From Malacoplasma iowae (GTDB lineage Bacteria; Bacillota_I; Bacilli_A; Mycoplasmatales; Mycoplasmoidaceae): a stretch of DNA of 64,000 nucleotides. Shown one piece after another: positions 1-64,000 of this stretch (positions are counted from its first letter, which is position 1; the number at the start of each line of letters is the position of its first letter). Both the position numbers and the translations under genes were made by a program. The stretch spans positions 496,001 to 560,000 of the forward strand of contig NZ_LR215023.1 of the NCBI RefSeq assembly GCF_900660615.1. The letters run 5' to 3'. The notes under the pieces were generated by a model. That model did no database searches and was not told the DNA's origin. It saw only the letters and a list, made by a program, of their open reading frames with translations.

Positions 1-1308
1 ACTATGATAGTTGAAAAAGAAAATTTCGGTGGTGTGTGTTTAAACAAAGGGTGTATTCCTACAAAAACTTTGTTAAGATCTTCAAAAATTAATGAATACA
101 TTAAACATGCTATTGAATTTGGTGTGGACGGAATTAATTTAGAAAATATTTCATTAAACTGAGAAAAAATCCAATCTAGAAAAAATTCAGTTATTTCAAA
201 ATTTCAAATGGGTATTGGTGGTTTAATGAAAATGGCTAAAGTTGATGTTGTTATGGGTAATGCTGATATTGTTGATGATCACACAATTTTAGTTAATGGT
301 GAACAATATTCTTTTGATAAATTAATTTTAGCTACAGGTAGTGAACCTAGAAAATTAAACCTTCCAGGTTTTGAACTTGGTTATCAAACAAAAAAAATAA
401 TGACATCTGATGAAGCTTTAAATTTAACATCTATTCCTAAAAAATTTACAGTAATTGGTGGTGGTGTTATTGGGGTTGAGTTTGCATTGTTATATGCAGA
501 ACTTGGAAGTCAAGTAACAATCCTTCAAGGTGTTGATAGAATTCTTGAAGTTCTAGATAAAGACATTTCAAACGAAATCACTAAATTACTTTTAGATAAA
601 GGTATAAAAATTATCACTGATATAAAAGTATTAGAATATAGTGATAATAAAATTGTTTATGAAAAAGATGGTTCAAGACAATATGATGAAGCTGATGTAA
701 CATTAGTTTCTGTTGGTAGAGTTCCAAATGTTGAATTAGCAAATAAACTTAATTTAAATATTGAAAGAGGTTTTATAGTAACTGATGAACATATGGTTAC
801 TTCTAAACCCCATGTTTATGCAATTGGTGATTGTACAAGTAGAATTATGTTAGCTCACACTGCACATAAAAATGCAATGGTTGCTGTTGATACAATCTTA
901 GGTAAACAAAATAAATATGTACCTTTAAAAGTTCCATCATGTATTTATACTCATCCTGAAGTAGCATCTATTGGTTATACTGAAGAAGAGTTAATTGATA
1001 AAAATATTCCATATTATAAAGTTAAAACTCCAATGTCTCACATTGGTAAAGCTTTAGCTGATGGAAGCTATAACTTTGGTTTTATTAAATTAATGGTTGA
1101 TAAAAAAACTGGTGAAATTCTTGGATGTCACATTATAGCATCTACAGCAAGTGATATAATTGCTGAAATTGCTCTTGCTATGGAAACTGAATCAACAGTA
1201 TATGAACTTGCAAACACAGTTCATCCACATCCAACAGTTAGTGAAGCAATTTGAGAATCAGCTAAAAAACTTTTAATGGAAAATTTCAAAGATAAAAAAT
1301 GATTCTAA
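1..1308 (+). CDS. pdhD: Dihydrolipoamide dehydrogenase (E3), 5' end outside window
   Basis: E3 subunit of the pyruvate dehydrogenase complex; it reoxidises the dihydrolipoyl group with FAD and passes electrons to NAD. The reading frame is open from base 1, so the start lies upstream; 435 residues are visible. The redox disulfide motif GGVCLNKGCIPTK is at in-window residues 10-22 (Cys13, Cys18). A GGGVIG nucleotide-binding loop lies in the middle, followed by an AIGDCT FAD-site motif, and the C-terminal catalytic HPHPTVSE motif is present. TGA is read as Trp at several places, including the third-last coding triplet region (KKWF stop). lplA follows 12 bases later, fitting a lipoate/PDH operon. 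The family assignment is very secure; membership in the PDH complex rather than another 2-oxoacid complex is inferred from usual mycoplasma content. Confidence 0.95.
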
Positions 1309-1320
1309 TTGGATATTATA

Positions 1321-2313
1321 ATGAAAATTATTAGAATGAATAATGATAATAATTCGTATTATAATCTGGCAAGTGAAGAATATTTATTAAAATATGATAA
1401 AGATCTTCTTAATGAAGATCTTTTTATTATCTGACAGAATAATAATGCAATTATTATTGGTAATAATCAAAATGCTCATAGTGAAATAAATCAAATTTAT
1501 ACTTCAAAAAACAATATTGCAGTTGTAAGAAGAATTAGCGGTGGTGGTGCTGTTTATCATGATGATGGAAACATAAATTTTACATTTATAAAAAGAAAAG
1601 CAAGAGATAAATTTAAATTTACTACATGTTTATCAGATATATTAGATTTTTTTGTTTCTATAGGGCTTAATGCTACCTTTAGTGGTAGAAATGACATTGA
1701 AGTTAATGGGTTCAAAGTTGTTGGTAATGCAGTTTATTTTTATGAAAATGATTATTTACTTCATGGATGTATTTTATTTGATACAAATCTATCAATTTTA
1801 GCTAGTGCACTAAATGTTGATAAGTCAAAACTAATTTCAAAAGGAATTGAATCAGTTAAAAGCAGAGTTACAAATATTAAACAGTTCTATAATGTTTCAA
1901 TTGAAGAATTTATTTCTAAAATGATTACTTATTTTGAAAATAAGTATAATACAGTTTGTGAATTAATTGATTTTAGAAATATAGAAAAAGTTAAAGAACT
2001 TAAAGAAACAAAGTTTAGTTTATATGATTATAACTTTGGAAAAACATATGATTTTAACTATTCAAATAAAATAAAATTACCTTCTGGTTTAATCCAAGTT
2101 AGCTTGGAATTAGAAAAAACTAAAATTAAAAATATTGAATTCTACACTGATAGCTTGTTTGCTTTTAATTTTAAAAAACTAAAAGATGTATTTATTAATC
2201 AAATATATAATATTGAAAACATCGAAAAAATTTTAAAATCTGTTGATCTAAACTTTTATTATGAAGGATTGGATAACAAGACTTTAATTGAATTATTATT
2301 TAAAAATTATTAA
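1321..2313 (+). CDS. lplA: Lipoate-protein ligase A
   Basis: Activates lipoate with ATP and transfers it to the lipoyl domain of E2 subunits. 330 aa, the usual size of an LplA with C-terminal accessory domain. The motif RRISGGGAVYHD is at residues 70-81, followed by GNINFTF, and the likely active-site lysine lies in NGFKVVGNA (about K133). These are hallmarks of the family. The ATG at 1321 is the first start after the upstream gene and has TTGGA about 8 bases before it. One TGA is read as Trp (LFIIWQNN). It sits directly behind the E3 gene, so the two probably share a transcript and supply the lipoylated PDH complex. A hairpin terminator follows at 2346-2372. Confidence 0.93.
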
Positions 2314-2590
2314 TTCAACTCATATAATTTATTTAATTTTTTACATGTAGTATTAATTTATAAAATACTACAGGTTTTTATTTGTAGATATAACAAACTT
2401 AAAAACAAATTAATGTATATTTATTTTAAAAGAATATAATTTAAATATAGAAGTTTGCTTTAAAAAATACATAATAATTTAAAAAATAAAGGAATTAAAA
2501 TTAATTTTTTAGAAAATTGGTGTATTAAAGTTTTAAGTGCTTTAACTAATGAAAACAAATTTTTATAAATAAAAAATATAGTACTGTTTG
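2314..2590. other. Intergenic region before the surface-protein cluster
   Basis: No coding region could be supported. It holds the lplA terminator at 2346-2376 and then A+T-rich sequence with no open frame of useful length. The promoter of the first paralogue starts at 2591. Confidence 0.6.
2346..2379 (+). terminator. Terminator after lplA
   Basis: Perfect 9-bp inverted repeat TGTAGTATT (2346-2354) and AATACTACA (2364-2372) with a 9-base loop, followed by GGTTTTTATTTG. Confidence 0.75.
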
Positions 2591-2623
2591 TTGAACTTTA
2601 CAAAAAAAAAAAAAAAATAAAAT
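2591..2623 (+). promoter_or_regulatory. Promoter of paralogue 1 with a 16-A tract, candidate phase-variable switch
   Basis: A TTGAAC box (2591-2596) and a TAAAAT box (2618-2623) are separated by 21 bases, of which 2602-2617 are 16 consecutive A residues. Known promoter spacing prefers about 17, so loss or gain of A residues would change spacing. By alignment with the upstream regions of the sister genes, TGTTGAACTT could instead be the -10 region, which would place the A tract at the transcript start. Either way, a slippage-prone homopolymer lies in the core promoter region. Poly-A spacers of this kind control the vlp genes of M. hyorhinis; whether this one does so here is inference. Confidence 0.55.
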
Positions 2624-2654
2624 TAAATTTAGGTAGTGATTCAAGGTAAAAAAG

Positions 2655-4406
2655 ATGAAAAATAAATTTAAATTATTCATTGGAATATCTATTGGTGTGG
2701 CTTTGTGTGCAGCTACATCTTTTCCTTTAACAATGACTGTTAAAGATTATAATTATCCAACTAATGTGCCAAATAAACCTGGCATTCCAAGTACTCCAAT
2801 TCAACCAGGAAATAAATTTGAAGCTCCTGTATTGAAAGACAACATCACTTTTTCTGGTAGTATTAATCAATTAATAAAAACTGATGGTCGATCAGATGAT
2901 GTTAATAACAATTTAAATGCTATTTTTAATAATAATAAAAAAGCTATAATTAAAAATTATGACAAAGTAAATCAAACAGATTTTCAATCTCTAAAATTTA
3001 CAAGTGAAATTTTAAATTGAAACAATTGAGGTGATCAAACATTTGATCAATGAAAACAACAAGAACAACAAATAGAAGAAGTTGTATATAGTGATGAACA
3101 AAATATTGTTTTTCAATCAAAAGATCAATTAAAAAATTATTTAGAAACTAATATAACAACTATTTTAAAAGATAAACCGGAAGCCAAGTTAGCTGCTGCT
3201 GACTTTGGAGTTAATGATGCTGGTGATATTTTAATCCCTATTACAACAACATCAACACCAGCAACTGCTAGAATGTATTCTGCTTTTTCAAATCCAGAAT
3301 CTACAACAACAAGTGATAAACTTATTCTTAAAATATCACCTAACAAAATAACTTTTACTCCCCAAATTAAAATTAGTGGTACATATGGAGATAATCATAC
3401 CCAAATAGAAAGTAAAGATGTTTCATTTGAATGCAAAATAACAAATGTGGAAATTAAACCTATTACTTTTAAAGGAGATGCTGCTAATAAAAAAGAGGTA
3501 ACTTTAAAAGATAAGGGCATAAAGGACAATACAATTGAGTTATATGATGTAATCAAAGATGAAAATGTTTATAAAGCATTGGGTTGATTAGATGAAAATT
3601 CAAATCTTGGAGAACACCTTGATGGCTCTGATATGGATATAAGCTTATTGAATGAAGAAATTATCTATAATGATTTAGGATTAAATAAAGAAACAGATGA
3701 ATTGTTAGGAATAAAATTACAATTTATAAATGGAAATGAATCTAGAAAAGTAGATCATGAAAAATATAATAGGGAATATAAAATAATCATTGAAAGCATT
3801 GATAAAACTACTACAGACGACATTAATTTAAAAATAAACAATTATGAAATAACATCTTCAAGTAATCAAGAAGCAAGACAAAACGCTCCATTACAAGTGC
3901 TTGTTCCTAATGCATATTTATTAGATACAACACTTGAAGAAAATAAATTCATGTATATTAGTGGTAGTTTTTTTGGAAATAAATCATTTGAAATGGGATT
4001 TAAAACAACAAATAGTGATAATGCCACTACCTTAATTGACAACAACTTAAAAAATCAAAAGATTTATAAAAATTTTATGAAAAGAATAATTGAAGCAGCA
4101 AATGGTAAAAATATAAAATTATTTAATGGGGTAACTTTTAAATATAAAAACACTACGTGAAACTCATCAATGGTTGCAACATATGGTAATGTTATAAATT
4201 TAGATGTTACTTTGAAAAAAGGATTTGCTTTTAAAAATAATTTTACATTGAATTCATCAGATAAAACATATAGATACAATACAACTAAAAAAAGTCTTAC
4301 TACCATATCTTTTGGAACAGATTGTGAAACAGATGTTAATAAAGGTGCAATTTGAAAAAACTTTAATAAAACAGTAGATCAATTTGCAAGTGGGTTAACT
4401 GAATAG
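2655..4406 (+). CDS. Tandem surface-protein family, paralogue 1 (P35/MpPF1-like)
   Basis: 583-aa exported protein, first of five tandem paralogues. A basic N-terminus and hydrophobic stretch end at VALC (Cys18), where all five paralogues keep a Cys. A proline-rich segment (about residues 37-54) is unique to this copy. Conserved blocks follow in order: FSGSINQLIKTDGR, a Trp-rich block (ILNWNNWG), KIxFTPQIKISGTYG, DMDISLLNEE, LQVLVPNAYLLDT, and a C-terminal KTYRYNT/FGTD block. TGA codons read as Trp. A weak AAGG precedes the ATG at 2655. The arrangement of tandem paralogous surface proteins recalls the P35 family of Malacoplasma penetrans, but no search could be run and the signal peptides differ from P35. 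Function unknown; immune variation or adhesion is a guess. Confidence 0.75.
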
Positions 4407-4447
4407 ATTTTTTAATACTAAATTATTAAGCTATATTAAAATAATTT

Positions 4448-4476
4448 ACAAAACACTTAGTGTTTTGTATTTTTAT
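4448..4476 (+). terminator. Terminator after paralogue 1
   Basis: Perfect 9-bp stem ACAAAACAC (4448-4456) / GTGTTTTGT (4460-4468) with a 3-base loop, followed by ATTTTTATTTTT. Confidence 0.8.
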
Positions 4477-4732
4477 TTTTTATATTAATCAAACTTTGTA
4501 TGTGATTTTATATATCACAAAAAGGTAAAATAATATAATTTTTTTTGTAAAAAAATTTATAAATTTTTAAAAAATAATATAAAAATTTTAATAGGTTTAA
4601 ACCTTTATATGGTCGTGTATAATAATATAATTAACTTGAGCAATATATCATATAATTATGTTGTTAAATATTCTACAAATATAGCAATCTATTGTGATTA
4701 TTGTTTTGATGAATTTGGGGGAGATTTAAAAT

Positions 4733-4760
4733 TTTAATCATTAAATAAATAATGATTAAA
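4733..4760. repeat. Perfect 11-bp inverted repeat upstream of paralogue 2
   Basis: TTTAATCATTA (4733-4743) and TAATGATTAAA (4750-4760) with a 6-base spacer. No long T run follows, so it is a poor terminator. It could be an operator, a transcript hairpin or a chance A+T palindrome. Confidence 0.5.
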
Positions 4761-4848
4761 GTTTTGAACTATGGTTTAAATAGGTGTTTTTATGCATTCG
4801 ATTTTTGTAAAAACTTATATGTTAAAAAAGATTTTTTCAGTTTTGGTA

Positions 4849-6525
4849 ATGAAGTATAAAAAGGTGAAATTTAGTTATAAGTTAACTAATTTGTTGTCTT
4901 GTAGTGTTTCATTATGTTCTATGACATCTTTACCATTATCTGTAATTTTTGATATTGCAGGATTTGTTTTTCCAATTTTAAAAAGCAATATATCTTTTTC
5001 AGGTAATATTAGTGTAGTTCTTAAAGGTGATGGAAGAGCTAATGATGTCAACAATAATTTAAATAATATTTTTAATTCAAATAAAAGGGAAATGTTGGAA
5101 AATCCAGAAAGTGTAAGAGAAAGTGATTTAAAATCATTAAAATTTGACAGCAAGATATTAAATTGAAATGATTGAGGAACAGACACTTATGAACAATGAT
5201 CAAAAAATTCTGAGCCAACTGAGATAAATTATGATCAGTCAACAATAATTAATTTTCAATCAAAAAACCAATTAAAAGTTTATTTAGAAAATAATTTAAA
5301 AACTATTTTAGGAGACAAAGTAACTAATCCGCAATTAGCAAATGCTGAATTTGCAGTTAATGGTCTTGGAGAGTTACTAATACCGATTACTGCAGAAAAT
5401 ATTCCAACTACAAAACTAAATTTATTTTCTACAAAAAATGAAAACAAAGTAGTTCTTAAAATTCCTTCAGAAAAAATTTCTTTTACACCTCCAATTGAAA
5501 TTAGTGGTACTTTTGGACCTAATGGTACATCAATTAAATCTAAAAGCATTTCTTTTGTATTTGATACAATTAATGAAAAACAAGAAATTATTGTTTTTGC
5601 TAATGATGCAACATCTAAAAAAGATATAACCCTAGAAGACAAGGGAATTAGTGGAAACAAGATTAATTTATGGGAATATATAAAAGATGAAGATCTTTAT
5701 AAAAAACTAGGGTGAACTAAAGAAGGTGTATCTCTAGACAAACATATTGATGGTACAAGAATGGATATTAATATGTTGAATAAAGAGGTTATTTATAAAG
5801 ATCTTGGTATAGATGAAGCAACAAATGAGTTAACAACAATTAAAATAGAATTTATTAATGGTAATGAATCTAGAAATCCAGAAAACAACAATTATAATGG
5901 TGAATACAAAATAATAATTCAAAGTGTTGATAAACTTAAAAATAATGAATCAGTTGGTTCAAGAACTAAAAGATATGAAGTTGTATCTTCAATAAATGAC
6001 AAAGGAAATACTACACCATTACAAGTTAATGTTCCAAATGCATATTTATTAGATACAGATTTAGATGGTGGCAAATATATGTATATTACTAAAGAATTTA
6101 TGGGTAATAAATCTTTTGAAATGGGATTTAAAAGCGTTAGTGCTCAACCATTTGTTTTGATGTATAGAAATTTAGTTAATGGAACAATTCTTAATAAGTT
6201 TTTAGATACTATTAAAGAATCTGCAAAAACAAATAATTTTAAAATTTCTAATGGATTAGCTTTCACTATTGATAAAGTTGAAGTAAATCTTAATATGGAA
6301 AAAAACAATAACATAATATGATTAAATACACATCTTAGAAAAGGTTATAAATTTAAAAATCAATTTAGTTTAGAGTCTCAAACAAGAGCATGACCATATA
6401 AATACAACACAGATGGAAAAACAAATAAGATAAAATTTGGAGTAGACATTTCTTGACAACAAGGAGAAGCAGTTATTTGAGGAAATTATGATAAAACAAT
6501 AACTGATATAATAAATGGATATTAA
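4849..6525 (+). CDS. Tandem surface-protein family, paralogue 2 (P35/MpPF1-like)
   Basis: 558 aa from the ATG at 4849. This start is chosen because the protein then aligns with the N-termini of paralogues 3-5 and because the region just before it resembles their promoter. The other in-frame ATG (4792) would add 19 residues and is preceded by TAGGTG. The signal region ends in VSLC (Cys23), with a second Cys at 18. All family blocks are present: FSGNISVVLKGDGR, ILNWNDWG, KISFTPPIEISGTFG, DMDINMLNKE in a variant form, YNGEYKIII, LQVNVPNAYLLDT, and the C-terminal YKYNT block. The frame is continuous with TGA as Trp. Probably an exposed protein of unknown function; a strong terminator follows. Confidence 0.75.
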
Positions 6526-6553
6526 TTTTATCTAATTTTAAAAATCTAATATT

Positions 6554-6583
6554 ACCAACACCAAAAATGGTGTTGGTTTTTTA
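6554..6583 (+). terminator. Terminator after paralogue 2
   Basis: Perfect 9-bp stem ACCAACACC (6554-6562) / GGTGTTGGT (6569-6577), 6-base loop, then TTTTTT. Confidence 0.9.
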
Positions 6584-6666
6584 AAGTAATTTTATAATTA
6601 TTTTTTAATTAACTTTGACATTTAATTCTTTATTTATTTTGTAAATTATTTAATTTTTCTTATGGA

Positions 6667-6694
6667 TTGTATGGTCATTTTTTTGTGTTAAACT
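6667..6694 (+). promoter_or_regulatory. Putative promoter of paralogue 3 (family box)
   Basis: TTGTAT (6667-6672), a 16-base T-rich spacer, and TAAACT (6689-6694) inside an extended TGTTAAACTTA box. The same box TTTTTTGTGTTAAACTTA precedes paralogue 4, and variants precede paralogues 1 and 5, always about 60-70 bases before the start codon. Conservation between paralogues supports a functional role; the promoter reading is inference. Confidence 0.55.
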
Positions 6695-6748
6695 TAACAA
6701 AAAGAGAGAGATTTGTAGGTATATTTAAAATAGTGATTGGGGTTTGAA

Positions 6749-8425
6749 ATGAAGGTTGGTTTTAAGTCGTTACTTAATTTGTTATCAGGTAGTACATCAT
6801 TATGTATTGCAACGTCTTTACCATTATCAGTTATAAGTGATATGACAGGTTTATCATTTCCTATTTTAAAAGATAATGTTTCATTCACAGGAAATCTTAG
6901 TTTAATACTAAATGGGGATGGAAGACAAGAAGATGTAAATAACAATTTAAATAAAATTTTTAATTTTAATAAAAAAGGATTATTAAAAAATCCTAATAGT
7001 ATAAATGAATCAAACTTAGAAACTTTAAAGTTTAAAAGTGAAATATTAAATTGAAACGATTGAGGAAGTGAAACTTTTGATCAATGAGAACAAAATTCTT
7101 CACTACAAGAAATTGTTTATAATAAAACTGAAATAATTAATTTTGAATCAAAAAATCAATTAAAAAATTATTTTGAAAATAACTTATCAAAAATTTTGGA
7201 TAATATTCCAGGTGCTAAACTTGCAGATGCTGAATTTGGAATTGATGATTCAGGTCATTTACTAATTCCTGTTATTACATCAACAGTTGACACTAAGTTA
7301 AATTTATTTTCAAGTACAGAAAATATTGATAGTAAATTAATTCTTAAAATACCACCAGAAAAAATCTCTTTTAATCCACAGATTTCAATAAATGGTTCTT
7401 ATGGTCCTAATGATCAATTTCAAATTAAATCAAAAAATGTCTCATTAGTTTGTAAAATAACCAATCTTGATTATGTACCTATCACATTTACAAATGAGTC
7501 AATTGATAAAAAAGAAATAACACTTGATGATAAAGGTGTAACAAACAATAAAGTAAATTTATGAGAAAACATACAAGATGAAGATATTTATAAAAAATTA
7601 GGATGAGTTAAACAAACCACAACTTTTGATAACCATGTTGATGGTTCTGATATGGATATAAGTATGCTAGATGAAGATCTTATATATAATGATTTGGGAT
7701 TAAGCAAATCAACTGATGAACTATTAAGTGTAAGAATAGAATTTATAAATGGGGATGAATCTAGAAATTCAACAAGCGATAAATATAATGGTGAATACAA
7801 AATAATAATTGAAAGCATAGATAAAACAAGTAAAGATATTAATGGTTTAAAAATTAAAAACTATGAAGTTGTATCTTCTATAAATGAAAATAACAAAAGT
7901 GTTGTTCCTTTACAACTTAATGTACCTGATGCATATTTAATAGACACAAATCTAGATGGTGGAAAATTTATGTATATCACTAAAGAATTTTTTGATAACC
8001 AATCTTTTGAAATGGGTTTTAAAAATAATGTAGCAGTTGCTGAATTTGTTTTGATTTTAAGAAATTTAAGAAATGGTAATATTTTTAATAGTTTCATAAA
8101 TAAAATAAGAGAATCTGCTTTGAAAAAAGACATTAAACTTTCTAATGGTTTGGTATTTACAATTGGTGTAGTTGGGGTAAATCAAGCAATGGATCAAAAA
8201 TATTGAAACTATGTAACTTTAGATTCTTATCTAAAAAAAGGTTTTAAATTTAAAAAGCCTTTCAATTTAGAGACACAAAATAAAACTAAATCCTATAAAT
8301 ATAATACAGGTGGACATCCTGAAAATGTAAAATTTGGTATGGATCTTTCAACTAATAAAAATGAAGCTGCAATTTGAAGAAATTATGACAAAACCGCTGA
8401 TCAATTATCAAATGAGTTAGGTTAA
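6749..8425 (+). CDS. Tandem surface-protein family, paralogue 3 (P35/MpPF1-like)
   Basis: 558 aa. The ATG at 6749 follows TTGGGG and aligns with the start of paralogues 4 and 5; an in-frame TTG at 6737 would add only four residues. Signal region about residues 1-30 with TSLC at Cys19. Family blocks: FTGNLSLILNGDGR (about 48-61), NWNDWG (101-106), KISFNPQISINGSYG, DMDISMLDED, FINGDESR, YNGEYKIIIES (about 346), a VPDAYLIDT block (about 392), and a C-terminal block ending in Glu-Ala-Ala-Ile-Trp. The frame is open throughout with TGA as Trp. Surface location is inferred from the N-terminal signal; no C-terminal membrane segment is visible, so anchoring may rely on the N-terminus. Confidence 0.78.
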
Positions 8426-8497
8426 CAAATAAATAACAAAATCTTAATTAAAATTGTTTTATTACTTTTTTGTTAAATTAGTTTTTGAAATAAATAA

Positions 8498-8533
8498 AAA
8501 ATGTAGTATTTTTATGTACTGCATTTTTTTATC
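8498..8533 (+). terminator. Terminator after paralogue 3
   Basis: Stem AAATGTAGTA (8498-8507) / TACTGCATTT (8517-8526) with one G-U type pair, followed by a T run. Confidence 0.75.
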
Positions 8534-8729
8534 AAAATAAAACATTTGCTTTGTTTTATAAAAAAAATAATAAAACCAAAAATAGTGAATTTATTTTTTT
8601 TAATCAACATATTTTGCTGAAATAATTATTAATTTTTTATTAGTGATTACACGATTATTTTTTTGTGTTAAACTTATGAAAAAGAAACACTTTTGAAAGT
8701 TTATTCAAAGGTTATCTTGAGGTACGAAA
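8527..8729. other. Upstream region of paralogue 4
   Basis: The gap between paralogues 3 and 4 (8426-8729) contains the terminator at 8498-8533 and the promoter box at 8647-8674. No other coding or structured feature is seen. Confidence 0.5.
8647..8674 (+). promoter_or_regulatory. Putative promoter of paralogue 4 (family box)
   Basis: TTACAC (8647-8652), 16-base spacer, TAAACT (8669-8674) within TTTTTTGTGTTAAACTTA, identical to the box of paralogue 3 and at the same distance from the start codon. Confidence 0.55.
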
Positions 8730-10418
8730 ATGAAATTGGGTCTTAAATTTTTGCTTAATTTGTTATCAGGTAGTGTCTCATTGTGTATTGTAACTTCTTT
8801 GCCTTTATCAATAATAAGTGACATTAACAATTTTAAGTTTCCTATTTTGAATTCTCTTGCTTTAAAAGATGATATTTCTTTTTCGGGAAACATTAATCAA
8901 ATTCTTAAGGGAGACACAAGAGCTGATGATGTAAATGGCAATTTAAATAAAATTTTTAATACTAATAAAAAAGAATTATTAAAAAATCCAGAATATATAA
9001 GTGATTCAGATTTAGAAACATTAAAATTTAGTAGTCAAATATTAAATTGAAATAATTGGGGTACACAAACATTTAGTGAGTGAAAGGGAAATTCCAACCC
9101 AAAAGAAATTACTTATAACAAAAATGAAATTATTAATTTTGAATCAAAAAACCAATTAAAAAATTATTTAGAAAAAAACATTGTTACTATTGCAAATGAT
9201 GACCCTAATGCTAAATTAGCAGATGCAGAATTTAGTGTAGATGATTCTGGTGATTTATTAATCCCTATTACTACAACAAATGTTTCTAAAGCTAGATTGT
9301 ATAGTGATAATCAAAATGCTGAAGAAAATAAAGTTATTATAAAAATTACACCAGAAAAAATATCTTTTAATCCACAAATAGAAATAAGTGGTTCATATGG
9401 AAATAATAATCAATTCAAGGTTGAAACAAAAAGTGTTTCTTTAGAATGTAAGATCACTAATTTAGAAACAGTCCCTATTATGTTTAATAGTGATGTTAGT
9501 TATAAAAAAGAAATAACACTTGAGGATAAAGGTACTTCAGAAAACATAATTAATTCATGAACTAACATAAAGGATGAAGATATTTATAAAAAAATTGGAT
9601 GACTTAAAGATAATGTTTCTCTTGCTGATCATATTGATGGAACTGATATGGATATAAGTATGTTAAATGAAGAAGTCGTCTATAGTGATTTGGGAATAAG
9701 TAAATCAACAGATGAACTACTAAGTGTAAGAATAGAATTTGTTAATGGAGAAAATTCTAGAAATTCAACTAAAGATAATTACAATGGTGAATATAAAATA
9801 ATTTTAGAAAGCATTGATAAAACATCTAATAACAGTAATGGTTTAAACATTAAAAACTATGTGGTAGTTTCATCAATAAGTAATAATGGTAACAACACAA
9901 CTCCTTTACAAGTTAATGTTCCAGATGCTTATTTGTTGGATACGAATTTATCTGATGGTAAGGTTATGAATATTAGCAAAGAATTTTTTGGTGGAGAATC
10001 TTTTGAAATAGGTTTTAAAACAACTGCTTCTGCAGCGGATTTTGTATTATTACAAAGAAATTTATCCAATGGTACTATTTTTAATAGATTTATAGAAAAA
10101 ATTAAACAATCAGCAACCACAAAAGGACTAAAAATTTCTAATGGCGTTATACTTACGATTGGACCAGTTAATGTTGTAGAATCAATGGCACCATATAAAA
10201 ATGTCATTACTTTGAATGTGTCTTTAAAAAAAGGATATACATATAAAAAATCTTTTAATTTGCAATCTCAAACAAAAACAACTACATACAAATACAATAC
10301 AGCAGGTAATTTAAATTCAATTAGATTTGGAACTGATATTTCATCTACTCAAAATCAAGCTGCTATTTGAGGTAATGGTAGTAAGACTATAGAACAAATT
10401 GTTAATGGTACAAGATAA
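8730..10418 (+). CDS. Tandem surface-protein family, paralogue 4 (P35/MpPF1-like)
   Basis: 562 aa; ATG at 8730 preceded by GAGG. The signal region has VSLC at Cys19 and reads almost the same as paralogue 3. An extra short segment (NSLALKD) lies before the FSGNINQILKGDTR block. The later blocks ILNWNNWG, KISFNPQIEISGSYG, DMDISMLNEE, YNGEYKIILES, LQVNVPDAYLLDT and TYKYNT/RFGTDIS are all present. One of the conserved Trp codons is TGG here (NNWGTQ) while its sisters use TGA, so the Trp position is selected. Intact, with its own promoter box and terminator, so probably a separate transcription unit. Function unknown. Confidence 0.78.
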
Positions 10419-10511
10419 AACAAAAATAATAATTTACATTTTTTGTAATTTGTGAAATCTTTATAAAATAATCTAAATTTTTAGATACCTATAAAAAAAT
10501 AATATTTTTAT

Positions 10512-10544
10512 ATGTAACACTTTTATGTGTTACATATTTTTAAT
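10512..10544 (+). terminator. Terminator after paralogue 4
   Basis: Perfect 9-bp stem ATGTAACAC (10512-10520) / GTGTTACAT (10527-10535) followed by ATTTTTAA. Confidence 0.8.
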
Positions 10545-10736
10545 AACCATAAACATCATTGATTTTTAAACTAATTAAAAAATCTTATTTTTTACTTTTA
10601 AGTAAAATTAATAATTTTTTTTATTTGATAATCTATTATTAAATTTTTATTAATAATAGTATATTGTTTTTTTATGTTAAAATTACAGTCCAAAGACATT
10701 TGAAAATTATTTCAATTAATATAAGGGAGGTATAAA
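10545..10736. other. Upstream region of the disrupted paralogue 5
   Basis: The gap 10419-10736 holds the terminator at 10512-10544, the promoter box at 10673-10683 and the ribosome binding site GGGAGG at 10725-10730. No other feature is seen. Confidence 0.5.
10673..10683 (+). promoter_or_regulatory. Original promoter -10 region of paralogue 5, now cut off from its gene
   Basis: ATGTTAAAAT gives an extended -10 (TGTTAAAAT) at the same distance (about 55-60 bases) from the native start codon as in the sister genes. The IS copy at 10783-11944 separates it from the remaining open frame. Confidence 0.5.
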
Positions 10737-10782
10737 ATGAAATTTATTAAATTACTTAATTTCATATCAGGTGGTATTTCAT
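10737..10782. repeat. Left target duplication of IS copy 1 (46 bp)
   Basis: Identical to 11945-11990. It begins ATGAAAT and ends ATTTCAT, a 7-bp inverted repeat. It contains the start codon of paralogue 5. Confidence 0.95.
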
Positions 10783-10847
10783 GCTCGATTGACATGTGAA
10801 GTGCAACACTCAAAAAAGAGTGTGCACTTCATTTGTTTTGTTTGTAA
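10737..10847 (+). pseudogene. Truncated 5' remnant of paralogue 5
   Basis: The native start (ATG 10737 after GGGAGG) now encodes 15 residues of the signal region, then runs into IS sequence and stops at TAA 10845-10847, giving a 36-residue product with a hydrophobic leader. It keeps the original promoter and ribosome binding site, so this short peptide is what the native promoter would now express. Confidence 0.7.
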
Positions 10848-11944
10848 GTGTTCACTAATAAAAAGATAATGAATATTAGGAGTGCTTATGAAAACTTATA
10901 AACATTTAACAAAAGAAGAAAGATGCTTAATTTATTTTCTTTGAAATAAAGAAAAATATTCTATGAATAAGATTGCAAAAATCTTAAATAAAAACAAATC
11001 AACAATATCAAGAGAATTAAAAAGAAACACATCTTCAACAGGGATTTATTATTCATCAACTGCTCACAAAAAATACATTAGAAGAAAATCAAATTGTCAT
11101 ATGTTTTTTATGTTGAAGTACAAAAACTTCACAGATCTTTTTATTCAAAAATTTAATCCTAAATCTCATGGTGTAGAAGCTACAATTTTTTGAATAAAAG
11201 AAAACTATCCGTTAGTTAAAGTTCCAAGTGCTAGGCAAGTATTTAGATGAATCAATAGCAAGATTTGAAAGATACAAAGAAGAGATTGTTTAAGAAGAAA
11301 ATATGTTAAAGGAAAAAGAAGAAAAATAGGTATATTTTCTAAAATTGATGGAAAATACTGCATTCCTTATAGTCTAAGACCAGAAAAGATAAACAATAGA
11401 AAAGAATTTGGACATTGAGAAGCTGATCTAATAGTTAGTAAAAGGCAAAGTGGTTATTACCACTTATTGACATTAGTGGAAAGAAAAACAAGGTTGGCAA
11501 TTATTAGAAAAATAAAAGGGAAGAACGCAAGATCAATGATGGCTAAAATGTATACCATTATTCGAGATGAAAAACTCCCAATAAAAAGCATCACTGTTGA
11601 TAATGGGTTAGAGTTTCAAATGATGGGAATAACTGCAAAACAATTCAACTTTAAAGTTTATTATTGCCAACCTTATTCTTCATTCCAAAGAGGGTCCAAC
11701 GAGAACATAAATGGGATAGTTAGAAGATGATATAAAAAAGGAACTGACTTCAGTTTAGTAAGTGAAGATAAAATAAAAACTATTGAATGAAAAGTAAACA
11801 ACATCCCAAGAAAAATGTTTGGTTATAAAACAGCTTACCAAATGTATCAAGAAAATATTTAAAACAAAAAAACTCTCAACTTATATTTCAAAGTCGAGAG
11901 TTTAATGTAACATTGAAGTGTTGCACTTCACATGTCAGTTAGGG
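10783..11944 (+). mobile_element. IS30-family insertion sequence, copy 1 (IS1630-like)
   Basis: 1162 bp. The ends are imperfect inverted repeats of about 28 bp: left GCTCGATTGACATGTGAAGT..., right (complement) CCCTAACTGACATGTGAAGT..., sharing a 21-bp identical inner part. One transposase gene fills the element. Near the left end a hairpin (AAGTGC...GCACTT) followed by T-rich sequence could stop transcription from outside; near the right end AAACTCTC/GAGAGTTT (11870-11877/11896-11903) can end the transposase transcript. By eye it differs from copies 2-4 at two bases in the transposase gene. Inserted in paralogue 5 of the surface family, with a 46-bp target duplication. Confidence 0.95.
10888..11862 (+). 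CDS. IS30-family transposase (copy 1)
   Basis: 324 aa, the normal length for IS30 transposases. The N-terminus holds a helix-turn-helix (MNKIAKILNKNKSTISRELKR, which gives the IS30-type start). The catalytic triad is D180 (HWEAD), D238 (VDNG) and E272 (NENING), with 33 residues between the second Asp and the Glu, the DD(33)E pattern of IS30. ATG at 10888 follows TTAGGAGTGCTT. TGA is read as Trp at eight or so places. This copy has Ile in the TIEWK segment where copies 2-4 have Leu. Apparently intact and able to act. Confidence 0.95.
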
Positions 11945-11990
11945 ATGAAATTTATTAAATTACTTAATTTCATATCAGGTGGTATTTCAT
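11945..11990. repeat. Right target duplication of IS copy 1 (46 bp)
   Basis: Identical to 10737-10782; restores the start codon and first 15 codons of paralogue 5. Confidence 0.95.
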
Positions 11991-13603
11991 TATGTTTGGT
12001 AACATCATTGCCATTATCTTTGATGACTAATACTAAAAATTCTGAAACTTCTGTCTTGGGAATTTCAGATTTAGGTGTTCCTGTTTTAAAAGATAATATT
12101 TCATTTACAGGAAATATTAATATTTTATTAAATGGTGATGGAAGAGCTGATGTTGTAAATAAAAATTTGAATAAAATTATTAACTATAATAAAAATTCAA
12201 TGCTAAAAAATCTAGATGAAATAAGCGAGCTTGACTTAAATACATTATCTTTTGAATGTGAAATACTAAATTGAAACAATTGAGGAAATCAAACATTTGA
12301 TGAATGAAAAAATAATGGCGTTTCAAAAGAGGTTACATATAGTGAAAAAGATAAGATTATTTTCCAATCAAAAAATCAATTAAAAAATTTTTTGGAAAAT
12401 AATCTTATTAAACTATTAAATGATCCAAATGTTAAGTTAGCTGATGCAGAGTTTGGTATTAGCAATTTTGGAGATTTATTAATTCCGTTGGTTTCTAATT
12501 CAACAAACACAAGTAATGATAAAATAGTTCTTAAAATACCTTCTAAAAGTATTTTGTTTACTCCTAAAATTAAAATAACTGGTAGTTATGGAATAAAAAG
12601 AGAACGTCAAATTACATCAAAAAATATTTCTTTAGAATGCAATATATCTAATTTTGAATTGATACCTATTACATTTACAGAAAAAGCTAATAATAAAAAA
12701 GATATAATTCTTGATGAAAAACCAAATGATGCAAACAAAATTAACTTGTGAGAACAAATAAATGATAAAAATATTTTTGAAAAATTAAGTTGAATTAAAA
12801 AAGATGTTTTGAATAATGAAAACATAAATAATTCAAATATTAATTTAAGTATGTTTGATCTTAATGTTATTTATGATGATCTTGGATTAAACAAGGATAC
12901 TGATGAAATATTAAAAATAAGAATTCAGTTTATAAATGGTGAATCATCTAGAAGACCATCAAATAGTAATTATAATGGTTTATACAAAATATTAATTGAT
13001 ACTATTAAAAAAAATAACAATAATAATTCTGACTTAAAAATTAAAACATATGAAGTTGTTTCATCTATAAATCAGAATAAAAATACAAACCCATTACAAG
13101 TTAATGTTCCTGATGCTTTCTTGTTAGATACTAATTTGGGTGGTGGTAAATATATGTATATCACTAAAGAATTTTTTGGAAATCAATCTTTTGAAATGGG
13201 TTTTAAAACATATAGTGGTTGGCCTGCACAATTTGTCTTACTTCATAGAAACTTATCAAATGGTAGAATTATTAGTAGTTTCATTAAGAAAATTCATGAT
13301 TCAGCTAAAGCAAAAGGGATTCAAATTTCAAATGGTTTAATATTTATAATTGATCGTGTAAATGTGAATACTTTAATGGGAAAATATTCAAACAATGTAA
13401 GATTAAGAGTTTTACTTAGAAGAGGATTTAAGTTTAAAGATACATTTACATTAGAATTACAAGATAAGAGTGAAACATATAAATACAACACTAAAGGAAA
13501 TACAGGTAGTGTAATATTTGGAATTGATATTTCACCTAAACAAAACGAAGCAGCAATTTGAGGTAATTATTCTAAAACAATAAATGAAATTGTTTTAAAA
13601 TAA
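11945..13603 (+). CDS. Tandem surface-protein family, paralogue 5, start regenerated by IS target duplication
   Basis: 552 aa. The full coding region, with its original ATG (11945), survives because the 46-bp target duplication carries the first 15 codons. Native promoter and ribosome binding site are now 1.2 kb upstream on the far side of the IS, and the transposase terminator lies between. Only GTTAGGG abuts the ATG, too close for a normal ribosome binding site. An in-frame GTG at 11918 inside the IS end would add nine residues. The protein has signal region with ISLC (Cys17), FTGNINILLNGDGR, ILNWNNWG, YNGLYKILID, LQVNVPDAFLLDT and YKYNT blocks. Coding-competent, but expression is doubtful. 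Confidence 0.75.
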
Positions 13604-13653
13604 TTTTAAATTAATGTTGTTTTAATAATTAAATTTAAAAATAAATTTAATGG

Positions 13654-13685
13654 TGCACAATACTTATAGTTTTGTGCATTTTTTA
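13654..13685 (+). terminator. Terminator after paralogue 5
   Basis: Stem TGCACAA (13654-13660) / TTGTGCA (13672-13678), then TTTTTTATT. Confidence 0.75.
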
Positions 13686-13897
13686 TTAAATTAATTAACA
13701 ATACAGATAAATTGTGTTTAATAATGTAAAAGGCAAAACAGAAACACAGATCAATAAATTGATTAATTAAATAAATTAGAAAATAAATTTATTTTTTTCT
13801 AAATATTTTTATTTTTTTTATTTCTAATAATTTTGTTTTTTTATTGTAAAATAAATTAACCTAGAATAGATAATTTATAGCTATGTAAGGGGCAATT

Positions 13898-15718
13898 ATG
13901 AAGTTAAAGAATAAATTATTTGGTTTGCTTTCTGTTGGTGCTGCTGCATCAATTGGTAGTGTGTCTGTTACTATGTTAACTGATTCATTGAAACAAACAA
14001 AATTAAATAATGAAAAAGATAAATCCACCAATGATAATACATCTAAAGACAATGTAACTGAAAATGTTATTAATTCATCATTAAGTAAAACATCATCTGA
14101 CATTGTAAATGGTGCACCTGCTATCACTAATGATCTATTAGTAATAAAGGCAAATAATTTAAATAAAGTTCAAAACAAAAATGAATTTTTAAACAAAACA
14201 TTTAGCATTAGAACTTATGAACAATTTGTTAATAAAAAAAATTTAAGAAAAGATTTAATGTTTTATTTAAATTCTTTATGGAAATCTAATGGTAAAAAGT
14301 TTGCTATGACTTTTGTTACTGAACCAACTATTAGTGTTGCTAGTGATTACACTAGAAATGTGAATCTTAATGTAAAAATTAAATTAACTAATTTATTGCC
14401 TTCAACAACAAGTTTTAATTTTGATAATTATAGCCTTGAAATTGCTCCAAATAGTTTTGCATATTTTGAATTAAGAGTAGATAACTCTCCTTTTAAATTA
14501 ACTATTAATTCTTTTAATAATAGATTTTTCTTAGGTGTTAAATTTGATTCTATTATTGTGAATTGTTATGATAAGCAAAATAGAAAAATAAAATCATATA
14601 AATTAAAAGATTTCACTTTTACTCCTAAGAACTTCTCATACATATTTTTAAGTGAATTTTCGGGTTTAACAAATCAGTTAAACTATAGACAACTTTATGA
14701 TGATGATAATTTTGATCTTTATAGAAGTAAATTAACAAATAAAGAGATTGCCAATAATATATCTTTATATGCTTATGAACAACAAAATTTAATAATGGCA
14801 TCATTAAGAGCAGCAGATAAAGTTTTTGAAAGTATTTCAAGAAATCCTAAACTAGATGTTTTTTTAAATGATACAGGTTCAAGTATTTCGTATTTATTAA
14901 CACAATTAAAAATAATTCCAGCAGAATTACAAGGTCTTGTAACAGATTTAATTAGCAATGATAAAACCGTTATTCAAGTTATTCAAGATAATAGAAATAC
15001 AATTGAGAAATTTGCATTATCTATATTAGGAAATGACCCATTCTTTTCAGGTTTAATTACAAGTGTTTTAGATAAAATAAAACCAAATATGACTCCTGAA
15101 GAAAGAGAAGAATTCTTTTCATTATTAGAAGTAATTCCAGGAGATTTATCTTTTATTAAATCAATTCTTGGGAAAATATTTGATAGTGGAAAAACTTTTG
15201 ATATTATAGTTGATTTACTTTTAAATTCTTCAGATGAAATAAAGGATTTAATTAAAGGTGTTCCTTTTGTTTCAGAAATATTAGATTTTTTAAAAAATAC
15301 TTTTATTAAATTTAATGGCAACCCAGAAGTTCTTTCAGTTTTTGCTCAAGATAAAGAATCAATTATAAAATTATTAAAAACATTTTTATCAAGTAGTGGT
15401 ATGGCATTACCTCAAACATTCTGATTCTACTTTGATCAACTATTCACTAACAATTCAAATTTTAATGTTGATAAACTTAAATATTTATTTCAAACTACAT
15501 TTGTTGGATTTACAAGATATTTTTTAACTTCAATTACAACATCTGGCAATTTTGTTAAAAATGTTGAATATAATTATGAAAAAAACACAGTTAGTTTTAA
15601 ATATGAATTTGTTTGAACTTTAACTAAAGACTATTTGTGAAGTATTCTACCATTAAAGAACATTTTACCAAGTTATATTGGTATTCAAGGTTTCCCTTTT
15701 AAAATACCAACTAAATAA
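13898..15718 (+). pseudogene. Large exported protein, N-terminal part, interrupted by in-frame TAA
   Basis: The ATG at 13898 after AAGGGG opens a 606-residue frame that ends at TAA 15716-15718; the same frame continues without another stop to 16459 (854 codons in all). The N-terminus is a signal or anchor (KLKNKLFGLLSVGAAASIGS) with no lipobox Cys, then a Ser/Asn/Lys-rich linker, a beta-rich region, and helical segments around residues 350-500. No recognised domain. It differs in sequence from the five preceding paralogues, though the upstream region has a similar T-run plus TAAAAT box (13847-13852). I read this as one gene broken by a recent nonsense mutation; a sequencing error or two adjacent genes are the alternatives. 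Confidence 0.65.
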
Positions 15719-16459
15719 GTAACAGATGTTTTATTTGACTATATTAGATTTACAAAGAATGATAGAGTTGTGTTCACATATGAAGCTATAAATCAACCTT
15801 TATGAGCTAAACCAAAACTTGTTGATGGTATGTATTATTTTGGTTATACAATTCCACACAAATTAAAAGTGTGATTAGATTGACCAGGTGGATATAATTC
15901 TATTGCAGGACAATTCCATTGATTTATTGGACAATGAAATGCAGCAAGTGATATCACATATTATGCTTTATCACAGCAACACGAAGTATTGCAAACAATG
16001 TCTTTTTATGACAAAAATAAAGTACTTGGTGATTCTCAATATTATGGTGATGATGTTTACATGGATAAACTCCAATTTAAATGAAACCCAATTACAAATG
16101 ATTTAAAATGAGCTACACGATCTAGCTTAGCTCGTGAAACTTTAAGAAGATATGATGTTTATACAGCAGATCTTACAAATAGACACCAATATATATGATC
16201 AACAAGCTTAAAAATAGCTGAAAATAAATTAGATGATTTGGTTAATAAATATGTTTGGGTTAATGATAATGTTAAAAATGACCCAAGACTTCAACCAATT
16301 GTTTATTTACATCCTATTGTGGATTTAAGATTAAGATATTTATCAACTCAAATTCTAAGTGTTTTTGTTTTTGAGGCTGTGGTAATGTTCCCATATGATG
16401 TTATGAATGTTGATACTGGTGCTACAGGAAATGTTTTCAAAATTTCCTTCACATTATAA
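15719..16459 (+). pseudogene. Large exported protein, C-terminal part after the in-frame TAA
   Basis: 246 codons in the same frame as the upstream part, with TGA used as Trp at many positions (for example KVWLDWPGG and HWFIGQW), which indicates a coding history. No start codon with a ribosome binding site lies just after the TAA; the first usable ATG in frame is well inside (about 15828). The end is TAA at 16457-16459. Aromatic-rich and without a clear membrane anchor. Without readthrough or reinitiation this part is not made. Confidence 0.6.
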
Positions 16460-16538
16460 AACAAGATAGTATTTTATAGGTTTGTTTTTTATTTTTAGTG
16501 ATATATAATTATAAGTATAGATAGTTTTAAGGATTTAT

Positions 16539-17243
16539 ATGCAAAATATAAGCGAAGCAAAAGTTAAAAAATATTCGATTGTCTCTTATGGACTTGGGTC
16601 AGCTTTTATAATGCTTTCTGGTTTAGTTATTGGGCTATGAATTATATTAGGTCCAAGATTCAACGAAATATTTACAGCTAAAGATACTGATTCGTTAAGT
16701 GGTGGTATTTTCTACTCAGCTGTAGTTTGTACTGGGTTATGAGTTTTATTACTTGTATTATTAGTATTCTTTGTTATTTATTACAATAAAATTTCTAGAA
16801 GTTTTCAAAATCAAGATTTTGAAATGCCTGATATGAGAAAAGATCCTGGACAACAACAAAATCCTAATCCTGTTGTTGTAAACATTAATAATCCTAATCC
16901 TTTATTAAACAACAATAGACCAAATAATGGGCCTGGTCCAAATTTAGGTCCAATGAACCAACAAAGACCTATGCCAAATGGTCCACAAGGTCCAAGACCA
17001 TTATTAAATGGTAACCCTCAAGGACCAAGACCTATGCCAAATGTTCCACAAGGTCCAAGACCAATGGGCCCACAACCACAACCAGGGTTTAGACCAGCTC
17101 CACAATTATCTGGTCCAAGACCAATGGGTCCAAGTCCTCAAGGACCAAGACCTATGCCAAATGGTCCACAAGGTCCAAGACCAATGGGTCCGCCAATGGG
17201 GCCACAACGTCCACCTGTTCCACCAAGACCTGGTAATAGATAA
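16539..17243 (+). CDS. Two-TM protein with collagen-like Pro/Gly-rich tail
   Basis: 234 aa; ATG 16539 with AAGGA 7 bases upstream. Two hydrophobic segments (about residues 15-37 and 57-80, each using TGA as Trp) are followed by a long tail from about residue 95 made of Pro, Gly, Asn, Gln, Arg and Met, with repeats of GPQGPRPMPN and GPRPMGP. The repeats are visible in the DNA as repeated CCACAAGGTCCAAGACC units (16980-17200). Proline-rich proteins occur in the attachment organelles of the pneumoniae group, so a structural or adhesion role is plausible, but no homologue can be named. IS copy 2 sits in the terminator hairpin just after the gene. Confidence 0.75.
16977..17213. repeat. Degenerate tandem repeat coding the collagen-like tail
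   Basis: Several units built on GGTCCACAAGGTCCAAGACC, each followed by ATGCCAAATG or ATGGG. Prone to length change by slippage or recombination. Confidence 0.7.
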
Positions 17244-17254
17244 AATGTTATTAA

Positions 17255-17281
17255 AAAGAAGTTTTTTAAAAAAACTTCTTT
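17255..17281. repeat. Left target duplication of IS copy 2 (27 bp palindrome)
   Basis: Equals 18444-18470. Two 13-bp arms (AAAGAAGTTTTTT / AAAAAACTTCTTT) around one base. It is the terminator hairpin of the gene ending at 17243. Confidence 0.95.
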
Positions 17282-18443
17282 GCTCGATTGACATGTGAAG
17301 TGCAACACTCAAAAAAGAGTGTGCACTTCATTTGTTTTGTTTGTAAGTGTTCACTAATAAAAAGATAATGAATATTAGGAGTGCTTATGAAAACTTATAA
17401 ACATTTAACAAAAGAAGAAAGATGCTTAATTTATTTTCTTTGAAATAAAGAAAAATATTCTATGAATAAGATTGCAAAAATCTTAAATAAAAACAAATCA
17501 ACAATATCAAGAGAATTAAAAAGAAACACATCTTCAACAGGGATTTATTATTCATCAACTGCTCACAAAAAATACATTAGAAGAAAATCAAATTGTCATA
17601 TGTTTTTTATGTTGAAGTACAAAAACTTCACAGATCTTTTTATTCAAAAATTTAATCCTAAATCTCATGGTGTAGAAGCTACAATTTTTTGAATAAAAGA
17701 AAACTATCCGTTAGTTAAAGTTCCAAGTGCTAGGCAAGTATTTAGATGAATCAATAGCAAGATTTGAAAGATACAAAGAAGAGATTGTTTAAGAAGAAAA
17801 TATGTTAAAGGAAAAAGAAGAAAAATAGGTATATTTTCTAAAATTGATGGAAAATACTGCATTCCTTATAGTCTAAGACCAGAAAAGATAAACAATAGAA
17901 AAGAATTTGGACATTGAGAAGCTGATCTAATAGTTAGTAAAAGGCAAAGTGGTTATTACCACTTATTGACATTAGTGGAAAGAAAAACAAGGTTGGCAAT
18001 TATTAGAAAAATAAAAGGGAAGAACGCTAGATCAATGATGGCTAAAATGTATACCATTATTCGAGATGAAAAACTCCCAATAAAAAGCATCACTGTTGAT
18101 AATGGGTTAGAGTTTCAAATGATGGGAATAACTGCAAAACAATTCAACTTTAAAGTTTATTATTGCCAACCTTATTCTTCATTCCAAAGAGGGTCCAACG
18201 AGAACATAAATGGGATAGTTAGAAGATGATATAAAAAAGGAACTGACTTCAGTTTAGTAAGTGAAGATAAAATAAAAACTCTTGAATGAAAAGTAAACAA
18301 CATCCCAAGAAAAATGTTTGGTTATAAAACAGCTTACCAAATGTATCAAGAAAATATTTAAAACAAAAAAACTCTCAACTTATATTTCAAAGTCGAGAGT
18401 TTAATGTAACATTGAAGTGTTGCACTTCACATGTCAGTTAGGG
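17282..18443 (+). mobile_element. IS30-family insertion sequence, copy 2
   Basis: 1162 bp, same ends and contents as copy 1. Inserted in a terminator hairpin, which is duplicated whole on both sides, so the upstream gene keeps a stem and the original T run stays on the right. Confidence 0.95.
17387..18361 (+). CDS. IS30-family transposase (copy 2)
   Basis: 324 aa with intact helix-turn-helix and DD(33)E triad (D180, D238, E272). Differs from copy 1 at one residue (Leu for Ile in the TLEWK segment). No internal true stop codon. Confidence 0.95.
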
Positions 18444-18477
18444 AAAGAAGTTTTTTAAAAAAACTTCTTTTTTTATT
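18444..18477 (+). terminator. Right target duplication of IS copy 2, a terminator hairpin
   Basis: 27-bp perfect palindrome (18444-18470) followed by TTTTATTTATT. In the unoccupied site this was the terminator of the Pro-rich gene. Confidence 0.85.
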
Positions 18478-18517
18478 TATTATTATATAATCTTTGAAAT
18501 ATTAGTTGGGAGTAACT

Positions 18518-20293
18518 GTGTCTATTGTTAATAAAATTTTTAGTGAAAAAATCGATGCTAACGTCAATGATTTTTATGCTAAACAAAATATGTGAAAATT
18601 ATCTGCTAAAGTAGTTATTCCAACATTACTGCTAACTCTTTTATTTGGAATTTATATTTTTATAGATCAATTACTAATGATTTATCTTATCCCAAAAATG
18701 GGAATTGACTATTATCAAAAATATTTTGACTCGCTTAATGTTCCTATATTAAATCAAATGGATGTTATAGTAAATAAACTTCGTAGCGATAATATTCAAC
18801 AAAGTTCTTGAGGTTTTACTTTGTTTAATAATCAAAACTTTATAAGTTATGCTGCAAGTTTAATTGGGATATTTAATTTAATTGTTATATCTTTTGGTTA
18901 TCTTATAAGTACAGGTGCTTCAGTTTTATATAGTAGAGCATATGCTAAAAAAGATCATTATCAAAGAGATAAAGTTTATCAAACTTCATTTTATTCAACT
19001 ATTATTTTTTCTCTTTTTGCTACTGTCTTAATGATTTTTATTCAACAACCTATATTGTCTGCAATTATTCCTGTAGGTGAAAAATATAACTATGTTTTTC
19101 CCAACAGTGAAGTACAAAATTCACTTAGCTCAATTCCTGATGCACAACAAACAATAACTTCATATGTTAAATATTATTACTCTGGCTCAATTAAACAAAC
19201 GGGGAGCTATTTATACTTTTTAAACTCAACAATTATTTTTATGTGTTTATCTAATCTATTTTCTTTCTTTTTGAGAAGTGAGGGAAAAAATATTTGAATT
19301 ACATTTATAGCAATTTTTGCAAATATGTTTAATATTGTTTTGGATGTAATATTAATTTATTCTAAACTTGGTGTAATAGGTTCTGGGATTGCAACTTTTA
19401 TTAGTTTTATGATGAATTGTTTCGGATTAATAATTTATATTATTATTCTTCAAAAAAAGTCTGCAACAAACGTGAATTTTGTTGTTTTAAAACAATTTAG
19501 GATTAATTTTAAAATACTTATTATTTCAATATCTTTAGGATCTGGCACATTTTTAAGAGAGATTTCTTTAGCTGTTGCTAATGTTGTTTACTTAACAGTT
19601 TTATATAGTACATTTAATGCAATAACTAATGGGCCAATTGCTTTAGGCATATTGACTAAATTAGTTGCAACTCCTTTATATAATCTTTTATTTTTTGCTA
19701 TTTTTGGGATTGTTGATGGAATGAGACCTATTCTTTCATATAATTATGCAAACAAAGAATATAATAGGGTTAAAAAAGCTTATTGAATTGGAACACTTTA
19801 TGGAATTATTTATTCTTTAATGGTTAATGTTTTGATATTTTCATCATTAGCATCAGATACTGTATTAAACTTTTTTGCACCAGTTCAAGATGGAGAAAAA
19901 AACCAAGCAACAAAAATGCTTATTGTATTATTGATGTCTATGATGTTTCAAATGCCATTTATTAGTTTGTCTGTTGGTGGGTTGAGTTTGTTTCAATCAA
20001 CTGGTAAAAATTTTATGAATTTTTTATTATCCTTAATGCAAGGTAGTATAACTTTTTATCCAGTAATTTATTCAATGAGTGCTATTGCTAAACATTTTGA
20101 TAGTTATTTCCTTATGATGTTTACAGGATTTTTAAATATTGCTTTATCATCGTTAATTATCTTTTTTTCAACAATTATTTACATTTATCAATACATGGGC
20201 AAAAAAGAAAAAAATAATGATCCAGCAGCTTCATTAAATAAACAAATTAAAAAACTTGAAGATATTTTAAAAGTTAATAAAAATAAAATTTAA
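18518..20293 (+). CDS. MATE family efflux transporter
   Basis: 591 aa, polytopic membrane protein of the multidrug and toxin extrusion type, expected to export cationic compounds with a Na+ or H+ gradient. About twelve hydrophobic segments, with conserved stretches such as LISTGASVLYSRAYAKKD, GVIGSGIATFIS and an IVDGMRPILSYNYANK motif typical of the second half of MATE proteins. Longer than the usual ~450 aa because of an external insert (about residues 160-230). Start is GTG 18518, chosen because GGGAG lies 6 bases upstream and no better start is present. TGA reads as Trp at four or more sites. Substrate unknown. A weak hairpin follows at 20308-20348. Confidence 0.85.
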
Positions 20294-20307
20294 TAACTCT
20301 TTTTATC

Positions 20308-20348
20308 AACAATATTATTTTTTTTAAAAAATTAAAATTAATATTGTT
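20308..20348 (+). terminator. Possible terminator after the MATE gene
   Basis: AACAATATTA (20308-20317) and TAATATTGTT (20339-20348), 21-base T/A-rich loop, no strong T run after it. Confidence 0.4.
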
Positions 20349-20453
20349 ATATTTGATATTAATATATAGGTTATAAACTATCATAATTGTGAAAAAGTAA
20401 ATTTTTACAATATAATAATTATTAGTAACTTTTATTGTCACATAGGATTTACG

Positions 20454-20963
20454 ATGGATTACAAACAAATAATTATTAACGAATTAAAAAAATTAAATTT
20501 AAAACTTGGAATTGCAGAATCTGTTACTGGTGGTATGATTTCTTCAGCACTTGTTGATGTCCCAGGGTCATCTAAAGTATTTAAAGGTTCTGTAGTTTCA
20601 TATACTCCAGAAGCTAAAAATAAACTACTTGGAATTGACATTGACTTAATTGAAAAGTATGGTGAAGTATCTCCACAGATAGCTAAAGAAATGGCTTTAG
20701 CAATTAGAAATAAATTGAAAACAGATTTTTCTATTGCAGTAACAGGTCACGCTGGTCCTTTTAGTGACTCTGAAGAAAAGAAATGCTTAGTTTATTTTTG
20801 TATCATTGTTATTGATAAAGCATATGAATTTGAAATGATTTCAAACGATGAAGGAAGAACAACTAATAGAATAACTATTGCTTCAAAAATAATTGAAGAG
20901 TTATTTAAGCTAATATATAAAGTTAAATCAGAAAGCAAAATAATAAATAATTCAGAACTTTAG
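20454..20963 (+). CDS. cinA: CinA C-terminal domain protein (NMN deamidase type)
   Basis: 169-aa stand-alone CinA domain, the PncC-type that removes the amide of nicotinamide mononucleotide. Motifs: AESVTGGMISS near the N-terminus, GSSKVFKGSVVSY, VSPQIAKEMA, and AVTGHAGP. It lacks the N-terminal MoaB-like domain of full-length CinA, as in other short versions. ATG at 20454 follows AGGA. It lies immediately upstream of recA, the common Firmicutes/Mollicutes gene order, but a terminator separates them here. Confidence 0.9.
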   Translation: MDYKQIIINELKKLNLKLGIAESVTGGMISSALVDVPGSSKVFKGSVVSYTPEAKNKLLGIDIDLIEKYGEVSPQIAKEMALAIRNKLKTDFSIAVTGHAGPFSDSEEKKCLVYFCIIVIDKAYEFEMISNDEGRTTNRITIASKIIEELFKLIYKVKSESKIINNSEL

Positions 20964-20969
20964 TTTAAT

Positions 20970-21000
20970 AAAACTATCTTTTGATAGTTTTATTTTTATT
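20970..21000 (+). terminator. Terminator after cinA
   Basis: Perfect 9-bp stem AAAACTATC (20970-20978) / GATAGTTTT (20983-20991), then TATTTTTATT. Confidence 0.85.
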
Positions 21001-21072
21001 AATTTTTTAAAAATTTATTTTTTATTTGTTAGTTTCTCCTAAAAATATCTATTTATATAGTGGAGGGTTCAA

Positions 21073-22041
21073 ATGGAGTATAAAATTTTTAATGAAACAA
21101 TAAAAGAAATGGAAAAAAAATATGGCAAAGAAACTTTTTGCTATTTTGATGACAATGATAAAGTTGAAGTAATTTCAACAGGAAGTATTCACTTAGATGA
21201 TGCTATTGGAATTGGTGGTTTTCCTAAAGGTAGAATAGTTGAAATTTTTGGTAATGAATCAAGTGGAAAAACAACAATTGCATTACAAGTTATAAAACAA
21301 TGCATTAACAATAATATGAAAGCAGCATATATTGATGCTGAACAAACATTGGATGCGACATATTTGAAATCTATAGGAATAGATCTTGAAAAGTTGTTGA
21401 TAGCAAAACCAGAGACTGGTGAACAAGCATTTTCAATTATAGATGCACTAGTAAAAACTAATTTAATAGATTTAATTGTTGTTGATTCAGTTGCAGCCTT
21501 AATTCCTCAAAGTGAACTGAATGCTACAATGGAAGATCAAAACATAGGTGCCCATGCAAGATTAATGTCTAAGGGTTTAAGAATGATTCATGCAAATGTT
21601 GCTAAATCAAATGTATGTGTTGTTTTTATTAATCAATTAAGAGAAAAGGTTGGAGTAATGTTTGGTAATCCTGAAATTACAACAGGCGGTAGGGCTTTAA
21701 AGTTTTTTAGTTCTTTAAGATTAGATGTAAGAAAAAGTGAACTACTTAAAAATGGTAGTGATATTCTTGGAATTAAATCAAAAGTAACAGTTGTAAAAAA
21801 CAAATTAGCGCCACCTTTAAAAACTTGCTTTGTTGATATTTTCTTTGGTAAAGGTTTTGACTATAATAATGAGATTATTGATTTTGCAATTGAGTATGAA
21901 ATTATAAACAAATCAGGTTCGTGATTTTATTATAATGGTGATAAAATTTGCCAAGGAAGAAAACAATTAGAAGAATACTTAACTTCTCATCAAGATATTT
22001 TTGAAGAAATAAAAAACAAAGTAATTGAACAAAAAAAATAA
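21073..22041 (+). CDS. recA: Recombinase RecA
   Basis: DNA recombination and repair ATPase that forms filaments on single-stranded DNA. 322 aa, a little shorter than typical because the C-terminal acidic end is reduced. Walker A GNESSGKTT is at residues 60-68; the Walker B aspartate lies in LIVVDSVAALIP; loop 2 region FINQLREKVGVMFGNPEITTGGRALKF is present in full. Strong ribosome binding site GGAGGG 6 bases before ATG 21073. One Trp codon is TGA near the C-terminus (GSWFYYNG). RecA would also drive recombination between the tandem surface genes and IS copies in this window. Confidence 0.97.
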
Positions 22042-22051
22042 TCATAAATTT

Positions 22052-22100
22052 ACTAAGGTATTAAGTTACATTAATTTGCTTAATATCTTAGTTTTTATTT
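22052..22100 (+). terminator. Terminator after recA
   Basis: 14-bp stem with one G-T pair, ACTAAGGTATTAAG (22052-22065) / CTTAATATCTTAGT (22079-22092), then TTTTATTTTTT. Confidence 0.85.
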
Positions 22101-22296
22101 TTTAATAAATAATTTTTATAAAAATAAAAACAAAATTATTTTTAGAAAATGAATTTTAATTTGGTATAATTTAAACCTAAAATAAAGTAAATTAATAAGA
22201 ATTACACTAATTATTTTTAATTAATATATATTTGTTAATTAACTTATAATAGAAATGTGTTTTTCATTGCACTATATTACAATTTTGGAGTTTTTT

Positions 22297-23742
22297 ATGA
22301 ATGACTTTAAAGAAAAAATTTACTCTGGAAAATCATATATTAATGGTAAATTTATTGATTCAAATAAAAAAATAGAAATTTATTCACCTATTAATAATAG
22401 TCATATTGGGGATGTTGTAGCATTAAGTAAATCTGATATTGATGATGCATTTTTAGCTGCACATAATGCTTTTAATAAATGAAGTTTTACACCAGGATAT
22501 AAAAGAGTTGAATTAATTAAAAAAATGGCTTCATACTTTATTGAAGAAAAAGAGTTTTTAGCTAATTTAATTACACTAGAAGTTGGTAAATCTTATAAAG
22601 AGAGTTTATCTGAAGTTGAACGTTCTTACCAATACATAATGGATACTATTGATTATTTTGAAAAAAACATAGATAAACCATTTGTTATAGATGAAACAAT
22701 TCATGGTGTAAAAAATAAAGTTGGTAAATTTTATAGAGTACCAATTGGAGTAGTGCTTGCTATTTCTCCTTTTAACTATCCAATTAATTTATCAATATCT
22801 AAAATTATTCCATCACTAATAGTTGGTAACACTGTTGTTTTTAAACCTGCAACTTATGGCTCTTTAGTTGGAAGTCAACTTGCAAGATATTTTGATAAAT
22901 CTGGTTTTGAACCAGGTGTGTTTAACTTGGTAACAGGTAAGGGAAGTGAAATTGGGGACTATATAGTAACAAATAAATACATTCAAGGAATCACTTTCAC
23001 TGGAAGTACAGATATTGGTAAAAAAATAGCTGAACAAGCATCAATGAAAAAATTGGTTTTAGAACTTGGTGGCAAAGATGCAGCTATTGTTCTTGATGAT
23101 ATTGATGTTTCTTTAGTAGCTAAAGAGATAGTTAAAGGTGCATATGGTTACAGTGGACAACGTTGTACAGCAATAAAAAGAATTATTGTTTTAAATGACA
23201 TTGCAGATAGATTAGTGATTGCTTTAAGAGAAGAAATTTTAAAACTTAGAGTTGGTAACCCATTTAGTAGTCCAGACATTGTCCCAGTAATTGATAAAAA
23301 AAGCCTAGATTATGTTTTATCTTTAATCCAAGATGCTTTAGTTCATGGAGCTAATATAGTAACTGGAAATCAAATTGTTGGTCATAATTTATTAACTCCA
23401 ACCTTAGTTGACCATGTTTCTTTAAAAAGTAAACTTGCATGAGAAGAACCATTTGGACCAGTATTGCCAATAATAAGAGTTAAAGATATAAGTGAAGCTA
23501 TAAGTGTAGCCAATGCAAGTAATTTTGGTTTACAAGGAAGTGTATTTACAAATGATAAAGCAAAAGCATTGTTAGTTGCAAACCACTTAAACACAGGAAC
23601 TGTTAATATTAATAAGTCTTCTTCACGTGGACCAGATATTTTCCCATTTGTTGGTGTTAAAGATTCAGGATTTGGTGTCCAAGGGATTGAGGGAGCAATG
23701 GTTGAGATGACAAGAATTAAAGGAATCGTTGAAAATAGTTAA
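22297..23742 (+). CDS. gapN: Non-phosphorylating glyceraldehyde-3-phosphate dehydrogenase (GapN)
   Basis: 481-aa aldehyde dehydrogenase of the GapN type, oxidising glyceraldehyde-3-phosphate directly to 3-phosphoglycerate and giving NADPH. Catalytic Cys290 lies in GYSGQRCTAIKR, the form typical of GapN, and general base Glu256 in LELGGKDA. ISPFNYPINLS and the cofactor stretch TFTGSTDIGKKIAEQ are also present, as is the C-terminal GVKDSGFG motif. ATG 22297 is chosen for the GGAG 8 bases upstream; an in-frame upstream ATG at 22255 lacks one. In mollicutes GapN is a main source of NADPH because the oxidative pentose phosphate branch is missing. Other aldehyde dehydrogenase substrates cannot be excluded from sequence alone. 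Confidence 0.9.
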
Positions 23743-23797
23743 TTTTCAATTGATTTATTATAATATTATTTTTGAGTCTATTTAAGGAGTATTTATA

Positions 23798-25531
23798 ATG
23801 TCTAATATTTTAAAAGGTACTGGCGCAAGTGTAGGTATTGCTTGTGCAAAAGCTTTTGTATTAAAAAAACCAACTTTTAATATTACTAGTTCAAAGATTG
23901 ATAATAGTAGCAATGAAGTAAAAAAAATTGAATTAGCTTTTGATAAATCTATTGATCAATTAGAAAAAATTAAAGCAATAGCAACAAAAAAAAATGGAAG
24001 TGAAAAAGCATTAGTATTTGATGCTCACATTGAAATAGTAAAAGATCCAGAATTAAAAAATCAAATTGTAGATTTAGTTGATAACGAAAAACTAAATGGT
24101 GCTTATGCAATTAAAAAAATATATGATTCTACTCATGATTTTTTTGCTTCAATGGAAGATCCTTATTTTAAAGAGCGTGCAAGTGATATCAATGATGTTC
24201 AAACAAGAGTTTTGGCTAATTTCTTAAACATTGAACTTCCAAATCTTTTATCTATTGATAAAGAAGTTATTATTATTGCACATGATTTAACACCAAGTGA
24301 AACAGCTTTATTGAACAAAGAATTTGTTAAGGGATTTATAACTAATATTGGTGGAAGAACAAGTCATGCATCAATAATGGCTAGAACAATGGAAATCCCA
24401 GCTGTATTAGGTTTAAAAAATGTAACTGAACAAATTAAAGATGATGAAATTGTAGCAATAGATGGTGATGCTGGTGTTGTTGAATTTAAAGATGTTGATG
24501 TTAACTTATGAAAGAAAAAAATATTAGCATTTGAAGAAGAGAAAAAAGAATTATTAAAGTTTACAAAAGTTAAAGCTAAAACAAAAGATGGTCATATAGT
24601 TGATGTTGAAGCAAATATTGGTAAACCAAGTGACTCAGATAATTTAGATTCATATGGTGCTGAAGGTGTTGGTTTATATAGAAGTGAGTTTTTATACATG
24701 GACTCTTCAAATTGACCAGATGAACAAACACAATTTGAAGCATATAAATATGTTTTAGAAAAACAAAAAGACAAAATTGTTATTGTTAGAACATTGGATA
24801 TTGGTGGCGATAAAAAATTAAATTATTTTACTTTTGATCATGAAGAAAATCCCTTTTTAGGCTATAGAGCAATTAGATTTACTTTAGATAACAAAGAAGT
24901 ATTTAAAACCCAATTAAGAGCATTATTGAAAGCTTCAATTTATGGTAAGCTTGGAATTATGTTCCCTATGATTTGTTCAATTGGTGAAATTATAAAAGCT
25001 AAAGAAATTTTAAATGAATGTAAAAAAGAACTTGATCAAGAAAAAGTTAAATACTCAAATGATTTAAAAATTGGTATGATGATTGAAATACCATCAACTG
25101 CTATTCTTGCAGATAAGTTTGCAGAACATGTAGATTTTTTCTCAATTGGAACAAATGACTTAATTCAATATACTTTTGCTGTTGATAGAATGTCTGAAAA
25201 ATTAACACACCTATACCAACCAAACAATCCTTCTTTACTAAGAATGATTGCTCACACAATAGAAGGTGCAAAAAAACACAATGTATCAGTAGCTATGTGT
25301 GGTGAAATGGCTGGTGATGTTATGTCTATTCCTATTTTATTAGGATTAGCTGGAAAAGGTCTTAATGCATTTAGTATGAGTGCTTCATCAATACCAAGAG
25401 CTAAAAAGTTTATCTCTAGTTTAAATCATAAAGACTGTATCGACTTAGCAGAAAAAGCTATTAATTGTAGTACTCCTGAAGAAGTTAATAAACTTGTAAA
25501 AGATTTTTTAACTAAAAATAATTTAATGTAA
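23798..25531 (+). CDS. ptsI: PTS enzyme I
   Basis: Phosphoenolpyruvate-protein phosphotransferase, first step of sugar uptake by the PTS; it takes phosphate from PEP and passes it to HPr. 577 aa, the standard length. Active-site His190 lies in GGRTSHASIMAR; the PEP-binding barrel holds GLYRSEFLYM, the catalytic loop FFSIGTNDLIQYTFAVDR and Cys501 in VAMCGEMAG. Start ATG 23798 with AAGGAG 8 bases upstream. Single gene here, without ptsH beside it. A hairpin follows at 25559-25600. Confidence 0.97.
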
Positions 25532-25558
25532 TAATTTAAAACCATTTACTTATCTAAT

Positions 25559-25601
25559 AAAACCTTATATCAACATTTGTTTGGTATAGGGTTTTTCTTT
25601 A
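25559..25601 (+). terminator. Terminator after ptsI
   Basis: AAAACCTTATATC (25559-25571) / GGTATAGGGTTTT (25583-25595) with G-U pairs, followed by TCTTTAT. Confidence 0.65.
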
Positions 25602-25788
25602 TATATATTTTTAATAACAATAAGTAAATGGATTTTATCGTGGATATAAAAAACACAAACTTTATGTTAAAAACATACAAAATTTTGTTGTTACTAAAAT
25701 ATATTTATATGTTTTTAAAAAAAGGAGTATTATCATATAAAAGAGAACACATAAAATAATTGCTCTTTTATTTTAATAAGGGAAGATT

Positions 25789-26556
25789 ATGAAAAGATTT
25801 TTAGGTTTTATAAGCTACAGAAGTTTTATTTTAAGTATTATCTTTACTATCTTTCTTTTTGCTTTTGTATACTTATCAATATATTCAAACAATAACTACG
25901 ATTATTTATACAAAAAAGAACTTAATCCAAATGATGGAAACTATTACTACACTTTACAAAGTGTAGGTTTTTTTGGAGTAGTTCATTTTACTTTTATAGC
26001 AACATCACTATCATTTGGTATGTTGTTAGTGTTTTATATCAACAAAGTTTTTATGGCGACAAGAATTTATGATCTAACTGGTATTTACTCTTGGATCACA
26101 TTTTGTTCAATCATTCCATTAATTGGAATTATTATTGATTGATTTATTTTCTATAAATCTATTGATTCATTTGAGGAAAGAAAAATTAGTGATATCATTT
26201 TGAATCATCATTTTGTTAAATCAATTCATATTACTCAAACAATTTTTTCTTTATTTATATTCTTAGTAATTAACTCATTAACATTTATCATTTATCCTGA
26301 ACAATTGTTTGGTGAAATTTGATCATCATATTTACCAATTTGTTTAATAATTCAATATATTGGTTCTGTTTGTTTTTTTATATCTTTAGCGGCGGGAGTT
26401 ATTTATTTTATTATTGATCTTGTAAATATAAATGAATTAAGTGAAACACTAAAAGTTAATAAAAAACAATGTCTTAATTATGTATTCTTCCCATGATTAA
26501 TCACTAATTCAAAATATGAGAACACTTCCTTTTTAAAAGTTAACAAAGATTTTTAG
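25789..26556 (+). CDS. Polytopic membrane protein of unknown function
   Basis: 255 aa, ATG 25789 preceded by AAGGGAAG. About five or six hydrophobic segments (near residues 14-34, 60-85, 95-120, 145-168, 180-215). No recognised domain or conserved catalytic motif. It uses TGA as Trp at IDWFIFYK, GEIWSS and FFPWLI. The following ~830 bases look like decayed coding DNA of a similar membrane protein, so this may be the surviving member of a small family. Function unknown. Confidence 0.7.
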
Positions 26557-27391
26557 TTTAATATATTGTTAGTCAAGTTATTAAAAAAATCAAACAGAAC
26601 ATAAGTGATCAATTTTGTTATTTTAGCGTAGTATAAAAACATAATTCTATATGAATCATAAACATATATAAAATATAAAGAAAACAAAATTATGAAAACA
26701 TTTTACTAGCTGTTGTTGTTTCTAGTTCTATTCACTTACAATAAACGCTATAAATGTTCAAAATGAATTAAATAATTATTCTAACTCATTGAGTTACAGA
26801 AATTACTTTATTTAAAGTATTTCACAAACATTCCAAAAAAAATAGACAATAAATATAGATTATTGGAACTTTTAATTGAAATTAAAAGTGAATTATCTTT
26901 AGAAGAAAACAAAATTTCCAAAAAACAGAGATGAGTATTCAAGGTTTATCAAATCTTATTTTCTTTAGTAAAAAAATTTATAGTATTAACTCAGTAATGA
27001 TGGGTTAATCTTTGAATAAATTTGACACTGAAAAAAGTACAAACATACCTTACTTTGTTATTTAAGTTAAAAGATTTTTTTTGGTAAATTTAAAAATTTT
27101 AGTGGTTTTTTTATATTCTATCTATTTGATATGATATCAATAACATACATACTGTTTGTAATAGGTTATTATTTAATAGTCAGAATTACATTATTAGTTA
27201 TAGTTTTAGTTGATGTGATAACTTTGGAATTTGATATTATAAATATTAAAAATTATGAATTTGTTAACGCTAATCAAAAAAGAAACTTTTAGATATATAT
27301 TTATTTCATGGATCATGACAAGTAGTAGATATTCTAATGCTAATTATTTTAAAACAACTTAAGTACACATTAGCATATATAAAAAAACAAA
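26557..27391 (+). pseudogene. Decayed region with membrane-protein remnants
   Basis: No intact gene. ATG at 26693 starts a Lys-hydrophobic stretch that stops after five codons. About 26845-26997 reads KIDNKYRLLELLIEIKSELS and further coding-like residues before stops. A third piece, 27131-27292, is an open frame of 53 residues with two hydrophobic runs (ISITYILFVIGYYLIV, LLVIVLVDVITL) ending in TAG. Together these look like frameshifted and nonsense-mutated remains of one or two membrane proteins. Low certainty; the pieces might also be chance A+T-rich frames. Confidence 0.4.
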
Positions 27392-27434
27392 ATAAAAATA
27401 GTGTGGATATACAGTATAAACACACTATTTTTAT
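27392..27434. repeat. Left target duplication of IS copy 3 (43 bp hairpin)
   Basis: Equals 28597-28639. 14-bp arms ATAAAAATAGTGTG / CACACTATTTTTAT around a 15-base loop. Confidence 0.95.
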
Positions 27435-28596
27435 GCTCGATTGACATGTGAAGTGCAACACTCAAAAAAGAGTGTGCACTTCATTTGTTTTGTTTGTAAG
27501 TGTTCACTAATAAAAAGATAATGAATATTAGGAGTGCTTATGAAAACTTATAAACATTTAACAAAAGAAGAAAGATGCTTAATTTATTTTCTTTGAAATA
27601 AAGAAAAATATTCTATGAATAAGATTGCAAAAATCTTAAATAAAAACAAATCAACAATATCAAGAGAATTAAAAAGAAACACATCTTCAACAGGGATTTA
27701 TTATTCATCAACTGCTCACAAAAAATACATTAGAAGAAAATCAAATTGTCATATGTTTTTTATGTTGAAGTACAAAAACTTCACAGATCTTTTTATTCAA
27801 AAATTTAATCCTAAATCTCATGGTGTAGAAGCTACAATTTTTTGAATAAAAGAAAACTATCCGTTAGTTAAAGTTCCAAGTGCTAGGCAAGTATTTAGAT
27901 GAATCAATAGCAAGATTTGAAAGATACAAAGAAGAGATTGTTTAAGAAGAAAATATGTTAAAGGAAAAAGAAGAAAAATAGGTATATTTTCTAAAATTGA
28001 TGGAAAATACTGCATTCCTTATAGTCTAAGACCAGAAAAGATAAACAATAGAAAAGAATTTGGACATTGAGAAGCTGATCTAATAGTTAGTAAAAGGCAA
28101 AGTGGTTATTACCACTTATTGACATTAGTGGAAAGAAAAACAAGGTTGGCAATTATTAGAAAAATAAAAGGGAAGAACGCTAGATCAATGATGGCTAAAA
28201 TGTATACCATTATTCGAGATGAAAAACTCCCAATAAAAAGCATCACTGTTGATAATGGGTTAGAGTTTCAAATGATGGGAATAACTGCAAAACAATTCAA
28301 CTTTAAAGTTTATTATTGCCAACCTTATTCTTCATTCCAAAGAGGGTCCAACGAGAACATAAATGGGATAGTTAGAAGATGATATAAAAAAGGAACTGAC
28401 TTCAGTTTAGTAAGTGAAGATAAAATAAAAACTCTTGAATGAAAAGTAAACAACATCCCAAGAAAAATGTTTGGTTATAAAACAGCTTACCAAATGTATC
28501 AAGAAAATATTTAAAACAAAAAAACTCTCAACTTATATTTCAAAGTCGAGAGTTTAATGTAACATTGAAGTGTTGCACTTCACATGTCAGTTAGGG
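27435..28596 (+). mobile_element. IS30-family insertion sequence, copy 3
   Basis: 1162 bp with the same ends, transposase and internal hairpins as the other copies. Target is a hairpin in the decayed, apparently gene-free region, duplicated in full on both sides. Confidence 0.95.
27540..28514 (+). CDS. IS30-family transposase (copy 3)
   Basis: 324 aa, intact helix-turn-helix and DD(33)E triad (D180, D238, E272); by eye the same protein as copy 2. Confidence 0.95.
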
Positions 28597-28639
28597 ATAA
28601 AAATAGTGTGGATATACAGTATAAACACACTATTTTTAT
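28597..28639. repeat. Right target duplication of IS copy 3 (43 bp hairpin)
   Basis: Equals 27392-27434. Followed by TTTCTATAAG; the hairpin with its closing T-rich arm may act as a terminator. Confidence 0.95.
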
Positions 28640-28756
28640 TTTCTATAAGATATAAAAACTATTTTACAATCATATTATTTACATGGATTGTTGATATCTG
28701 TAAACTACAATAATTAAAAAATTATTATTCTGATATAAACATTTTAATAAATAAAA

Positions 28757-28776
28757 AAACTGGCAACAGCCAGTTT
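28757..28776 (-). terminator. Terminator of tRNA-Gly
   Basis: Perfect 8-bp stem AAACTGGC (28757-28764) / GCCAGTTT (28769-28776), with a T run on the minus strand side after it. Confidence 0.8.
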
Positions 28777-28785
28777 AATTTTTAA

Positions 28786-28859
28786 TGGAGCAGATGACGG
28801 GAATCGAACCCGCGTCTCGACCTTGGCAAGGTTGCATTCTACCATTGAACTACATCTGC
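28786..28859 (-). tRNA. tRNA-Gly (GCC)
   Basis: 74 nt including encoded CCA. Read on the minus strand: acceptor stem GCAGATG/CATCTGC, D-arm with AGTTCAATGGTAGA, anticodon loop TTGCCAA (anticodon GCC), T-arm CGGGTTCGATTCCCG, end TCCA. The only complete gene on the minus strand here. Followed by its own terminator. Confidence 0.97.
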
Positions 28860-29033
28860 ATTACCAAGCATTATTTATTATATTATAAAAATAAAGCTTT
28901 TAAAAATTAATTTGGATAATATTAAAAATCTATATGTACTTTAAATATTCGGTTATAAAAAATGTGTTTGTGTTTATAATTATCATGGGCGCGGACAAAT
29001 AAGATAATTGAACGATAATAAAGGAGGAAATTT

Positions 29034-30539
29034 TTGAAATTAAAAATAAACAAAAATAATTCTTTTTTATTTAAAAATATTGAAGAATTAAATAATGTTA
29101 ATTTTCTTGATGATGATCAAGAACAACAAGCAAGTGACTTTGATGACCAAGATTTATCAGATGGAGTTTCAGAAAAGTTATTAGATTATTATCACGAAAG
29201 AGAATTTCATGATTACTATGACCAACAAAGCAGTCATTTTAGTATCAAAGAATATTTATTTAATCTTAAATCAACAAAAAATTCACTTTGATTTTTGTTT
29301 GTATACTTACTAGTGTTTTTTATAATAAATTACTTAATCTCAAATTATATTCTGTATGTAACTATTTTTAATCAAAGTGTAAGCATTAATAATAACTTTT
29401 TAATTTGATCAAATTATGTTACTAGAATATTTATGATTGTATTTTTTGTAATTTCTTTTGTTTTAACTTTATTTAGTAATATAGGTTTTTTAATTTCCAA
29501 CAAAAATTTTAATGATCGATTAATAAGAAATTCAATAATACAATTTATTTATATATTGATTATTCTTTTTGAATGTCTTTCCTTTTTGCATTTTGATTTA
29601 TTTTCTAACAAGACTTTAGAACAAATAGGATATTTTTTCTCATTTGTTAGTTGAAATGATAACTTATTGTATGTAAATATATTTTTATTGCCAATATTAA
29701 TTTACTTTTTTAATAATCAAGAAAAGACAAATAAAAAAACAAAAGATATTAAAAATAACAATTTAGTTTATTTTTTATGCATTGTTTCTATCATTGCGAT
29801 TTTATTTATAATAATTTCTAATAATGTTTATGATAATATATCACTTGATGCTAAAGATAATTATTCAATATTTACAAATGTTATAGTATTGGTCTTATCA
29901 TTAATCACAATTATTATTGGTATTAATAGTAAGTCAATGGCTTTAATTGTTGCTAAAAAATTCAGTGAAAAAAACTATAAATTGGCATACCATTGTTTTT
30001 GTATGTTTTTCTTTTTTATTAGAATATTATCGATTATTACTTTATTATTATCGATAACAAATCTTGCTACAACTTTATGAAATTATTTGAATTTTCAAAA
30101 TAATTTAAATAGTGGTATTTCAACGTCATCTTTAAACTATTCTGGAATTGTATTAATAAATTTTGCTAAAGTTTCAAACATTGATTTTACTAACGCATCT
30201 CTTGGAGGGAACTTAACAAACTACCAAGTATCTTTTGGTTATTCTATTTCAAGTTTTACATTTGTATTGTTTGTATTTTTATTTATTCCTTTGAGTCTAT
30301 TTTTATATCTTTATGACATTCATTTTTTGAAAAATAAAAATATTTATAACCAAGATCAAATGAACAATCAATACAACAATAAAACAATTATTAGTAACAA
30401 CAATATGGGAAATGTTGTTATGTCACAAAATCAATCTTATATTGAAGATATAAAAGCTGCATTTGAATTATTAGAAAAAAATATTATCACTAAAGAAGAA
30501 TATGCAGAAATTAAAAGAAAAATAATTGAAAAGATTTAG
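29034..30539 (+). CDS. Polytopic membrane protein with C-terminal SHOCT-like domain
   Basis: 501 aa. TTG start 29034, fixed by a very strong AAAGGAGG 6 bases upstream. Order: an acidic, Gln-rich cytoplasmic N-terminus (residues 1-80, with DDDQEQQASDFDDQDLSD), about seven or eight hydrophobic segments (about 85-110, 128-155, 168-190, 213-228, 240-262, 278-300, 318-345, 395-420), an Asn/Gln-rich linker, and a last ~30 residues ending IKAAFELLEKNIITKEEYAE, which fit the short SHOCT domain often found at the C-terminus of bacterial membrane proteins. Function unknown. A hairpin terminator follows directly. Confidence 0.75.
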
Positions 30540-30543
30540 AATT

Positions 30544-30596
30544 AAAAAATTAAATATTTTCCAATCGTTATGATTATGAAATATTTAATTTTTTAG
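30544..30596 (+). terminator. Terminator after the SHOCT-tailed gene
   Basis: 15-bp arms AAAAAATTAAATATT (30544-30558) / AATATTTAATTTTTT (30580-30594), 21-base loop. Confidence 0.75.
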
Positions 30597-30715
30597 TTGC
30601 AAGTATTTATACATAAAGTAATTTTTGCTATGAGAAAACAAATATTTTTTATATATTAAAATACAAAATTAGTTATAATAATTTGAGTTGAAAATTAAAA
30701 TATTTTGGATTTTTT

Positions 30716-32269
30716 ATGAAGTCAAAAATAAGTAGAAAAAATTTTGATGATAATTTTAAATATTTAAATGAAAATAATAGTAAAAAAAACAAATTGGTTA
30801 ATAAACTATTTGGTGACAAAGCCTTTATTATTTTAATGTTTTCATTATTTATACCTTCAGCATTGCAACAATTAATTACTATTGCTGTAACATATGTTGA
30901 TATATTTTTTATTTCTGGTTTTGCCCCAAATAAAATTACTATTGATAATAATGTTATTAATATAGCAAATCCTGGAACAATTGCTAAAACAGCTGTTGGT
31001 ATATCAACATCGGTTATTAATTTTCCGCTCATGGTTACTTTGGGTGTAACATCAGGTATTGGCTTAGTTACAGCACAATACTATGGAGCAAAACAAAAAA
31101 ATGAATTACAACAAACTATCATTTATAAAATACTTGTTAGTTTGTTATTGGTTACTCCTTTTATCATCTTAATGATGGTTATGCCTTTTGAAATTATTTC
31201 TGTTTCTAGAAATGTTTTTAATCCGATTTTAACAAGTGAGTCTGGATTAATTTCAAGTGTGGCTGCAACTTATTTATTTTGAAGTGCTCCTGGATTTTTT
31301 ATAATAATTCTTGTATACACTTTAGGGTACTCTTATAGAGAAATTGGGAAACCTAAATATGCATTAATAGCTTCATTGTGTTCTATGTGTGTCAATATCA
31401 TAATGGACCCATTACTAATTATTTTTGAAAAAGATTTAAATAATGCAGTTAGAAATATTGCATTAGCAACTATATGTTCTAGATTTATTGAATTTTTAGT
31501 AATGTTCATTTTTATATATGCCAAAAAAGAATATTATTTATTTATTAAGAAAGTAAAACTAGATTTTAAAACATTCAAGGTGACAATTAAAAATTCATGA
31601 CAAGCAATTTTTAATGATGCTCTATATGGTTTTGCTACATTATTTTTAGTAATGTGTTTATTAATATATGATGAAAATAGTCATGATGCATTTACAACTG
31701 TATCAATAATTATTCAATTTGCAAATGTTATTTTTCCAGGTATGGCTGCAAGTTGTGCTGTTTTAGTTGGTAGTGAATTAGGAAACAACAATATTGAAAA
31801 AGCTAAATCTAACAGCATTTGTTTAATAACCTGAGGTTCTATAATAACTTTAGTATTTGCTTTGATTTTATTTGCTTTATCATGATTTATTAATCCAATA
31901 TTATCTCCTCCACCTCCAATAGAAAACTCTAATCTTTATAATCAATGGTTAGCTAATCAAGAATTGGCAAAACAAGCTGAATGAGTCATGATGCCAATTA
32001 TATTTAGTCAGGGTATTTTCTCAATTTTATATTTTTCAATAAAGGCTGGTGGATCTAAATATATATTTTTTACTGATGGATTTGTTATGTCAGTGTGATG
32101 TGTAGTTTTAGGTTGTTTGCTTTATACTAAAACAATTAATCCAAACAACTTAAAATCACCTTTGCTATTATTTTTTATTGTTGAATTTAATCAAATTGCC
32201 AAAGCGATAACTTCATTTATTATGTATAAATGATCTAATTGAGCTATCAATATTACTATTAATAAATAA
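30716..32269 (+). CDS. MATE family efflux transporter, second copy
   Basis: 517 aa, polytopic. Twelve hydrophobic stretches with MATE-like features: IPSALQQLITIAVTYVDIFFIS near residue 40, LGVTSGIGLVTAQYYGAKQKNE, and in the second half ASCAVLVGSELGNNNIEKAKSN, a typical MATE block. A GLY/Pro-rich loop with LSPPPPIEN lies near residue 400. ATG 30716; the Shine-Dalgarno is weak (TTTTGGATTTTTT). TGA is Trp in at least eight places. Distinct from the copy at 18518-20293, not a recent duplicate. Substrate unknown. Confidence 0.85.
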
Positions 32270-32450
32270 AACAAAAGAATTATATTATTTAAAATATTAA
32301 ACAATTTTATAATAATTTTAATGATATTACATTTTAAATACATTAGGACAACAATGGTTTTGATTTACTTTGTTGTTCTATTTTTATTTTCAAATAAATA
32401 AATTTTATGTAAAAAAAATCCAAAAATAGTATAATATATAAATGTAATGT

Positions 32451-32527
32451 GTGCCTATAGCTCAGTTGGATAGAGCATACGCCTTCTAAGCGTAGGGTCA
32501 GGAGTTCGAATCTCTTTAGGCGCGCCA
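32451..32527 (+). tRNA. tRNA-Arg (TCT)
   Basis: 77 nt including encoded CCA. Acceptor GTGCCTA/TAGGCGC, D-arm AGCTCAGTTGGATAGAGC, anticodon loop CTTCTAA (anticodon TCT), T-arm AGGAGTTCGAATCTCTT, discriminator G. It decodes AGA/AGG, the dominant arginine codons in this window. A TATAAT-like box lies just upstream (about 32428-32440). Confidence 0.97.
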
Positions 32528-32539
32528 TTTATAAAACCA

Positions 32540-32577
32540 AACACTTCGTTCTTTTGTGAATGAGGTGTTTTTTTACG
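32540..32577 (+). terminator. Terminator after tRNA-Arg
   Basis: AACACTTCGTTC (32540-32551) / GAATGAGGTGTT (32558-32569) with G-U pairs, then TTTTTTA. Confidence 0.85.
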
Positions 32578-32650
32578 TGTTTGTATTCAATTTTTATTTA
32601 ATTTATAATATATTAAGCAATATTAATATTTGTTAATTGGTGGTGAAAAA

Positions 32651-35600
32651 ATGGTAAGAAAAATTAAAAAAGTGTTTTTATTTTCTACAACATTAATTAT
32701 TCCGACTATTTCATTGCCTTATACAGTTTTTAATAATAACTTAACAAACCAACATATAGGTTTTGATGGTGCTAGTCAATTAAGTGAATCACAATTATTG
32801 GCAAATAATGTTGATGCATTAAAATATCCTGTAACTCCAGATGCTAACAACAACATAACACCATATGGTGTTTTTAGAATTGTAAATTCAGACAATCAAA
32901 AAAAGATTGTAATGAATGATTTTAATTCTAATTTATTATGAGAATACAATTTATTGAACAATGATTTGTTAAGAGTTATTTATCAAAATTATGTTATTAA
33001 AAGCATTAACACAAAATATAATCCATTTATGAAAACTATTTTTATTTATGGTATTGTATCTAATGATAGTTCTGCTCCAGATAAAGCATATTTATTCCAA
33101 CTTCATGCTGACACAGGAAAACCTTATATAGTAAATAATTCTAATGGAAATTCAATATTACGTGATAGAGATGGTTTAACACCTTATATTGATAGTCTTA
33201 TTTTTGATAAAGATGAAGGTAGTTTTATTGTTTTTGATTCTTCACAAGATTATAGTACTTTTAATAATATGTTAAAAATATCTTATAGAAATTATTCAAC
33301 ATTGCAAATAAATTCAAATGATATCAAAAAATTTGTACAAAATGGAACAACAGCATCAAACAAAGTAATTAATAATACAAAATTAATTAAAGCTGTAAAT
33401 TTATCTAATGGTTTTTTTGGAATATATAAATATTATGAGGAAACAACCACCACAACGAATCCAACAAAATCAACTAATATTATTAGAAAAGTTGGTTTTG
33501 CTATTTTTGATTGACAACTAAGAAAATTAACTAATGACTTAGAAGTTTATTCTGAAAATGATTCTACACAAGGTGTTGTAAATCTTACAAAAAGTAATTT
33601 GTATAGTTTAATTAATGATTCTTTTGTTATATCAAAGACAAAAAATTCTTATCTTATATCTTTAAATATGGTTGAACCAGTAATGTCTGGAAATTATAAT
33701 AATTCAGCAACTCATTATGGTTTTTCTGATAAATTAAGATTTGTTGAATTTACTTATCCAACAAATGGTACACCAATAAATTTATCATTAAAAGAAATAA
33801 ATGTTACTAATAATAATTACATTTCTTCTTTAAAAATTGATAATAGTACAAATACAATTTTTGCTACAACTTACTCTGATCCTTCTAAATTATTAACACC
33901 TAAATTATTTGCAGTAGATTTAAGTTCTAGCAAAATGACAGAAGTTTCAAATTTTAATAATAATAAAAATAGCGGTTCTACATTGGTTAATGTTTTTCCT
34001 GTTGATAACTCATTGAATTCTGATAAACAAAAAAGCTTTTTATTAAAACAAGTTGTTAATTTTGATAATACAAACAATAGCAATGTAACATCTAATACAC
34101 AAATTACAAGTTCTAAATATGTTGGTAGTGATGTTACAAAATCTGGTGATACTTATACTGAAAATAACCAAAATGAACTTTTTACTTTTTCAATTAATAA
34201 CATTCAAGAAGAATTAACTAATGATCAAGTCATTACTAAAAAACTTCCTAGTGATGTTTCAGAGCAAGATATTTTAGGAATAACTAAATTAATGGTTAAC
34301 AATGCAGAAAATACAGAATTATTAGAATCTAAAACTTTATTGCCTGTTGATAGTATTGGAAATAAATTAGTAGCTAACAATGCAGAAGGAAAATTAAAAG
34401 TTAAAGTTGAACTTAAAGTTAAAAATTGATGAAACAAAACAAATTCTTTTACTACTTTAATAAAAGAAATTGAGCTTACAGGTTTTAGTAAAAATTCAGA
34501 TCTTGAATTTAAATTAATAACAAAATCTTCTGATGATTCAGATAAATGAGCTGCAATAGAAAATTTGAAAAAAGCTTTACCATCAGCTGTTACAACTGAT
34601 AACATAATTGATAGTTTTATTAAAAAAGGTGCTAAATTAAATCTAACAAAAGATAATGTAAAAATATACAATTCAGAATCAAGTTATTTAGCTGGAGAAA
34701 CAGAAAATAAAATTTATATAAATGTTTTTCCAGATGATTCTAACGGGACTTTAAGAGTTTCGTATGACTTAACTGATATATCATCACCAAGTATTGGACA
34801 AACAAACTTAACTGGAAGTTACACATATGATGGTTTTGTTAAAACATCAGGATGAACAAAGGTTACTATTAATGATAATATTTTTAAACAATTTAAAAAT
34901 AAGTTGCCATATCAAATTACAAAACAAGAAATAATAAGTTCATTAAATATTGGGTCATCTTATAAAATTTCACCAGAATATTGAACATTAACTTTTGATG
35001 ATGAATTAGACAGTGAAACATACATCCAAAACATGATTAATGGACAAATTAATTTCACAATTAAATATAATAGACAAATGGATAGTTCTATCCCAAGTAC
35101 TGTAAGCGATGAAAATTTAACAGTTAAAGTAACAAGTAATACAGAAGCTGGGAAAGGTTTTATAAAATTAAGTGATTATATGGGAGAAAACATTCGTTTG
35201 GATGAAAATTTAGCAGATGTAAAAACTTCTTCTTTAAAACTTGAAGAGGTTAATGCCAATATAAATTCAATAATAGACCAAACTATACTTGTAACAAACA
35301 ATTGGGTAGATCCATCAAAAATTTATGATGTAACTCAAAAAGAAGCAACTGATAGTACAGTTACATATAATTTAAAACTTAAAACAGAATTTCCATCTAA
35401 TATTTATGTTTATGATGCAAACGGTACAAGACAAAATCTAAAAATTACTAGTCAGTGATTAACAAAGTTAAACGAAGTTAAACCTAATTATTTTGATGGT
35501 GTTAGTGAAATTAAATATAACATTAACTTAACTGATTACGATTGAAATTATGATAGTATAAACAAAGATAATTCAACTATAAGTTTTCAAAATTTATATG

Positions 35601-36307
35601 AAGAATCTAATGCAGCAAATAGAGGTTATGAATATAGATTCTTGTTACCATCAGATTTTATAAATTCATTTGAAACTGACCCAATTAAAGGAAAAATTGG
35701 TTTCCAAGAAACATTTCAATTAATTAAACCTTATAGTTCAGCATCTAATCCTATTCGTTCATTATTTTTAAATTCTTTATCATCTACAAGAAACACTGAT
35801 CCAGGATATTACGAAATTGATAAAGTTACATTAATACCTAATAATCAAGAAGGTAGTGTTATAGCAAATTATGTGATTAAATATCCAAATTTACAAACAG
35901 CTTATGGAAATCCAGTATTGTTGTATCCTAGTATCAAAATAACAGGGATGAAAACTCAAGGTATTGCTTCAATTGATAATGCAACTATAATAACTTCAAC
36001 AATAGTTGTTTTAATAGTTATTTCAATTGGTTTACTAGTTTTTATTAAAATAAGAAAAAATAATTTCCTTGGAAAGAATTTAAATAATAAATCAGAATCA
36101 ATTTCAAAAAACAAGATATTAATTTCTAAAAATAATAATGAAGAAATAAAAAATAATAAAAAAGACAAAGAAAACAAAAAAGTAAAAGATATAAAAGTAG
36201 ACAAAGTAGATAAAAAAGAAAAAAATAAACTTCTTAAAAAAGACAAGCCAAAAGATGTGAAAAAGAAAAATGTTAATCAAGCAATTGATTTTTCAAAATT
36301 AGAATAG
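32651..36307 (+). CDS. Large surface protein, type A, copy 1
   Basis: 1218 aa. ATG 32651 follows GGTGGTG. N-terminal signal or anchor (VRKIKKVFLFSTTLIIPTIS) without a lipobox Cys; then a beta-rich region to about residue 520 (TPYGVFRIVNS, MKTIFIYGIVSN blocks); then at least three modules starting with LPS/LPY and ending in a tGxYxYxGF-type strand (near residues 525-615, 635-735, 745-850) that resemble the mycoplasma lipoprotein-associated repeat (Lipoprotein_17 type); a further LLPSDF module near 1000; a membrane segment at about 1113-1135; and a Lys-rich cytoplasmic tail. So anchored by the C-terminus and exposed outside. Function unknown. Pairs with the type B gene 30 bases downstream. Confidence 0.75.
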
Positions 36308-36337
36308 AAAATTATATATATTGAGTTGGTAATTATA

Positions 36338-39300
36338 ATGAGAAAAAACAGTAAAAGAACTTTTAAAAAATTTGTACCTTTTATTACAATAGGAGCATTG
36401 TTTCCTATAGTTTTTTCTTTTGTTCCTTCTTTTAATAATGACCAATTAAACAAAGCAGATACTTCATATAATTTAACTAAAGACAAAGATACTTTAAAAG
36501 CTGTTAATTCATTTGCAGATTATCAAACAATTGCAAATGAACCAACTATGCAATCAATTTCAACACCACAAGGTTTTTTTGGAAAAACAAGTGATAATAA
36601 ATCTGTTATTTTAACTTCATATGATGGTATAGTTGTTTGACAAGACACAATTGTTGAAAACACAGATGTTATAAACTATTACAAGCAAAAAGGTATAGGT
36701 GATATTTCCAATTATAAAATGCATTCTTGAGCTTACACAGAAGTTGGTAATAATAAGCTTTTATGTGTCCTTTTTGGAGATGAAAATAATAATAATATGA
36801 CAGTGTTTTCATATTCAATATTTGATGGGCAACTTTTTGGTGGTCAAGATAATAAATTTAATAAAATAGTTGATGTTAAACCTGGTAGCACAACATTAAA
36901 TAAATTATCAAATGGAAATGTTTTAGCATCAAAATATGGTAAAGAAAATGAAGTAAAAAATACAAGAACAGTTGTTACTATAAACAATAATGGATTATCT
37001 CAGATTTATCCTGTTTCAAATATATTAGACGGAATATTAGGAACATCTGAAGAAAAAACAAAATATGAAAATGCAACGTTTTTATATTTTGCTGGTGGTA
37101 AAAAAGGATCTAATACAGATGTAGCAGTTTATCTTGGTAATGATAATAAGTACTTTTGCATAGCAACTAATGATAGTTTAATCCCGTATGATAAGGATAA
37201 TAAAATTGTTAAATTTGATACTGATGTAACTTTTACACAGGATACAAATGGCATTTTTAAAAGTATTGATATGATTCCAAAATATGGTTTTACCCTAAAT
37301 GATCAAAATGCTAGTGGTTTTTTCATTTTGAATTTGGTTGGTGGATCTTCTAATGATAAAACATTGTTTTTAAATTTAAATACTCGTATATTGTCTAAAA
37401 AAGCAGAGTTAGATCATAACCAAAACAAATTCCGTTATTCAAATTATGATCCAGTTAATAATAGTTTGTATATTTCATATTACAAATCTCCTGATAAAAC
37501 TAGAGTTATAAAATGAGATTTAAATAAAGATACAGCTAATAGTAACAATACAGTAAAAATTCCAGTTGATGATAATTCAAATGCTGAACAAATTACAAAT
37601 CCATTTTTAATAACACCTGTTATTACAGATAAAAAGTATTCATTAACTCCATATATATTTAAAACAGATAAGGATAATGATACACCAACAGCAGCATTCC
37701 AGAGTGGACAATATCTAGGTAAATTTAAACTACAGTTTAATAAATGATATGATCCAATTTCAGCTTTTAAATCAGATACAAGTTTATATAAAGATAAAAT
37801 GCCATCTAATGTAAATGATAATGATTTAAAAAATAAGTTAACTTTTAAATCAAATAATAACTCAGTTGGACAATATAAAGTTACAGTACAAAATCGTTCT
37901 GGTAATGATGACAATGGAACTTTAAGTGCTAAATATAAAGTTGAATTTAATAACTGATGAGATAAATCTACCACTTCATATTTTACAATTCCTTTTCATG
38001 TTGATGGAATGTATAAAAAATCAAATATTAAATTTTCATTTATAACAAACAAAACAACTGAAACACAAACTAAGTTTGAAAAAATAGAAGAATTAAAGAA
38101 AACAAAATATGCTAGAGACATTACTAAAAAAGAAATTATAGATAATTTCTTTACATATGAAATTAAAGATAAAAATGGTAGCAAATTTAATATTAATGAA
38201 AATATGATAACTACAACTGTTGGTACAAATTCGTTAACTGTTAAAGTTGCATTACCAGTTAATTCATTTCCTTACGGAACATCAGGTGATTTATTAAACT
38301 ATTCTTATGAATTTGTAGGTTTTAAAGATACTAGTGGATATACTTTCCATTTCCTAACTGATGATGAACAAAATAGTAATGACAATGTTAAATTATTAAA
38401 AAGTTCTAAATTCCCATCAGAAATCGAGTATGATACTACTTCAATGAAATTAACAGATAATGGTAAAAGAGATTTATTTACTAATTTTATTAAACTTGGT
38501 TTTTCATATAATACAAGTTATTCTAGTTGAGAAGTTAAACTAAAATCAGTTGATAATGTTAATGGTAATTTAGAAATTGAATATATTAAATACATTGATA
38601 CTAGTGTTGGAACTGGTTTCCCTGATGAATTAAAAAATGTATTATCTAATACAACAATATCAGGATTTAAAAAATTAACAGATAACTTTAAAAACCCTCC
38701 AACAATGACAAAATATGTTGGAAACCTTACACCAACAGGATTATGAAATGAATATCAGTCATTGCTAAATAATGGCAACGCTGAACAATCAACATTAATT
38801 AAAAGTTTAAATTTTGAATTAGCTAATCCTAAAAACTTAGACATAAAAGTAACTAATTTGAACACATCTATCAAAGACAAAAAATTAAACCTTCAAATTA
38901 GTTTAAAAGATAATGCAACAACAAATTTAATTGTTAATGGTAAATATCTAACTTTAGATAAACAAACAAATGATAATCTTAAAAAAGCTTTAGGAAATAC
39001 ATATCCTTATAATGTTGCTTGAGAAATAGATTCACAAAGCTATGTTTTTGAATGGGATACAAATAATAATGTAGTTGGAATTACACAAACAGATGATTCT
39101 TTATCAATTGATATAGAAAAAGCAAAGTTTGACTTTATGAATTCTAACATGTATGCTGATGAAGTAAGTGAGAATGATTTATTAACATTATTTACATTAC
39201 AAAATTATGAAATTTCTGGAAATCCAGAAATTAGCAGAAATAGATCAGCTGGTACAATAACAATTGTTTTTTCAATCAACCAAGTAGATCCAGGACAAAA

Positions 39301-39559
39301 CCAATCTAAATCTATTAAACAAAATGATAATAGAATAAATAGTGTTACAAATAATCAAAAAATTATATTTATAAAAAACTTTAAAATTCCATTTAGTCCT
39401 GTATCACAATATATTCCAGCAATCATTTTAAGTGTTGCTCTATTAGCGCTTATATTGATAATTATTTTGTCAATTTCTAAAACAAAACCTTCTGTTATTG
39501 ACAGCCCACTTTCTAGAAAAAGAAAGAAATTTAAAAAATTAACTAAAATAAAAAAATAA
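36338..39559 (+). CDS. Large surface protein, type B, copy 1
   Basis: 1073 aa. ATG 36338, 30 bases after the type A gene, so probably co-transcribed. N-terminal signal (VPFITIGALFPIVFSFVPS), then blocks NEPTMQSISTPQGFFGKT and YKMHSWAYTEV that type B copy 2 shares (NEPTFENIQTNLGFFGKT, YKMHSWTYIQS). From about residue 488 several repeats of the LPS/MPS...GTL...WW...GF kind follow, then a membrane segment at about 1025-1047 and a short basic tail. A conserved Trp-Trp pair (NNWWDKST) closes the first repeat. Same overall plan as type A but different sequence. Intact here. Function unknown; a sensor, adhesin or protease partner are all possible. Confidence 0.75.
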
Positions 39560-39681
39560 TAAATAATAAAAACCTATAACTGATAAAAAAAGTGTAGGTT
39601 TTTATTATTTTTGATAATTGATATAGTTATTAAAAAAAATTATAATTATTTAAAATGCATTATTTTTAACGGTGAGTTATT

Positions 39682-42600
39682 ATGAGAATTAAAAAGAAAA
39701 AAATATTATCAACATTGTTACTTAGTGGTATTTTAATTATGCCAACTTTTTTTTCAATAGGTAGTAATGTTGATTATGTTAATTCTAATAGTTTTCAAAA
39801 AAATGCTAAAGTTGTAAATAATGATGAAGTTAAAGCTAATGAAGTTGTTCCAACATTTGGTCAAGATAACAAAAACCAATCAAATATTACTCCTAATGGA
39901 ATATTGAGTATAAATAATAATGTAATTAATTTAACTTTATATAACAATATTACAGCATGAAGTTTTGATATTATGAAAAGTGATTTCATGCTTAATTTAA
40001 ATTCTAAAAAAACAAAACCTAGTTCAATTTCAAATGTAGGTATTAAATACAACACTTATACAAGAAATACAGTGTTTGTATATGGGGTTGGGCATTATCC
40101 AACTGAAAATGATAAAAACAAAGCTGATGAATTAGTTCCATTTTTATTTCAAATAAATTTAAGTACAGGAACACCTTATTTATTAAATAATAGTTATCCA
40201 TCATCAATAATAACTTCAACTAATTATCCTAATGCATTAAAAAATTCTATTGATTGAGTAGTTTTAAATCAAAATGATGGGACATTTTTTGTGTTTTCTA
40301 AATCACAAGATTCAACACAAAAAACAATAACTAAATTTAGTTCAATAAACTATTCTAGTGTTAATATTGATAGTTCTAATTTAAATACTTTATTAAATAG
40401 TAATAAATTAATTAATGTATCTAATCTATATGGAAATTATTTTGCTATTTCAACTATAAGTAATCAACAACCAGTAAATGGAAATCAAGATGTTGATTTT
40501 TATATTTTTGATTTTAATTTAACTCAGCTTACAGAAAAACAAACAATAAATTCTACAAAAAGTGTTGAAAATGCAATAGCTGAACCAATTACATTTACTA
40601 GTAGTAATAATTCAATTATCACAATAGTGTTACCTTTTGTTACAGATGGTTTTACTAATGATTTAGAACTTGCAAAAAAATTAAATATTTTTAGATTTAG
40701 TCCAAATGAAAGTGATAGTTCAAATAATGGAAAAAAGAAAATAGAAAAAGCATCAATTGATATAGGTAAATCAGAAGATTCAAGTAATGGTGGTACTTCT
40801 TCTAATCAATATGCTTATGCATATAGAGTAGATCAAAAAAATAAAAGACTTTTTGTAACTACAATTGATAATAGTTCACAAAAACTTTATTGTTATAAGT
40901 TAGATGATACATCAGGTAAATATTCATCAGTATATGAAATTACAAATTTTACAAATGGTGTAACAACAAAAGCTAACGAAAAGAAAATAAATAATTTTTT
41001 TATAGTTAATGATGCAAATGTTGATGCTAATAGCTACATAATTAGAGAGGAATTAACTTTTTCTAATAATGAACCAGCTTCATTAACCAATGTAGATTAT
41101 TATAGTGGAAAAATAACAGTAAACTCTAGTGCTGCATTAACAGATATATCAAAACTTGATTCTTATTCTTTTAAAAGTATTGAAGAAGCCATAAAAGAAA
41201 ATGAATTGGAAAAACATTTACCTTCTGATCTTAAAGAAGCAGACATTATTAAAATGGTTCAACTTGTAAACTCAGAAGATAAAGAAATTACTGGTGTAAC
41301 TAAAAATTTATCTAAATCTTCTCCTGTTAATTACAATGATGTAAGTGGAACAATTAGTGTTGTTATTGAATATAAAGTTTCAAATTGATGAAATAATAAG
41401 ACTTCTATTTCATTTACTATTCCAATAACTGCTTCTGGTTTTTACACTAGAGATTCATTGAGTTTTAAATTAGTAAAAAATGCTAATGATAATAGTCAAA
41501 AATGAAATGAAATTACAGCATTAAAATCTAAATTACCTTCAAAAATAACTAAACAAGATATTATGAAAAGTTTTTATATTGCTGGGTCAAATTTAAAAAT
41601 AGAGGAAAACCATATTAATATTTCTTCAGCACAAAAAACTGATCAACAAAAAGAAGACACTTCAAATCAAAATGCTCCAATTCAAGTTATTGCAAATGAT
41701 GATGATGGTACATTATTAATTAATTATAATCTTACAAGTATTTCGTCATCGAATATGCCTGTTGATAATATTATAGGTTCTTATAAATATAGTGGTTTTT
41801 TAAGAACTGGAGGATGAGACAAAGTAACATTAAATACAAATATATTTAATTCATTAAAGAAAAATAAATTGGCTTATCAAATAACTAAAAAAGATATTAT
41901 TAATAGTCTTAATTTAAATTCATATTATTCAAGAAATGAAAGTGATTGAGAATTAACTGTTGATAATGCAGATCAATCAACTGAACAATTTAAAGAAAAT
42001 ATCATTAATGGAAAAATGAGTTTTACTATAAAATACAAAGCTAGTGAAAATGGAGTTCCAGAAACAATTCCAGCAGAAAATTACACTATAAGTGTTGGAA
42101 AAGAAAAAGATACAACATCTGGAAGTGGTTTTATGACACTTGAAGAATATGTGGGAGAAAAAATAACTTTAGATACAACAAGAATGAATGAATTAACTTC
42201 TTTAATGACTACAGAGAATATTAGCAAGAATATAAATAATTTAATTAGTGATTATTCAACAGCTAAAAATAATTGAGTTGATGTTTCAAGTCAATTTAAT
42301 TTCACTATGAACAATGAACAATCAACTGATAATAAACTTATTTATAGTGTTAATCCAAAAGTTGAAATGTTTACAAACATTAATGTTGTTTTAAGTGATG
42401 GTAATACAACTAAATTAAAACTTGATAAAGATTTCCAAAATAAATTGTTGCAGAAAAGACCTAATTTATTTAAAGAATTAGAAAAGGTTGATGTTAATGC
42501 AAACATAACTGTATACAACTGAAATTATGGTGTTTCAAATTCTTTAAATACTATTGCATATAAAGATTTATATAATGATTCAAGCCCACAAAACATTAAT

Positions 42601-43065
42601 TACAATTATGTATTACCTTCTTCTTTTGTTGACTCTTTCCCAACAGATCAAGAATTAGGAAAAATTCAATTTCAAAAATCTTTTAATTTGTTAAAAGAAT
42701 TTTCTAAAACAAACGAACAAGGTCAAATCGATAAATCAGATGTGACATATTATGAAATTAAATATATTCAATTAATTCCAGATAATGAAAGCGGAATTGT
42801 AATTGTAAATTATACTGTTGAATATCCAAATATTAAAAACTCTAGTGGATTTACTGTAACAATAAATCCACAAATGATAATTTCTGGTTTTAAAACAACT
42901 GGACAGATTAAAAGTGATTTCAATACTATTCTTTTATCTGTTGTTATTAGTTTAATTGTTTTAGCTTTATTTACAATAATTGTAATGAGAGTTAAACGTA
43001 ATAAATTTGTTAATGCATCCAAGACTAAGGGAATTAAATATAGTAAAATTAAAAGAGCAAAATAG
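39682..43065 (+). CDS. Large surface protein, type A, copy 2
   Basis: 1127 aa, clear paralogue of 32651-36307. Shared marks in the same order: ITPNGILSIN (copy 1: ITPYGVFRIV), TVFVYGVGH (TIFIYGIVS), KHLPSDLKEADIIKM, SNWWNNKTS (KNWWNKTNS), a GSYKYSGFLRTGGW block (GSYTYDGFVKTSGW), AYQITKKDII (PYQITKQEII), and LPSSFVDSF near the end. N-terminal signal KKKKILSTLLLSGILIMPTFF; membrane segment about 1083-1105; basic tail shorter than in copy 1. Its own promoter region lies in the 122-base gap after type B copy 1. Intact. TGA as Trp throughout. Confidence 0.75.
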
Positions 43066-43084
43066 TTTATTAAAGGAGGCTTAT

Positions 43085-44713
43085 ATGAAAAAGAAATTTA
43101 AGAAAATTTTTTCTTCTGTTTTTGCAAGCAGTATCATATCAGTCTCTTCTGTTTTATCTCTTAATCTTTTTTTAGCAAACAGTAAAATTAATTATCAATC
43201 TCAACAAGCTGTAGTATCTAAAAATGCAGCTGAAAAAGAAGCTAATAGTAAAGAAATTACAGGTTTTAATTCTTATGATGCAATTGTTAATGAACCTACA
43301 TTTGAAAACATTCAAACTAATTTAGGTTTTTTTGGTAAGACACAAAATAATCAGAAAATAGTATTAACATCTTTAGATGGACTTATTATCTGAGAGTTGG
43401 ATTTAGTAAATGATCCTTCATTAAAACAATATTATAATGTTGCATACTCAGTTAATGATATTAGTTCTTACAAAATGCATTCTTGAACTTATATTCAATC
43501 TTCAAAAAAACTTGTTGTATTGTTTGGTACAGCTGACAATAAAAATATGTCAGTTTTTGCTATTGATGCTGATTTTGGGAAATTATATTTACCTTATAGT
43601 GTGAATAATGCTGCTAATGGTATAACAAACAATATTGCAACTGTTAAAGAAGGTTCAAATTTTATTAATCAACTTTCTAATGGGAATATTTTTGTATCTA
43701 AAAAAGGAAAAGAATCAGAAGTTATTCAAAATAGAACAATTGTTAAAGTTTCAAGTAGTGGTATTGTAAGATTAGATCCATCATTTAATATGATTACATC
43801 AACTGGTGATGATCATTTGTTATATGTAATTCCTGGTAAAGCAAATAGCAATATTAATTTAGCAGTGTTTTTAGATTCTTCAAACAAATATAAAGCAACC
43901 CTTGTTAATGATGATTTATTGGGTATTACAAAAAATGATAATTCTTCGAGGATAGAAATTGATTTAAGTATTAATTTTGAAGCTGGCGAAGGTTTTGATA
44001 GTTATGATAAATTACCAAATTTTGGTTTTCACTACACAAAAAATGATGGTTCAAATTCTTTTGTTGTAGCAACTGTTGGAACAAATTCAAATGTTATAGT
44101 TGTTAATTATGATACTAATAATCAAACTTTATCAAAAGGTCCTAGTGTTTCACTTTCTACAAAAGATGGTGGAGATTATGCCAAGTATATTTCATATGAT
44201 TTAACAAATAATAGATTATATATTTCAAATTCAAAGTCTAAAAATGGAAGTGTTATTTCTTATGTTGATATAGTTAATTCTGGAAATAATTTAAATTCTA
44301 GAGTTATTTTGAATAAAGTTCTTCCATCAGGGTCTGATGGAAGAATTGAAAACCCATTGATAATTGCACCAATAAATGGATTTACAAACACTAATCCACC
44401 TTTTGTTTTTATGGATAAAACTCAAGATAATAAATTGTTTTCAATAAAATCTAATAATATAGGTGTTATTGAACAAAATCCATTAAAGTTCAATAAATGA
44501 AGCGACCCTGTTTCTGAATTTAAAAAAGACCCAAGTTTTAAAGAAAAAATGCCTTCTAGTTTTCAAACTAATGATTTAACTAAATTTTTAAAATTTTCTA
44601 GTAATACATCAACAAATAATAGCACAATAACTGTTTCAGTTAATAATATTAAACCAAGTAATGATTTTGGTACATTAGATTATAATTACTTAGTAACATA
44701 CACAAATTGATAA
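43085..44713 (+). pseudogene. Large surface protein, type B, copy 2, N-terminal part before a nonsense codon
   Basis: ATG 43085 with AAAGGAGG 7 bases upstream, the best ribosome binding site of the cluster, 19 bases after type A copy 2. 542 residues align with type B copy 1: signal region, NEPTFENIQTNLGFFGKT, YKMHSWTY, the beta-rich region and the first LPS-type repeat (MPSSFQTNDL). It ends at TAA 44711-44713. Here copy 1 and both type A copies have the pair Trp-Trp, both coded TGA TGA; this copy has TGA TAA, so one G-to-A change explains the stop. Without the rest it lacks the membrane anchor and could be released or degraded. A reading error is possible. Confidence 0.7.
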
Positions 44714-46519
44714 AATGGTGCAAAGAACCAATTTTCTATACCAGTTCATATTGAAGGATTTTATAATTACAGCAAAATTAATTTAAATTTTGTGACAATT
44801 GATACAGAAGAAAATCATACTAAATTTGAAGCAATAAATAATTTGAAAAAAACAAAAAGAGCAAGTCAAGTAACAAAACAAGATATTATAGACAATTTTA
44901 TTGTTACAGATATAAAAGATAAAAATAATGCTAATTACACAGTTAAAGATAGTGAAATAACTTTAACTACATCTGATAATGATTACACATTAAATGTGAG
45001 TATTAAATTAAATAAGAATAATTTTCCAACAGGTATTCCTGATTCAAAATTAAGCTTTTCACAATCTTTTTCTGGTTTCATGTCATTAGATGGTTATGAT
45101 TCTCATTTTCTAACAGACGAAGAACAGGATAGTTATCAAAATATTAGATTATACAAACAAAGTAGATATGCAACTGATCTTTCTAAATTATCAGAAGAAG
45201 CTGATAAAACCAAATTAAAGAATCAAGGTAAAAAAGAAATATTAGATAACTTTGTAACATTGGGTACAATGTATGATAGAAATCCTGAAAATTGGGAAAT
45301 AAAAGTTTCTAACGCAAGTATATATACTGGTCAAATAACAATTGATTCTATTAAATATATAAAAACTGGATTGCCAAATACTTTCCCAGAGGATAGAAAA
45401 ACAATTATAAAAAGTCCAGTTACAATAAGTGGTTTTAAAATTATTCAAGAAAACTATAATATTAACTTAAATATAGAAAACTATTATGGAATAAAAAAAC
45501 CAAGTGAAGTTTGAAAAGAATGAGAAGATGCTGTTAATAATAATACTGATTTAAAAAATACAACACTTGGAAGTTATTTAAAATTTCCATTAGTTGATGA
45601 TTTAAAAAATTTAAATATAAATGCATCTAATTTAAATACTGCTGATAATGATAAAAGACTTAATTTAGAAATCTCAATAAAAGATAAGGCGCCAACAAAT
45701 GTATATCTTGATGGTCAACAAGTTAAGTTTAATGATGAATTAAAAAATGCTATTAATCAATCATATCCAAATATTTATCCTTATAAAGTTAGTTGAAGTA
45801 TCTCAACTAGAAATTATGATTTTTCATGAAATGTTCCAAGTCAAGAGGATGGGATTAAGGTTTCAGTTAATAGATTAGAAGTTGATTTAGAAAAAGCCAA
45901 TTCAATTGGAAACATTAATAAAAATATGTATGCAAATCAAGTGAATGATGAAGATGTTATAAACTTAATATCTCTTGAAAATTATGAAATTGGTAATGAC
46001 TTAAAAATTATTAAAAATAATACATCCGGAGTGATTGTTGCAACTTTCTCATTAGTACAAGCAGGGCAACAAAATTATAATTTATTTAGCTCAAATCAAA
46101 AATCAGATTCTGGTTCCGGATTAAATACAAAAACTATATTGATAACTAATTTCAAAATTCCATTAAGTCCAATAACTCAATATGCTTTAATATTATCTTT
46201 ATCAATTGCAGCTGTTGTTTTATTTATAATTGTAGTTTCAATTATTATCAAAAAAAGATCAAGTCATTATTCAAACCCATTAGTAACAAATGATCTAAAT
46301 CTTTCTAAACGAAATCAAAAAATGATTAAAAAACAACAAGAACAAAAAGGATTAGATAAAGATTTCTTAAAAGAAGTAAAAGAAAATCAAGAAGTAAAAT
46401 TCACAACTAAAAAGCAAGATAATGTTGCTAAAGATGATTTTAAATTAAATTCATTTGCTGATTCTTTAAAAGAAAAGAAAAATAGAAAAAAGAAAAACAA
46501 ATTCTTATCAAAACTTTAA
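44714..46519 (+). pseudogene. Large surface protein, type B, copy 2, C-terminal part after the nonsense codon
   Basis: 601 further in-frame codons with no other true stop. It aligns with type B copy 1: QFSIPVHIEGFYNYSKINLNF, the DSHFLTDEEQDS block (copy 1: TFHFLTDDEQNS), later repeats, YANQVNDEDVINL (YADEVSENDLLTL), the membrane segment ALILSLSIAAVVLFIIVVSI and a Lys/Gln-rich tail longer than in copy 1. No ribosome binding site just after the stop; ATG 44792 is not in this frame's obvious start context. The intact remainder argues that the nonsense codon is recent. Confidence 0.65.
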
Positions 46520-46545
46520 AGCAAGGGTCGCCTTGCTTTTTTTAT
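46518..46545 (+). terminator. Terminator after the large surface-protein cluster
   Basis: Perfect 9-bp stem AAAGCAAGG (46518-46526) / CCTTGCTTT (46531-46539), then TTTTATTT. Confidence 0.9.
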
Positions 46546-46609
46546 TTAAAAGAGTTTAACTATTTTTCTTTATAATTTATAATTAATAAGAAATAAACCA
46601 GGTAAGATT

Positions 46610-47731
46610 ATGAATTCTATAACAACTAAAAATGAATCTAAAGAAATAATTGTTAACAATATAAATATAAAAGAAAAAAAATCTGAATTAAAAGATAGTA
46701 AAGTTCAAAATAATAAAAAAAGCAAAATAGAATTTGTAAGTAAATTTAAAGAAGATGATGCTAAAGAAATAAAGAGAAATGAAATTATCAAAAACATTAA
46801 TACTCTTTTTGAATCTATAAACAAAATACAAGGTAGTGGTAAAAAAGAGGATATGAAAAAAGTTAAAAAATATTATAAAAATATTTTTAAACTTATTAAA
46901 AAATTAGAAAAAATAAAACTTAAAAGACAATTTTCAGCACTTCCAAATGATTTAATTATTGAGTTAAATGGAGTTTATAAATATTACACTTCTCCAACTA
47001 TGACAACCATGATTCTTAAAAATATTGATTTAGTTGTTAATAAAGGTGACTTTGTTGTTATATTGGGTCCAAGTGGTTCTGGTAAAACAACATTAATGAA
47101 TTTAATTTCTGGAATTGATAAACCAACATATGGTCAAGTAAATGTTGCAGGATTTGAACTTCATAATCTAAGTAATAAAAATTTAACTTCTTTTAGAAAA
47201 GATGTAATAGGTTATGTTTTCCAAAGGTATGGATTATTACCAAACCTTACAGTTTTTGAAAATGTATTAATGGGTTCTTATTTAGGAAAAGACACATATT
47301 CAGAACAAAAATTTAAAGAAGACATTGATAGAAATGTTGATGCTAAAAATTTTTATAGCGGGAAAGAAAATGAGATCATATCAAAAATTATAGACACTGT
47401 TGGTTTAACAGAGCAAACAAATAAATATCCATATGAATTATCTGGTGGTCAAAAACAAAGAACATCAATTGCAAGAACAATTGCAAAAAACCCATTAATT
47501 ATTTTTGGAGATGAACCAACAGCTGCTGTAGATGAGAAAATGTCAAAAGCAATTATTGATTCTTTTGTTAGAATAAATGATGTATTAAAAACTACAATTG
47601 TAATGATTACACATTATGAAAGAATTGCAAATTATGCAAATAGAGTGGTCTATCTTTTGGATGGAGTTATAAACAAAGTGGTTGAAAAGCAAAGAGGAGA
47701 GGTTATATTTGATGAAAATAAAAAAGCTTAA
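46610..47731 (+). CDS. ABC transporter ATP-binding protein with N-terminal extension
   Basis: 373 aa. Residues 1-110 are Lys/Glu-rich and probably coiled coil; the ATPase domain follows: Walker A GPSGSGKTT (153-161), Q-loop in VFQRYGLLPNLTVFENV, signature LSGGQ (277-281), Walker B LIIFGDEPTAAVD (Asp301, Glu302), switch His in VMITHYE. The domain is of the LolD/MacB/FtsE kind, which works with FtsX-like permeases. No permease gene lies next to it. ATG 46610 with AGGT 6 bases before. Its last 20 bases overlap the start of secA, suggesting translational coupling. Substrate unknown; a link with the surface proteins upstream is only suggested by position. Confidence 0.85.
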   Translation: MNSITTKNESKEIIVNNINIKEKKSELKDSKVQNNKKSKIEFVSKFKEDDAKEIKRNEIIKNINTLFESINKIQGSGKKEDMKKVKKYYKNIFKLIKKLEKIKLKRQFSALPNDLIIELNGVYKYYTSPTMTTMILKNIDLVVNKGDFVVILGPSGSGKTTLMNLISGIDKPTYGQVNVAGFELHNLSNKNLTSFRKDVIGYVFQRYGLLPNLTVFENVLMGSYLGKDTYSEQKFKEDIDRNVDAKNFYSGKENEIISKIIDTVGLTEQTNKYPYELSGGQKQRTSIARTIAKNPLIIFGDEPTAAVDEKMSKAIIDSFVRINDVLKTTIVMITHYERIANYANRVVYLLDGVINKVVEKQRGEVIFDENKKA

Positions 47732-50700
47732 AAAAAGAAGTAAGATACTTGTCAAAGCAAAAGTTATAGCTGAACAAGTAGAAATGAATCGTGAAGAATA
47801 TTCAAAACTTTCTATAAAAGATCTAAAGATTAGAACAGACTATTTAATCAATGGTATAAAAGAAAATAAATTCGATATTGATGATATAGTTGTTGATGCT
47901 TTCTCTATTGCTAGAGAAATAATCTTTAGAGTTTATGGAATGTTAACTTATCCTGTACAAATGATGGGTGCATATGTTGCTCATTGTGGTGACTTTGCTG
48001 AAATGTATACAGGTGAAGGTAAGACTGTAACTATTATGTTAGTTTCATTTTTAAATGCATTAGCAAAACGTGGTGTGCATGTTGTTACGGTTAATGAATA
48101 TTTAGTTCAACGTGATGCTGAAATTGCTGCAAAAGCTTTCGAACCTCTTGGAATAACTGTTGGTTATAACACTTCTCAACTTGCAAAAGAAGTTAAAAAG
48201 GAAATGTTTGCTAGAGATATAACATATACAACTAACTCAGAGTTAGGTTTTGATTATCTTAGAGATAACATGGTTAGAAGTATATCTGAAAAAGTTATTA
48301 GGGAATTATTTTTTGTCATTATTGATGAGGGTGATTCTGTTTTAATTGATGAAGCTAGAACACCATTGATTATTTCAGGGATGCCAAAAGAAGATTATTC
48401 TCTTTATCTTGATGTTGATAAAATTGTTTCATCTTTAAAACCAGAAGATTATTTTATTGATCTTGAATCAAATACTATTTCTTTAACAGATACTGGTACT
48501 CAAAAAGTTGAGTCATTTTTTAATTTAAAAAATTTATATTCAGTTGAATCAAGTGAAATTGTTCATAAAGTTACTAATGCACTAGTTGCACACTATGTGT
48601 TTGCTAATGGTAGAGAATATATTGTTAAAGATAATAAAATTTATTTAGTAGACCAATTTACAGGTCGGGTACTTGAAGGTAGAAGTTATAATGCTGGTTT
48701 ACAACAAGCAATTCAAGCAAAAGAAAGAGTGCAAATTGAACCAGAAAATGTTGTAATGGCAACTATTACATATCAATCTTTTTTCAGATTATATAAAAGA
48801 TTATCTGCTTTTAGTGGTACAGCAATGACTGAATCAGAAGAGTTTTTAAAAATATATAATATGGTTGTTGTTAGAATTCCAACAAATAAACCAATTATTA
48901 GAATCGATAAACCAGATTATATTTTTGGTACTAAAGAAGTTAAATGAAATCACGTTATTGAAGAAATAGTTAGACGTCACAAAACAGGGCAACCTATTCT
49001 TGTTGGTACATCATCAGTTTCAGATTCTGAATTAATTCATCAAAGATTAAAAGAAATGAAAATACCTCATGAAGTGTTGAATGCTCGTGATAATTCAAAA
49101 GAAGCTGAAATTGTTAAAAGAGGTGGTCAACTTGGAGCTATAACAATTTCAACTAACATGGCTGGTCGTGGTACTGATATTAAAGTAGCACCAGAATGTT
49201 TAAAACTTGGTGGTTTATATGTAATTGGTACAGAACGTCATGAATCAAGAAGAATTGACAACCAATTACGTGGTAGAACTGGACGTCAAGGTGACCCTGG
49301 TGAATCTAGATTTTTTACTTCACTTGAAGATAGTATTTTCAAAAGATTTGCAAGTGATAGATATGAAAAGGCTGCTCAAAAACTTGAAAATGAATTCCAT
49401 GATTGAACTTTCTTTACATCATTTTTAAATAGAACACAAAAGAAAATTGAAGGTTTAAATTTTGATGTTAGAAAAAACTTAATGGATTATGATCATGTTT
49501 TATCTTTACAAAGAGAACTTGTATATAAACAACGTGATCAAATTTTATTGGAAACAAAAAATTTGGGTATCTTAAGCAATATGGCTAAAGAGTATGCAAC
49601 AGATTTGGTATATCAAAATAAAAATGTTGATAACTCAGCTATTATTGACCATATTAAATTATGTGAATTAATTAATAGTAAGTTTTTAAAATTTGAATAT
49701 TTTAAACCAGAAGATTTTGAGGGTTTAGTATTAAATGATGCTAGAGATGTTTTAGTTAATATTTTTAATACAATTGTTGAAACAAAAGCAAATATTTTAA
49801 AAGAAATTAATGCTTTAAATGTTATTGGTGAAATTTTACTTGTTAATCTAGATCAAAAATGAACAACACATATTGATAAGATGACTAAACTTAGAGAGGG
49901 TGTTAATTTAAGATCGCTTGAACAAAGAAGTCCTTTAAACATCTATATTGAAGATGGTAACAACCTATTTGAAAAAATGAAGAGTGATGTTGTAAGGGAT
50001 GTAATTAATGGGATATGTGACTTAAATCTTCCTAATGAATCTAATGAAATAACAGAAGCATTACAAAAAAATAATGTTAAAGATATTTCTAAAAAAAAAA
50101 TGATTGAACAGCCAACCCAAGAAAACAATCTGAATTTAAACAATTATGATAATGAAATTAATGAAGAAGAACTTAATCAATATGAATTATTTATAGAAAC
50201 TCCAGAAACTCCAGAGAAATTTAAAGATGTTGATCCAGAATCTCTTGTTCCAAATTATTTAATTGGTGAGGATGGAGATGTTGTCGATATTAAAAATATT
50301 GAAGAAACAACAACAACTGAAGAACCTAATTTAGATTCATATTATGAAAACTATATAGAAGATAGTGATTATTCAAGTTATGACCAATTTGATGATAACT
50401 TAAATAACAATGATTTCTATGAAGCTCAACCTAATATCGATGAATACAAAGATGACTATAAATTTAAATTCAATGACATATTTAAAGAAGAAGAACCAAA
50501 AAAAGACAAAGTTGTTGATCAAAATTATTTTGATAAACCATATTTAAAAATTGACCAAGTTTTAGAAGATGTTGTTAATGATAGTGAAAAAGAAACTTTA
50601 ATGGATAAAAATTATGTCCCATTAGACAAATTAATTTCTAATCTTTCAGGAAATAACATTGATGTAAATAATATTGAAACTGATGCTAATCAAAATCATG

Positions 50701-51290
50701 ATTTTTTACAAGATAATCAATATGATTATGAACTTAGTGAAAATGAGATCTATACAAGCAAAAGAGTTTTAGATTTAGAATATGATGATAAATTAAAAGA
50801 CTTATCTTTATGGGAAGACGAAAAAGAAAGACTTAATGTTTTGTTTGGTGATAACAACAATGAAGTGCAGGAAGAAATTGATGAGTTTGACAGAATGTTA
50901 TTAGAAGATGATGGTACAAATACATTTGTTGAAAGTATTGAAAACAAATCTATAATGAATTCTTTATCAAATAGTGATGAAAATAATATAGAGAAACAAA
51001 AAGAACTTAACCAAAATAAAGATACATCATATTATAGCCCTGCTTCTTTATCTAAAATAATCATTGATAAAGACAACATAGCAGATATTCCAAAAGATCA
51101 ACTAAAGAAAAATCCCAATACAGATGAAGTTGATTATGAAACACTGTTTAGAAGTTTTAAAATTGAACCTAATCATTTAAAAAATGATACTGAAATAATT
51201 AAAGAAATTGTAAATAATAATAAGAAAATTTTAAAAAATAAAAAAACTTTTAATCAAGAAATTATTGATAATTTAAATGGAAAAAAATAG
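47712..51290 (+). CDS. secA: Preprotein translocase ATPase SecA with long acidic C-terminal extension
   Basis: Motor that drives preproteins through SecYEG. 1192 aa, against about 800-840 for typical SecA. ATG 47712 is fixed by GGAGAGG 8 bases upstream within the end of the ABC gene. Core: Walker A GEGKT (101-105), motif II DEGD (205-208) where most have [44 protein letters not shown], and the helical scaffold [16 protein letters not shown] (about 727-742). After about residue 770 comes a tail of some 420 residues rich in Asp, Glu, Asn and Tyr, without the Zn-binding Cys motif. Frame checked continuous with TGA as Trp at three sites. Role of the tail unknown. Confidence 0.95.
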
Positions 51291-51365
51291 TTTTTACTAA
51301 TATTGATTGTATAATTATATTGTTGTTTTTTAAATTACATTTTGTGAAAGAGAGAATAAATTATC

Positions 51366-52571
51366 ATGCAAAATAATAATTCTATAAGACCAAAATTTTT
51401 AGTTTTTCCAGAAATTAAGTATGCAGCTAAACATGTTGCTAATTTAGTTTTAGAACAAATTAAAGCAAATTCTTATTCAGTTCTTGGTTTACCAACTGGA
51501 GGAACACCTGTTACTGTTTATAAAGAACTTATAAATTTATTTAATCAAAATAAAGTCAGTTTTAAAAATGTAACAACTTTTAACCTTGATGAATATATTG
51601 GATTAAGCGAAGCAGATTATGCTAATACTTATAGATGCTTCATGAAAAATAACTTCTTTGATTTTGTAGATATAAATCCATCAAATATTTATTTTCCAGC
51701 AAGTTATACAGATCCTGAAAACTGTGTTGCTGATTATACAGTTTATGATAATTTGATAGCTTCTAAAAACTATATGGACTTACTTATTTTAGGTGTTGGT
51801 GAAAATGGACATATTGGTTTTAATGAACCATTTACAGACATTAATTCAAGAACTCATCTTACTTCTTTAACAGAAAATACAATTAGAAATAATAGTCAAT
51901 ATATTGCACCAAATACTAAAACACCAGTTCAAGCTGTAACTATGGGATTAAGTACAATTTTATCAGCTAAAAAAATTGTTTTAATTGCTTTTGGTGCTAA
52001 AAAAGCAACAGCATTAAGTAAGTTGTTTTTTGCAAGAGAATTTGATCAAGAGTTTCCTATCACAAGTTTAATTAACAATCCTAACGTTACTATTATTTGT
52101 GATAAAGATGCTGCAAGTGCAATAATGTCAAAAAGAATTGATCATAACGGACAAAAAATGGATAGTTCTTATCAACAACAAACAAATCAAAATCTTAATA
52201 ATTTTGTTAATCCAAATGTTAATGATCCAAATATGAATAATAATACTAATAATAATTTTGGACAATATGATCAATACAATAATCAAAACTTGCAATATAA
52301 TGATGGCAATTTTGATCAAGGTTATAACAACATGCATCAACAAGATTACAACTATAATGATCAATATTATGATCCAAACGGATATAACCAAAATTATGGT
52401 TATCAATATGATAATGCTTATGATCAAAACTATGATAATTCATATGACCAAAATCAAGCATATGCTAATCAACAATATGATGGTTATCAAGATGGTCAAT
52501 ATGATTATGATGGACAATACCAAGACCAACAATACTACAACAACACTAATGGTGGTCAACAACAGCAATAA
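51366..52571 (+). CDS. nagB: Glucosamine-6-phosphate deaminase with Q/N/Y-rich prion-like tail
   Basis: Converts glucosamine-6-phosphate to fructose-6-phosphate and ammonia. Residues 1-260 are a normal NagB: LGLPTGGTPVTVYKEL, FNLDEYIGL (catalytic Asp), LLILGVGENGHIGFNEP, and RTHLT. From about residue 262 to 401 a tail of almost only Asn, Gln, Tyr, Asp and Gly follows, with short repeats such as YDQNYDNSYDQN. This tail is not part of the NagB family. The frame is continuous and TGA-free in the tail; start ATG 51366 after GAAAGAGAG. The stop codon lies inside the left target duplication of IS copy 4, so the gene is complete. Confidence 0.93.
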   Translation: MQNNNSIRPKFLVFPEIKYAAKHVANLVLEQIKANSYSVLGLPTGGTPVTVYKELINLFNQNKVSFKNVTTFNLDEYIGLSEADYANTYRCFMKNNFFDFVDINPSNIYFPASYTDPENCVADYTVYDNLIASKNYMDLLILGVGENGHIGFNEPFTDINSRTHLTSLTENTIRNNSQYIAPNTKTPVQAVTMGLSTILSAKKIVLIAFGAKKATALSKLFFAREFDQEFPITSLINNPNVTIICDKDAASAIMSKRIDHNGQKMDSSYQQQTNQNLNNFVNPNVNDPNMNNNTNNNFGQYDQYNNQNLQYNDGNFDQGYNNMHQQDYNYNDQYYDPNGYNQNYGYQYDNAYDQNYDNSYDQNQAYANQQYDGYQDGQYDYDGQYQDQQYYNNTNGGQQQQ

Positions 52572-52589
52572 TGAATTTATTTCATTATT
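52567..52589. repeat. Left target duplication of IS copy 4 (23 bp hairpin)
   Basis: Equals 53752-53774. 9-bp arms AATAATGAA / TTCATTATT, 5-base loop; includes the nagB stop codon. Confidence 0.95.
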
Positions 52590-53751
52590 GCTCGATTGAC
52601 ATGTGAAGTGCAACACTCAAAAAAGAGTGTGCACTTCATTTGTTTTGTTTGTAAGTGTTCACTAATAAAAAGATAATGAATATTAGGAGTGCTTATGAAA
52701 ACTTATAAACATTTAACAAAAGAAGAAAGATGCTTAATTTATTTTCTTTGAAATAAAGAAAAATATTCTATGAATAAGATTGCAAAAATCTTAAATAAAA
52801 ACAAATCAACAATATCAAGAGAATTAAAAAGAAACACATCTTCAACAGGGATTTATTATTCATCAACTGCTCACAAAAAATACATTAGAAGAAAATCAAA
52901 TTGTCATATGTTTTTTATGTTGAAGTACAAAAACTTCACAGATCTTTTTATTCAAAAATTTAATCCTAAATCTCATGGTGTAGAAGCTACAATTTTTTGA
53001 ATAAAAGAAAACTATCCGTTAGTTAAAGTTCCAAGTGCTAGGCAAGTATTTAGATGAATCAATAGCAAGATTTGAAAGATACAAAGAAGAGATTGTTTAA
53101 GAAGAAAATATGTTAAAGGAAAAAGAAGAAAAATAGGTATATTTTCTAAAATTGATGGAAAATACTGCATTCCTTATAGTCTAAGACCAGAAAAGATAAA
53201 CAATAGAAAAGAATTTGGACATTGAGAAGCTGATCTAATAGTTAGTAAAAGGCAAAGTGGTTATTACCACTTATTGACATTAGTGGAAAGAAAAACAAGG
53301 TTGGCAATTATTAGAAAAATAAAAGGGAAGAACGCTAGATCAATGATGGCTAAAATGTATACCATTATTCGAGATGAAAAACTCCCAATAAAAAGCATCA
53401 CTGTTGATAATGGGTTAGAGTTTCAAATGATGGGAATAACTGCAAAACAATTCAACTTTAAAGTTTATTATTGCCAACCTTATTCTTCATTCCAAAGAGG
53501 GTCCAACGAGAACATAAATGGGATAGTTAGAAGATGATATAAAAAAGGAACTGACTTCAGTTTAGTAAGTGAAGATAAAATAAAAACTCTTGAATGAAAA
53601 GTAAACAACATCCCAAGAAAAATGTTTGGTTATAAAACAGCTTACCAAATGTATCAAGAAAATATTTAAAACAAAAAAACTCTCAACTTATATTTCAAAG
53701 TCGAGAGTTTAATGTAACATTGAAGTGTTGCACTTCACATGTCAGTTAGGG
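52590..53751 (+). mobile_element. IS30-family insertion sequence, copy 4
   Basis: 1162 bp, same structure as the other copies. Inserted in the nagB terminator, which is kept as a hairpin on both sides. Confidence 0.95.
52695..53669 (+). CDS. IS30-family transposase (copy 4)
   Basis: 324 aa, intact helix-turn-helix and DD(33)E triad (D180, D238, E272); by eye identical in protein to copies 2 and 3. Confidence 0.95.
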
Positions 53752-53782
53752 AATAATGAATTTATTTCATTATTGTTTTTTT
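53752..53782 (+). terminator. Right target duplication of IS copy 4, the original nagB terminator
   Basis: 23-bp hairpin (53752-53774) followed by GTTTTTTTATT. Before insertion this directly followed the nagB stop. Confidence 0.85.
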
Positions 53783-53868
53783 ATTATTTATCTTTTGTTA
53801 CTTTTTAAATTAAATCCAATGGCATAATATATAATAAACTTTGATTAGTGTTAGATGAGGTTTTAATT

Positions 53869-54993
53869 ATGAAAAGAAAATTTTTTGTAACAGCTTATAC
53901 TTTTGATGATTTGTTATTGGTTCCAAACTATTCTTCAATTCTTCCAAAAGATACTAGTTTAAAAACTAAATTAACTAAAAGAATTAGTTTGAATATTCCA
54001 ATTATTTCAGCTGCTATGGATACAGTTACTTCATATGAAATGGCTATAACTATGACATTACTTGGTGGTGTTGGAGTAATTCATAAAAATATGTCAGTTG
54101 ATGAACAATCTAACATTGTTAAACAGTTAAAAAATTATGTTGTTGATACTGAAAAATATCCTAATGTATGTTTAACTACAGATAATAAATTATTAACAGC
54201 AGCAGGAATTGGTGTATCATCTGATGTCAATGAAAGAGTTAGTGCTTTAGTTGATGCAGGGGTAGATGTATTGTTTATTGATTCAGCACATGGACATACA
54301 TTTAATGTAATTGAACTTTTAAAAAAATTAAAATCTACTTATCCACATATTGATGTTGTAGCTGGAAATATTGCAACAGGAGTTGCTGCTGAACAATTAA
54401 TAGAAGCTGGTGCTGATGCAATTAAAGTTGGTATAGGTCCAGGTAGTATTTGTACAACAAGAGTTGTTAGTGGAATAGGGGTTCCACAAATGACAGCTAT
54501 CTTTGATTGTTATGAGGTTGCTTCAAAATATAATGTACCTATTATAGCAGATGGTGGAATAAGATATTCGGGTGATATGGTGAAGGCTTTAGCTGGTGGT
54601 GCTGATGTTGTTATGGTTGGTTCTTTACTAGCTGGTACTGATGAAGCTCCTGGTGAAAAAATAATAATTAATAATAAAGAATATAAACAATATCGTGGTA
54701 TGGGAAGTTTAAGCGCTATGCAAAAAGGTAGTGCTGATAGATACTTTCAATCTAATAATCAAAAATTTGTTCCTGAAGGAATTGAAAGCTTAATTCCATA
54801 TAGAGGTAAAACAGAAGATATAGTTTATCAAATGACAGGCGGCATTAGAAGTGGTTTAGCATATTGTGGAAGTGTTGATTTAAAAATGCTAAAAGAAAAA
54901 GCTAATTTTATTGTCCAAACAGTTAATGGACTTAAAGAAGCTCATCCGCATGATTTAGAAATTATAAAAGAATCACCTAATTATTCAAAATAA
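53869..54993 (+). CDS. guaB: IMP dehydrogenase lacking the CBS module
   Basis: Oxidises IMP to XMP with NAD, the committed step to GMP. 374 aa, about 110 shorter than standard IMPDH. Catalytic Cys195 is in [22 protein letters not shown], the flap RGMGSLSAM and the end motif [12 protein letters not shown] are present. Between [17 protein letters not shown] and [13 protein letters not shown], where two CBS domains normally sit, only about 15 residues remain. GMP reductase is also CBS-free, but the RGMGS flap with KGSADRYFQ and the guaA neighbour favour IMPDH. ATG 53869 aligns with family starts (GAGG upstream); an in-frame TTG at 53848 is unlikely. Confidence 0.88.
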
Positions 54994-55013
54994 AATTAAT
55001 AAGGAATAAAAAT

Positions 55014-56546
55014 ATGAAACATGATTTAGTTTTAATTTTAGATTTTGGGGGACAATACACTCAACTTATAGCAAGAAGAATTAGAGAGTGTAATGTTTAT
55101 TGTCAAATCAAACCTTTTGATATTAATATTAATGAAATTTTGCAGTTAAAACCCAAAGCAATTGTATTATCTGGTGGCCCAAGTGATGTAAATAATGATT
55201 ATGGTTATCAACTAGATAAAGATTTTTGAAATAAAGTAAATGTTCCAGTTTTAGGAATTTGCTATGGTATGCAATTAATGGTTAAAAATAATGGTGGAAT
55301 GGTTACAAACAATCATTCAACAGAATTTGGTAAAGTTGATATTTGCTTAAACAACCAAATTGATTTATTTTGCGATATTAAACCAAATCAAAAATGTTGA
55401 ATGTCTCATAATGATTCAGTTGCTAACACAAACAATAAATTTAAAGTAATAGCTAGCACATCTAATTGTAAATTTGCTGCAGTTAAACATATTGATAAAA
55501 AATGATATGGTGTTCAATTTCATCCTGAGGTTACTCACACTCCTTTTGGAAAACAAATGATTAGTAATTTCTTATTTTTAATTTCAGATATTAATCCAAC
55601 TTGAGAATCTAAATCCATTATTGAAGAACAAATTCTAAAAATAAAAGAAACAATAAAAGATAAAAAAGCAATTTGTGCACTTAGTGGTGGTGTTGATTCA
55701 TTAGTTGCAGCAACACTTGTTTCAAAAGCAATTGGTGATAACTTATTGTGTGTATTTGTAGATCATGGTTTACTTAGAAAAAATGAAAAGCAAGAAGTTT
55801 TTAATATGGTAAATAAAATTGGTTTAAATGTTAAGTTTGTTAATGCAGAACAATTATTTTTAAATCAACTTAAAAATATAAAAGAGCCAGAACAAAAAAG
55901 AAAAATTATTGGTAATCTTTTTATCAAAGTATTTGAAAAAATTAAAAATGAACTTGATGAATCTTATCAATTTTTGGTACAAGGGACCATATATCCAGAT
56001 ATTGTTGAGAGTGGTAACAAAACAAACAAAACTATTAAATCACACCATAATGTTGGTGGTCTTCCAAAAGACATGAAATTTCAATTGGTTGAACCTTTAA
56101 AAGAATTATTTAAAGATGAAGTTAGAAATGTTGGAGTTGCTTTAAATTTACCAAAAGAAAATGTTTATAGACAACCATTCCCAGGACCAGGATTAGGTGT
56201 AAGAGTTATAGGTGAAATAACTAAAGAAAAACTTGATATCTTAAAAGAAGCTGATTATATCTTTAGAACTAAATTGTTACAATCTTGTACTAGGTTACCA
56301 TGACAATATTTTGCGGTTATTTTAGATAGTAAAAGTGTTGGTGTAGTTGGTGATAATAGAGCATATGGTTACACTATTTGTTTAAGAGCTGTTGATACAG
56401 AAGATGCAATGAGCTGTGAATGAACTAAAATTGATTTAAATCTATTAGCTGAAATAAGTTCATTAATTACAAATACAATTCCAAAAGTTAATCGTGTTGT
56501 TTATGATATAACAAATAAACCACCTGGAACAATTGAATGGGAGTAA
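55014..56546 (+). CDS. guaA: GMP synthase (glutamine-hydrolysing)
   Basis: Aminates XMP to GMP with glutamine and ATP. 510 aa, normal length. Class I glutaminase domain with nucleophile Cys83 in GICYGMQLM and the His/Glu pair in [14 protein letters not shown] pyrophosphatase P-loop SGGVDS at 224-229; dimer domain with [12 protein letters not shown] and the end [14 protein letters not shown] 55014 after AAGGA, 20 bases behind guaB, so the two form a guaBA operon. TGA is Trp at six or so positions. Confidence 0.97.
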
Positions 56547-56557
56547 CAAATTAAAAA

Positions 56558-57307
56558 ATGATAAATGCAATTATTAAAAAAACTAATACTGAATTTGTAA
56601 ATAAAAAAAATATAACAAATTTTTACACTGATGAAAGATATTATTATTTAGTTAATAATTTTATTGATAAACAATTAAAACAAAATTCCAAACTAACTTT
56701 TTTTGTTATAAGTTACATGTTTAGAAGTAACAATTATAAACATTACACTAGTTCAATTAATAGTAAGTCAATTTGAATTTGAATTGTTGATATTTTTTGT
56801 TGATTGTGTATGATTGGTTTTTTTATTTGTTTAATTACAGGTATTGCTACACCGATTGTTACAGCAATTAAAACTGTTGATATAAATAAAATAATTACAA
56901 CACCATTAGCAATAGGGTTATTGGTTATAACAATAATATGTTTTTTAGTAAGTAGTTTTTATATCTATATAATGACTAAAATAGTTTCTAAAAATAAAAC
57001 ATTGTCAATTCAAGATTTTGTTATTAAAAAAATAAATTACTTATTGAAATTTTCATTTGTTTCAGACATTAAATCAACTTTAAAAATTAATGAAAAACAA
57101 CAAGAAGCAATAATACTTGATAATATTGATAAACTTGATGCTAAAACAAAATGAAATCTTTTGTGAATTCAAAACACTTTATATTCTATTTTTAAAAACT
57201 ATAATATTTATTTAAAATTTAGTAATATATCAGAATCAGAATTTGAAGAACTTTCATTAATTATAAAAAATGATTTTAATAACCTTACAATTGAAATTTT
57301 GGAATAA
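56558..57307 (+). CDS. Hypothetical membrane protein
   Basis: 249 aa, start ATG 56558, 11 bases after guaA. Soluble N-terminal ~75 residues, then two clear hydrophobic segments (about 78-100 with WIWIVDIFCWLCMIGFF, and 118-145), and a cytoplasmic C-terminal ~100 residues. No recognised domain. Probably read with guaBA; a strong terminator closes the unit. Weak ribosome binding site (GGGAG within the guaA end). Function unknown. Confidence 0.7.
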
Positions 57308-57338
57308 CTAGATCAAATTTAATGATCTAGTTTTTTTA
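57307..57338 (+). terminator. Terminator after the guaBA unit
   Basis: Perfect 8-bp stem ACTAGATC (57307-57314) / GATCTAGT (57324-57331), then TTTTTTATT. Confidence 0.9.
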
Positions 57339-57407
57339 TTTTTTCAAAAGTAAATCTATAATCTAATTGCTTTTAATTTTGTTTATAATTAATAATTGGA
57401 GCAAATA

Positions 57408-58001
57408 ATGAATTTTAAAACAACATTGTGATTAAACTATTTAAGACCAAATATTTTTGTTAAAGATATTTCACATATAGATATTCACTCTCTAAAAACT
57501 AATGGAATAAAACTTGTAATATGTGATTTAGATAATACATTGGTACCCCATTTTAACAAGTTTCCCAATAAATATGTTTTTGAATTTATTAATAAAATTA
57601 AAAGAGAAGGATTACTTATTATCATTGCTTCAAATAACACAAAAAAAAGAGTTACAACTTTTGTAAATCAACTTCAAAAAACCATAAGTGTTGATGGTTT
57701 TTTATATAATTGTAAAAAACCATTTACAAGAAAAATAAAAAAAGAAATTAGTAAGTTTAATATTACATATAATGATGTTGTGGTTATAGGAGATCAATTT
57801 ATTACTGATATCTTTCTTGCTAATAGACTTAAATGTAAAAGTATTTTGGTGCTTCCAATGGTTGATTCAAATAAAAGTGTTTCAAGCAATTTACTTTTAA
57901 AGATTTTAGAAAATTTTATTTATAAAAAATTACAACATGAAAAATATATAGATAACAAATTTGATAATGGAAAAATTAATGATGAAATCGAATTATTATA
58001 A
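57408..58001 (+). CDS. yqeG: HAD-superfamily phosphatase, YqeG type
   Basis: 197 aa. HAD motif I is ICDLDNTLVP (nucleophile Asp about residue 42), motif II IIASNNTKKR, a Lys before motif III, and motif IV VVIGDQFITDIFLAN. The length and motifs fit the YqeG subfamily (phosphatidylglycerophosphatase-like in some lineages). ATG 57408 with GGAG 7 bases upstream. It heads a yqeG-yqeH-nadD/yqeK-mtnN gene string that keeps the Firmicutes order. Substrate uncertain. Confidence 0.88.
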
Positions 58002-59070
58002 TAAAAAGTGTAAGGGTTGTGGACAGTTTTTTTCAAATGATATAAATAGTCCATCATATGTTATGAACCCAACAGAAAAAACATTATATTGTAAAAGATG
58101 TTTTCAAATAAAACACTATAAAAAAATTAATAATGATAATGTTGATGAAAAACATATTATTGATGTAATAAACAAAATAGATATAAAAGATAATTTTTTA
58201 ATAATAATTGTTGATTTATTTGATATTTATAATACATTGATAGAACAATATAAAGATTATAGAAACAAAATTATAGTTGTTAACAAACTTAATGCTTTAC
58301 CAAAGAAATTTAACTCAAATATAACTTTAGAAAAAATAAGTAAAATAGTTGATTCTAAAAACATTTTGTACAAAGATATAATTTTATATGACTCAATTGA
58401 ACACATTAACATTAATAGAATATATAAGTATATAAAAGATGCTTCAAAAAATAAAAAAATAACATATGTATTTGGAAAAACAAATACAGGTAAATCATCT
58501 TTAATAAATGCATTACTTAGATTAAACAAAGAAAAAGAACTCTTAACAGTTAGTCCATATAAAAATACAACACTTAATTTATCAAAAATTTTAATTGAAA
58601 AAAATACAATAATTGATACACCTGGTATCCCAAATCATGACTCTATTTTAAATTTTGTTTCAAACAAAGATATAGATAAATTAAATAACAATATTAAATT
58701 TGTTTCTAAAAATTTTCAAATAAAAAATAATAATCAAACTTATTTTATAGAAGGTTTATGTTATCTGAATGCTAAATCAATATATGAAAATGCTAGTATT
58801 AACTTTTATGTTAAACAAAACATAAAAGTTCATAGTACAAAATTTGATAAAATTGATAATGTGTTGAAAAACCAAAATAAAATATTTAATATTGTTTTAA
58901 ATCAAAAAGATATAAAATTTACTAAGCATTCATATAAACTAAATATAAATGTTAAATATAATATTTTTCTTAATGGTTTGTGTTTGGTATCACTAAAAAA
59001 TATTGAAATCATTGACATATATTTACCTGAAAAAATTAATGTTTATATTACAGATAATGCTGTGATATAG
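57979..59070 (+). CDS. yqeH: Circularly permuted GTPase YqeH
   Basis: Ribosome biogenesis GTPase for the small subunit. 363 aa. N-terminal Zn finger CKGCGQFF ... YCKRCFQIKH; then the permuted G motifs: NKLNALP (G4) first, GKTNTGKSSLINALL (G1) after it, IIDTPG (G3) last, then the C-terminal domain. Overlaps yqeG by 23 bases, which suggests translational coupling. Several ATG codons are in frame (57967, 57979, 57982); I chose 57979 for the spacing to GGAA. The G4 motif is NKLN rather than NKxD, which could relax guanine selectivity. Confidence 0.92.
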   Translation: MMKSNYYNKKCKGCGQFFSNDINSPSYVMNPTEKTLYCKRCFQIKHYKKINNDNVDEKHIIDVINKIDIKDNFLIIIVDLFDIYNTLIEQYKDYRNKIIVVNKLNALPKKFNSNITLEKISKIVDSKNILYKDIILYDSIEHININRIYKYIKDASKNKKITYVFGKTNTGKSSLINALLRLNKEKELLTVSPYKNTTLNLSKILIEKNTIIDTPGIPNHDSILNFVSNKDIDKLNNNIKFVSKNFQIKNNNQTYFIEGLCYLNAKSIYENASINFYVKQNIKVHSTKFDKIDNVLKNQNKIFNIVLNQKDIKFTKHSYKLNINVKYNIFLNGLCLVSLKNIEIIDIYLPEKINVYITDNAVI

Positions 59071-59081
59071 AAAGGAAGACT

Positions 59082-60125
59082 ATGAGCAAGAAAAAACTTA
59101 TTATCTTTGGTGGTTCATTTGATCCAATTCATAAAGGACATTTAAAAATTGCAATCAAAGCTTTTAAAAAAATAAAAGCTAATAAACTATTTTTTGTTCC
59201 TTGTAAAAACCATCCTCAAAATAAACACCTTAGTGCTTCTGATCAACAAAGAGTTGACATGATAAAGTTAATGATAAAAGGTATTAATAATTTTGAAATA
59301 TGTGAATATGAATTAGGGTTAAATGATGTTTCTTACACATTGAATACTATTAACTTTTTTAAGCAAGAATATCAAGATTATGATTTATATTTATTAATTG
59401 GTTATGACCAATTAAAAAATTTTAAATCATGACATGAATACAAACAAATTTTAGAATCAGTTAAATTAATTTGTCATAAAAGAAAAATTGAAAAAGATTC
59501 AATTATTCCTCATGATATTCCTTTTATAAAAATTGGAATGTGAAATATTAATGCTAATTCTTCATCGTTGAAAATATACCCAAAAAGCAAATTCCTTGAT
59601 AAAGAAGTTGAAAAATATATAAATGAAAATGGTGTATATGCTATTGATCGTTTAAAAACTGTTATGGGTGAATATAGATTAGAACATTCTATTAGAGTGG
59701 CAGAACTTGCAAAACAAATTGCTAAAGAAAACAAGTATTACACTTTGTTAAATAAAGCATATGTCGCAGGTCTTTATCATGATTATGCCAAAGAATTTAA
59801 AGAAGATGTTGTGTTAAAATATGCCAAAAAATTAAAAATTAAAAAATTTCCTTCATGAAAAGTTCTTCATGGTCCTGTTGGAGCTTACGTTTTAAGAAAA
59901 AGATATAACATTGATGATTACCAAATTTTAACAGCTATTAAAAACCATGTAATTCCTGAAGATAAATCAATTCTTGTTAAGATTGTTTATTGTGCTGACA
60001 AGTTGGATGTTCGTGTTGATGGTGAATTACCAGAAAGAAATAAATTAATTAAAATATGTAAAAAAGATATTAATGAAGGTTTTGATTTAGTTGTTAATAA
60101 ACTAAAGGAAATTTATGAAAACTAA
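59082..60125 (+). CDS. nadD: NadD (nicotinate-nucleotide adenylyltransferase) fused to YqeK HD domain
   Basis: 347 aa. Residues 1-190 are NadD: GGSFDPIHKGHL (10-21) with the HxGH motif, and SSSLKIYP in place of the usual ISSTxIR. Residues 190-347 are a YqeK-like HD phosphohydrolase (diadenosine tetraphosphate hydrolase type): EHSIRVAELAKQ, GLYHDYAKE (metal His-Asp), LHGPVGAYVL, IKNHVIPE and YCADKLDVRV. NadD and YqeK are neighbours in Firmicutes and are fused in several mollicutes. ATG 59082 after AAAGGAAG. The gene overlaps mtnN by 11 bases. Role: NAD synthesis, plus clearing of alarmone-like dinucleotides. Confidence 0.93.
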
Positions 60126-60840
60126 AATCATTGGTATTATAGTTGCTTTAGAGGATGAATTACATAAATTTAAATCTATTTTTTTAAATAGCTTTAATGT
60201 TCATGTTTCTTTAAAACAAAAGTTTTACATAACATATCTTAATGACAATATGTTTGTTTTTGTTTTTTCAGGTGTTGGTAAAACAAATGCTGCAATGACA
60301 ACATTGAATTTAATTAAAACATTTAACCCTAAAGCAATTATAAATGTTGGGTCTTGTGGATCTCCAAATAAAGAATCATTTATAAAAGATATTTATTTAA
60401 TAAATGATTTTTATCATTTAGATGTTGATGCAACAGCATTTCAATATGAATTAGGGCAAACACCAAAAGAATTACCATATTTTTCATCAAGCAACAAACT
60501 TAATGACAAGATAATTAAAATTTTAAAAAGTAATGAATATAAATTTAAAAATGGTAAATGCGGAACAACTGATAGTTTCATTAACAAATTAAATTTTGAA
60601 AAATTTAATAACAAACTTTTTTATATGATGAATTGTCTTGATATGGAATCAGCTTCAATAGCACAAATATGTTTTAAGACAAAAATTATGTTTTCTAGTA
60701 TAAAAATAGTTTCTGATAATTTATTTAATAGTGATTCAAACAATGATGTTCAATTTAATGAAAATTTAAATGATATATCAAAGATGTTAACAAACATTGT
60801 TAAATTGCTAATCAATAATATAGATTTAACTAATAATTAA
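60115..60840 (+). CDS. mtnN: 5'-methylthioadenosine/S-adenosylhomocysteine nucleosidase
   Basis: Splits MTA or SAH into adenine and the thioribose compound. 241 aa. Motifs: FSGVGKTNAAMTT, INVGSCGS, DVDATAFQYELGQTP, CGTTDSFI, LDMESASIAQ and the catalytic Asp in KIVSDN. ATG 60115 lies inside the end of nadD, with AAAGGAA 5 bases upstream, so translation is probably coupled. No other methionine-cycle gene is nearby, as expected for a mycoplasma that only needs to remove SAM by-products. Confidence 0.93.
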   Translation: MKTKIIGIIVALEDELHKFKSIFLNSFNVHVSLKQKFYITYLNDNMFVFVFSGVGKTNAAMTTLNLIKTFNPKAIINVGSCGSPNKESFIKDIYLINDFYHLDVDATAFQYELGQTPKELPYFSSSNKLNDKIIKILKSNEYKFKNGKCGTTDSFINKLNFEKFNNKLFYMMNCLDMESASIAQICFKTKIMFSSIKIVSDNLFNSDSNNDVQFNENLNDISKMLTNIVKLLINNIDLTNN

Positions 60841-60849
60841 TTAAAAAAT

Positions 60850-60920
60850 AAATATCTTAAGTTTATTACAAATATAGATTGCAATTCTTGTTTTGGTAAA
60901 ACTTAAGATATTTTTTTATA
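60850..60920 (+). terminator. Long-loop terminator after mtnN
   Basis: Perfect 15-bp arms AAATATCTTAAGTTT (60850-60864) / AAACTTAAGATATTT (60899-60913), 34-base loop, then TTTTATA. Confidence 0.8.
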
Positions 60921-61089
60921 TCTATAATATGTAAAAAATATTCATGTAATAATAAAAATATAAAAAAAATTATAAAATTTTATTATATACCATAATTTTG
61001 GTTTTTTAACACAAAAATATGCTTTAATATTGAAAATGAATTTTTTTAAACTTATAATAATTTATGTATAGTGTTATCGAGGTATATAT

Positions 61090-63762
61090 ATGGACTTTAA
61101 AAAATTAATTGTTTCTGAAGACAATAAATTGGTTCTAGAAGATTACAACTTAACAAGCGACGATGCTGAAATTCTAGACATTAATAAATCATTAAAAGAT
61201 GTAGCTACTGATGTAGAACTACAAAATTTTATTAAAGAGAATGCTATAGATCAATCAAAAGTTTATTTTATTTGTGTTAAAGAAGATTTTGGAACAAACG
61301 AACAAATCATTGAAAACATTCCTGATGTTAAAAGTATTTATAAAGTAATTAAAAAAGTATTCAAAAAAAATAAAAATGTCTACTTCTTTGTGTACAACAC
61401 TTACTTAAAAAATGATATTGCTCTTAACCCGTCATTAGAAACACCTTCAGTTTTTGAATCTCAAAATGCTGAAGTTAGTGACATAAATAATTATGATGAT
61501 TCATTAAACGCACAAGAACAAGTTGATTATTATGATCAAGAACAATACCAAGATAATTATGTTGATGATGGTCAACAAAATTATGATGAACAACAAAATT
61601 TTGTTAATGATCAAAATGTAGAAGAAAATTATCAAGAACTTGTTCCAGAAAATAATGAATTTGTTACAAATGAAGAAAATAACACTGTTGAATTAAACAA
61701 TTTTGAAAATGTTAATGAATATCAAAATGATGATTTAATGCCTGAACAAGAAGTTATTGTTTCAAATGATGAATTACAAGATGAAACAATTTCATTAAAT
61801 GAAGTTCCAGTTGAAGAAGAAGTTGTTGTTCAAGATGAAATCCCATTTGATCAAGAAGTAGTTATTCAAGAAGAAACACCTATCCAAGAAGAAATGCCTG
61901 TTCAAGATGAAATTTATGTTGAACAAGTTGTTCCAACTGAAGATAATGTTCAATATCAAGAAGATGTTCAAGTTGTAAGTAATGACACTTTAGAAGATAA
62001 TGTTGTTGATTATAGTAGCGAAAACGAAGTTGTTCCTGAAGAAAATTTTGAAGATGTAATTGATAGTAGTTGAGGTGATGAAGTTGAAGTTGTAACACAA
62101 CCAAGCGAACCAGAAGTTATGTTTGCAAATGAATCACCAGCTGAAATTATAGAACCAACTGAAGAAGAAAGTTTAGATATAATTGATCAAACTCAAATTG
62201 AAGATGATATTGATTGAAACAATATTGAAGTAATTGAAACAGATCAAAACCCAGAAGAAGAGATTGTTGAAGTAGAAACTATTCCAGCAAATATTGTTGA
62301 TTCAAATAATGATGATAATTGAAGTGATATGGAATCATCAAATAATGTATTTGATAATGACATAATTGTTTCAAATCAAAGTGAAACTCCAGATGAAATT
62401 AAATCTTTTGATACATTAGAAAGTTTAACTGAGATAACAGATGGATCAATTAGAGATGGATCTAATGAAATTTCAATTCCTGAATCATACTTCGATACTG
62501 AAAACGAAAATCAGCTTTCTTATGAAGATTACAATGAATTCCAAAATGACTATGAATTGAATGTTCATGCATTAAAATCAATTTATGACTTCATTTGAAG
62601 AATGCTAGTATTAAATAACTATAATTTAAAACTAAATGATTTATTATATTTAGCTGTTAACAATTTAGATGCTTTTTCTATTGGACAAAGTGACTTTGTT
62701 AGACAAACAGCAAACAAAGCTGAATCTTTATTTGATCTAATTTTACAATTAGACATTAAATTAGAATTTAACAACTCATTATTCTATATTTATTTAGCAG
62801 AATTCTTTGCTATCAAATCTAATAAAATTATAGTTAACCAAAAATTCTTAAATACATTATCAATCTGAGTTGATAAATCATCTAAAAATAAATTTGTTCA
62901 ACAAGTTGAACAATTTGTAAACTACAGTACTGTTTATAATAAAAAAATTATTTTCTCATACTTTGTAGAATTGGCTAACTTTATAAAAGGGTGCATACCA
63001 TCAATTAAACCAAGTTTATCATTGGTTGATGTTCATAGAATCTTAAGTAATAAATCTAAAAAAGTTAGAGAAGGAAATGTTTTTGGTTTCATAGTTGACA
63101 AAATTAATGAAATTTTTGCAAAAAATGGAATAACAATTGAATCTGAATTAATCGATACTCCAGATAGTATTTTTGGGGATGATAAAGATAAATATTCAGA
63201 TGATGTTGATCAAAACTGAAAAACTCAATTATGTGAATTGTACAAAAGACTTGTATTGAATATTAGAGACTATGTGTTATCTAAAGGTAACAATGAAATG
63301 GATATCTTTAATATTTATATTGATATTAAAGATCTTAGAATGTATCATTCACCAATGGGAGATGTATCAGCTTTATCTCCGTCAACAATCCAATCACTTG
63401 AGTATGATAAAAACTATAGTACTATAGGTGATGCATTTAATAGAACTAACTCAATTGTTCCAAGTCAAAATACAGAAATTGATTATGAAAATTTCACAAG
63501 CTATATTCCACCTGTAATTGAAAGTGGAAATAATAATTTTGACTTATCTGAATTAAGTAATGGAGAAGTAAACATGGAAAAAAAATATATAGATGAAACT
63601 CTTGTTCAACCAGCAGTTCCAAAATTTAGTGCAGCAGAATTAGAAGATTCAATGTCAAAAAGAATTGAAGAATATGAAAAGAAAATTAAACAAAACATTG
63701 AAAGAATAGAAGCTGAAAGAAAACAACTAAGAGAAAAAATGGAAGCTTTAAAAAATCTATAA
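61090..63762 (+). CDS. Large acidic protein, possible cytoskeletal or attachment-organelle component
   Basis: 890 aa, frame continuous with TGA as Trp at seven sites; ATG 61090 after GAGG. Three parts: a folded N-terminal ~115 residues; a very acidic region of Asp, Glu, Gln, Asn and Val (about 130-470) with repeats such as QDEIPF, QEETPIQEEMPVQDE and EVIVSNDE; a helical C-terminal region with no signal or membrane segment, ending in a coiled coil (MSKRIEEYEKKIKQNIERIE and on). Acidic repeat plus coiled coil is the style of the HMW and P65-type proteins of pneumoniae-group attachment organelles, but no specific homologue is recognised. Location in the cytoplasm is inferred. Confidence 0.75.
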
Positions 63763-63767
63763 TAACT

Positions 63768-63905
63768 ATGAAAAATAATTATAGAAGGTCATTATCAAAT
63801 TTAACTAACGACGAAATTAATAAGCACTATTATGAAAGAAAAATTTCTTTTCAGGAAGAATTAAAATCACTAAAAAGAAAAACATCAAAACATACAGAAA
63901 TTTAA
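63768..63905 (+). CDS. Small basic protein (45 aa)
   Basis: ATG 63768, 5 bases after the stop of the acidic protein gene; 45 residues, Lys/Arg-rich, helical, no TGA codon. Sequence begins MKNNYRRSLSNLTNDEINKH. No strong ribosome binding site, so translation would depend on coupling. Real coding status uncertain; the tight spacing and the terminator just after it support it. Confidence 0.45.
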   Translation: MKNNYRRSLSNLTNDEINKHYYERKISFQEELKSLKRKTSKHTEI

Positions 63906-63941
63906 AAAATAATTTGTAAATTTATGTTTTAACAATCTGAA

Positions 63942-63975
63942 AATAGCATTCACTCTAATTTGAGTGAATGCTATT
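63942..63975 (+). terminator. Terminator hairpin used as target by IS copy 5
   Basis: Perfect 14-bp arms AATAGCATTCACTC (63942-63955) / GAGTGAATGCTATT (63962-63975), 6-base loop. By analogy with the other copies it should be duplicated beyond the window. Confidence 0.85.
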
Positions 63976-64000
63976 CCCTAACTGACATGTGAAGTGCAAC
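63976..64000 (-). mobile_element. IS30-family insertion sequence, copy 5, cut by the window edge, opposite orientation
   Basis: The 25 bases CCCTAACTGACATGTGAAGT... are the exact complement of the right end of the other copies, so the element lies on the minus strand and continues past base 64000. Confidence 0.92.

What the first reader, a model, noticed from the sequence alone, without database searches (positions are those of the whole stretch)
2591..2623. Sixteen-A homopolymer between -35 and -10 boxes of the first surface paralogue
TTGAAC and TAAAAT are 21 bp apart because of an A16 run. The sister promoters have only 4-6 A residues at the matching place and an intact TGTTAAACT box. Slippage in the run would change spacing and could switch expression, as known for vlp genes of M. 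hyorhinis. It is the longest homopolymer I noticed in the window.
Basis: partly seen in the sequence, partly recalled or inferred. Interest (0 to 1): 0.7.

Follow-up and report, generated by a model that had tools for sequence, protein, structure and literature searches.

The report
Poly-A length switch in mycoplasma promoter
A run of sixteen A's in the promoter of a mycoplasma surface-protein gene is one of 22 unusually long A/T runs in this genome, more than half of them just upstream of surface-protein genes, and it most likely works as a slippage-driven expression switch of a kind already known in other mycoplasmas.

Summary
The A16 run is real (2602-2617), as are TTGAAC (2591-2596), TAAAAT (2618-2623) and the 21-bp gap. 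The whole genome (1.28 Mb, UGA=Trp; genus Malacoplasma, species perhaps M. iowae, inferred) has 42 A/T runs of 9 or more; 22 of them are 13-19 long and none 11-12: a distinct class, all intergenic. Twelve are T16-T19 runs 37-52 bp before the ATG of exported proteins or lipoproteins, ten of them preceded by ACTTGC. The A16 run sits at the same place, 37 bp before its ATG. Relatives carry the same design, and no MutS was found.

Promoter-spacer slippage is therefore the best reading, with two corrections. The likelier -35 is TTTACA (2597-2602), which overlaps the run: spacer 15 at A16 and 17 at A18, so lengthening, not shortening, should switch the gene on. And TGTTAAACT in the sisters looks more like a -10 than a -35.

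Tract-length variation, transcription start and expression could not be tested. The protein is a remote relative of the M. penetrans P35 (MpPF1) family, which M. penetrans switches by invertible promoters; this species appears to use homopolymers. New member of a known kind.

The parts
2343..2375 (+). hairpin followed by T-rich stretch after lplA; likely terminator isolating gene 1 from upstream transcription
   Evidence: inverted repeat I18; folds at -8.3 kcal/mol, z -2.3; weak
2591..2596 (+).
   Evidence: aligned with TTAAAC of the sister boxes
2597..2602 (+). TTTACA, preferred -35 (5/6), last base supplied by the tract; 15 bp from TAAAAT
   Evidence: best hexamer pair upstream of the gene, 10/12; ACTTTAC matches the ACTTGAC before the T-tracts of a related species in 6/7 positions
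2602..2617 (+). A16 homopolymer, proposed length switch
2618..2623 (+). TAAAAT, proposed -10 (5/6)
2655..4406 (+). surface paralogue 1 (583 aa, UGA=Trp), exported protein remotely related to MpPF1/P35
   Evidence: ORF; 46-50% identical to the other four window paralogues; profile match to MpPF1 alignment, probability 98.8, E 1.1e-16
4447..4469 (+). terminator hairpin after gene 1: its own transcription unit
   Evidence: z -4.2
4849..6525 (+). paralogue 2 (start chosen by alignment), no long tract
6749..8425 (+). paralogue 3; promoter T7-GTG-TTAAACT upstream (ends about 6694)
8730..10418 (+). paralogue 4; promoter T7-GTG-TTAAACT
11945..13603 (+). paralogue 5, cut off from its promoter by an IS30-type element

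Best explanation
The A16 run is the variable spacer of the promoter of surface paralogue 1. Replication slippage in the run changes the distance between a -35 element at its 5' edge (most likely TTTACA, 2597-2602) and a -10 element at its 3' edge (TAAAAT, 2618-2623), so RNA polymerase with its main sigma factor initiates efficiently only at some lengths, and single cells switch this gene on or off independently of its neighbours. At A16 the spacer is 15 bp, predicted weak or off; A17-A19 (16-18 bp) should be on. It is one of a genome-wide set of such tracts. Shown: the run, its position, its membership of a distinct length class, the parallel T-tract promoters, no MutS match. Inferred: the promoter elements, slippage and switching.
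For: Genome census: 22 A/T runs of 13-19, none of 11-12, against 20 of 9-10; none is inside a credible coding frame. Twelve are T16-T19 runs ending 37-52 bp before the ATG of lipoproteins or exported proteins; the A16 run ends 37 bp before its ATG. Ten of the twelve are preceded by ACTTGC, across unrelated coding sequences, which points to promoters rather than coding. In related genome G001, lipoprotein genes have ACTTGAC-T16/T18/T19-GATAAGGT and another exported protein has A12-G-TATAAT 31 bp before its ATG. A sugar-nucleotidyltransferase-like gene has T18 here and T15 in G009 at the same distance (52 and 51 bp). TTTACA-15-TAAAAT is the best pair in the region, 10/12. Gene 1 has its own terminator. 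No MutS match in the genome while 11 of 14 control genomes match. Precedent: spacer-length changes switch vlp, maa2 and vmm (PMC2268961).
Against: No strain or read data, so length variation is not shown. The hexamer pair is not significant by itself: 119 of 2000 dinucleotide shuffles of the 99 bp reach 10/12. The tract is A-type, while the tracts before surface genes here are nearly all T-type. A T-tract next to the vpma -10 of M. agalactiae was reported not to cause switching (PMC2268961). Assemblies can misreport homopolymer length. Several of the 22 tracts do not lie near a likely promoter.
Confidence: 0.66

Rival explanations
1. The tract lies in the spacer, but the -35 is TTGAAC: spacer 21 at A16, optimum 17 at A12, so shortening turns the gene on.
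For: TTGAAC is 4/6 and TAAAAT 5/6.
Against: TTTACA scores higher (5/6) and overlaps the tract as the -35-like elements of the T-tract promoters do. No tract of 11 or 12 exists in the genome, so an on-state at A12 would lie outside the range seen.
Confidence: 0.12
2. The tract is not in the spacer but in the first transcribed bases. The sisters' TGTTAAACT is an extended -10; in gene 1 it is TGTTGAACT and transcription starts next to the A run, which would act through stuttering initiation or the 5' leader.
For: In genes 3 and 4 a T7 run and a candidate -35 lie at ordinary spacing upstream of TAAACT, and the A5 of the sisters aligns with the A16.
Against: In gene 1 the box is weakened to TGAACT and the T7 and -35-like sequences are missing; the A16 run sits where the spacer tracts of other genes sit (37 bp before ATG) and is followed at once by TAAAAT.
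Confidence: 0.12
3. The run tunes promoter strength in a graded way through DNA shape (rheostat), as the T-tract of H. pylori sabA does, rather than switching on and off.
For: Poly-A/T tracts near -35 elements act so in H. pylori (PMC4081817).
Against: The sabA tract is upstream of the -35; here it abuts the proposed -10 directly. Not distinguishable by sequence.
Confidence: 0.06
4. A neutral or vestigial long run with no effect on expression, as reported for the vpma tract.
For: vpma precedent (PMC2268961).
Against: The length gap and the clustering before surface genes would not be expected of neutral runs.
Confidence: 0.04

Closest known systems
vlp genes of Mycoplasma hyorhinis
   Same: A homopolymer of A in the promoter of each member of a surface-protein family; random insertions and deletions there go with on/off transcription (PMC10502178, PMC2268961).
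   Different: Here only one of five array members has it; the protein is a remote relative of MpPF1/P35; no strong tandem repeats in the coding region; lipoprotein signal not canonical; variation not shown.
maa2 of Mycoplasma arthritidis and vmm of M. mycoides
   Same: Spacer length between -35 and -10 changes and switches transcription (PMC2268961).
   Different: Single genes; vmm changes by dinucleotides (PMC10502178); sequences not compared here.
P35/Mpl (Pfam MpPF1) family of Mycoplasma penetrans
   Same: Same protein superfamily: window paralogues match an MpPF1 alignment; four MpPF1 genes of this genome carry T19 promoters.
   Different: M. penetrans is reported to switch these genes by promoter inversion (PMC2268961, citing Horino 2003). 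The presumed M. penetrans genome G002 has 53 MpPF1 matches and only 4 tracts of 11 or more, none in the gene clusters.
sabA T-tract of Helicobacter pylori
   Same: Promoter-proximal homopolymer that varies by slippage (PMC4081817).
   Different: Upstream of the -35 and graded; different phylum.
T-tract of the vpma promoter, Mycoplasma agalactiae
   Same: Homopolymer immediately upstream of the -10.
   Different: Reported not to generate variation; that family switches by Xer1 recombination (PMC2268961).

Membership tests
Promoter-spacer homopolymer contingency locus (vlp type) | Long homopolymer in the promoter region of a surface-protein gene | tested here: met
   A16, 37 bp before the ATG of an exported protein
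Promoter-spacer homopolymer contingency locus (vlp type) | Tract lies between -35 and -10 | tested here: inconclusive
   Good hexamers flank it (10/12) but 6% of shuffles do as well, and the transcription start is unknown
Promoter-spacer homopolymer contingency locus (vlp type) | Tract length varies between cells or strains | not testable with these tools
   one genome per species held; no reads
Promoter-spacer homopolymer contingency locus (vlp type) | Expression follows tract length | not testable with these tools
   no expression data
vlp gene family proper | Tandem repeats in the 3' coding region (size variation) | tested here: not met
   only weak two-copy repeats in the paralogue genes
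vlp gene family proper | Sequence homology to Vlp proteins | not tested
   no Vlp sequence was fetched
MpPF1 (PF07668), P35-like | Match over the Pfam curated cut-off | tested here: not met
   no Pfam match for the five window paralogues
MpPF1 (PF07668), P35-like | Remote homology to family members | tested here: met
   profile-profile probability 98.8, E 1.1e-16 over 307 columns
MpPF1 (PF07668), P35-like | Lipobox with cysteine | tested here: inconclusive
   window paralogues have a conserved cysteine (LC-x-x-TS-x-PL) but with L at -1, unlike the TSC/TAC of the T-tract lipoproteins
P35/Mpl invertible promoters | Promoter inside an inverted repeat that can flip | tested here: not met
   only imperfect AT-rich inverted repeats in 2300-2700, none framing the promoter as a clear pair

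The most novel reading that the evidence does not exclude
Within one genus, the same P35-related surface family has changed its switching device: invertible promoters in M. penetrans, slippage-prone homopolymer spacers (mostly T, one A) in this species and in a second relative, with the set of tract lengths acting as a readable record of which genes are on (in the MpPF1-type cassettes one gene at 16, the rest at 18-19).
Probability: 0.5. Interest if true: 0.68.

Novelty: new member of a known kind. Interest (0 to 1): 0.5.

Why it matters
It places the A16 run in a genome-wide set of 22 homopolymer tracts, twelve of the others before surface genes in a common layout, and gives numerical predictions that existing sequencing reads could test. 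It also offers a comparison of two switching devices acting on the same protein family in one genus, which bears on how mycoplasmas with few regulators diversify their surface.

Tried and rejected
Search of genome contigs with the gene 1 protein found no relatives. Pattern of the gene 1 promoter in viral contigs: none. Pattern TTTACA-A-tract-TAWAAT in 395 genomes of the class: only this genome and two single hits elsewhere, so it is not a common coincidence; it also did not bring up a vlp-like array. Structure prediction of gene 1 was poor (mean pLDDT 53), so no fold search was run. The sigma-70 scan found as many promoter-like sites as shuffles do, so it is uninformative. Considered and dropped: invertible promoter (no clear inverted repeat pair); simple AT-richness (no runs of 11-12). 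The primary papers on vlp and on mpl promoter inversion are not held in the library; they are cited through later papers.

Full report
Observation. The window holds A16 at 2602-2617, with TTGAAC at 2591-2596 and TAAAAT at 2618-2623, 21 bp apart. It is the longest homopolymer of the 64 kb; the next are A10 and A9. The downstream gene (2655-4406, UGA read as Trp) is the first of five paralogues (2655-13603); the other four are 46-50% identical to it.

Is it more than chance? A Markov simulation of the window gives a maximum of 16 or more in 16 of 200 runs, which would be unremarkable; but the real sequence has fewer long runs than that model expects. The genome census is clearer. G000 (1,278,574 bp, one contig) has 42 A/T runs of 9 or more and 22 of 11 or more; the 22 measure 13 (1), 14 (1), 16 (3), 17 (5), 18 (6) and 19 (6). 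There are none of 11 or 12. All lie outside credible coding frames. This is a separate class of tract, and the A16 run belongs to it.

Where the other tracts are. Read towards the gene, twelve are T16-T19 and end 37-52 bp before the ATG of lipoproteins or exported proteins. Ten of these are preceded by ACTTGC, and the MpPF1-type genes have GAG-TATACT behind the tract. The gene 1 tract ends 37 bp before its ATG, within the same range. Another tract (T18) lies 52 bp before a sugar-nucleotidyltransferase-like gene, and a homologous gene in G009 has T15 at 51 bp. An A14 tract before a small gene here corresponds to an A18 tract before its homologue in G009. In G001, three lipoprotein genes have ACTTGAC-T19/T18/T16-GATAAGGT, and another exported protein has A12-G-TATAAT 31 bp before its ATG, an A-type tract next to a perfect -10. 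The design is thus shared within the genus.

Which elements flank the A16 run? Among all hexamer pairs 15-19 bp apart in 2480-2650, the best is TTTACA (2597-2602) with TAAAAT, 10 of 12, spacer 15. By itself that is weak: 119 of 2000 dinucleotide shuffles of the 99 bp upstream do as well. But ACTTTAC-A16 matches ACTTGAC-Tn of G001 in 6 of 7 positions; about 0.7% of CAAAA sites in the window match that well (the comparison was chosen after seeing it). In most of these promoters the -35-like element runs into the tract. With TTTACA the spacer is n-1 (17 at A18); with TTGAAC it is n+5 (17 at A12). In the T-type cassettes with TTGCTT and TATACT it is n+1: 17 at T16 and 20 at T19. Of the seven such MpPF1-type cassettes here, five are T19, one T18 and one T16; in G001 they are 19, 18 and 16. 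If assembly lengths are right, one gene per set is at the best spacing. These are predictions, not measurements.

The sister promoters. Genes 3 and 4 have T7-GTG-TTAAACT with A5 behind it; gene 5 has T7-ATG-TTAAAAT and no A run. TTAAACT after TG is easier to read as an extended -10, with T7 in its spacer, than as a -35. In gene 1 this box is TGTTGAACT and the T7 is missing. Gene 1 may have shifted its promoter about 25-30 bp downstream, the A run expanding at the A5 position; this is inference.

Transcription unit. A hairpin terminator follows gene 1 (4447-4469) and a weaker one follows lplA (2343-2375), so gene 1 is probably transcribed alone, as an independently switched gene should be. The genome has no MutS match, while 11 of 14 control genomes do, consistent with frequent slippage.

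The protein. The five paralogues have no Pfam match, but their alignment matches one of MpPF1 (PF07668) proteins from three genomes with probability 98.8 and E 1.1e-16. I take MpPF1 to be the P35/Mpl family of M. penetrans (own knowledge). G002, whose 1,358,633 bp contig is the size I remember for M. penetrans HF-2, has 53 MpPF1 matches and only four tracts of 11 or more, none in the MpPF1 clusters; this genome has eight matches, four with T19 promoters; G001 has four, three with T-tracts. M. penetrans is reported to switch this family by promoter inversion (PMC2268961). So the same family appears to be switched by different devices in one genus. The five-gene array is absent from the closest relative found (uncultured Mycoplasma MAG, 88% identity in the neighbouring dehydrogenase): there lplA is followed directly by the P116-like gene.

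Known systems. Spacer-length changes switch vlp, maa2 and vmm in other mycoplasmas, while a T-tract next to the vpma -10 was reported not to (PMC2268961). In H. pylori, tracts near the -35 act as rheostats (PMC4081817). The finding is a new member of the known kind, with the promoter elements probably reassigned. What is missing is direct evidence of length variation, start site and expression; none could be obtained here. The species name (perhaps M. iowae) is inferred from genus, genome size and exclusion, and was not tested.

Noticed in passing
window 10790-11937, 17289-18436, 27442-28589, 52597-53744: Four copies (99.8-100% identical in the ORF) of an IS30-family element (NCBIfam transpos_IS30). 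Flanks show long target duplications that contain inverted repeats or terminator hairpins (about 45 bp at the first copy, about 25 bp at the second), reminiscent of IS1630 of M. fermentans (from memory).
   Followed up: partly
window 10738-11990: The first IS copy separates paralogue 5 from its promoter, but the target duplication carries the ATG and coding start, so the gene is intact without its own promoter.
   Followed up: partly
window 13898-16459: P116-family lipid acquisition surface protein (NF045696, E 5.5e-113) that ends at 606 aa against an 889-position model; the following ORF 15770-16459 may be the rest of the gene, possibly a split gene.
   Followed up: no
L088 7523-9240: In the related MAG the P116-like gene looks frameshifted and interrupted by stops.
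   Followed up: no
L067, L068, L069 (G000:C1 195.8-206.2 kb): A second group of exported proteins without a credible family match also has T17-T19 tracts followed by GA(G/A)TAG; two of the three are preceded by GACTTGC.
   Followed up: no
L144 (G402): TTTAC-A16-C-TATAAT upstream of a PTS-like gene in a distant Mollicute: the same layout before a metabolic gene.
   Followed up: no
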